DNA of 32,210 nucleotides, taken from positions 1-32,210 of the forward strand of contig CAIRCM010000217.1 of the NCBI GenBank assembly GCA_903877125.1, written 5' to 3'. The translations under genes and the position numbers were made by a program. This document shows, piece after piece, positions 1 to 32,210 of this stretch (position 1 is its first letter; each line of letters opens with the position of its first letter). The notes beneath the pieces were generated by a model. It ran no database searches. It was not told the DNA's origin and saw nothing but the letters and a program-made list of their open reading frames with translations. The stretch comes from an uncultured Acetobacteraceae bacterium. Lineage in GTDB: Bacteria; Pseudomonadota; Alphaproteobacteria; Acetobacterales; Acetobacteraceae.

Positions 1-317
1 GATGCCGGCGGCGGGGTTGCAACCGCCGGCCGCGCGGGCGCGGCAGGTGCCTGCGGCGCGGGGGCAGCAGGCACCTCCGGCGCGGGCGGCGACGCCGGTG
101 TGGCGGGAGCGGCAGCCGCCGGGGCGCTCGGCTGGGGCACGATGGCTGCCGGCGTGGTCACCCTCGGACGCGACGGGTGCGGCACGGGACGCGGCGCAGG
201 CAAAGGCGCATTGTGCGCGGGCAGCGGCTCCAACGCGTGCAGGTCGACCGAGACTTGCGCGGCTGCTGGCACAGCGGCGCAAAAAGACAGGAAAATGACG
301 GGGATGAGTTCGCGCAT
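1..317 (-). CDS. Secreted Pro/Ala-rich protein, N-terminal part only
   Basis: An open minus-strand frame starts with ATG at 317 and runs off the window at position 1, giving 105 residues. Residues 1-20 look like a Sec signal peptide: MRELIPVIFLSFCAAVPAAA followed by Q, a plausible signal peptidase I site. After that comes VSVDLHALEPLP and then a long low-complexity stretch dominated by Pro and Ala (repeated APAAP/PAAPA runs). Such linkers are common in periplasmic or outer-membrane-anchored proteins, for example between a signal peptide and an OmpA-like or SPOR domain, but the C-terminal domain lies outside the window, so no function is assigned. The low-complexity, GC-rich sequence also gives open frames on the plus strand here; the signal peptide supports the minus frame. 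Confidence 0.6.
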   Translation of the reverse strand, partial: MRELIPVIFLSFCAAVPAAAQVSVDLHALEPLPAHNAPLPAPRPVPHPSRPRVTTPAAIVPQPSAPAAAAPATPASPPAPEVPAAPAPQAPAAPARPAVATPPPA

Positions 318-383
318 GCGGCCGCACCCTACCCCATCGCCCCCAATGTCATCAATGAACGGATCGAGACAACGTGACGCCAG

Positions 384-1382
384 CTAGTACAGCGCGAACA
401 TCTCGGCGATCGCATCCGGATCGCTGGTGCGGGTCAATGCCAGCGAAAGGAGAATCCGCGCCTTCTGCGGATTGAGGTTATCCGCGACCAGAAACCCGTT
501 CTCCCGGTGCCGCGTGCCGCGAAACACCCGGCCCGAACCGGCCCGCGTGCTCTGCACCACGATCACGCCCTGGCCCGCGGCGTCCTTCAGGGCCGCGGTT
601 TCCGCCGGCGACGTCCCACCCGGTGCGAACCCCGCCGAGATGATGCCCTTGGCGCCGGCCGCGACGAACGCCCTTACCGCCGCCCCGTCGCACCCCGCAT
701 AGGCGTAGGCGATATCGACTCGGGGCGGCGTATCCAGCCCGGCAACGTCGAACACGGTATCCGGCGCGCATCGGCGCAGCGGCCGGCGGTAGAAGGCGAT
801 CGCATCCCCATCCGCATGCCCCAGCACACCGAAATCGGGGGAGCGGAAGGTCTGCATCCGCAGCGTCGCGGTCTTCGTCACCTCCCGCGCCGCCTGGATC
901 TCGTCGTTCAGCAGCACCAGCACGCCCATGCCTCGCGCCTCGGGACTCGCGGCCACCCGGATCGCGTTGACCAGATTCATCCCCGCGTCCGACGACAAAG
1001 CGCTCGACGGGCGCTGCGCGCCAACCACCACCACGGGCACCGAAACCTTGAGTGTCAGATTGAGGAACCAGGCCGTTTCCTCCAGCGTCGCGGTGCCGTG
1101 GCCGATCACGATGCCCGCGACATCCGGGTGGTCCGCGACCACCTGCCCGCACAGCGCCGCCAATGCCCGCCAGTCGTCGTATCCGATCGCGGTGGACGGG
1201 ATGTTGCGGTAGCGCACGGGGATCACATCCGCCACCAGCGCCGTCTGCGGCCAATGCGCCAGGATTTCGTCGGCATGCATCACATTGCCGGCGACGCCGT
1301 AATCCTGAATATCCAGCGGCCCGCGCCCGAGGGACGCGATCGTCCCGCCGGTTCCGATAAATGCGACCTTCGGCAAACTCAT
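384..1382 (-). CDS. Asparaginase-family amidohydrolase
   Basis: The 332-residue protein belongs to the asparaginase/glutaminase family, whose members hydrolyse L-asparagine or related amides through a Thr nucleophile. The first signature is GTGGTIAS at residues 10-17, with nucleophile candidate T14. The second is GHGTATLEET at about 94-103, and the third is VTKT with K170. In classical type II enzymes the second motif reads GTDT, with Asp as part of the catalytic set; here the Asp position is Ala (A98). The substrate may therefore differ from asparagine. There is no signal peptide, so it is probably cytoplasmic. Its start overlaps the stop of the upstream amidase by four bases (ATGA), which implies translational coupling. 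The family is certain; the substrate is not. Confidence 0.85.
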   Translation of the reverse strand: MSLPKVAFIGTGGTIASLGRGPLDIQDYGVAGNVMHADEILAHWPQTALVADVIPVRYRNIPSTAIGYDDWRALAALCGQVVADHPDVAGIVIGHGTATLEETAWFLNLTLKVSVPVVVVGAQRPSSALSSDAGMNLVNAIRVAASPEARGMGVLVLLNDEIQAAREVTKTATLRMQTFRSPDFGVLGHADGDAIAFYRRPLRRCAPDTVFDVAGLDTPPRVDIAYAYAGCDGAAVRAFVAAGAKGIISAGFAPGGTSPAETAALKDAAGQGVIVVQSTRAGSGRVFRGTRHRENGFLVADNLNPQKARILLSLALTRTSDPDAIAEMFALY

Positions 1383-2797
1383 GACAAAACTCCCGGCTTG
1401 CGCGTGTGAAAATCGGTATCGCGCTGATAGGCGTCGGCAACCCGCAGCACTCGGCCCTCGGCGAACGGGCGCCCGGCGATCTGCAACCCGATCGGACAGC
1501 CGTTGGGATCGAATCCGCAGTTCACGCTCACCGCCGGCAACCCCAGATAATTGAACGGCCGGGTATTCGCCGACACCGCCATGAACCGGTGTTCGGTGCC
1601 CGGCGGGCCATGATCGATGTCGGTGTCCGCCAGCGTCGGCAGCACCGACGCGATCGTTGGCGTCACCAGCACGTCGACCGCGGCAAACACCTCGGCGGCG
1701 AAGGCGCGCAGGACCGGCCCTCGGCGGCTCAGCGCCTCCACGTAATAGGGTGCGGGGATCGCATAGCCCGGATACATCCGCCCGCTGATATGCTGGCCAT
1801 AGGCCTGAGGGTCATCGCGCATCCACTGCGCATGGATCGTGGCCGCCTCCACCCGCGAGACGATGGCGCCATAGGTCGCCACGGCGTCCATCAAGGGCAG
1901 CGTCATCCGCGTCACGCTCGCCCCCCGGGCTTGCAGCACCTTTAGCGCGGCCTCCATCGCCGCGATCACCGGTGCGTCGGCGTCGTCGAGGAAGTAGGTC
2001 TCCGGAACGCCGATCCGCAGCCCCCGCAGATCGCCGGTCAGCGCCGCTTCGTAATCGGGCACCGGCTCCCGCGCGCTGGTCGGGTCCATCGGGTCGTAGC
2101 CGGCGATCACCGACATGATGCGCGCGCAATCCCGCGCGGTGCGGCACAGCGGCCCCACATTGTCATGGGTGAACGACAGCGGCATCGCCCCATAGCGCGA
2201 CACACGGGTCTGCGTCGGCTTGATCCCCGTCACGCCGCAGGCCGCCGCCGGCAGGCGGATCGACCCGCCGGTATCCGAACCCAAGGCCGCGTAGGTCATC
2301 CGAGCGGCCACCGCCGCGCCGGAACCGGATGAGGAACCGCCCGTGATATACGGCGGGTTCCAGGGATTATGGCAGTCGCCGAAGGTTTTGTTGTGCCCGG
2401 TCGGGTTCTGCGCGAACTCGGCCATGTTCAACCCGCCGAAGACGTAGGCGCCCTCGGCCGCCATGCGCGCCACGGCGGTGCCGGTGATCGTCGGCCGCCA
2501 GTCGCGCCGGAGCGCCGATCCGGCGGTGCTCAACCGTCCCGCCTGATAATACATGTCCTTATGCGCCATCGGCACGCCATGCAGCTTGCCCAGAGGCCGC
2601 TTGTCGCGCACCGCCAGATCGGCGGCCCGGGCGTCCGCTTCCGCCTGGGGACGATCCAGCCAGATGGTGGCGTTCAGCACCGGATTGGCTTTTTCCAGGT
2701 TCGCCCAGCAGGCATCCAGCAATTCCAGCGACGTCGCTTGCCCGGTGCGGACGGCCTCCGCCGCTTCCACCAACGTCAGATTGGCGAGGTCGGTCAT
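1379..2797 (-). CDS. Amidase-signature family amidohydrolase
   Basis: The 472-residue enzyme has the complete amidase signature: catalytic Lys at K80 (MAHKD), the Gly/Ser-rich loop GGSSSGSG at 153-160 that carries the cis-Ser, and the nucleophile Ser S179 in SDTGGSIRLP. Members hydrolyse linear amides and include GatA, biuret or allophanate-type hydrolases and aryl-acylamidases. It is not confidently GatA: gatB is not adjacent, and its operon partners are an asparaginase-family enzyme and a small protein. It overlaps the small upstream gene by four bases and the downstream gene by four bases, so the three form one tightly coupled minus-strand operon. I infer a role in breaking down an external amide or N-rich compound. 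Confidence 0.88.
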   Translation of the reverse strand: MTDLANLTLVEAAEAVRTGQATSLELLDACWANLEKANPVLNATIWLDRPQAEADARAADLAVRDKRPLGKLHGVPMAHKDMYYQAGRLSTAGSALRRDWRPTITGTAVARMAAEGAYVFGGLNMAEFAQNPTGHNKTFGDCHNPWNPPYITGGSSSGSGAAVAARMTYAALGSDTGGSIRLPAAACGVTGIKPTQTRVSRYGAMPLSFTHDNVGPLCRTARDCARIMSVIAGYDPMDPTSAREPVPDYEAALTGDLRGLRIGVPETYFLDDADAPVIAAMEAALKVLQARGASVTRMTLPLMDAVATYGAIVSRVEAATIHAQWMRDDPQAYGQHISGRMYPGYAIPAPYYVEALSRRGPVLRAFAAEVFAAVDVLVTPTIASVLPTLADTDIDHGPPGTEHRFMAVSANTRPFNYLGLPAVSVNCGFDPNGCPIGLQIAGRPFAEGRVLRVADAYQRDTDFHTRKPGVLS

Positions 2798-2997
2798 GGC
2801 GCGGTTTCCTTCGTCGCTTGCAGGGCGGATTCGAAGCTGGATGGCTCATCCTCGAACACCAGCGTGCCGCGCAGTTTTTCGAACGCGGCGATGGTGCGGA
2901 CCAGATCGGCGGCCATGCGGCGCCCGGGATCGTTCGGCGGTGCGACACCGAACCAGCGGTGGATCGTGGCCTCGGTCACGGCGGGGAAATCGTCCAT
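2794..2997 (-). CDS. Small amidase-associated protein, GatC/AtzG-like
   Basis: A 67-residue protein directly upstream of the amidase, overlapping it by four bases. The start at 2997 was chosen because AGAAGGG lies about 7 bases upstream; the frame stays open up to 3108 but without a better ribosome site. The sequence begins MDDFPAV and ends with FEKLRGTLVFEDEPSSF. Small helical proteins of this size next to an amidase-signature enzyme are typical of GatC and AtzG-type subunits, which wrap around and stabilise the amidase. I assign it there by context, size and general pattern rather than by a firm motif match. Confidence 0.6.
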   Translation of the reverse strand: MDDFPAVTEATIHRWFGVAPPNDPGRRMAADLVRTIAAFEKLRGTLVFEDEPSSFESALQATKETAP

Positions 2998-3066
2998 CGT
3001 GTCGCCCTTCTGCATGTTGCAATGCAGTATGCGCTGAATTCCCCCACGCTGGTCAAACAGAGTCGC

Positions 3067-3081
3067 CGGAGTCATACTCCG
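3067..3081. promoter_or_regulatory. Palindrome CGGAGT-CAT-ACTCCG in divergent promoter region
   Basis: A perfect 6-bp inverted repeat with a 3-bp centre lies in the 112-bp gap between the amidase operon (leftward) and the flavin reductase gene (rightward). Its position and symmetry fit a shared operator, but no regulator is encoded next to it, so this is only a candidate. Confidence 0.3.
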
Positions 3082-3109
3082 CGGTAGATTTGGGGATGGA
3101 GAGATCAAC

Positions 3110-3607
3110 GTGCCGGTCGAAAAACAAGCCTATCGCGATGCCATGGCCCGCCTCGGCGCGGCGGTGAACGTCATCACCACCGATGGTCCCGGCGGCAAGG
3201 CCGGATTCACCGCTTCGGCCGTGACCAGCGTCACCGACACGCCACCCACGCTGCTTGTCTGCGCCAACCGGGCGAATGATTCATACCCGGCCTTCATGAA
3301 AAACCAGGTGCTTTGCGTGAACACCTTGACCCCGGCGCAGGAGATTCTGTCGCCAATGTTCGCCGGGATGACCAAGCACGCCGACCACGAACGCTTCGAC
3401 GATCACACCTGGCACACGCTGGAAACCGGCGCCCCGGTGCTGGACGAAGCCGTCGCCGCCTTCGATTGCCGCATCACCCAGATCGTCGAATCCGGCACCC
3501 ACGACGTTTTCTTCTGTTCGGTCGAGGCCGTGCGCACCGGCACGGCGCATGAAGGTCTGATCTACTACGGCCGCGGCTACCACAAGGTCAGCGTGCCGCA
3601 GGGCTGA
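3110..3607 (+). CDS. Flavin reductase family protein (HpaC/RutF-like)
   Basis: The 165-residue protein matches short-chain flavin reductases that supply reduced FMN or FAD to a two-component monooxygenase. The N-terminal half carries the FMN-binding pattern: GAAVNVITT, then GKAGFTASAVTSVTDTPPTLLVC, and later VNTL. The C-terminal part includes HDVFFCSVEAV and ends with an LIYYGRGYH segment typical of the family. It starts with GTG at 3110, preceded by GGAGAG about 6 bases upstream. It is divergent from the amidase operon. No monooxygenase partner is encoded in the window, so the acceptor enzyme is unknown. Confidence 0.85.
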   Translation: MPVEKQAYRDAMARLGAAVNVITTDGPGGKAGFTASAVTSVTDTPPTLLVCANRANDSYPAFMKNQVLCVNTLTPAQEILSPMFAGMTKHADHERFDDHTWHTLETGAPVLDEAVAAFDCRITQIVESGTHDVFFCSVEAVRTGTAHEGLIYYGRGYHKVSVPQG

Positions 3608-3731
3608 AAAGGTCCGATACAAAAAACCCAAATAAGACGCATAGGCGGCACTGTTCAGACACAATTTACCGCCAATCTTCCTTCTACCGGCGGCGATAAC
3701 CGCTGCCGGGCCGCAGGAGGAGCAGACAGCC

Positions 3732-3920
3732 ATGTGCGCGAACGCAGAATATGGACTGACGATGGCCGGTTTGCTGACCGATCCGCTGATCCAGATGATG
3801 ATGCACAGCGACGGCGTGGACCATCAGGCGCACGCCGACCTATGGGAACGGACGCGCGAAACAGTGATCGCGCGGTTCACGATGCAAGCTCAGGGCTGGA
3901 GTCCTGACGTCGCGGGCTAG
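3732..3920 (+). CDS. Small hypothetical protein, 62 aa
   Basis: A short ORF starting with ATG and preceded by AGGAGGAG about 8-14 bases upstream, a strong ribosome site. The product (MCANAEYGLTMAGLLTDPLIQ at the N-terminus) has an amphipathic segment with LLTDPLIQMMMHSDGVD and no clear transmembrane helix. I do not recognise a domain. The last codons run straight into hairpin A of a dispersed repeat: the TAG stop (3918-3920) overlaps the first base of the hairpin. The good ribosome site and codon bias similar to the neighbours make it a plausible gene. Confidence 0.5.
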   Translation: MCANAEYGLTMAGLLTDPLIQMMMHSDGVDHQAHADLWERTRETVIARFTMQAQGWSPDVAG

Positions 3921-4194
3921 AGCACGATCGGGTAAAATTGCCCCAATCGTGCTCTATAATACAAACTCGTATAAACTTTGACGTACCGACCGACCGAATC
4001 ACGTCATGCCGGCGAATGCCGGCATCCACGCCTTGCGAGGCTGGGACTTCCGAACGGCGTGGATACCAGCATCCGCCGGCATGACGGGTGGGCAGCCGCC
4101 ACGAGTCAATCATTGCGCGGGCTGGTATAGGCCTTTGTTTGATCGCGTGATTCACGCCGCCGTGTGGTCCCACCTATGGCGATCACGCTTTAAG
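3918..4194 (+). repeat. Composite A+B hairpin repeat, copy 1, interrupted by a MITE-like element
   Basis: Hairpin A occupies 3919-3955: AGAGCACGAT pairs with ATCGTGCTCT around a GGG/CCC inner stem. Unit B occupies about 4132-4194 and begins TTTGTTTGATCGCGTGAT and ends GGCGATCACGCTTTAAG. In the other two full copies (7801-7903 and 17955-18060) A and B are separated by only a few bases; here about 170 bp of another repeat lies between them. The copy sits between two convergent genes (stops at 3920 and 4232) and probably folds in the 3' ends of both transcripts. Confidence 0.75.
3957..4129 (+). mobile_element. MITE-like palindromic element 1
   Basis: The core is an inverted repeat of 31 bp with three mismatches: 4002-4032 (starting CGTCATGCCGGCGAATGCC) pairs with 4056-4086. 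The outer ends, near 3959-3983 and 4103-4128, are a degenerate terminal inverted repeat related to ATACCA...TTGACTC. The same architecture and outer sequence occur at 10838-11008 and, truncated, at 21400-21505. There is no ORF, so movement would need a transposase in trans. It splits the composite A+B repeat, with TATA on both sides as a possible target duplication. Confidence 0.7.
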
Positions 4195-4231
4195 CGACGT
4201 CATGATGGGCCTCAGACAGCGCGGCACCGCC

Positions 4232-5410
4232 TCAAAATACCTGGATCAAACCTTCCTGGTACAAGCGCCGCACCAGCACCAATTTCCCGGCCTCATCCAG
4301 ATCGCCGGGGAGATCCGCGACCGTGAACGACGGCGTGGTCAGAGCGAAACGCACATCCGGTTCGGTGAACGACGGCAGGCTCAGGTCCGGGCCTTGCCAG
4401 ACGACGCGGATTTCCGCCTCGTCGACTGCCAGGCGGAAGATTAGATCCGGCCAAGCCCCCAGACGCGTGGCCGGACCAATGTCGGGCGGCGTCGCCAGGG
4501 TCTGCAAACGGCGGTCGGAAACCGCCGGCCTGTCAGCTATGAACCCATCGGCCAGCCGGTCCAGCAACTTTCCCGTGTCCGTGCCGTCAGCCAGCCGGGC
4601 GGTCAAAGCACGGAATCGGTCGGCGGCGGCCGCGCGGTCCCAGGCCTCCCCGGCGTAACCGACCGGCAGCAGGCGACGGAATTCGACATCGTTCAGCGCC
4701 ATGTCCGCCACCGCTTCGATCAGAAGATCGGTCCAGGTCAGGCCCTTCAGCCCCAGCGTGATGTGCAGCGATACCGCATCACCGGCCTCGGCATCATGCA
4801 TCAGACCGCGCGGGCAATACAGCAGATCGCCAGGGTTGAGCACGAACTGGCGGCTGACCGGACCGGGTTCGGGATGCAGTTGCGCGAAACTCTGGCCAGG
4901 CATCGGCAACGGGAGCGGTGAATCGAATATCGTCCAGGACTTGCTGCCTTCGACCTGCAGGACGAACACGTCGTGGTTGTCGTAATGCGGCCGCAGCCCG
5001 TGCGAGCCGGGGGGCGTCAGATAGATGTTGGTATCGCACCCCACGCTCAAGTGCTTTCCCACCGCACGGCAGAGCAACTTCAAGGCGGGGATGCGATCCT
5101 GGATGCCGAACAGCACGATCGTCGCGCCGTTGGCGAACTGCTCGTACAGCCGGCGCAGGTCGATGCGCTGCCCCGCCCCGCAATAGTCCGAGGACTTCAA
5201 ATCCGGATTGGCGGCGTTGACCAGATAAACATCGGGAAAAACGTGATCGGCGCTGGCGAGGAAGCGGTCCACGTCTTCCAGGCTCAGCAGCCCCTTGTAA
5301 TGGTCCGGCTGGTTCCGGTTGACCACGGCCTCCGTCTGTTCATAGTGATGAGTGAGGAAATCCCGAGCGGACAGGGGAGCGATCAGGGCTTCGAAGCTGG
5401 ACGCGGTCAT
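4232..5410 (-). CDS. JmjC/cupin-4 oxygenase B, second of a tandem pair
   Basis: The 392-residue protein is a Fe(II)/2-oxoglutarate-dependent oxygenase of the ribosomal-oxygenase (YcfD/NO66-like) type; known members hydroxylate Arg or His side chains of proteins. The iron triad is visible as H142-Y-D144 in LRPHYDNHDVF and H216 in SLHITLGL, with GDLLYCPRGLMHDA in between. The C-terminal ~60 residues (around FTVADLPG) look like the small winged-helix-type domain seen in this family. It is 392 aa, close to the usual length. It starts at ATG 5410, overlapping the stop of its upstream paralogue by four bases. The two proteins share identical spacing of catalytic residues. The substrate is unknown; the short gene at 6664-6897 is the suggested one. 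Confidence 0.85.
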   Translation of the reverse strand: MTASSFEALIAPLSARDFLTHHYEQTEAVVNRNQPDHYKGLLSLEDVDRFLASADHVFPDVYLVNAANPDLKSSDYCGAGQRIDLRRLYEQFANGATIVLFGIQDRIPALKLLCRAVGKHLSVGCDTNIYLTPPGSHGLRPHYDNHDVFVLQVEGSKSWTIFDSPLPLPMPGQSFAQLHPEPGPVSRQFVLNPGDLLYCPRGLMHDAEAGDAVSLHITLGLKGLTWTDLLIEAVADMALNDVEFRRLLPVGYAGEAWDRAAAADRFRALTARLADGTDTGKLLDRLADGFIADRPAVSDRRLQTLATPPDIGPATRLGAWPDLIFRLAVDEAEIRVVWQGPDLSLPSFTEPDVRFALTTPSFTVADLPGDLDEAGKLVLVRRLYQEGLIQVF

Positions 5411-6597
5411 ATGGCGGCCACCCGGGTGATCAAGCCCTCCCGCAGGCAGCGATTCGCCAGGACCAGGCGCGCGTCATCGTCGATCGGACCGGGGATGTCG
5501 GCGACTTTGAACGGGGTTTCGGTCAGCATGAACGCGATGGCTTCCCGCGTGAAAACCGGCAATTCGATCGTGGTGCCTGGCACTTGCAGTGTCAGCGTGT
5601 CTGCGTCGGTCCGTATCCGCCAGATCAGATCCGGGCGCACCGTCAAGCGGCTGGTCAGGCCAAGTTCCACCGGGGCCAAACGTTCGGCCAGATGTCCCGC
5701 CATCGGCGGTTGGCGGGAGGCGATGAAATTTTCCGCCATACCATCCAACGCCTTGTCGAGTTCCGCACCCGACTCGGCAATCCGGCGCAGCAGGCCGGCC
5801 AGGGTCGCGCGCAGTTCCGTCCGGTCAAAGCCTTCGTTGGCGAAGCCTGGGGTCAAGGTGTGGTGCAGGTCCGGGTCCGCCAGGCATGCGGCGGCCACGG
5901 CTTCAATGATCAACTCGGTGCGGGTTTTTCCGAGCAGGCCGAAGGTGATGTGCAGCGAGACCTGATCGGTCGAGCGGGCGTCGTGCATCAGTCCGCGCGG
6001 GCAATACAACAGGTCGCCGGTCTGAAGTGTGAACGCGTCGATCTGCGTGCCGGGAATATCGCGGTCCTTGTCGAAGCTCTGGCCCGGCAACGGCAGCATG
6101 ATCTTGTTGTCATACAACCGCCAGTCCTTGGTCCCGGCGGCCTGCAGAACGAAAACGTCGTGTGTATCGTAATGAGTGCGGAAACCCTGCGCGTTCGGCG
6201 GGGAGAGATAGATATTGGTTTGAAACGGCATGGAAAACCGCTTCTCCGCGCTGCGGCACAGCGCGGCCAGTTCGGGCAGATGGCGTTCCAGATTGTCGAT
6301 CACGATCGTCGCGCCCTGGGCAAATCGGCGGAACAGCCGTTCGGGATCGATCTTGCCGTCAGGGTCGGCGAATTCCGCTTTTTCGACGTCGGTTTCGTGC
6401 TGCACCATCAGAACGTCGGGATAGCGCGCCACGCCCGTGTTCAGCCACGCTTCGAGACGATCAAGCGTCAGCAGGCCCGCATAAAATCCAGGATCGGATC
6501 GCGCGACACGAAGCGGCTCGGCTTCATAATACCGACCGAGAAATTCCGACACGGTGACCGGATCGATCAGCGCGTCGAACCGGTAGGGGAACGTCAT
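5407..6597 (-). CDS. JmjC/cupin-4 oxygenase A, first of a tandem pair
   Basis: The 396-residue paralogue of the next gene is also a predicted Fe(II)/2-oxoglutarate protein hydroxylase. The ligands are H142, D144 (FRTHYDTHDVF) and H216 (SLHITFGL), at exactly the same residue numbers as in protein B. TNIYLSPP, LPGQSF and GDLLYCPRGLMHDA are also shared, so the pair arose by duplication, while the N-terminal ~120 and C-terminal ~150 residues have diverged, which suggests different target residues or partners. No signal peptide is seen, so it acts in the cytoplasm. The ribosome site is weak, and a strong hairpin lies 24 bases upstream of the start. It is separated by 66 bases from the Tat-peptide gene and probably shares its transcript. 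Confidence 0.85.
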   Translation of the reverse strand: MTFPYRFDALIDPVTVSEFLGRYYEAEPLRVARSDPGFYAGLLTLDRLEAWLNTGVARYPDVLMVQHETDVEKAEFADPDGKIDPERLFRRFAQGATIVIDNLERHLPELAALCRSAEKRFSMPFQTNIYLSPPNAQGFRTHYDTHDVFVLQAAGTKDWRLYDNKIMLPLPGQSFDKDRDIPGTQIDAFTLQTGDLLYCPRGLMHDARSTDQVSLHITFGLLGKTRTELIIEAVAAACLADPDLHHTLTPGFANEGFDRTELRATLAGLLRRIAESGAELDKALDGMAENFIASRQPPMAGHLAERLAPVELGLTSRLTVRPDLIWRIRTDADTLTLQVPGTTIELPVFTREAIAFMLTETPFKVADIPGPIDDDARLVLANRCLREGLITRVAAI

Positions 6598-6620
6598 TGA
6601 TTCGTCCGATCTACACGAGC

Positions 6621-6652
6621 GGCCGGACGGCAGGACATGCTGCCATCCGGCC
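6621..6652 (-). terminator. Strong intergenic hairpin between peptide gene and oxygenase genes
   Basis: GGCCGGACGGCAG (6621-6633) pairs with CTGCCATCCGGCC (6640-6652) around a 6-base loop. In minus-strand RNA the single non-Watson-Crick position becomes a U-G wobble, so all 13 pairs form. No U-run follows, so it is not a standard intrinsic terminator; it could partly terminate, block 3' decay or lower expression of the downstream genes relative to the first one. Confidence 0.6.
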
Positions 6653-6663
6653 TACCGTTCGGA

Positions 6664-6897
6664 TCAGTCGTTGTCGGTGCTGGGACGACGATCGTGGCTG
6701 TCGTTGTCGTAGGTGTTCGCCTTGTCGCTGGAAGCATGGGCCGCGTTGGTGGACGCGATCATGGCGCCAACGGCAACGGCGGCGGCACCCACGGCCCGGC
6801 CAGCGGTCGCCAGCATCGAACGGCGATTGAGGGCAACTTTCGACACGATATCGGAGTCGGTCAGGCTAAACAGCTTCTTGCTGGTCTTTTCGGTCAC
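6664..6897 (-). CDS. Tat-signal small peptide, candidate substrate of the JmjC pair
   Basis: A 77-residue product. It starts with GTG at 6897, with TGGAGA about 6 bases upstream. Residues 1-24 form a polar N-region (LFSLTDSDIVSKVALN); R25-R26 in NRRSMLA resemble a twin-arginine motif; residues 29-50 are a hydrophobic Ala/Val/Gly helix; AHA at 53-55 is a likely signal peptidase site. The predicted mature part is only 22 residues (56-77), with six Asp, three Asn, one His, two Arg, one Lys and one Tyr. These are the residue types that JmjC and related 2-oxoglutarate hydroxylases modify. It leads the operon containing two such enzymes. I know no named family for it. An alternative reading is an ordinary small exported acidic protein. 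Confidence 0.65.
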   Translation of the reverse strand: MTEKTSKKLFSLTDSDIVSKVALNRRSMLATAGRAVGAAAVAVGAMIASTNAAHASSDKANTYDNDSHDRRPSTDND

Positions 6898-6946
6898 GGG
6901 ATTCTCCAGGCTTGGTCAAATTACTGTCGGCAGCACCGGGCAAAGT

Positions 6947-6973
6947 CTTATAGAGCCATCATCGGGCGCGCAA
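6947..6973 (-). promoter_or_regulatory. Possible promoter of the Tat-peptide/JmjC operon
   Basis: On the minus strand TTGCGC (6973-6968) is followed after 15 bases by TATAAG (6952-6947), about 50 bases before the GTG start. The spacer is two bases shorter than ideal, so this is a weak suggestion only. Confidence 0.22.
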
Positions 6974-7051
6974 CCTCGAATTGCGACCAGGATCCAATTG
7001 TCATGGCGTCTCCCACGCGGCAAAACGCTTCGCCTCAATCGGAGAATAGCG

Positions 7052-7786
7052 ATGCAGACACGCAATGTACCGGTGACCGGGGCGCGATATTGGATCGGCA
7101 TGTCGGCAGCGAGCGTGTTCGGCGTCAACATGGGCGACTACGTATCCCGCATCATGCATCTCGGCGACTGGAAGGGCGTGCCGGTCATGGTCCTGCTGTT
7201 CGCCGGGCTGCTGCTGGCCGAACGGCGGGTCCGGCCGGGGATGGAGGCCATGTACTGGATCGCGGTGGCGTTGGAACGAACCGCCGCCACCAACATCGCC
7301 GACCTGATGACCCACGATCTCGATTGGAACTACGGGCTGGTGCTGTCCGGGCTGGGCGCGCTGCTGACCGGGATCATCGCCCTGGGCGGTGTGTTTCCCC
7401 CGCGATCGGCGCGTGATGCGGCACTCCCGCTTCCCAACGGTGCGGTGCTGGCGAACTGGCGGTATTGGCTGGCGATGCTGATCGCCGAATCCCTCGGAAC
7501 CGCGCTGAGCGATGCGTTCAGCGATTGGCTCGATCTGTCGTTCTATGTGGAATGGGCGGTCTTGCTGTCGATGTTCGCGCTGGTGTTCGGGGCGCGGACC
7601 ATACCGGCTTTCACGAACCGGTTGACCTACTGGCTCGCGGTGCTGGTGGTGGGGACATGCGGCCCGACCGTCGGCGATTGGCTCGCGCATTCGGGGCACC
7701 TGCGGCTTTCGACAGCGTTGACCTGCGCGTTTTTCGTCGGGCTGCTCGTGGTGTGGAAGCGGGATCGGGCGACAAGTGCCGCTTGA
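7052..7786 (+). CDS. Integral membrane protein with four internal repeats
   Basis: The 244-residue product starts at ATG 7052, preceded by GGAGAATAGCG. An in-frame ATG far upstream exists but has no such site. The protein is made of four similar ~55-residue units, each starting with a small-residue/Asp motif: GVNMGDYVSR (about residue 23), TAATNIADLM, GTALSDAFSDW and GPTVGDWLAH, each followed by hydrophobic helices. This is the pattern of the DUF347/COG4705 membrane-anchored family, whose function I do not know. It is divergent from the Tat-peptide gene, sharing a 154-bp upstream region, and so might be co-regulated with it. The topology suggests about eight helices in the inner membrane. Confidence 0.7.
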   Translation: MQTRNVPVTGARYWIGMSAASVFGVNMGDYVSRIMHLGDWKGVPVMVLLFAGLLLAERRVRPGMEAMYWIAVALERTAATNIADLMTHDLDWNYGLVLSGLGALLTGIIALGGVFPPRSARDAALPLPNGAVLANWRYWLAMLIAESLGTALSDAFSDWLDLSFYVEWAVLLSMFALVFGARTIPAFTNRLTYWLAVLVVGTCGPTVGDWLAHSGHLRLSTALTCAFFVGLLVVWKRDRATSAA

Positions 7787-7800
7787 TCCCGGCCCCGGCT

Positions 7801-7903
7801 AGCGCGTAATCGCCAGAGATGGAATCACACGGCGGCGTGAATCACGCGACCAAACAAAGACTTATAGAGCACGATTGGGTCAACTTGACCCGATCGTGCA
7901 CTA
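7801..7903 (-). repeat. Composite A+B hairpin repeat, copy 2
   Basis: Reading on the minus strand: hairpin A (7902-7866) has 18-base arms with two mismatches and a GGGTCAA/TTGACCC inner stem, then TATAAGTCTTTGTTTGG, then unit B (about 7852-7803; GTCGCGTGATTCACGCCGCC and GGCGATTACGC). A begins at the TAG stop of the small membrane protein gene (7903-7901). The copy fills the gap between convergent genes ending at 7786 and 7901, so it is probably a two-way transcription end. Confidence 0.75.
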
Positions 7904-8137
7904 ATAGGGCGGCTCGTCCCGGTTGTCGCGGAAATACCAGCCGATGACGCACAGCCCGGCGATCCCGAACAGCACGAAATGCAGAATGGCCCCCTGCATC
8001 GCGTAGCCCATGGCGAAAAAATCCATCGAATACCGATCGCGGAAATAGGACCAGATCGCACCGACCACGCCCCAGCCGATCAACAACCCTCCCCCGATCA
8101 ACCCTTTCCGCCGCCGCCGTGCCGTTTCCTCGTCCAT
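7901..8137 (-). CDS. Small two-helix membrane protein
   Basis: A 78-residue product starting at ATG 8137, with GGGAGGAC about 5 bases upstream; a longer start at 8179 lacks a site. It begins MDEETARRRRKG, a basic N-terminus, followed by two predicted transmembrane helices, about 12-31 (GLIGGGLLIGWGVVGAIW) and 44-67, and a short charged tail WYFRDNRDEPPY. The positive N-terminus would keep that end in the cytoplasm. I do not recognise the family. Its TAG stop is the edge of composite repeat copy 2. Confidence 0.6.
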   Translation of the reverse strand: MDEETARRRRKGLIGGGLLIGWGVVGAIWSYFRDRYSMDFFAMGYAMQGAILHFVLFGIAGLCVIGWYFRDNRDEPPY

Positions 8138-8243
8138 CGCGTCCTCCCGTCCGCTCAACCCGGACGGGCAGCCAACCACCGGGGCCCGTTCGATTCAACA
8201 CCCGTGCAACCCCGAGGTTGATCGCGCCCGCACCCATCGCTAA

Positions 8244-8795
8244 ATGCGGGGCATGGCCAATCCCCCGATCCCAAGCAGCGACGCCCCGCTGCTGCCCATC
8301 CTCATCGCCCCGCATGCGCGCCTGAAGGCGAAAGCCCGCGCCGTGGCGAAAAACGATGACGACGCTGTCCGAGCGGTCATCCCCCGTATGTTCGCTACCA
8401 TGTACACGGCACCGGGGATCGGCCTCGCCGCGCCGCAGGTGGATCTCGGCCTGCGCCTGCTGGTGATCGATCTCATGCCGGACAACAAACCGGCCCCGAT
8501 CGTGATGATCAACCCGGAGCTCGTCGCCGCCAGCCCCGAACTGGCCGTCCGGGAGGAAGGCTGCCTCTCCCTCCCCGGCATGTACGCCGATGTCACCCGT
8601 CCCGCTCGGGTCAAGGTCCGCTTCCTCGACCAAACCGGCGCGCGGCAGGAACTGGAGGCTTCGGACCTGCTGTCCGCCTGCGTCCAGCATGAGATCGACC
8701 ACCTCGACGGCGTGCTGTTCGTCGACCATCTGTCGATCCTCAAACGCAACATGATCATGCGCAAGCTGGCGAAAGAACAGAAGCTGAAGAAGTAA
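8244..8795 (+). CDS. def: Peptide deformylase
   Basis: The enzyme removes the formyl group from the N-terminal Met of nascent proteins at the ribosome. All three metal/active-site motifs are present: GIGLAAPQ at 58-65, EGCLSLPG at 105-112 with ligand C107, and QHEIDHLDG at 148-156 with ligands H149 and H153 and catalytic E150. With 183 residues it is of typical length; the N-terminus may start at the second ATG (8253), because neither site has a good Shine-Dalgarno. It is followed five bases later by fmt, the usual operon partner that adds the formyl group to initiator tRNA. Confidence 0.95.
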
Positions 8796-8800
8796 GCGCG

Positions 8801-9706
8801 ATGCGCGTCGTCTTCATGGGCACGCCGGATTTCGCCGTCCCCGCCCTGCACGCGCTGGCCGAGGCGGGCCACGCAGTGATCGCCGTCTACTGCCAGCCGC
8901 CCCGTCCCGCCGGCCGGGGCCAGTCGGTCCGCCCCTGCCCCGTGCAACGAGCCGCGGAGGCGATGGGCATCCCGGTGCGCACCCCCGCGCGGCTGCGCAC
9001 CGATGCCGAGGCGCAAGCCGCCTTCGCCGATCTCCAGGCCGATGTCGCGGTCGTCGCCGCGTACGGACTGATCCTACCGCGGGCGATGCTGGATGCGCCG
9101 CGCCTGGGCTGCCTCAACATCCATGCCAGCCTGCTGCCCCGCTGGCGCGGCGCCGGACCGATCCAGGCCGCGATCCTGGCCGGCGACAGCGAAACCGGCG
9201 TGACCATCATGCAAATGGAGGCCGGATTGGACACCGGCCCCATGCTGCTGCGCGAGGCCGTCGCCATCACCCCGACAACCACCGCCGCCACGCTGCACGA
9301 CGTCCTGGCGGAGATGGGCGGCCGGTTGATCGTCCGCGCCCTGGCCGAACATCCCAAGCCCGCCCCCCAGCCCGAGGCCGGCGTCACGTACGCCCCCAAA
9401 CTCGAACGCGAGCACGGGCGGCTGGACTGGGCTGCGGACTCGGCGTCGTTGGACCGCCGGATTCGCGCCTTCGACCCCTGGCCGGGCACGTTCACGATTC
9501 TGGATGGCGCGGTGCTGAAAGTGCTCGCCGCCGTCCCGGTCGACGCGGCCGGCGCACCGGGTTCGGTGCTGGACAACGCATTGACGGTCGCCTGCGGTTC
9601 CGGCGCGCTGCGTCTGACCCGGGTGCAGGCCCCTGGCCGTGCGGCGATGGACGCGGCCGCCTTCCTGCGCGGGCGAGCGGTGCCGGTGGGCACGGTCCTG
9701 GGGTGA
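8801..9706 (+). CDS. fmt: Methionyl-tRNA formyltransferase
   Basis: It transfers formyl from 10-formyl-tetrahydrofolate to Met-tRNA(fMet) for translation initiation. The N-terminal Rossmann-type domain holds the catalytic N106, H108 and D144; [18 protein letters not shown] (105-122) is the hallmark segment, and the SLLPRW loop is intact. The C-terminal OB-fold domain follows from about residue 210. The length, 301 aa, is normal. It is coupled to def, which removes the group again. No downstream operon gene is obvious; about 125 bases of non-coding, partly AT-rich sequence follow. Confidence 0.96.
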
Positions 9707-9776
9707 TATCGGCCTCTTTCCCGGCAGCACCGAATTGCCAACCAAGACACGGGTCATCGCCGGGCCCGAACATGCA

Positions 9777-9823
9777 TTTTTACGAAATTCATATTTTCAT
9801 ATAAATTTTAGCCTCAACCGGAG
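9777..9823 (+). promoter_or_regulatory. AT-rich upstream region of AbrB-like gene
   Basis: About 35 bases around 9777-9811 (TTTTTACGAAATTCATATTT and following) are strikingly AT-rich in a GC-rich chromosome, and contain a partial palindrome GAAATTC/ATTTTC. The stretch is followed by GGAG at 9820-9823, eight bases before the start. It may hold promoter and autoregulatory operator, as is common in toxin-antitoxin loci. Confidence 0.35.
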
Positions 9824-9831
9824 ATCCACCG

Positions 9832-10065
9832 ATGTCCCTCGTCAGGCTCCGCCGAGCCGCGCGGATCACCCTGCCGCAAAGCATCCGCGACGCCACCCGC
9901 TTGAAGGAAGGCGACTATCTCGAAGCCGAAGTAACGGAATCCGGTGCAATCCTCCTCAAGCCCGTCAATATCGCCCAGCGCGAACCAACCCCGGAACAGG
10001 AAGCCGACATCCTGAGCGTCGTGAACGCCGAGCGCCGGGCCTATGCCACCGAACGTCGTCGTTGA
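9832..10065 (+). CDS. AbrB/MazE-type antitoxin
   Basis: A 77-residue protein with an N-terminal swapped-hairpin DNA-binding domain: LVRLRRAARITLPQSIRDA, then LKEGDYLEAEVTESGAILLKP, the standard SpoVT/AbrB layout. The C-terminal part (PTPEQEADILSVVNAERRAY) is charged and probably wraps the toxin. The next reading frame begins inside its last codons (10043) with a PIN-domain toxin start, so it was the antitoxin of a type II pair. The toxin is truncated, which leaves this an orphan antitoxin. Its AT-rich upstream region supports acquisition by transfer. Confidence 0.75.
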   Translation: MSLVRLRRAARITLPQSIRDATRLKEGDYLEAEVTESGAILLKPVNIAQREPTPEQEADILSVVNAERRAYATERRR

Positions 10066-10222
10066 AGCATCGGTCCTGGTCAACGCGTTCCTGTTTCCAA
10101 GGAGCATACCGGGCCAAGTCGTGGCCCAGGCTGCGGAACCGCGCAAGCGGCGTTGCTTCTTCAAAGCATACGCTTCCATCGAGGATCGCTACGGGTTGAG
10201 TATGACCTCCAGCAGGAGGTAG
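10043..10222 (+). pseudogene. Truncated PIN-domain (VapC-like) toxin remnant
   Basis: The frame starts with ATG at 10043, overlapping the antitoxin by 23 bases. It gives a 59-residue product beginning MPPNVVVEASVLVNAFLFPR. This matches the N-terminal beta strand of PIN-family toxins, in which the motif is normally VVDAS with an acidic metal ligand; here it reads VVEAS. Full PIN toxins are about 130-150 residues, with three more acidic residues and a second strand pattern. Here the recognisable match stops after about 30 residues and the frame ends at 10222, within the convergent gene on the other strand. It is almost certainly nonfunctional. Confidence 0.6.
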
Positions 10223-10809
10223 CGAAGCGTTGTCGTCGAGTCATTCCATTTGAATTGGTAATCGCGGGCCAGTGCTATCGGGTCGCCATACCCACCGGTT
10301 TTGTAGGTCAACACGCTGCCAGCCGCGTAGGATTTGCCATGCCGAAAATCAAAATCGCCGGTATCGGCGGAATACGATTTCTGGTTGACATAATGTTCAT
10401 CATCAGTCGCAACGATCATGAAACCCAGGTCCGCGACGTCTCGGCATCCCTCCAGGCGCGCGATGTCCTTGAATACATCATAGCGGTTTTTTGGTTCGCG
10501 ATGGTTGGCCCTTTTGAAGAATTTCAGTTCCAATGCGCATCGCCATTCCTTACCGTCATCGGTGGTGAGACGAAACCAGATATCGATGCGGCCGCGCTTT
10601 CCAGTCGGACCGTCCAGCGGTTTCTCCAGCTCTATCGAGAATGTCTCACGCTGGCTGGTAACCTTGAGGTCAGCGACGGTCGCGATGATACGACCAAGGT
10701 GAAGCTGAAGCGTCGCTTCGCTTTCACACCGGACCCGACCGCCTTGAATCTGAGCGAAAAGCGCAAGCACGGCTGTAGTTACGATATCGCGAAGGCGTTG
10801 AACTGACAT
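10189..10809 (-). CDS. PD-(D/E)XK nuclease-like hypothetical protein
   Basis: A 206-residue protein with a nuclease-like set of acidic residues: E31 in SEATLQLHL, D76 in RGRIDIWF, then E94-L-K96 in CALELKFFKRA. This is the order and spacing of a PD-(D/E)XK active site (E...D...ExK). No methyltransferase or other defence gene is adjacent, so it is not a recognisable restriction pair. GC content is lower than that of the neighbours (runs such as KNRYDVFKD), which suggests transfer. Its 3' end overlaps the toxin remnant by 34 bases. The family assignment rests on motif pattern only. Confidence 0.55.
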   Translation of the reverse strand: MSVQRLRDIVTTAVLALFAQIQGGRVRCESEATLQLHLGRIIATVADLKVTSQRETFSIELEKPLDGPTGKRGRIDIWFRLTTDDGKEWRCALELKFFKRANHREPKNRYDVFKDIARLEGCRDVADLGFMIVATDDEHYVNQKSYSADTGDFDFRHGKSYAAGSVLTYKTGGYGDPIALARDYQFKWNDSTTTLRYLLLEVILNP

Positions 10810-10837
10810 CCATCAATGCTAGCCGAATTGGCGCGGT

Positions 10838-11008
10838 AATACCACCCGCCCCAATCATTGACGCATCGGCCTTCCACCCGCGTCATGCCGGCGAATGCCG
10901 GTATCCACGATTTTCGCTGCGCGGAGTTTGAAAAGTCGTGGATACCGGCATTCGCCGGCATGACGATATGGGTCGGGCCACGAGTCAAGGTTTCGGGCGG
11001 TTGGTATA
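10838..11008 (+). mobile_element. MITE-like palindromic element 2, best preserved
   Basis: A perfect 30-bp inverted repeat, 10881-10910 against 10936-10965, encloses 25 bases. The outer ends, ATACCACCCGCCCCAATCAT... (from 10839) and its complement ending at 11007, form terminal inverted repeats matching at about 20 of 24 positions. No coding capacity; frames read through it give the MPANAGIH-type peptide that is a known artefact of such repeats. It shares its sequence with elements at 3957-4129 and 21400-21505. Confidence 0.75.
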
Positions 11009-11206
11009 ACATCAAACCGGAACTCGTGTTGGCTACGGCCGGCAGAACGCTGGCTCGCTGCACCAGGGAGTCCGCGCCCCCCCCCTATCGGCTGTTCACC
11101 CCTTCCAGATCAATGATTTTCCGATATGGTCCGGATCCCATGCACCCGATAAACTGCCTCGGGTGTTGGCGAGCCGAACAAGGAAACTGAACCGGAGGCA
11201 GCAACA
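11009..11206. other. Non-coding stretch downstream of ccmI
   Basis: No gene is supported here. It contains a run of nine C residues (11077-11085) and a short imperfect hairpin CACCCGATAA...CGGGTG near 11143-11165. Together with MITE-like element 2 it fills the gap between the convergent-facing genes at 10809 and 11239. I see no riboswitch or small RNA that I can name. Confidence 0.4.
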
Positions 11207-11221
11207 CGGGCTTTCGGCCCG
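11207..11221 (-). terminator. Short GC hairpin after ccmI
   Basis: CGGGC (11207-11211) and GCCCG (11217-11221) form a 5-bp stem with a 5-base loop, 18 bases after the ccmI stop on the minus strand. There is no clear U-run, so it is at best a weak terminator. Confidence 0.3.
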
Positions 11222-11238
11222 CATGCACTCAGCCTTGC

Positions 11239-12561
11239 CTAGTTCTCCCGCAACGCCCCAATCGCCGCCGTCAGCGTCTTCGCCTCTTCCCCATCCGGCG
11301 GCAGCGTCTTCAGCAGCCGCCCCCAATACACCCGAGCCTCCCCCGGCCTGCCGCCCTGGGCAGCCGCGAGGCCGAGATACCACAGCACCGCCGGCTGCCC
11401 GGGTGTCAGCGCCTCGATCTGCCGCAAGATATCGAGTTGGTCCGCCGTGATCGGCGCCGTCGCCGGCTGATTCGACAGCATCCCCTGCGCCGCCTGCTGC
11501 AAAACCCCCACATCCCCAGGCTTCAACGCGATCGCATGCTTGTAGGCATCCGCGGCTTTCCCCCCCTCGTTCAGCACCGCGTAGGCCCGCCCCAGACGCA
11601 GCCACCCATCGAGGTCGTTGGGGTTGGCCGCCAGCTTCGCCGCCAGCCCGTCCACCATGCCGCGGATCATCGCCTGCTGCTGTGCATCCCCCTGCGGCGA
11701 GGACGGAGGCGCCGCCTTGCCCGGTGCCAGCGCCGGCGCCGGAATGCCGGCCGCTTTCGCCGCATCCGCGATACGCAAAGCGATGTCCGCACGCTCCGGT
11801 GCATCGGCCGGCAGATCGGCCAGCAGCGCCTGCAGCATCTCGATCGCCTTCGCCGGTTGCCCGTCCTGCCCCATCGCCAACGCGGAATAATACCGCGCGG
11901 TCTGCTGCGCCGGATCCTTGGCCAGCGCATGCGCGAACGCCGCGCGCGCCGCCGGCACAACCGAACCGCCTGCCGCCAGCGTCAGCAATTCGCCATAGGC
12001 CGCCATGACGTCGGCGCCATCCTGGCCAAGATCGACCGCATGCTTCAACGCATCCGCGGCCAGCGACCACTGGTTCAACTCCGCCAACGCCCGGCCATAG
12101 TTCAACCAGCCCTGTGCGTTCTTCGGATCCGCCTCCGCCGCCTGCTTCAACCGCACCAGCGCCTGCGCGATCTGCTCAGTGCGCGTATCGATGGTCCGCG
12201 AGGCAAACGGCATGTCCGGCATCGCCGGCGCGCCGATGCGCAGATAGAGGCCGACCGAGCCACCCGCCACGATCAACCCAACCACCGCGGCAGCAACTGG
12301 ACTGCGGCCCGTGCGCGCCGCGCGATCGGGCGTGGCGGCAGCGGCCAGCAGCCGGCGCTGCACTTCCAGCCGCGCCGACGCGGCCTCGGCCTCGGTCAGA
12401 ACGCCACGCGCAACGTCCCGATCGAGCTCCCGCAACTGATCGCGGTACACCGCCTGATCGTACTGACCGGCCGCAAGCCCCGCCGAACGCGGGCGCAGCA
12501 GCGGCAGCAGCACGAAAACCGCCACCGCGAACACGATGACGGCGAGCAGCAAAGCCAACAT
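11239..12561 (-). CDS. ccmI: Cytochrome c biogenesis protein CcmI
   Basis: CcmI (CycH) holds unfolded apocytochrome c for heme attachment in the periplasm. The 440-residue product starts at ATG 12561 with a membrane helix (MLALLLAVIVFAVAVFVLLP), then a cytoplasmic loop with QYDQAVYRDQLRELDRD, a typical CcmI feature, then a second helix at about residues 86-106. The remainder is TPR repeats, e.g. AQGWLNYGRALAELNQW and LDGWLRLGRAYAVLNE. The frame stays open 50 codons upstream, but the ATG overlapping the ccmH stop is the natural start. It is the last gene of the ccmF-G-H-I operon. Confidence 0.9.
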   Translation of the reverse strand: MLALLLAVIVFAVAVFVLLPLLRPRSAGLAAGQYDQAVYRDQLRELDRDVARGVLTEAEAASARLEVQRRLLAAAATPDRAARTGRSPVAAAVVGLIVAGGSVGLYLRIGAPAMPDMPFASRTIDTRTEQIAQALVRLKQAAEADPKNAQGWLNYGRALAELNQWSLAADALKHAVDLGQDGADVMAAYGELLTLAAGGSVVPAARAAFAHALAKDPAQQTARYYSALAMGQDGQPAKAIEMLQALLADLPADAPERADIALRIADAAKAAGIPAPALAPGKAAPPSSPQGDAQQQAMIRGMVDGLAAKLAANPNDLDGWLRLGRAYAVLNEGGKAADAYKHAIALKPGDVGVLQQAAQGMLSNQPATAPITADQLDILRQIEALTPGQPAVLWYLGLAAAQGGRPGEARVYWGRLLKTLPPDGEEAKTLTAAIGALREN

Positions 12562-13019
12562 CAGCCCTCGTCCTTCATCAATCGCACGAGCGCTTCGTGC
12601 TCGGCCGCCGACAACGGCGCCGGCGGTACGACCGGCCGGCGCCGCAGCCACAGCACCGTCCCGACAAAGCCGATGCCCAGCAGCACGACAGGCCCGAACC
12701 ACAGCAACCATGTCGCCGGCTTCACCGGCGGACGCAGCAACACGAAATCGCCGTAACGGCTGACCACCGCCCCCATCGCCTGCGCGTCGCTATCGCCCGC
12801 CCTGAGACGCTCGCGCAGAAACACCCGGATATCGTGCGCCAGGGACGCGCCGGACTCGTCGATCGATTCGTTCTGACAGACCAGACACCGCAACTCCCCG
12901 CTGATCGCACGCGCCCGCGCTTCCAGCGCCGGATCCGCGAGACGTTCGGACGGTTCGACCGCCAAAGCGGGCGCCGCGAGCAACAGAACAGCCAGCAACA
13001 CCAAACGCATAACGCTCAC
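12561..13019 (-). CDS. ccmH: Cytochrome c biogenesis protein CcmH
   Basis: CcmH (CycL) is a membrane-anchored thioredoxin-like reductase that keeps the CXXCH cysteines of apocytochrome c reduced. Residues 1-20 are a signal peptide (VLLAVLLLAAPALA, then VEPSER). LRCLVCQNESIDES (43-56) carries the redox pair C45 and C48. A C-terminal transmembrane helix spans about 104-124. It is 152 residues, normal for the short form that works with a separate CcmI. Its stop shares one base with the ccmI start (TGATG), and its start overlaps the ccmG end by four bases. Confidence 0.93.
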   Translation of the reverse strand: MSVMRLVLLAVLLLAAPALAVEPSERLADPALEARARAISGELRCLVCQNESIDESGASLAHDIRVFLRERLRAGDSDAQAMGAVVSRYGDFVLLRPPVKPATWLLWFGPVVLLGIGFVGTVLWLRRRPVVPPAPLSAAEHEALVRLMKDEG

Positions 13020-13551
13020 GACCCACCCAACTGGCGCAGCATCGGCAAAAGCTGATCGTTCACATCCGCCGCGCTCAGCGGACCGACGAAGCGTTTGCGG
13101 ATATGCCCGGCGGCATCCAGAACATAGGTCTCCGGCACCCCATAAACGCCGAAATTCAGCCCCGTCCGCCCATCCCGGTCGATCCCGACGCGCTGGTAGG
13201 GGTCGCCCAACTGCGCCAAGAGCCGAGCGGAATCCTCGGGCTTGTCCTCATAGGCGATGCCGAACAGCGCGATCTTGTCCGTCTGTGCCAAGCGCATCAG
13301 CATCGGATGCTCCTGCCGGCACGGCACGCACCAGGAGGCGAAAAAATTGATCACCACCGGCTTGCCCTTCAGTGCCGCCAGCGACAGCCGCGCGTCGCCG
13401 GACAAGGCAGCGAGGTCGAAATCCGCGCCTCCCGATCGATCATGACCGAGGGCAAGGCCTGCGGATTGTAGCCCGGCCTCAGCGACCAGCCTAAATACCC
13501 GGCGAACACCAGAAACAGCGCAAGCGGGATCAGAGCAATCAAGCGGCGCAT
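13016..13551 (-). pseudogene. ccmG: Thiol:disulfide interchange protein CcmG/DsbE, frameshifted
   Basis: CcmG is a periplasmic membrane-tethered thioredoxin that supplies reductant to CcmH. The N-terminal half starts at ATG 13551 (MRRLIALIPLALFLVFAGYL, a membrane anchor, then LPSVMIDREA). The thioredoxin half is in another frame: VVINFFASWCVPCRQEH, with active site WCVPC, and later YGVPETYVLD. The frames meet near 13427; one missing base, probably a C in GAGGCGC-GGATTTC, would restore a single 178-residue protein of usual length. Both parts are otherwise intact, so this is either a sequencing or assembly error or a very recent mutation. The thioredoxin half alone would lack an export signal. 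Confidence 0.8.
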
Positions 13552-13553
13552 AT

Positions 13554-15539
13554 CTATTCCGCCGGTGCCGGGGCAGCCGCGGCGACCCGGCGCGACCGCA
13601 CCGCCGCCCCAACCCGCCAGCGACGGTCGCTCAAGCTGACCAATCCACCGAATGCCATGATCACCGCCCCAATCCAGATCCACGGCACGAGCGGCTTCCA
13701 ATAGGCCCGCACGGTCCAGTTGCCCGCCGAATCCGCCTCCCCCAACGCGACATAGAGATCGGCGAGGAAGTTCGTCCGGATCGCCGTCTCCCCGGTCGTC
13801 TGCTGCTGCAACGGGAAGAAGCGCCGTTCGGGATAGAGCGTCGCGATTGCCGCGCCGTCGCTGGACACCTGGATCGTCGCCCGATCGGCGGTGAAATTGG
13901 CGCCGGGCACCCGTTCCACCTTGTCCAGGCGAATGTCATACGCCGCCAGCTTCATCGAACTGCCAACCCGCAACACCTCCAGCGCTTCCTGACTGAAAGC
14001 GGACGCCGACACGCCGGCCACGAACACCGCCAGTCCGAAATGCGCGATGCTCATCCCATACGCCGCTCGGGGCAGATGCACCGCCCGCCGCAAGCTCGCG
14101 CCGAACGGCAGCCGGAAGAGCCCCACCCGCTCCGCCCATTCGGTCACCACGGCGGCCGCCAGCCACACCGCGATGGCGATGCCGAGGACCGCGAGCACCG
14201 GGCCGCCAGAGGTCACATAGAACAGAACCAGCGCCGCCACCGCCGCCACGATATACGCGACCCACAGCCGTTGCAGCGCCCCCAGCAGATCGCCACGCTT
14301 CCAGGCCAGCATCGGCCCGATCCCGACCGCGACGATCATCGGCACCATCAGCGGCACGAATGTGCGGTTGAAGAACGGGAACCCGACCGACAGTTTCGGC
14401 CCGTTCATCGCGTCCAGAAACAACGGATACAACGTGCCCAGAAACACGGTCGCGCACCCGCAGGACAGCAGGAGATTGTTCAGCACCAGCGCCCCTTCCC
14501 GCGACACCGGCGCGAACAGCCCGCCCCCTTGCAGCTTCGGCGCCCTGATTGCGTAAAGCGCCAGCGAGCCTCCGATCGCCACCAGCAGCAGTGCCAGGAT
14601 AAAACTGCCGCGCGCCGGATCGGTGGCGAAGGCATGCACCGAGGTCAGCACACCCGACCGCACCAGGAACGTGCCGACCAGCGACAGCGAGAACGTCACG
14701 ATCGCCAGCAGAATGGTCCAGGTTTTCAGCGTCTCCCGCTTTTCCACCACGATCGACGAATGGATCAGCGCGGTGCCGGCAAGCCAGGGCATGAACGAGG
14801 CATTCTCCACCGGATCCCAGAACCACCAGCCGCCCCAGCCCAGCGTGTAGTAAGCCCACCAGGATCCCATCGCGATGCCGATGGTCAGTGCGCACCACGA
14901 TGCCAGCGTCCAGGGCCGCACCCAGCGCGCCCAGGCGGCGTCCACCTGGCCCTCGATCAGGGCCGCGACGGCAAAGGCGAAGGCCACCGAAAACCCGACA
15001 TAACCCAGATAGAGGAACGGCGGATGGAAGGCCAAACCAGGATCCTGCAGCACCGGGTTCAGCCCATGCCCGTTCGCGGGCGGGTCCGTCGCGCGCAGGA
15101 ACGGGTTGGACGTGAACAGAATGAACAGCAGGAACCCGACCCCGATCATCCCCTGCACGGCGAGAACCCGAGCCCGCAACGCCGGCGGAAGATTGTTGCT
15201 GAAGGCCGCGACCGCGGCGGCGCAAAGCGACAGCATGAACACCCACAGCAGCATCGAGCCTTCGTGGTTGCCCCAGACGCCGGTGAATTTGTAGAGCAGC
15301 GGCTTGTCGGTATGGCTGTTCTCGATGACGTTGATCACCGAGAAATCGGACGTCACATAGGCATACATCAGTGCTGCCATGGACATCGCGATCAGCAGAA
15401 ACACCGCGATCGCGCAGCTCCGCCCCACCGCCATCCACCCCAGATGCCGCCGTGCGGCCCCCAACAGCGGCACGACCGATTGGATCGTGGCGACAAACAA
15501 CGCCAGGATCAGACAGAAATGGCCGAGTTCGACGATCAT
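13554..15539 (-). CDS. ccmF: Heme lyase subunit CcmF
   Basis: CcmF is the integral-membrane core of cytochrome c heme ligation. The 661-residue protein starts at ATG 15539 (MIVELGHFCLILAL); the longer open frame upstream lies in repeat sequence. It has many transmembrane helices and the tryptophan-rich heme motif WGGWWFWDPVENASFMPW at about 235-252, and conserved His in ENSHTDKPLLYKFTGVWGNH and in ALIHSSI. The C-terminal periplasmic part contains FTADRATIQV. It is the first gene of the minus-strand operon ccmF-G-H-I, with two bases between its stop and the ccmG start. The ccmABCDE genes are not in the window. Confidence 0.96.
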   Translation of the reverse strand: MIVELGHFCLILALFVATIQSVVPLLGAARRHLGWMAVGRSCAIAVFLLIAMSMAALMYAYVTSDFSVINVIENSHTDKPLLYKFTGVWGNHEGSMLLWVFMLSLCAAAVAAFSNNLPPALRARVLAVQGMIGVGFLLFILFTSNPFLRATDPPANGHGLNPVLQDPGLAFHPPFLYLGYVGFSVAFAFAVAALIEGQVDAAWARWVRPWTLASWCALTIGIAMGSWWAYYTLGWGGWWFWDPVENASFMPWLAGTALIHSSIVVEKRETLKTWTILLAIVTFSLSLVGTFLVRSGVLTSVHAFATDPARGSFILALLLVAIGGSLALYAIRAPKLQGGGLFAPVSREGALVLNNLLLSCGCATVFLGTLYPLFLDAMNGPKLSVGFPFFNRTFVPLMVPMIVAVGIGPMLAWKRGDLLGALQRLWVAYIVAAVAALVLFYVTSGGPVLAVLGIAIAVWLAAAVVTEWAERVGLFRLPFGASLRRAVHLPRAAYGMSIAHFGLAVFVAGVSASAFSQEALEVLRVGSSMKLAAYDIRLDKVERVPGANFTADRATIQVSSDGAAIATLYPERRFFPLQQQTTGETAIRTNFLADLYVALGEADSAGNWTVRAYWKPLVPWIWIGAVIMAFGGLVSLSDRRWRVGAAVRSRRVAAAAPAPAE

Positions 15540-15922
15540 ACCGTTCTTTTCATCCCTGAGGGCCCGGAAGACACACGCCGCTCCCGCCGTCATGGCCAGG
15601 CTTGTCCCGACCATCTATATCGGCACCAATGCCGCTTGGCGTGGCTCGTTCATGCCCTCCCGCGTTTACGCATCCCGGGAACGATTTTCCATCATGCCTA
15701 CCCGCGGCGACAAACCGGATCGAAAGACCGCCTTTTTTACCACCAAGCACACCGAGAACCGCAAAGGACGCACGAAAATTTATGGCCCGCCACATGGTCT
15801 TCGTGCGCTCTCCGTGGCTCTCGGTGTCCTTCGTATTAAAAAACGCGGTCTGTCAGGCGGTACGCCGGACCCCAGGTGGCCGGATCCGCGATTTCGAAGC
15901 GGCCCGCTTCGATCCCGCCCCC
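15540..15922. repeat. Repeat-filled gap upstream of ccmF
   Basis: No gene is supported in these 383 bases. At 15733-15843 there is an imperfect long palindrome: TTTTTTACCACCAAGCACAC... on the left pairs with the complement of ...CTCTCGGTGTCCTTCG then TTAAAAAA on the right, around about 25 bases. At about 15586-15620 there is a single half of a REP-type sequence (GTCATGGCCAGGCTTGTCCC). Frames through both give the spurious peptides typical of such repeats. The T-run and A-run at the ends of the palindrome would let it act as a two-way terminator between hemA and ccmF. Confidence 0.55.
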
Positions 15923-17140
15923 TCAAGCCGCGGCACGCCGCGCCGGCTGAATGATCGCCAACAACGCGCTGACCAGCTCGTCCATCATCGCGTCCGTGTG
16001 CAATGGACCAGGCGTGAAGCGCAGACGCTCCTCCCCGCGCGGCACCGTCGGATAGTTGATCGGCGTCGCATACATCCCAAACTCGGACAGCAGCCGGTTG
16101 CTCACGGACATCACCAGCTCGGCGTCGCCGATATGCAGCGGCACGATGTGGCTGTCCGATTCGATCCGCGGCAGACCCGCCGCGTCGAACCGCCGCTTCA
16201 GCGCCCCCGCCCGTTCGAACAGCTTGTCCCGCCGGGCCTGATCGGCCTTCACATGACGCACCGCGGCCAATGCCGCCGCCGCCGTGGTGGGCGGCAGCGA
16301 GGTCGTGAAAATGAACCCCGGCGCGGTCGAGCGGATGAAGTCCACCACGTCCGCATCCCCGGTGATGTAGCCGCCATGGCACCCGAAGGCTTTCGCCAGC
16401 GTGCCTTCGATGATGTCGATCCGGGCCGCGACACCGTCGCGTTCCGACACGCCGCCGCCATTCGGGCCATACATGCCGACCGCGTGCACCTCGTCGAGGT
16501 AGGTCATCGCACCGAACCGGGTCGCGAGGTCGCAGATCGCTCCGATCGGCGCGATGTCGGCATCCATCGAATATACCGACTCGAAGACGATCAACTTCGG
16601 CGCGGAAACCGGCGCGGCCCGCAGCAGCGATTCGAGATGTCCCATGTCGTTGTGGCGGAAGATGTTCACGACGGCACGCGAGCCTTTGATCCCCGCGATC
16701 ATCGAGGCATGGTTCTTGGCGTCCGAGAACACCTGCCACCGCTCATCCGGGCCATGCGGCAGGCTGTTCAGAATGGTCGAAAGCGCCGCCTGATTGGACA
16801 CAAAGCCGGATGTGAACAGCAGCCCGGCCTGCTTGCCATGGAGATCGGCAAGCTCCCGCTCCAGCGCGTCGATCAACGGGCTGGTGCCGCTGATGTTGCG
16901 CGTGCCGCCGGCACCCACACCCATCGTGCGCGCCGCCTCGCAGGCAGCTTCCACCAGCACGGGATGGCCGCCCATCGCGAGGTAGTCGTTCGACGACCAC
17001 ACCAGCACCCGCTTGCCATCGGGGTCGACGTAATGCGGGAACCCATCGGCCTGTTTGGCCAGCGGCGTGAAGGTGCGGTACCGCCCTTGGCCCCGGATTG
17101 ATTCCAGCGACTGACGGCAAAATTCATGAAATGCGTTCAT
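15923..17140 (-). CDS. hemA: 5-aminolevulinate synthase
   Basis: This PLP enzyme condenses glycine and succinyl-CoA to 5-aminolevulinate, the first step of the alphaproteobacterial (Shemin) heme pathway. The 405-residue protein has the family hallmarks: [13 protein letters not shown] (48-60), [11 protein letters not shown] (77-87), [10 protein letters not shown] (216-225) with the PLP-ring Asp, and [13 protein letters not shown] (245-257) with the Schiff-base lysine K250. GAGGAAAG about 8 bases before the ATG is a good ribosome site. It is followed downstream by the cytochrome c maturation genes on the same strand, after a 383-bp repeat-filled gap, so a shared transcript is not assured, though both serve heme use. 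Confidence 0.97.
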
Positions 17141-17269
17141 GGATAGGCACTTTCCTCAGGCAGCGCTGGCCGTCATTGATCCGCATCAACCTTAGCCGAT
17201 GCGAGGAAGCACCGAAAGGCAATTCCCACAAAGGTCCAATCCGGGATGGCAGCCATGTTCCACCATTCT

Positions 17270-17298
17270 TTGCACACGAACAAGCCCGTGCCCTAGAT
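17270..17298 (+). promoter_or_regulatory. Possible sigma-70-type promoter of DUF2889 gene
   Basis: TTGCAC (17270-17275) and CTAGAT (17293-17298) are 17 bases apart, 32 bases before the ATG at 17331, with GGAG at 17321-17324. The -35 begins with the TTG that is strong in alphaproteobacteria; the -10 is a poor match. Confidence 0.35.
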
Positions 17299-17330
17299 TG
17301 GGGTGCGGTGCAACATAACAGGAGTCCACG

Positions 17331-17957
17331 ATGCCGTTGAGCGCGCCCGTCGCACGCGAAAAGCAGCACACACGCTCGATCGAGATCGGCGGATACCGTC
17401 GGGCCGATGGCCTGTACGACATCGAAGCGCACCTGACCGACGTCAAGGCATTCGGACAAACCAACTATGACCGCGGCTTCATCCCCGCGGGTGAGCCGAT
17501 TCACGACCTCTGGCTGCGCCTGACAGTCGACGAGACCATGGAAATCGTCGCCAGTGAAGCAACCAGCGACCTGACGCCCTACAAGATGTGCCCGACGGCC
17601 GCCCCCAACTTCGCCCGCCTTAAGGGCATGCGAATCAAGGCCGGCTTCCTGCGCGACGCCAATCAGGCCGTGGGCGGCCCGGTCGGGTGCACCCATCTGC
17701 GCGAACTGCTCCAGCAGATCGCCACCACCGCGTTCCAGACCATCAACCCAGCCCGCGTGCGCAAGGAAATGGCGGCCGAAGGCACGCAGCCAAAACCCGG
17801 CAGCGATATCGTCGATGCGCGCATCACCGAGAAGATGGGCGGCCCGCCGAAAATCCTGAACACCTGCGTCGCCTACAGCGATGCCGGGCCGCTGGTGAAG
17901 CGGCGCTGGCCGCACCTCTACACCGGCGCCGACACAGAGGCCGTCGCGGCCGACTAG
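17331..17957 (+). CDS. DUF2889 domain protein
   Basis: The 208-residue product resembles the DUF2889 family: KQHTRSIEIGGYRRADGLYD near the N-terminus, LRLTVDETMEIVA in the middle and GGPVGCTHLRELLQ at about 115-128. The Cys-Thr-His element is a striking conserved part. Members are widespread in proteobacteria with no established function that I know. No signal peptide is seen. The TAG stop (17955-17957) is the first base of hairpin A of composite repeat copy 3. It is divergent from hemA, 190 bp away. Confidence 0.75.
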   Translation: MPLSAPVAREKQHTRSIEIGGYRRADGLYDIEAHLTDVKAFGQTNYDRGFIPAGEPIHDLWLRLTVDETMEIVASEATSDLTPYKMCPTAAPNFARLKGMRIKAGFLRDANQAVGGPVGCTHLRELLQQIATTAFQTINPARVRKEMAAEGTQPKPGSDIVDARITEKMGGPPKILNTCVAYSDAGPLVKRRWPHLYTGADTEAVAAD

Positions 17958-18060
17958 AATATGATAGGGTCAAACTGACCCTGTCATATTCCATGAGTCT
18001 CTGTTCGATCGCGTGATCGGCGCCGAAGTGTGGTTCCACCTCCGGCGATCACGCTTTAAG
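17955..18060 (+). repeat. Composite A+B hairpin repeat, copy 3
   Basis: Hairpin A (17957-17991) has 16-base arms, GAATATGATAGGGTCA against TGACCCTGTCATATTC, with one U-G wobble and a 3-base loop. Its outer sequence differs from copies 1 and 2, but the mates co-vary so the stem is kept. Unit B (about 18003-18060) has 9-bp outer arms, GCGTGATCG and CGATCACGC, plus an inner GTGG/CCAC. The copy begins at the DUF2889 stop and ends at the stop of the convergent regulator gene (TTA at 18056-18058), so both genes end exactly in it. Confidence 0.78.
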
Positions 18061-18382
18061 CAGCGGCACGCGCTCCATCCACCGTCGCCGTCAGCGCGTC
18101 CCGCTGACGCCCCGCCTCGATACGCAGCACCCCATGCCCCGCCGCGGCATGACCTGCTTCGGTCGCCGCCGCTCGGAAATAGTCGAGCACGAACACCCGG
18201 ACCGCACTGGTGCGTCCGCCCGGATTGTCGTCGTCCTCGGCCTTGCGGACGAGGGCGCTCAGATCCTTGCCCTCCCGCTCACCGATTTCGGTGAGAGCCT
18301 GCCAAAGCTCCGGCTCCAGCCGCATGCTGGTCCGCCCACGCTTGGCGACGACGTTACGATTGACAAGCCGACTGTCAGACAC
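18056..18382 (-). CDS. Ribbon-helix-helix regulator
   Basis: A 108-residue protein with a ribbon-helix-helix core: the strand RTSMRLEPELW (17-27) then ALTEIGEREGKDLSALVRKAE, typical of RHH_4-type regulators. The C-terminal part (TSAVRVFVLDYFRAAATEAG) is another conserved helix of this alphaproteobacterial family. The start was set at GTG 18382 because AAGGGGG lies 6 bases upstream; an ATG at 18412 has no site. Upstream are two repeated TTAA-N7-TTWA boxes, candidates for CtrA binding or for autoregulation. The target genes are unknown. Its TAA stop lies inside the end of composite repeat copy 3. Confidence 0.75.
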   Translation of the reverse strand: MSDSRLVNRNVVAKRGRTSMRLEPELWQALTEIGEREGKDLSALVRKAEDDDNPGGRTSAVRVFVLDYFRAAATEAGHAAAGHGVLRIEAGRQRDALTATVDGARAAA

Positions 18383-18427
18383 GGCAGCCCCCTTCAGTTG
18401 AACGAGGGCCATTGGAACAAAAACAGG

Positions 18428-18442
18428 TTAACAAAGGGTTTA
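18428..18442. promoter_or_regulatory. CtrA-like box, proximal (TTAA-N7-TTTA)
   Basis: TTAACAAAGGGTTTA matches the TTAA-N7-TTAA consensus with one deviation. It shares GTTAACAAAGGGTT with the box at 18484-18498, forming a 14-bp direct repeat. It lies 45 bases before the GTG of the regulator gene. Confidence 0.45.
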
Positions 18443-18483
18443 CGCGGACGAAAATATTTGCACACCCGGGTATTTTTTATGTG

Positions 18484-18498
18484 TTAACAAAGGGTTAA
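18484..18498. promoter_or_regulatory. CtrA-like box, distal (TTAA-N7-TTAA)
   Basis: TTAACAAAGGGTTAA is a perfect match to the CtrA consensus, 56 bases from the proximal box. The stretch between the boxes is AT-rich and probably contains the regulator gene promoter. Other readings are an operator of the ribbon-helix-helix protein itself. Confidence 0.48.
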
Positions 18499-18530
18499 TT
18501 CACCCATCGGAATGCCGTCCCGCGCGACAT

Positions 18531-19655
18531 TCACGGCCGCATCTTCACCACGACCTTGATCGCGTCCTCGATCCGTTCCCGAGCGTATTTCAGCGCCGTC
18601 GGCAGTTCGGCCAACGTGAAGCTGTGGGTATGGATCAGCTTGGCGTCGAAACGCTTCTGCGCCATCAGCGCAGCGGCGCGATGGGTGGCGCTGCGGCCCT
18701 CCCCCCTTATGCCGAACACGTAGATGTTGTTGCGCACGAGGTGGGCGATATCCACCATCGCCGGCTCATGCGGAAATGCCGCGAGGCAGATGCGCCCGCC
18801 GCGCCCAACCATCCGCCCAGCCTCGTTCAGGGCATTCGGCGCACCCGAACATTCCAGAACGTATTCCACCCCCTTGCCGCCGGTGAGGCGCTTGACCGCG
18901 TCGACCGGATTCTCGCTGTTCACGTTGATCGTGTGATCGGCACCGAGTTGCCGGCCGATATCCAGCCGCCGGTCCCGCGTGCCCGTGAGAATGACCGGAT
19001 CGGCGCCCAGTGCTTTGGCGACGGCAACACCAAGCAGCCCGATCGGCCCGGGACCGGTGACCACCACGCCCTGCCCCGCGACGATTCCGCCTAATACGTC
19101 GAGCCCGTACATCGCCGTCCCGGCGGTGACGATCAGCGTCGCTTCCTCATCCGGCATTTCGTCGGGGATGTGGACCATCGTGTTGACGTTGTTGATCGCG
19201 TATTCGGCGAAACCGCCATCGGTGGTGAACCCGTTGGCACGATGGCCTTTGCTGGCGAAACCGTAGTTGAGGCAGGAGGTGTACATCCCCTCCCGGCAGC
19301 GCGGACACCGGCCGCAACCGGCGTGAATCTCCACCGCGATCCGGTCGCCGACAGCGAATTCGTCCACCGTGGGGCCCAGTTTCACCACGGTGCCCATATA
19401 TTCGTGCCCCGGCGTCCAGTTCCTGTTGAACGGCGAGCCGCCCTCGATAATCGCCGGCATACCGCCGTGGATCACCTCCAGATCCGTCGCGCAGATCGCC
19501 ACCGCATCGATCCGCACCAGCACTTCGGCGCGGCCCGGTTCGGGCACCGGCTTGTCGACGAAATGCAGCTCCTCCGGCCCGCCCAGAACCCATGCTTTCA
19601 TGGTGCTGGGAATGACGAAGTCGTTGCCACGGTCGGGCGAGGTCGTTTGCGACAT
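18531..19655 (-). CDS. Zinc-dependent alcohol dehydrogenase (MDR family)
   Basis: The 374-residue protein is a medium-chain NAD(P)-dependent dehydrogenase. The catalytic zinc site is C55 (AICATD) and H84-E85 (TPGHEY); the structural zinc loop is GCGRCPRCREGMYTSC with Cys at 114, 117, 120 and 128. The Rossmann motif is GPGPIGLLG, followed by the DPVILTGTRDRR region. ATG 19655 was chosen, with GGAG upstream; the open frame extends to 19706. The substrate is not predictable; polyol or threonine dehydrogenase-like enzymes share the fold. It is divergent from the GNAT gene. Confidence 0.87.
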   Translation of the reverse strand: MSQTTSPDRGNDFVIPSTMKAWVLGGPEELHFVDKPVPEPGRAEVLVRIDAVAICATDLEVIHGGMPAIIEGGSPFNRNWTPGHEYMGTVVKLGPTVDEFAVGDRIAVEIHAGCGRCPRCREGMYTSCLNYGFASKGHRANGFTTDGGFAEYAINNVNTMVHIPDEMPDEEATLIVTAGTAMYGLDVLGGIVAGQGVVVTGPGPIGLLGVAVAKALGADPVILTGTRDRRLDIGRQLGADHTINVNSENPVDAVKRLTGGKGVEYVLECSGAPNALNEAGRMVGRGGRICLAAFPHEPAMVDIAHLVRNNIYVFGIRGEGRSATHRAAALMAQKRFDAKLIHTHSFTLAELPTALKYARERIEDAIKVVVKMRP

Positions 19656-19726
19656 TCTTCGATGCTCCGTTGGACGCTCGGAAACTCTGCCGATACCATG
19701 AAACACCGATGACAGGGAGCACCGCG

Positions 19727-20155
19727 ATGCCCGCGGCTTTAATCCTTTCCAGCGATCCGGAACCGGAAGCCCGTGCCATCATCGGCGACGGACTGAATGC
19801 CTATAACGATGCCATCGTCGGATACGCCGATCGCATGCCGCTGACCGTCAAGGTCGTCGATCCCGCGACCGGCGCGGTGATCGGGGGAATAAGCGGCGGC
19901 ACCTCCCTTGGTCTGCTGTTCGTCGATCTGGTCTTTCTGCCGGACTCGCTGCGTGGCCAGGACGTCGGCTCCCGCATGATGGGGATGGCCGAGGACGAAG
20001 CGCGTCGCCGTGGCTGCCGGGCGGGGATGCTCTACACCATCAGCTTCCAGGCGCCCGGCTTCTACCAAAAACTTGGCTGGACCGTGTTCGGCGAAATCCC
20101 GTGCGACCCAGAGGGCACCAGCAGGTTCTTCCTGACCAAGACCTTCCGCGATTGA
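19727..20155 (+). CDS. GNAT-family N-acetyltransferase
   Basis: A 142-residue acyl-CoA-dependent transferase. The acetyl-CoA-binding loop is LRGQDVGSRMM (about 75-85) after the strand LLFVDLVFLPDS, and the C-terminal segment is QAPGFYQKLGWTVFGE (108-123), the usual motif B of the family. The start at 19727 was chosen for GGGAG 7 bases upstream, rather than 19670 or 19709. It is a single-domain protein with no signal for the substrate. The next gene, a membrane protein, starts 27-57 bases downstream and may be in the same transcript. Confidence 0.82.
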   Translation: MPAALILSSDPEPEARAIIGDGLNAYNDAIVGYADRMPLTVKVVDPATGAVIGGISGGTSLGLLFVDLVFLPDSLRGQDVGSRMMGMAEDEARRRGCRAGMLYTISFQAPGFYQKLGWTVFGEIPCDPEGTSRFFLTKTFRD

Positions 20156-20182
20156 CTCCCGCCGTTCGATGCGATCATCCTG

Positions 20183-20656
20183 ATGCAACAAATGGTAACT
20201 GGGGCCTACGTCATGGATTCCGCATTCACCCGAGCCTGCCTCGGGTTCTCGGCTGGTGCGATCGCGGCTTTGCTGTTTCATCAGGGCCTGGCCGAGATAT
20301 TCGATCTCACCGGGATCGGAAGAATGGCGGCCTTCCGCCTGCAGCCCGTTTGGCCGTTCGGCCTGCCCGGGGTCGTAAACCTGTCGTTCTGGAGCGCGCT
20401 CTACGGCGTGGCATTCGCATTGGCTTTGCCGCATCTCCGCCGTCCGATCTGGCAGGTCGGGATCGGTCTCGGCCTGATCGCGGGTGTGGTCACCTTGTTT
20501 GTGACGCTGCCGCTCAACGGAATTCCCCTCGCGCATGGCTGGCACACCTGGCCCATCGCCCGCACGATCATCCTGAACCTCTGCTGGGGCCTCGGCACCG
20601 GTATGCTTCTGCCCATGCTGCAGCCCCGCCCCCTGCTCCGCTCAGTCAGCGCATAA
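20183..20656 (+). CDS. Four-helix membrane protein, unknown
   Basis: The product, 157 residues from 20183 or 147 from the ATG at 20213 (MDSAFTRACLGF), has four hydrophobic segments: about SAGAIAALLFHQGLAEIF, NLSFWSALYGVAFALALP, VGIGLGLIAGVVTLFVTLP and TIILNLCWGLGTGMLLP. Charged loops separate them, and it ends in a short tail. I do not recognise the family. The start is uncertain because no strong ribosome site is visible at either ATG. It is followed two bases later by the cupin gene, so the two are probably translated together. Confidence 0.6.
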   Translation: MQQMVTGAYVMDSAFTRACLGFSAGAIAALLFHQGLAEIFDLTGIGRMAAFRLQPVWPFGLPGVVNLSFWSALYGVAFALALPHLRRPIWQVGIGLGLIAGVVTLFVTLPLNGIPLAHGWHTWPIARTIILNLCWGLGTGMLLPMLQPRPLLRSVSA

Positions 20657-20658
20657 AC

Positions 20659-21219
20659 ATGGCATTCGACCGTGATCGGTTCATCGCCGACTGCGAGGCC
20701 GCGGTCTCGTCCGGCGGCGGACAGCGCGCGATCCGAGCCTTGCTCGAAGAAGCAGTCGGCGACCCCGCCGCCATTGTGGGCGCGTTGGGGGAGCCGAAGC
20801 GGGCCGGTATCGGCATCCTCCACCGGTCCCGGAACGTCACCATCCTCAATCTGGTGTGGGGTCCGCATATGACCGCCATGCCGCATAATCACCACATGTG
20901 GGCAACGATCGGCATGTACGGCGGGCGGGAGGACAATATCTTCTGGCGGGAACTCCCACCCGACGCCAAATGGCCGATCGAGGCCGCCGGCGCCTCCTCC
21001 TACATGCAAGGCGATGTCGGCACGCTCGGCCCCAACATCATCCACTCCGTGACCAATCCGCTGGGCAAACTCACCGCCGCTCTACATGTCTATGGCGGCG
21101 ACTTCCTGAAACAGGCCCGCGAACAGTGGGACGAGGAAACTCTCGTCCGCCGCCCGTTCGACACCGACATCGCACGCCGCGCCTTCGAGGATTCCAACCG
21201 CGACCTCGACCGCGCCTGA
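20659..21219 (+). CDS. Cupin-type metalloprotein (COG5553-like)
   Basis: A 186-residue single-domain cupin. Metal-ligand candidates are H76 and H78 in MPHNHHMWATIGMYGG (residues 74-89) and H129 in GPNIIHSVTN; the HVYGGDF segment (143-149) is also characteristic. The pattern resembles small cysteine- or thiol-dioxygenase-like proteins. The start at ATG 20659 follows the membrane gene stop by two bases; a longer frame exists upstream but runs through that gene. Function is unassigned; a small oxygenase or metal-binding role is likely. Confidence 0.72.
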   Translation: MAFDRDRFIADCEAAVSSGGGQRAIRALLEEAVGDPAAIVGALGEPKRAGIGILHRSRNVTILNLVWGPHMTAMPHNHHMWATIGMYGGREDNIFWRELPPDAKWPIEAAGASSYMQGDVGTLGPNIIHSVTNPLGKLTAALHVYGGDFLKQAREQWDEETLVRRPFDTDIARRAFEDSNRDLDRA

Positions 21220-21338
21220 CCCCGAACCAACCCCGCGATCGGCCCTCCACGCTTGGATTCGCGCGTGCCACCGCCTGGCTGGCACCGCCGATCACCACAG
21301 CGCGGACAGACTTGTCGCACCGGATGCCCACGAAATCG

Positions 21339-21379
21339 TTTGGTCGCGTGATTCAAACCGAGGGTGATTCCACTTTCTG
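21339..21379 (+). repeat. Composite repeat B half, decayed copy 4
   Basis: TTTGGTCGCGTGATTCAAAC matches the start of unit B of copy 2 (TTTGGTCGCGTGATTCACGC), and GGTGATTCCACTTTCTG resembles its centre. Hairpin A and the end of B are missing. It again sits between convergent genes. Confidence 0.5.
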
Positions 21380-21399
21380 TCACCACGCGCCATGTCATC

Positions 21400-21505
21400 C
21401 CAACCGCCCCAATCATTGACGCATCGGCCTTCCACCCGCGTCCTGCCGGCGAATGCCGGTATCCACGATTTTCGCTGCGCGGAGCTTGAAAAATCGTCGA
21501 TACCC
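21400..21505 (+). mobile_element. MITE-like element 3, truncated
   Basis: Left terminal repeat and left core arm are nearly identical to element 2 (about four differences in 100 bases), but the sequence stops inside the right core arm, at GATACC, where unrelated sequence (CCAAGTTCACAG) begins. The right end has been lost, probably by a later insertion or deletion. Confidence 0.7.
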
Positions 21506-21506
21506 C

Positions 21507-21550
21507 AAGTTCACAGACGAAGTGCAACACCAAACTGCTAAGGTGTTGCA
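21507..21550. mobile_element. Possible insertion sequence end
   Basis: The segment starting AGTTCACAGACGAAGTGCAA contains a perfect 9-bp stem, TGCAACACC (21523-21531) and GGTGTTGCA (21542-21550), with a 10-base loop. It lies at the junction where MITE-like element 3 and the vapB remnant are both cut. Its look recalls IS30-family termini, but no transposase is present. Confidence 0.3.
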
Positions 21551-21771
21551 ATGGCCCAACCATACGGTTTCATCGTAACCGACAATCCTCTCCGCGCATC
21601 TCGTGTCGAAATCAGGCAGTGCGGCACAATGCGTGCCCATTTTCAGCAGCCGCGCCGCCAACCCCGCCGATGTCGCTCGCGCCCCAACCGCTCGGTCAGT
21701 GTCTCTCCAGTAAGGGAAGCGACTTCCCTGACCAGCCAATCGGTCTCCTCATCCTTCAGGCTCAACGCCAT
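21550..21771 (-). pseudogene. VapB-type (Rv0623-like) antitoxin, frameshifted
   Basis: From ATG 21771 the frame gives MALSLKDEETDWLVREVASL then TGETLTERLGRERHRRG and stops at 21643. This is the start of the Rv0623-type antitoxin family. The C-terminal half (GLAARLLKMGTHCAALPDFD, then GYDE) continues in another frame. A segment normally between TGETLTE and RLERER is also missing. No toxin gene follows, and the remnant runs into an IS-like end. It is a dead antitoxin gene. Confidence 0.65.
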
Positions 21772-21836
21772 GCCACGCCCCGCGGCAACCAGCTTGAGGC
21801 CGCGGGCGCTGCCGTTTAAACATATGGGACCGAGGC

Positions 21837-23039
21837 CTACCCCTTCCACTTCGCCGGCCGCAGCGGCGGATGCGCCCGGATCACCTCTTCGTTCACCTCC
21901 GCCCCCCATCCGATCCCCGTCGGCACCAGCAGTTCCCCGTTCTCGATCACCGGCACCTTGTCCACCAGATCGTCCTTCCAGGGGACATCCTCGATATCGA
22001 TCTCCATCACCCGGAAATTCGGGATCGCCGCGCAAAGATGGGCGCTCATCAATGATCCGATATGTCCGTTGAAGTTGTGCGGTGCGACGTTGATCTCGTA
22101 GGCGTCGGCCATTGCCGCGATCTTGAAGGACTCCAGAATTCCGTTCCACGCGACGTCGATGATCGCCACATCGACCGCCTGCTGCTCGAAATACGGACGG
22201 AACTGCCGCCGCCCATAAAGCGATTCGCAGGAAGCGATCCGCGTCCGCGTCGAACGCCGGATCGTCGCCAGAGCCGCGGGGTCGTAGCTGTCGATCTCGG
22301 CCCACACCAGATCGAACGGCTCCAGCGCCTGAGCCATCCGGATATAACCCTCGGTCTTGAAATTGAAGTTCAGGTCGACGTGCAGCCCCACGCCCTTGCC
22401 GGCGCCCTGCCGGAACGCGGTCATTTCCGCCACCACCGCTTCCACCAACGCGGCGTCGCAGTTCAGTTCCGGCCAGCCCGACCCGTTGAAGCCGGGCATA
22501 TGGATATACGGCTTCTCCGCATCGAACCGCATCATGTTGGTCTTCAACCCCTTGAAGCCGCGCGCCGCGACCTCCGCCCCGGCTTTTTCCACATCGGAAA
22601 GCGAGCGGATCGGGTCCCACCCGGTCCAGGCCTTGATCCGGTCCGCGAAACTCACCCGCCACGTCCCGCAATGCGACCAATACAACTGCAAGCGGTCCCG
22701 AATGGGCCCGCCCAACATCTCGCACACCGGAATGCCCAGGGCCTTCGCCTTGATGTCGACCAACGCGTTCTCGATCGCCGCGATCGCCTGCTGGTTCATC
22801 CCGCCCGGCGCCTGCCGGGTCACGCCATGCAGAAACGCGATATGCTTCTCGATCGGCCGAGGGTCCAAACCGATCAGCCGCTCCCCCAGCCGACCGATGA
22901 CGGTGCCCAGACCTTCCGACCCGAAATTCTCCATGAACTCCGACCAACCAACGATGCCCTCATCGGTGGTGATTTTCAGGAACGAGAAATCCCGCCAACC
23001 CGCGTTGCAATGCAAATCCTCGATCTTCACGATGCGCAT
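21837..23039 (-). CDS. Mandelate racemase/muconate lactonizing enzyme family protein
   Basis: The 400-residue enzyme belongs to the enolase superfamily, which abstracts a proton next to a carboxylate; most bacterial members of this shape are sugar-acid dehydratases. The metal ligands are D222 (HVDLNFN), E248 (WAEID) and E272 (SCESLYG). The general base/acid set is K164/K166 (GLKTN) and D295-H321 (VAPHNFNGHIGS). The N-terminal capping domain and the C-terminal end (PTGIGWGAEVNE) are complete. The family is sure; galactonate or gluconate-type dehydratase activity is an inference. It is divergent from the SGNH hydrolase gene, 64 bp away. Confidence 0.87.
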   Translation of the reverse strand: MRIVKIEDLHCNAGWRDFSFLKITTDEGIVGWSEFMENFGSEGLGTVIGRLGERLIGLDPRPIEKHIAFLHGVTRQAPGGMNQQAIAAIENALVDIKAKALGIPVCEMLGGPIRDRLQLYWSHCGTWRVSFADRIKAWTGWDPIRSLSDVEKAGAEVAARGFKGLKTNMMRFDAEKPYIHMPGFNGSGWPELNCDAALVEAVVAEMTAFRQGAGKGVGLHVDLNFNFKTEGYIRMAQALEPFDLVWAEIDSYDPAALATIRRSTRTRIASCESLYGRRQFRPYFEQQAVDVAIIDVAWNGILESFKIAAMADAYEINVAPHNFNGHIGSLMSAHLCAAIPNFRVMEIDIEDVPWKDDLVDKVPVIENGELLVPTGIGWGAEVNEEVIRAHPPLRPAKWKG

Positions 23040-23103
23040 GACGTCTCTCCCGTTCGCGTTGCCGCGATGCTAGATCGCCGACACGACCTCCGAAAGGGCG
23101 CCC

Positions 23104-23874
23104 ATGCTGTCGATTCCCCGCCGCTCGACCTTCGCGCTGCCGCTCCTGGCCGCGCTGCCCGCCCGTGCCGAAACACCCATGGCGGCCAAGCCTTTGTCCC
23201 GAGACATCGCCTGGTGGCAGAAGCGGCATCACGACAAGCTGGAGGAACTGGCGCAGAAAAAGCCGTCCCTGATTTTCCTCGGCGATTCCATCACCCAGGA
23301 CTGGGAAGTGGATAAGGACGACAAACCCTTCCTGCAATTCGCCCCCGGCTGGAAGCGTTTCTACGGCGACCGCAACGCCGTGAACCTGGGCTTCAACGGC
23401 GATGCCACGTGCCATCTGCTCTGGCGCATCGAAAACGGGGAGGTGTCCGGCTACACCGCCAAAGCCGCCGTCGTCCTGATCGGCGCCAACAACCTCGGCC
23501 GCCTGCATTGGAGCGCCGCCGATACCATCGCCGGAATCGCCACCTGCCTCACCGCGCTCCGCACCCGCCAGCCCACCGCCAAAATCCTGCTGCTCGGCGT
23601 ACTCCCCAGCATACGCAGCGATTGGGCGACCGAGACGACGCTGGCGATCAACCGCGGCCTCGCCGCCCGTTACCGCGACCCCGCCATCGCGACCTACATG
23701 GATGTCGGGCATATCTTCATGAAGAACGGCAAGGTGGACCCCGACATGTTCATCGATCCGCAACTGACGCCGCCGCGGAAGCCGTTGCACCCCACACCGC
23801 AAGCGCAGAACCTCATCTCCGCCGCCATCGAACCCACCCTCGTGCGGATGCTCGGCGACCGCACCCATTCATAG
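23104..23874 (+). CDS. Exported SGNH/GDSL hydrolase
   Basis: The 256-residue esterase-like protein has an N-terminal signal peptide (RRSTFALPLLAALPARAE, about 1-23). The SGNH blocks are LGDSIT with Ser S62, GFNGD with Gly (96-100), IGANN with Asn (126-130) and KPLHPTPQAQ with His H229. In typical members an Asp lies three residues before the His; here that position is Lys, and the nearest preceding Asp is D218, eleven residues before. It resembles platelet-activating-factor acetylhydrolase-like proteins. A DUF1330 gene follows after nine bases and probably shares the transcript. Periplasmic location is likely. Confidence 0.82.
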   Translation: MLSIPRRSTFALPLLAALPARAETPMAAKPLSRDIAWWQKRHHDKLEELAQKKPSLIFLGDSITQDWEVDKDDKPFLQFAPGWKRFYGDRNAVNLGFNGDATCHLLWRIENGEVSGYTAKAAVVLIGANNLGRLHWSAADTIAGIATCLTALRTRQPTAKILLLGVLPSIRSDWATETTLAINRGLAARYRDPAIATYMDVGHIFMKNGKVDPDMFIDPQLTPPRKPLHPTPQAQNLISAAIEPTLVRMLGDRTHS

Positions 23875-23883
23875 GAGAACGAC

Positions 23884-24186
23884 ATGCCCAAGGGATATTG
23901 GATCGCCCGCGTCGATGTGACGAACCCCGAGGGGTACCAGGGCTACGTCGCCACCAACGGCGCGGCGTTCAAGAAATACGGCGCCCGCTTCCTGGTGCGC
24001 GGCGGCACGTTCGAGGCACCGGAAGGCAGCCCCCGCGCCCGCAACGTCGTGCTGGAATTCGCCGACTACGCCACGGCCGTTGCCTGCTACCATTCCCCCG
24101 AATACGCTGCCGCGAAAGCGCACCGGGTCGGCGCCGCCGACGCCGACCTGCTGATCATTGAGGGCTATGATGGCGCCCAGCCTTGA
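23884..24186 (+). CDS. DUF1330 family protein
   Basis: A 100-residue single-domain ferredoxin-like alpha+beta barrel protein of the DUF1330 family: PKGYWIARVDVTNPEGYQGY at the start, FLVRGGTFEAPEG in the middle and YHSPEYAAAKAHR near 69-81. Members are cytoplasmic and of unknown function. AGGAGAA lies directly upstream of ATG 23884. It is probably co-transcribed with the hydrolase. Confidence 0.85.
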   Translation: MPKGYWIARVDVTNPEGYQGYVATNGAAFKKYGARFLVRGGTFEAPEGSPRARNVVLEFADYATAVACYHSPEYAAAKAHRVGAADADLLIIEGYDGAQP

Positions 24187-24315
24187 CCGATTGGCCATCG
24201 GGTAACAGCCGCCGGATATGCCCCCGGCCGGAACGCTGACCAACGACCTGTATCGCCGGTTCGGGTTGGCCGATCCGGCGGTTGCACCGACACACCGCAC
24301 CGGAGTGGACGCCGC

Positions 24316-25296
24316 ATGAAGATCGCCATCCTGGACGACTATTTCGATACGGTGCGTACCCTGCCGTGCTTCGGGATGCTCGCCGGCCATGACGTCACGA
24401 TCTTTAACGATCATGTTCAGGACACCGATGCCCTGGCCGAGCGCCTGCGCGATACCGAAGTCCTGGTGCTGATCCGCGAACGGACGAAGATACGCACGCC
24501 GCTGCTCGAACGTCTGCCGAAACTGAAACTGATCAGCCAGCGCAGCGTCTACCCCCATATCGATGTCGAGACCTGCACCCGCCTGGGCATCGTCGTGTCC
24601 TCCAGCCAGCACGCCGATACGCCGTCCTATGCGGCATCGGAGTTGACCTGGTCGCTGCTGCTCGCTGCCACGCGGCAGATCCCCCAGCAGGTCGCGTCGA
24701 TGAAGGCCGGCCACTGGCAGATGGGCGTGGGCACGACGCTGCGGCACAAAACCCTGGGCGTGCACGGCTACGGGCGCATCGCCAAAGTCGTCGCCGGCTT
24801 CGCCGCGCCCTTCGGCATGAACGTGCTGGTCTGGGCGCGGCCCGATGGCCTGGAACGCGCTCGGGCTGACGGTCACGCTGTCGCCGCGAGCAAGGAGGAG
24901 TTGTACGAACGGTCGGACGTCGTTACGTTGCACATGCGCCTGGTGGACGCCACGCGTGGCATTGTGACTGCTTCCGACCTCGGCCGGATGAAACCGTCGT
25001 CGTTGCTGGTCAACACCAGCCGCGCCGGCCTCATCGTGCCTGGCGCACTGTTGGAAGCGTTGCGGGCTGGACGGCCCGGCGGCGCCGCGCTGGATGTGTT
25101 CGAGGAAGAACCTCTGACCGACGTTTCTCACCCGTTGCTGAACATGCCGAATGTCGTCTGCACCCCGCATATCGGCTACGTCGCGACGGACGAGTACGAG
25201 GTTCAGTTCACCGACATCTTCGGCCAGATCGTGTCTTATACCGACGGCACGCCGACGAACGTGGTCAATCCTGGGGTGCTGGCAAACAGGCGTTGA
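24316..25296 (+). CDS. D-2-hydroxyacid dehydrogenase family protein
   Basis: The 326-residue NAD-dependent enzyme reduces or oxidises a 2-keto/2-hydroxy acid. The Rossmann motif is [13 protein letters not shown] (about 147-159), in which the third Gly of GxGxxG is Ala. The catalytic set comprises Arg in NTSRAGLI, Glu in the LDVFEEEPL segment and His in TPHIGY. The N-terminal part is a second Rossmann-like domain ([12 protein letters not shown]). It is of normal length. Upstream, 129 bases are non-coding except a doubtful 33-codon frame that overlaps the start. Confidence 0.87.
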
Positions 25297-25338
25297 TTTG
25301 TCGCACTTAGCAACCGGGTAAGCGGTGCGTTATCGCCC

Positions 25339-25725
25339 CTACTTCACCACGATCTCCCCAACCATTCCTGCCCAGTCGTGATCCGCGCAGGTCAGTCCGA
25401 ACACCCCCGCCCGATTCGCAACGAAATCCACATCCGCGCTGCCGCCCGCCGGCACTGAAATCTCCTGCCCCCCGTTTACCAGCATCCGAGGCTCCCGCAG
25501 CGTCGCCGTCGCGAAAAACGCGGCGGCCGTGAACTCATGCAATTCCTTGCCGGGGTTGATCAGATGCAACCGATAAACCGTGCCTCGCTGAAGCGTCAGG
25601 TGGTCCGGCACGAACCGATACTCGGTCATCGTCACATCGACCTGCTTCGCCGCTGCCCAGTCCGGCGCCGGCGCCGCGCCACACAGCACCAAGACGGCCA
25701 ACCCGAGTCTCACAAGCCCCGCCAC
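25339..25725 (-). CDS. Exported cupredoxin-like copper protein
   Basis: A 128-residue periplasmic protein with a signal peptide (residues 1-25, RLGLAVLVLCGAAPAPDWAAA) and a cupredoxin fold. Type 1 copper ligands are H63 in ELHEF and C113, H116 and M121 in LTCADHDWAGMV. Such proteins carry electrons or hold copper. It overlaps the end of the upstream metallo-hydrolase gene by 16 bases, so the two are translated together. No partner oxidase is adjacent. Confidence 0.8.
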   Translation of the reverse strand: MAGLVRLGLAVLVLCGAAPAPDWAAAKQVDVTMTEYRFVPDHLTLQRGTVYRLHLINPGKELHEFTAAAFFATATLREPRMLVNGGQEISVPAGGSADVDFVANRAGVFGLTCADHDWAGMVGEIVVK

Positions 25726-26741
25726 CGCCTCACCCCACCCGCATCGTCCGACAACGCCAGTTCGCCACGGCCGCGCATATAGTTGACATGCGCCAGCACC
25801 TCCCCGAACGCGAACCCCGTCTGATGCGCATCAAGCACCCGGTCGAACAGACACGGCACCAGTTCGGCGACCGACAGCGGCTTATCCCGGCAGGCCGCCA
25901 GAATCGCCCCGCAACGCTGTTCATGATGTGCCAAAAGTTCGTCCACCCGCGCATGCAGGCCGTAGAACGGCAGCCCATGCCCAGGCAGGACCAGCACATC
26001 GTCCCCGATCGACGCCCGCAACTGCCGCAACGACGCCAGATAGGCGGCCAGCGGATCCTCCTCCGGCTCCACCGGATGGACGCCCACATTCGGCGAAATA
26101 CCCGCAATCACCTGATCGGCGGAAAAGAACAGCCGGTCGGCGGCACGGTGCAGCATCGCCTGCTCCAGCGCATGCCCGCCCGCGGTATGCACCTCAAACG
26201 CCCGCCCCCCGACCGCCAACCCATCCCCATCCCGCAACCGCGCATAGCTCGGCGGCACGCCGGTGGTCAGGGAGAGGTAGTGGTGGCCACGCCCCAAAAT
26301 GGCGGCGGTGTGTTCGGCGGAAAGGCCGTGGGTGCGGTAGAAGGTCCGATGCACCTCCCCGCTCATGTCGCCCGTGCCCAGCCGAGCAGTCACGCTGAAC
26401 AGATACTCGGTGCGTGGCATGCTCAGCGCCAGGCCGAACCGTTCATGCAGCCAGTTCGCCAACCCCACATGATCGGGGTGGAAATGCGTCACCACCATCC
26501 GGCTTAGCCGCATCCCCTTCAGCGGACCGTTCAGCACCGCTTCCCAGCCCGCCCGGCAATCGTCGGTGTCGAGGCCGGTATCCAGCACCATCCACCCGCC
26601 ATCGTCCTCGATCAGATAGATGTTGATGTGATTGAGCTGGAACGGCAGCTTCAGCCGGATCCAGCGAACCCCGGGGGCGACCTCGGTCGCCTCGCCAAAG
26701 CCAGGGTAGGTTGCGAACGGGTAGGTCAATTCGTGCTGCAT
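25710..26741 (-). CDS. Metallo-beta-lactamase-fold hydrolase
   Basis: The 343-residue protein has the dinuclear metal motif THFHPDHVG with H86, H88, D90 and H91. Further ligands are expected in TAGGHALEQ and VLPGHGLPF. A C-terminal ~80-residue domain (FDRVLDAHQTGFAFGEVLAHVNYM) is like the winged-helix cap seen in several thioesterase or glyoxalase-like members. No signal peptide. Substrate unknown; thioester or lactone hydrolysis is plausible. The 16-base overlap with the cupredoxin gene shows coupling. Confidence 0.86.
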   Translation of the reverse strand: MQHELTYPFATYPGFGEATEVAPGVRWIRLKLPFQLNHINIYLIEDDGGWMVLDTGLDTDDCRAGWEAVLNGPLKGMRLSRMVVTHFHPDHVGLANWLHERFGLALSMPRTEYLFSVTARLGTGDMSGEVHRTFYRTHGLSAEHTAAILGRGHHYLSLTTGVPPSYARLRDGDGLAVGGRAFEVHTAGGHALEQAMLHRAADRLFFSADQVIAGISPNVGVHPVEPEEDPLAAYLASLRQLRASIGDDVLVLPGHGLPFYGLHARVDELLAHHEQRCGAILAACRDKPLSVAELVPCLFDRVLDAHQTGFAFGEVLAHVNYMRGRGELALSDDAGGVRRWRGL

Positions 26742-26763
26742 CGCGGCACGATACCGGGAAAAC

Positions 26764-27126
26764 CTATCGCGTCACATGCGCCGCGATCGCAACCCAGCGT
26801 CCATCCCGCCTCGCCCAGACGTCGGTATAGCGGCCGCGCCGGAGATGCCCCTCGGCGTTGCGGTAGCGCGTGCGGGCATGAACGATCGCGAAATCCCCGA
26901 GGACGCGGATTTTCACGTCCTCGGCCGCCAATTCGCTGATGGTCAGCGGCTTTTCCACCTGTTTCAGGAACGCCCGCTTGGCGACGATCGAACCGTCGGG
27001 GTTGGAGCAGACGAAGTCCTCCCCCAGTTGATCGTCGAACCAGCCGGCATCGTTGTGCCGGATGGCGTCGATGTAGGTGGCGTTGAGCTCCATCAGGCGT
27101 TCGAAATCGGTCTGGTTGCCCTGCAT
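26764..27126 (-). CDS. SnoaL/NTF2-like protein
   Basis: A 120-residue protein with the cone-shaped NTF2-like fold: LMELNATYIDAIRHNDAGWF (11-30), then DFVCSNPDGSIVAKRAFL and GDFAIVHARTRY, ending DVWARRDGRWVAIAAHVTR. The family includes small enzymes and ligand-binding proteins; DUF4440/SnoaL-like members often act on polar small molecules. No catalytic residue can be singled out. It lies between the metallo-hydrolase gene (22 bases further, same strand) and the divergent GMC oxidoreductase. Confidence 0.8.
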   Translation of the reverse strand: MQGNQTDFERLMELNATYIDAIRHNDAGWFDDQLGEDFVCSNPDGSIVAKRAFLKQVEKPLTISELAAEDVKIRVLGDFAIVHARTRYRNAEGHLRRGRYTDVWARRDGRWVAIAAHVTR

Positions 27127-27220
27127 GATCGGCCGCTTTCCAGGTCAAATCAGTCCGCATCTTGTGCCGGAGCACGGTCCGTTCAATGGTACCGGCCACA
27201 GAATCGGCAGGAAATTGGCC

Positions 27221-28825
27221 ATGCAAATGTTCGACTACATCGTCACCGGCGCCGGCTCGGCCGGCTGCGTGCTGGCGGCGCGGCTTTCGGAAAGCGGCAA
27301 ATACAAAGTGCTGCTGCTTGAAGCCGGCGGGGAGGACAAAAGCTTCTGGATCCACACCCCCATGGGCTACGCCAAGACCTTCGTCGACGGAAGGGTGAAC
27401 TGGAAGTTCGAGAGCGAGCCGGAACCCGAACTGAACGGGCGCACGATGTATCAGCCGCGCGGCAAGGTCCTGGGCGGCACCAGCTCGATCAACGGCATGA
27501 TCTACATGCGCGGCACAGGCGCCGACTACGACCACTGGCGCCAGTTGGGCAACGAAGGCTGGGACTACGATTCCGTCCTGCCCTATTTCCGCAAGGCCGA
27601 GGACAACGAGAACGGCGCCAATGAATTCCACGGTGCCGGCGGCCCGCTGCGCGTATCGAACCAGCCCTACAAATGGGAAATCGGCGAACTGCTGATCGAG
27701 GCCTGCAAACAGGCCGGCATCCCGTTCAACCCCGACTTCAACGGCGCCACGCAGGAAGGATGCGGCTACTACCAGACCACAACCCGGGACAAGAAGCGCT
27801 GGAGCACCGCCGCCGCCTATCTGAACCCGGCCAAACAGCGCCCCAATCTGACCGTGAAGACCCGAGCGCACGCCACCCGCATCTTGTTCGAGGGAAAGCG
27901 CGCCGTCGGGGTCGAATTCCTGACACCCCGAGGCCTGGAAACAGCGCGCGCCGGGCGGGAGGTCATCGTCTCCGGCGGCGCGTTCGGCTCGCCGCAATTG
28001 CTGCAACTGTCGGGGGTCGGCCCTGCCGCCCATTTGCACGACATGGGCATCGACGTGGTGCACGACCTGCAAGGCGTCGGGTCGAATTTGCAGGACCATT
28101 TCAACACCTATTGCACCTACAAAATATCGCGCAACCTGTCGCTGAATTCCCTCCAATACAGCTTCGTCGACCGTATGGTCGCCGGCGCCCGTTACGTGTT
28201 TCTGAAGAACGGCCCGATGACCGGCAACGGGATGTATGTCGGCGCGCTGATCCGCAGCGACAAGCGCCTCGAACGCCCGGACATCCAATTGAACATCTCC
28301 TGCTGGAGCACCATCGACCGCACCAAGGACGGGATCGTCTCGCATCCGTTCCCGGGCATTTCGATCAGCCCCGTGCATCTCCGCCCGGACGGCCGAGGCA
28401 GCGTGCGTCTGCACAACAACGACCCGCTGGCGCCCCCCAAAATCCAGTTCAACTTCCTGAAGTCGGACTATGATTTCCAGGCCCTGATCGCCGGCATGCG
28501 CGCCGCCCGCAGCATCGTGCGCCAGCACGCCCTACAGAAGCTGATCGTGGAGGAAACCGCCCCGGGAGTAAAAGTGCGGACCGAAGAGGAAATGATCGAG
28601 GATATCCGCGCCCGCGGCGTATCCAACCTCCACCCGGTCGGCAGTTGCGGCATGGGCCAAGGCCCGATGGCCGTGGTCGATCCCCGGCTGCGTGTGCACG
28701 GCCTCGGCGGCCTGCGGGTGGTGGATGCTTCGGTGATGCCCTCGATCATCGCGGGCAACACGAACGCGCCGACCATCATGATCGCGGAAAAGGCGTCAGA
28801 CATGATCAAGCAGGATGCCGGCTGA
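27221..28825 (+). CDS. GMC-family FAD oxidoreductase
   Basis: The 534-residue enzyme oxidises alcohols (choline dehydrogenase or related). The FAD motif is [19 protein letters not shown]; the GMC signature is [18 protein letters not shown]. The catalytic His is in [11 protein letters not shown] near residue 470, and the C-terminal [17 protein letters not shown] holds the Asn. Start at 27221 ([10 protein letters not shown]), with AGGA upstream; a further ATG at 27227 is possible. Cytoplasmic. The next gene is convergent. Substrate undetermined. Confidence 0.92.
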
Positions 28826-28853
28826 GGCTTTACCGGACGGGGAGGACAACGTC

Positions 28854-30440
28854 CTATTTGTCTAACCAGACATCCTCCCAGCGCCATCCATTATAAATAC
28901 TGTTCACCATGATCGACATGTTCTTCACATAAGGATGCCAGCACGCGGCCGCGACATCGTGATAGATGATCGGCCGCACCACATCGTCCGCCAGTTTCCG
29001 TTCGATATCCCAAACCATCGCCCGGCGTTTCGCGACGTCGGTCTCCATCGACTGCGTTTCGAAATCCTTCTCCAGTTCCCGATTGCAGTACCCGGTGTAG
29101 TTGCGCAGCGACCCGCAGGCGTAATTCTCGTAGAAATTCTGATCGGGGTCGTCCAACGAACTCCCCGTCAAGTTCAGACCGATCGAGAACTGCTTCTTGA
29201 ACACCCGCGCATAGTACTGCGGCGTATCGACGACATCGAGTTCCGCATTGATGAAGATCGACTTCAGCTGATCGTTCAGGATCAGCGCCGGATCGCGGAA
29301 ATTATTGATATCCCGCGTGAAAATACGGGTTTGCAGCGGATTGTCCGGGCCATAGCCCAGCCGCCGCATGATCGCACGCGCCTCCTCCCGGTTACGTGCG
29401 ATATCGGGGCCGTACCCGGTCATGCTCGCCTGAACGTCCGGCGGCATGCCCCACACGCCATCGGGCGGCGGCAGCATCGCCCCGGCGATGCCGGCCTGGC
29501 CCTCGTTCAAAATATCGTTGAAGGATTTACGATCCAGCGCCAACGCCAGGGCCTTGCGAATGTCCGGGTTGTCGAACGGCGGTACGTCGCGGTTGATGAT
29601 CAGGTTTGTGCTGACATTCGTGCGGCGCATCACGCATTGCGTGTCCGGCGCCTGCGACATGATGTCTTTCATTAACGAAACCGTCACGTCCGTCGGATAC
29701 GTCATATCGTACTTCCCCGCGACGAACCCCAACGTCCGCGTCGCCCGGTTCGGAACGATCTGCCAGGTAATGCCGTCCAGGTAAGGCAGCCCAGGCTTCC
29801 AGTAATCCGGGTTGCGCTCCATCCGAGCGATCTCGTTCAGCCGGTATTCGACGAAGCGGAACGGGCCGGTGCCGATCGGATGCGTCCGCATCGCCGCCGA
29901 TGACACGTGACACGGATAGACCGGCGACCACCCCGATGCCAGCAGCGCGAGGAACGACGGCTGCCGCCGCTTGAGATGAAACGTGACCTCGCGGGCCCCG
30001 TTGACCGTGATCGCCTTCAGATTGCTGAACCACGCCTGCCGCGGGCTTTTGCGGATTTTCCCCGGCTCCAACCCCGACACCATATCCCAGGTGCACTTCA
30101 CATCGTCGGCGCTGAACGGATGGCCATCATGCCATTTCACCCCGTCCCGCAAGGTGAAGGTCAGATCGGTCCCATCCGCGCTCCACGCCCATTTCGTCGC
30201 GAGTTCGGGGACAATGGTGTCGAGCGTGTTACGCGGCACGTGCTGGTCGAACATCACGAGATTGTTGAACAGCGGCATGAAGGGGATGACCACCGACGCT
30301 GTCCCCTCCTCCTGGATCGACGGACTGGGTGGGGTGTCGATATGCGGCAGGGTCAGGATTCCGCCGTGTTTCTGCGCCAAAGCGGGCCCCGCGGCGAGCA
30401 ACGCCATCGCCATGACCGCAAGCCGGATCGACTTGTGCAT
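28854..30440 (-). CDS. ABC transporter substrate-binding protein, family 5
   Basis: The 528-residue protein has a signal peptide ([20 protein letters not shown], then LAQKHGG). Family 5 (peptide, nickel, oligosaccharide) features are [20 protein letters not shown], then [14 protein letters not shown] and later [12 protein letters not shown]. Start at ATG 30440, supported by GAGGGAGGAAG. It binds a ligand in the periplasm for an inner-membrane transporter; no permease or ATPase gene is present here. It is convergent with the GMC oxidoreductase. Confidence 0.92.
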
Positions 30441-30514
30441 GTCCACTTCCTCCCTCAACGCCGGGTATTCCCGGTCGTTCATGGAAGCGTGCTGGGTTCC
30501 GGGTCCGGATGCAA

Positions 30515-30566
30515 GCGTCAATGCCCCCTCGGGCGTCAATGCCCCCTCGGGCGTCAATGCCCCTGG
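30515..30566. repeat. 18-bp tandem repeat, about 2.9 units
   Basis: GCGTCAATGCCCCCTCGG occurs at 30515-30532 and 30533-30550, with a third partial and slightly changed unit (30551-30566). It lies 75-126 bases upstream of the solute-binding protein gene, so it could affect that promoter. Length may vary between strains. Confidence 0.7.
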
Positions 30567-30711
30567 CCTTTGCGTCATGGCGCCTTTGCGTTGAGATGCG
30601 ATGTCGATCGCGGCACCGCATTGCAACGCAAAGGCACCAAAGCCTCGAACCTCCGAAAACCTGCTATTCATCCTCCGCCGATTGACCGCGGCATTCACCG
30701 AAGTGGCGCCC

Positions 30712-31665
30712 ATGCAACCCAAAGCCCTCCTGATCGCCGGCCCCACCGCCAGCGGCAAATCCGCCCTGGCAATCGCGATCGCCGCCCGCTTCGGCGGCGT
30801 CGTGATCAACGTCGATTCCATGCAGGTCTACGCCGAACTCCGCATTCTCACCGCCCGCCCCACGGCCGAGGAAGAAGCTCGGATACCCCATTGCCTCTAC
30901 GGCATCCGCGCGGCCAAAGACCCCGGCAGCGTCGCCTGGTGGCGGGCGGAAGCGCTGAAGGCCATGGACGAGGCTCGATCGCAGAAAATGATCCCGATCC
31001 TCGCCGGCGGGTCCGGCATGTATTTCGCCGCCCTTACCCAAGGCATCGCCGAAATCCCCGATCCCGGCCCTGAAGCCCGCACCGAGGCCCGTAGCCTGCT
31101 GGACCGCCTGGGCCCCGAGGAACTTCACGCCGGCCTGGTCAAGGTCGACCCCGCCACCGCCGCCCGCCTCAGCCCGCGCGACTCCCAGCGGATCGCCCGA
31201 GCGTGGGAGGTCTGGCGGGGCACCGGCCTGGGCCTGGCCGCGTGGCAGAACCGCCGGGGCGACCCCGCCCCTTGGGACTTCGCCGGCATTCTCCTCGACC
31301 CGCCCCGCGACACCCTGCGCGCCGCCATCGCCACCCGCTTCCAGACCATGGTCGAACAGGGCGCGATCGAGGAAGTCAAAGCCCTGCTCGAACAGGATCT
31401 CGACCCCGCACTGCCCGCGATGCGTGCCCATGGGGTGCCGGAGATCGCCGCCTACCTCCGCGGCGAGACCAGCCTGGAACACGCCGCGCGCCGCACCGAA
31501 CTGATCACCGGCCAGTACACGAAGCGTCAGGCGACGTGGTTCCGCCACCACCGCTTGGCTGACCCGTCGCTCACGCATACGATCAATGCGCGTTTTTCTT
31601 CCAAAACGCAATTTTCGGAAAGTTTGAGCGCAAAAATCTTGGCGTTTCTGCAAAACGCCTCTTGA
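30712..31665 (+). CDS. miaA: tRNA dimethylallyltransferase
   Basis: MiaA puts the isopentenyl group on A37 of UNN-reading tRNAs. The 317-residue protein starts at ATG 30712 ([10 protein letters not shown]), with the P-loop GPTASGKS at 10-17, NVDSMQVY with Asp near 35, and [15 protein letters not shown] near the C-terminus (normal family hallmarks). An upstream ATG at 30601 gives a longer frame but lacks support. The last ~25 residues are a tail of lower conservation. It is followed after 56 bases by ilvB on the same strand. Confidence 0.95.
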
Positions 31666-31721
31666 CGCGCCGCAGCAACCGGCCTACCCAGCCCGCCCAC
31701 ACCCAAAACGGAACCATCAGC

Positions 31722-32210
31722 ATGTCGGCCGACACATCCCAGTCCGGAGCGGAAATCCTCCTGCGCGCCCTCAAGGATCAGGGCGTCGAGGTCATTTTCG
31801 GCTATCCCGGCGGCGCGGTCCTTCCAATCTACGATGCCATCTTCAACCAGAACAGCATCCGCCACATCCTCGTCCGCCAGGAAGGCGGCGCGGTCCATGC
31901 GGCCGAGGGCTACGCCCGCTCCACCGGCAAGGTCGGCGTCGTGCTCGTCACCTCGGGCCCAGGTGCGACCAACGCCGTCACCGGCCTGTGCGATGCGTTG
32001 ATGGACAGCATCCCGATCATTTGCCTCACCGGTCAGGTGCCGACGCATCTGATCGGCAACGACGCGTTCCAGGAAGCCGACACCACCGGCATCACCCGCC
32101 CCGCGACCAAGCACAACTATCTGGTCAAGCGCCCCGAAGACCTCGCTCGGGTGGTGCATGAGGCCTTCTACGTCGCCAAATCCGGCCGCCCCGGCCCGGT
32201 CGTGATCGAC
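31722..32210 (+). CDS. ilvB: Acetolactate synthase large subunit, N-terminal part
   Basis: The first 163 residues of the thiamine-diphosphate enzyme that makes acetolactate or acetohydroxybutyrate for branched-chain amino acids. [20 protein letters not shown] and [11 protein letters not shown] start the Pyr domain; [19 protein letters not shown] (52-70) holds the catalytic Glu E54. The common motif HEQGA is here QEGGA, a variant I know from related alphaproteobacteria. [12 protein letters not shown] and [19 protein letters not shown] follow. The gene continues beyond the window. I see no attenuator in the 56-bp gap after miaA. Confidence 0.95.

Follow-up and report, generated by a model that had tools for sequence, protein, structure and literature searches.

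A Tat-type peptide gene beside cupin-4 JmjC genes: a candidate RiPP-like maturation system in an uncultured Acetobacteraceae bacterium

RESULTS

The window analyzed here is a stretch of 32,210 nucleotides from an uncultured Acetobacteraceae bacterium (contig CAIRCM010000217.1), and the features discussed below are listed in Table 1. A short gene encodes a peptide in which the Tat-type stretch NRRSMLATAGRAVGAAAVAVGAMIASTNAAHA is followed by a tail of 22 residues, SSDKANTYDNDSHDRRPSTDND. The peptide meets the criteria for a Tat substrate, with an RR-x-F-L-type motif (Met for Phe), a hydrophobic stretch, and an AxA site. The NCBIfam model TAT_signal_seq scored above its cut-off for the peptide of one relative, and no match to it was reported for the window peptide, for which NCBIfam gave nothing over cut-off and Pfam, PADLOC, and PHROGs gave no family match. 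None of the three proteins matched any PADLOC anti-phage defense family at an E value of 0.01.

The gap between the peptide gene and the JmjC-1 gene (6663-6598) folds into a hairpin of −36.8 kcal/mol (z = −4.77; none of 200 dinucleotide shuffles folded as well). In 10 of 25 comparable gaps, with that of the window counted, z was below −2 (mononucleotide shuffles). The two JmjC genes overlap by 4 bases, and their products are 42% identical over 386 columns. An earlier sequence-only reading had described a 77-residue gene with a twin-arginine-like signal and a 22-residue tail, then a hairpin and two overlapping paralogous JmjC genes. All of this held, and the coordinates were confirmed.

Table 1. 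Features of the peptide-JmjC locus (positions in the window)
Feature	Position	Strand	Note
Precursor-like peptide gene, 77 residues, GTG start	6664..6897	minus	Tat-type signal and DxD tail
Codons of leader motif LTDSDI, residues 12-17	6847..6864	minus	form found across loci
Twin-arginine motif RRSML	6811..6825	minus	basis: sequence
Predicted mature tail SSDKANTYDNDSHDRRPSTDND, after AHA	6667..6732	minus	contains YDND and TDND
Intergenic hairpin, peptide gene/JmjC-1 gene	6598..6663	minus	no T run after
JmjC-1 (P0002), 396 aa, cupin-4 2-oxoglutarate oxygenase	5407..6597	minus	H142/D144/H205, K157
C-terminal domain of JmjC-1, RRE-like fold in model	5410..5691	minus	structure model, PDB comparison
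JmjC-2 (P0003), 392 aa	4232..5410	minus	catalytic residues as in JmjC-1
C-terminal domain of JmjC-2	4235..4507	minus	alignment with JmjC-1 domain, 36% identity; no model of its own

Both enzymes meet the criteria for JmjC/cupin-4 2-oxoglutarate oxygenases, namely, a PF08007 (JmjC_2) domain (E = 8.8e-25 for JmjC-1 and 3.1e-25 for JmjC-2) and H-x-D...H iron residues. The sequence-only reading had proposed an iron triad of H142, D144, and H216. The first two are right in both proteins, but the third most likely is not: alignment with MINA53 places the third ligand at residue 205, the His of GLMHD. The assignment is based on which His of MINA53 we take to be the metal ligand, and H205, inferred from this sequence alignment, is most likely the third iron ligand. 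All 40 aligned relatives keep the iron-binding residues and K157, and H216 is likewise invariant among them. No class-specific active-site residues were found in the catalytic core of the peptide-linked class, in a comparison that kept 26 control rows of 39 loci after a motif filter removed the others.

In the enzyme tree, JmjC-2 groups with the single enzyme of a related genome, G028 (support 98/88), while JmjC-1 groups with the enzymes of loci L005, L007, and L021 (94/84, just under the starred level). A recent tandem duplication is disfavored because the two enzymes group with different relatives. L105 and L115 sit on very long branches, and a wrong open reading frame (ORF) is suspected in both; the L092 branch is also long.

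The C-terminal domain of JmjC-1, examined in two models, shows the order of elements found in RREs. Among its PDB neighbors, ranks 26 to 50, which follow the cupin-4 proteins, contain 13 RiPP enzymes or RREs in 25 chains. Foldseek E values against RREs are weak (0.03 to 0.8), no PqqD-type match was found by sequence, and in a Pfam search at most 2 of 36 members hit any one family. We describe the domain as RRE-like only as a model prediction with weak E values and no binding data. NO66 and MINA53 have this domain too, as their ordinary winged helix.

Linkage between peptide and enzyme was scored with a rule requiring, beside the enzyme, a short peptide that has an Asp-x-Asp tail and carries a leader motif resembling L-x-D-x-D-I, a Tat motif, or both. 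The rule was met at 59 of 92 loci. None of 19 more distant cupin-4 loci met it, and among displaced positions 5 of 131 did; the pairing was seen in six bacterial phyla. The rule was drafted after those 92 loci had been read, and it demands DxD, so the presence of Asp in every tail is partly built in. When the 33 misses were read, 15 had related peptides that failed the rule or were cut, 7 had NHLP/Nif11-type precursors, and 1 lay in a radical-SAM/ABC setting; no recognizable precursor was found at 8 of the 92 enzyme loci.

On previously unseen loci, the rule was met at 8 of 11 in Acidobacteriota (3 unscored) and 1 of 1 in Streptomyces, compared to 0 of 3 and 2 of 23 scored distant cupin-4 loci, where the two positives look like chance. 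The Acidobacteriota positives come mostly from a single lineage with a single peptide type. Loci whose JmjC ORF failed the motif were left unscored (L165, L170, and L174 in Acidobacteriota; L146, L147, L148, L150, and L151 in Streptomyces). When L165, L170, and L174 were read by eye, no DxD peptide turned up close to the enzyme, but a GG-type precursor lies ∼1.2 kb from the enzyme of L174. The peptide is missing beside several Streptomyces cupin-4 proteins whose match to the profile spans almost their whole length.

Of 146 ORFs directly upstream of the enzyme, 39 carry the leader-type motif, which takes the form L-x-[D/P/E/A]-x-[D/E/Q]-[I/V/M] across loci, within their first 60 residues; among background ORFs from the same loci the figure is 42 of 4214. 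Its frequency upstream of the enzyme exceeds chance, and the gene linkage and the shared motif are both shown. The gene-layout criterion for a RiPP (a gene-encoded precursor with leader and core beside a modifying enzyme) is met on layout and shared motifs only. A single enzyme is present at 81 of 83 loci, and the tandem JmjC pair of the window is unusual.

No third gene recurring across phyla was found around the enzyme. An ABC transporter cluster lies nearby at 10 loci (its representative is peptidase type, by reading) and NHLP-type precursors at 5, and the smaller clusters are common families or come from closely related genomes. Some relatives of the enzyme adjoin Nif11/NHLP-type leaders or radical SAM genes.

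Peptide and enzyme also co-occur at the genome level. A peptide profile matched 10 of 385 Alphaproteobacteria genomes, all of them among the 12 that have the enzyme class, and gave no match in the 373 genomes without it. Six of the 10 positive genomes were themselves sources of query sequences, and only a few candidates per genome were scored in the genome searches. The enzyme is sporadic, being found in the window's own genome and 4 of 58 relatives, and the profile detected no further cupin-4 protein in the own genome. A peptide search of these 59 genomes, own included, gave four matches: the own genome, G028, G049, and G009. The G009 match is a 467-aa Tat protein, and the 10-kb stretch inspected there contains no JmjC gene. 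Some genomes contain several peptide genes and one enzyme of this class. Streptomyces clavuligerus has a member, so the reaction is testable in a cultured organism.

By simple pattern, 39 of the 59 peptides carry Tat or Tat-plus-lipobox signals, and a loose AxA-type pattern is present in 36 of 37 Tat peptides. Tat appears to be one export route of several, an inference resting on these patterns only. The tails are also rich in Gly, Ser, and Thr and often contain Arg or Lys. Arg, Lys, His, and Asn are all absent from five of 59 (L007, L029, L062, L076, and L078), which rules those residues out as universal targets. All five contain Asp, but Gly, Thr, and Pro likewise. Asp is a better candidate for the modified residue than His or Arg, with hydroxylation itself inferred.

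DISCUSSION

The locus likely encodes a RiPP-like peptide-maturation system in which the short gene encodes the substrate, a reading that rests on computation alone, without data on chemistry, binding, or expression. The N-terminal region of the peptide would combine an enzyme-recognition motif, LTDSDI, with a Tat signal. The motif is shown to be shared; its binding by the C-terminal RRE-like winged-helix domain of the cupin-4 JmjC enzymes is inferred from a modeled fold. The JmjC domain, whose catalytic residues are conserved, would then hydroxylate tail residues in the cytoplasm, most likely by β-hydroxylation of Asp in D-x-D motifs; the reaction, its target, and its timing before export are all inferred. 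The modified peptide would exit via Tat, and signal peptidase, cleaving after AHA, would take the role of leader peptidase, which agrees with there being no protease gene linked to the locus. The enzyme class may, in other lineages, serve lipoprotein-type or signal-less peptides, some with an ABC transporter nearby. The function is likewise inferred: our guess is that the tail, acidic and hydroxylated, could bind a metal ion once it is outside the cytoplasm.

A bolder reading, which we hold only tentatively and would not yet favor, is a cross-phylum RiPP class with a two-gene core. One RRE-JmjC enzyme would hydroxylate Asp in many D-x-D-repeat polypeptides, encoded both next to it and at other sites in the genome; the N-terminal region they share would be used first by the enzyme and afterward for export by the Tat or lipoprotein route, with signal peptidase as leader peptidase; and the products would be extracytoplasmic β-hydroxyaspartate metal binders.

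The alternative that survives best keeps the peptide as substrate and changes the chemistry. It remains possible that Ser, Thr, Gly, Pro, Asn, or Arg is modified, or that a 2-oxoglutarate-driven cross-link or desaturation takes place. The abundance of Gly, Ser, and Thr in the tails and the frequent Arg or Lys favor this, as does a paper cited in PMC12710340 whose title describes α-ketoglutarate-dependent dioxygenase-catalyzed macrocyclization in RiPPs. The five tails without Arg, Lys, His, and Asn and the conserved H-x-D...H residues argue against it.

It is unlikely that the JmjC proteins are ribosomal oxygenases, hydroxylating L16 Arg or ribosomal His, with the peptide as a bystander. In favor of this, the closest solved structures to the window enzymes are NO66 and MINA53, then ycfD, and the profile reveals no other cupin-4 protein in the own genome. 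However, the steady presence in a lineage that we set as the criterion for this role is not met, and a sporadic enzyme is unlike a housekeeping ribosomal oxygenase. The peptide linkage in six phyla, absent beside more distant cupin-4 genes, and the Nif11/NHLP-type or radical SAM neighbors of certain relatives also weigh against it. A role as peptide chaperone or sensor/regulator without modification is excluded by no computation but is very unlikely given the invariant iron-binding residues and K157.

The preferred reading, a RiPP-like system with the peptide as substrate, supports the sequence-only reading, with adjustments. Its claim that the short gene encodes the enzyme substrate is supported by linkage and co-occurrence, with hydroxylation still an inference. 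It had proposed a co-occurrence search and would have been refuted had JmjC homologs regularly occurred without the peptide; the close enzyme class regularly has one, and the more distant cupin-4 proteins do not. Three parts required adjustment: the tandem JmjC layout (one enzyme at most loci), Tat export (not the only route), and the target residue (Asp favored over His or Arg). The bystander explanation it had left possible is the one judged unlikely above. If the preferred reading is true, it adds a widespread and highly compact class of modification for ribosomally made peptides, connects RiPP maturation with the Tat pathway, and suggests that the winged-helix domain of human NO66 and MINA53 is kin to a peptide-recognition module.

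The sequence-only reading knew of no described system with this layout. No description of the Tat/DxD peptide class was found in the full-text literature searched, although related JmjC and cupin-4 RiPPs have been published. NO66, MINA53, and ycfD resemble the window enzymes in domain order, catalytic residues, and fold but have ribosomal substrates according to their PDB titles, and the more distant bacterial cupin-4 control loci differ in lacking the DxD peptide (0 of 19). Bacillus subtilis YxbC (PDB 1vrb and 7zcc) matches in sequence and fold over approximately residues 8 to 278 (E = 5.5e-18), but the match ends before the C-terminal domain; its PDB title is putative asparaginyl hydroxylase, and no paper on it was found in the literature searched.

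PMC12710340 reports PF08007 JmjC proteins with RRE-like domains, and its authors place bacterial homologs in RiPP-like contexts. The union of an RRE-like fold with PF08007 is as in the window enzymes, but the remark concerns fish and algal proteins, and the sections bearing on it say nothing of a precursor class or leader motif, of Tat export, or of co-occurrence. BipG and BpmG, the JmjC hydroxylases of biphenomycin RiPPs (PMC12707348 and PMC12257519), are likewise JmjC-domain 2-oxoglutarate oxygenases in a RiPP pathway. They differ in hydroxylating ornithine and in working within a cluster of several enzymes, among them MNIO, B12-rSAM, and peptidase, and the term "twin-arginine" is absent from the main texts of both papers. 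The gene cluster families from sponge metagenomes in PMC9426513, in which a cupin-4 protein occurs with an NHLP domain, resemble the window locus in that the enzyme adjoins a RiPP leader family. Their leaders are of the NHLP/proteusin type, as in our Nif11/NHLP subset (e.g., L071), and not of the Tat/DxD class. JmjC hydroxylases in RiPPs and cupin-4 proteins beside NHLP leaders are therefore already in print.

A peptide gene beside two JmjC genes

The layout claimed by the sequence-only reading, a peptide gene followed by a hairpin and two overlapping JmjC genes, held: the ORFs lie on the minus strand, the hairpin is present, and both enzyme genes match PF08007. A 66-base gap containing the strong hairpin separates the peptide gene from the first JmjC gene, and the two JmjC genes share a 4-base overlap. 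The iron triad that had been proposed, H142, D144, and H216, held in part; H142 and D144 stand, and alignment with MINA53 gives H205 as the third ligand. A Pfam search returned no family for the peptide. The outer neighbors (asparaginase, amidase, flavin reductase, and DUF347 membrane protein genes) have no obvious link to the trio. A palindromic repeat at 4006-4090 of the window (ATGCCGGCGAATGCCGGCATCC) recurs within 10858-11063, visible as PANAGIH...IPAFAGMT in spurious ORFs, and is probably a REP-like dispersed repeat.

Genes of the peptide/JmjC locus in the window
Feature	Position	Strand	Evidence
Peptide gene, 77 codons	6897-6664	-	ORF
First JmjC_2/cupin-4 gene (P0002)	6597-5407	-	PF08007 match
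Second JmjC_2/cupin-4 gene (P0003)	5410-4232	-	PF08007 match

Linkage of the peptide to the enzyme

GTDB genomes were scanned with P0002, and the best 80 of 335 relative loci (L numbers) were taken. At many of these, a short ORF adjoining the enzyme carries a Tat-type signal, an L-x-D-x-D-I-like leader motif, or both, together with repeated D-x-D. Among the repeats are SDVDPTDP in Nioella, TDSDTGAYADPVGGGRG in other Alphaproteobacteria, DPDK in Acidobacteriota, and DADGTDG in Chloroflexota. The Bacteroidota peptides beside the enzyme are lipoprotein-like, and Streptacidiphilus, Streptomyces, and Actinokineospora have short DNDPSDPV-type peptides without a signal.

Linkage was scored by a rule requiring a short ORF within 800 nt of the enzyme, a leader or Tat motif, and at least two DxD, formulated after most of the 92 loci had been inspected. 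The rule was met at 59 of 92 loci of the enzyme class, at 5 of 131 control positions shifted 4 kb within the same loci, and at none of 19 loci with more distantly related cupin-4 enzymes. The leader motif occurred in 39 of 146 upstream ORFs versus 42 of 4214 background ORFs (counted without a composition filter), and six or more Asp fell within the final 25 residues in 31 of 146 versus 3 of 4214.

The 33 rule-negative loci were sorted by reading. At fifteen, a related peptide is present but does not satisfy the rule, sits at the edge of a contig, or overlaps with an over-long enzyme ORF (L014, L016, L019, L031, L032, L035, L042, L045, L054, L061, L064, L065, L069, L082, and L084; L045 is a weak case). 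Seven have NHLP/Nif11-type precursors within 6 kb (L043, L063, L068, L071, L073, L077, and L080), of which only L071 was checked, NCBIfam giving Nif11. One lies in a radical-SAM/ABC setting (L038), two are truncated by contig ends (L039 and L099), and nothing was recognized near the enzyme in eight (L011, L024, L041, L044, L051, L055, L060, and L083).

Some loci differ in arrangement. In Granulosicoccaceae and a Chromatiales bacterium (L046, L050, L052, L058, L059, L066, L070, L074, L081, and L082), a Tat peptide without L-x-D-x-D-I is encoded downstream of the enzyme and retains an SDSD/NDSD site ahead of an AD-x-x-GCG motif. In one acidobacterial lineage (L162-L169, none at L165), a peptide of Tat-lipoprotein look with TDSD repeats is encoded head to head with the enzyme. 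One Streptomyces relative, L079, has a 707-codon JmjC ORF (5044-7167), which could reflect fusion to another domain or merely an over-long start.

Genome-level co-occurrence

The sequence-only reading had proposed a check for co-occurrence of the peptide with tandem JmjC genes. The tandem pair proved unusual, a single enzyme being present in 81 of 83 loci (some short), and the peptide was followed in both directions. The enzyme profile matched 52 places in 47 of 385 Alphaproteobacteria genomes, with a gap in scores between 14 strong places in 12 genomes (E of 3.8e-96 or better) and 38 weaker ones (2.3e-61 or worse). Of the weaker matches, 29 stop before profile position 330, short of covering the C-terminal domain. 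The peptide was present in 11 of 12 strong-group loci fetched. These 12 include the window itself, the already known genome G049, and L094, with a peptide that duplicates the one at L005. The exception, L099, has no peptide in the 1.5 kb upstream, and its contig stops 28 nt past the enzyme.

In the reverse direction, a profile built from seven Tat/DxD peptides (no more than 8 candidates scored in any genome) matched 10 of the 385 genomes. All 10 belong to the 12 that carry the strong enzyme class, and none of the other 373 was matched. Six of the 10 had contributed query sequences; G173, G272, G312, and G359 had not. The window peptide diverges too far to be picked up by this profile.

Strong-class Acidobacteriota loci, mostly from one lineage among the positives, were rule-positive in 8 of 11 cases; no DxD peptide was found by eye at the 3 unscored loci. 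The only new strong Streptomyces locus was also positive (1/1). Two sets of weaker cupin-4 relatives gave no positives among 3 loci and 2 among 23 scored (28 given), and the 2 positives look chance-like by eye. Several weaker Streptomyces proteins align nearly end to end with the enzyme profile and lack the peptide; a full-length match by itself is thus no predictor of it. A Streptomyces cupin-4 group with intermediate scores (L133-L145, E of about 1e-66 to 1e-73) has no adjoining DxD peptide save two chance-like matches.

Distribution

By record titles, rule-positive loci fall in Pseudomonadota, Acidobacteriota, Bacteroidota, Chloroflexota, Actinomycetota, and Rokuibacteriota. Of 59 genomes, the window's own and those of 4 of 58 relatives hold the enzyme, with a weak match in one relative (G026, E of 4.6e-23). 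The enzyme profile detected no cupin-4 in the own genome besides the two JmjC genes, which do not appear to be recent duplicates. The enzyme also occurs on 16 S. clavuligerus plasmid records; in one, hypothetical protein WP_009999493.1, carrying LEPDEI and DNDPSDP, is encoded just upstream of the cupin WP_009999494.1.

Enzyme structure and target residue

The AlphaFold2 model of P0002 has a mean pLDDT of 94.8, and NO66, MINA53, and ycfD-type proteins rank best in Foldseek. The top PDB matches to its C-terminal domain are the equivalent domains of NO66 and MINA53. Ranks 26-50, with weak E values (0.03-0.8), comprise 13 chains of ThcOx, heterocyclase 4v1u, McbBCD, PbtF RRE, TbiB1, and PqqD, 7 ycfD-type enzymes, and 5 ribosome entries; we take the RRE to be the matched portion of the larger RiPP-enzyme chains. 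No RRE family was detected by sequence.

The catalytic core is common to other cupin-4 enzymes and does not point to a target residue. Asp is present in 59 of 59 tails, as the linkage rule itself demands. Five of the 59 lack Arg, Lys, His, and Asn, so that the residues shared by these tails are Asp, Gly, Thr, and Pro. JmjC hydroxylases attack the β carbon of various residues, and on this ground we consider Asp the most likely site of the inferred hydroxylation.

Predicted export and expression

By signal pattern, the 59 peptides comprise 37 Tat, 2 Tat with lipobox, 4 lipobox, 1 merely hydrophobic, and 15 with none; 36 of the 37 Tat peptides have a loose AxA pattern. That a single enzyme class is served by several predicted export routes suggests a product working outside the cytoplasm, although export is inferred from these patterns. 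A hairpin lies between peptide and enzyme in 10 of 25 comparable gaps, including the window's (mononucleotide shuffles), and may set the peptide:enzyme ratio. That the peptide is an exported substrate modified by the enzyme, as first inferred, remains the best available explanation; the chemistry itself is inferred.

G265, G037, G272, and G182, all fragmented assemblies, have additional DxD peptide genes that do not share a contig with the strong-class enzyme. No second enzyme lay within 1.5 kb at the eight unlinked loci inspected, and the neighbors are unrelated, among them a LysR-type regulator and, at one locus, what we take by reading to be the ftsZ-lpxC region. One enzyme may therefore act in trans on many substrates. 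At L202 (515-1096 and 1378-2535), a DxD-repeat peptide gene not linked to its enzyme adjoins a gene with, by reading, curlin-like repeats.

Comparison with known systems

Other enzyme relatives lie in RiPP-like settings. Roughly 1.2 kb separates an acidobacterial relative from a GG-type RiPP-like precursor (ISDEDLEGVSGGAEIDEGDCDSWWCCSNTNA) at L174 (76-306). Mycetohabitans and Rhizobium etli plasmids carry distant relatives (L126 and L127) that adjoin radical SAM genes and genes for small hypothetical proteins, as in other RiPP clusters.

The open-access literature searched yielded no account of a JmjC enzyme paired with Tat-exported DxD peptides; novelty is not proven, because most subscription papers lay outside the search. 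Biphenomycin clusters hold JmjC hydroxylases (PMC12707348, PMC12257519). RRE-like folds have been reported for fish and algal PF08007 proteins, whose bacterial homologues the authors place in RiPP-like contexts (PMC12710340). Cupin-4 accompanies NHLP in sponge metagenomes (PMC9426513), a Nif11 domain/cupin cluster is found in Synechococcus (PMC10783134), and Asp is hydroxylated by an MNIO in nitrilobacillins (PMC13060819). The system described here, its chemistry being inferred, most likely represents a variation on the RiPP principle and not an entirely new type of system.
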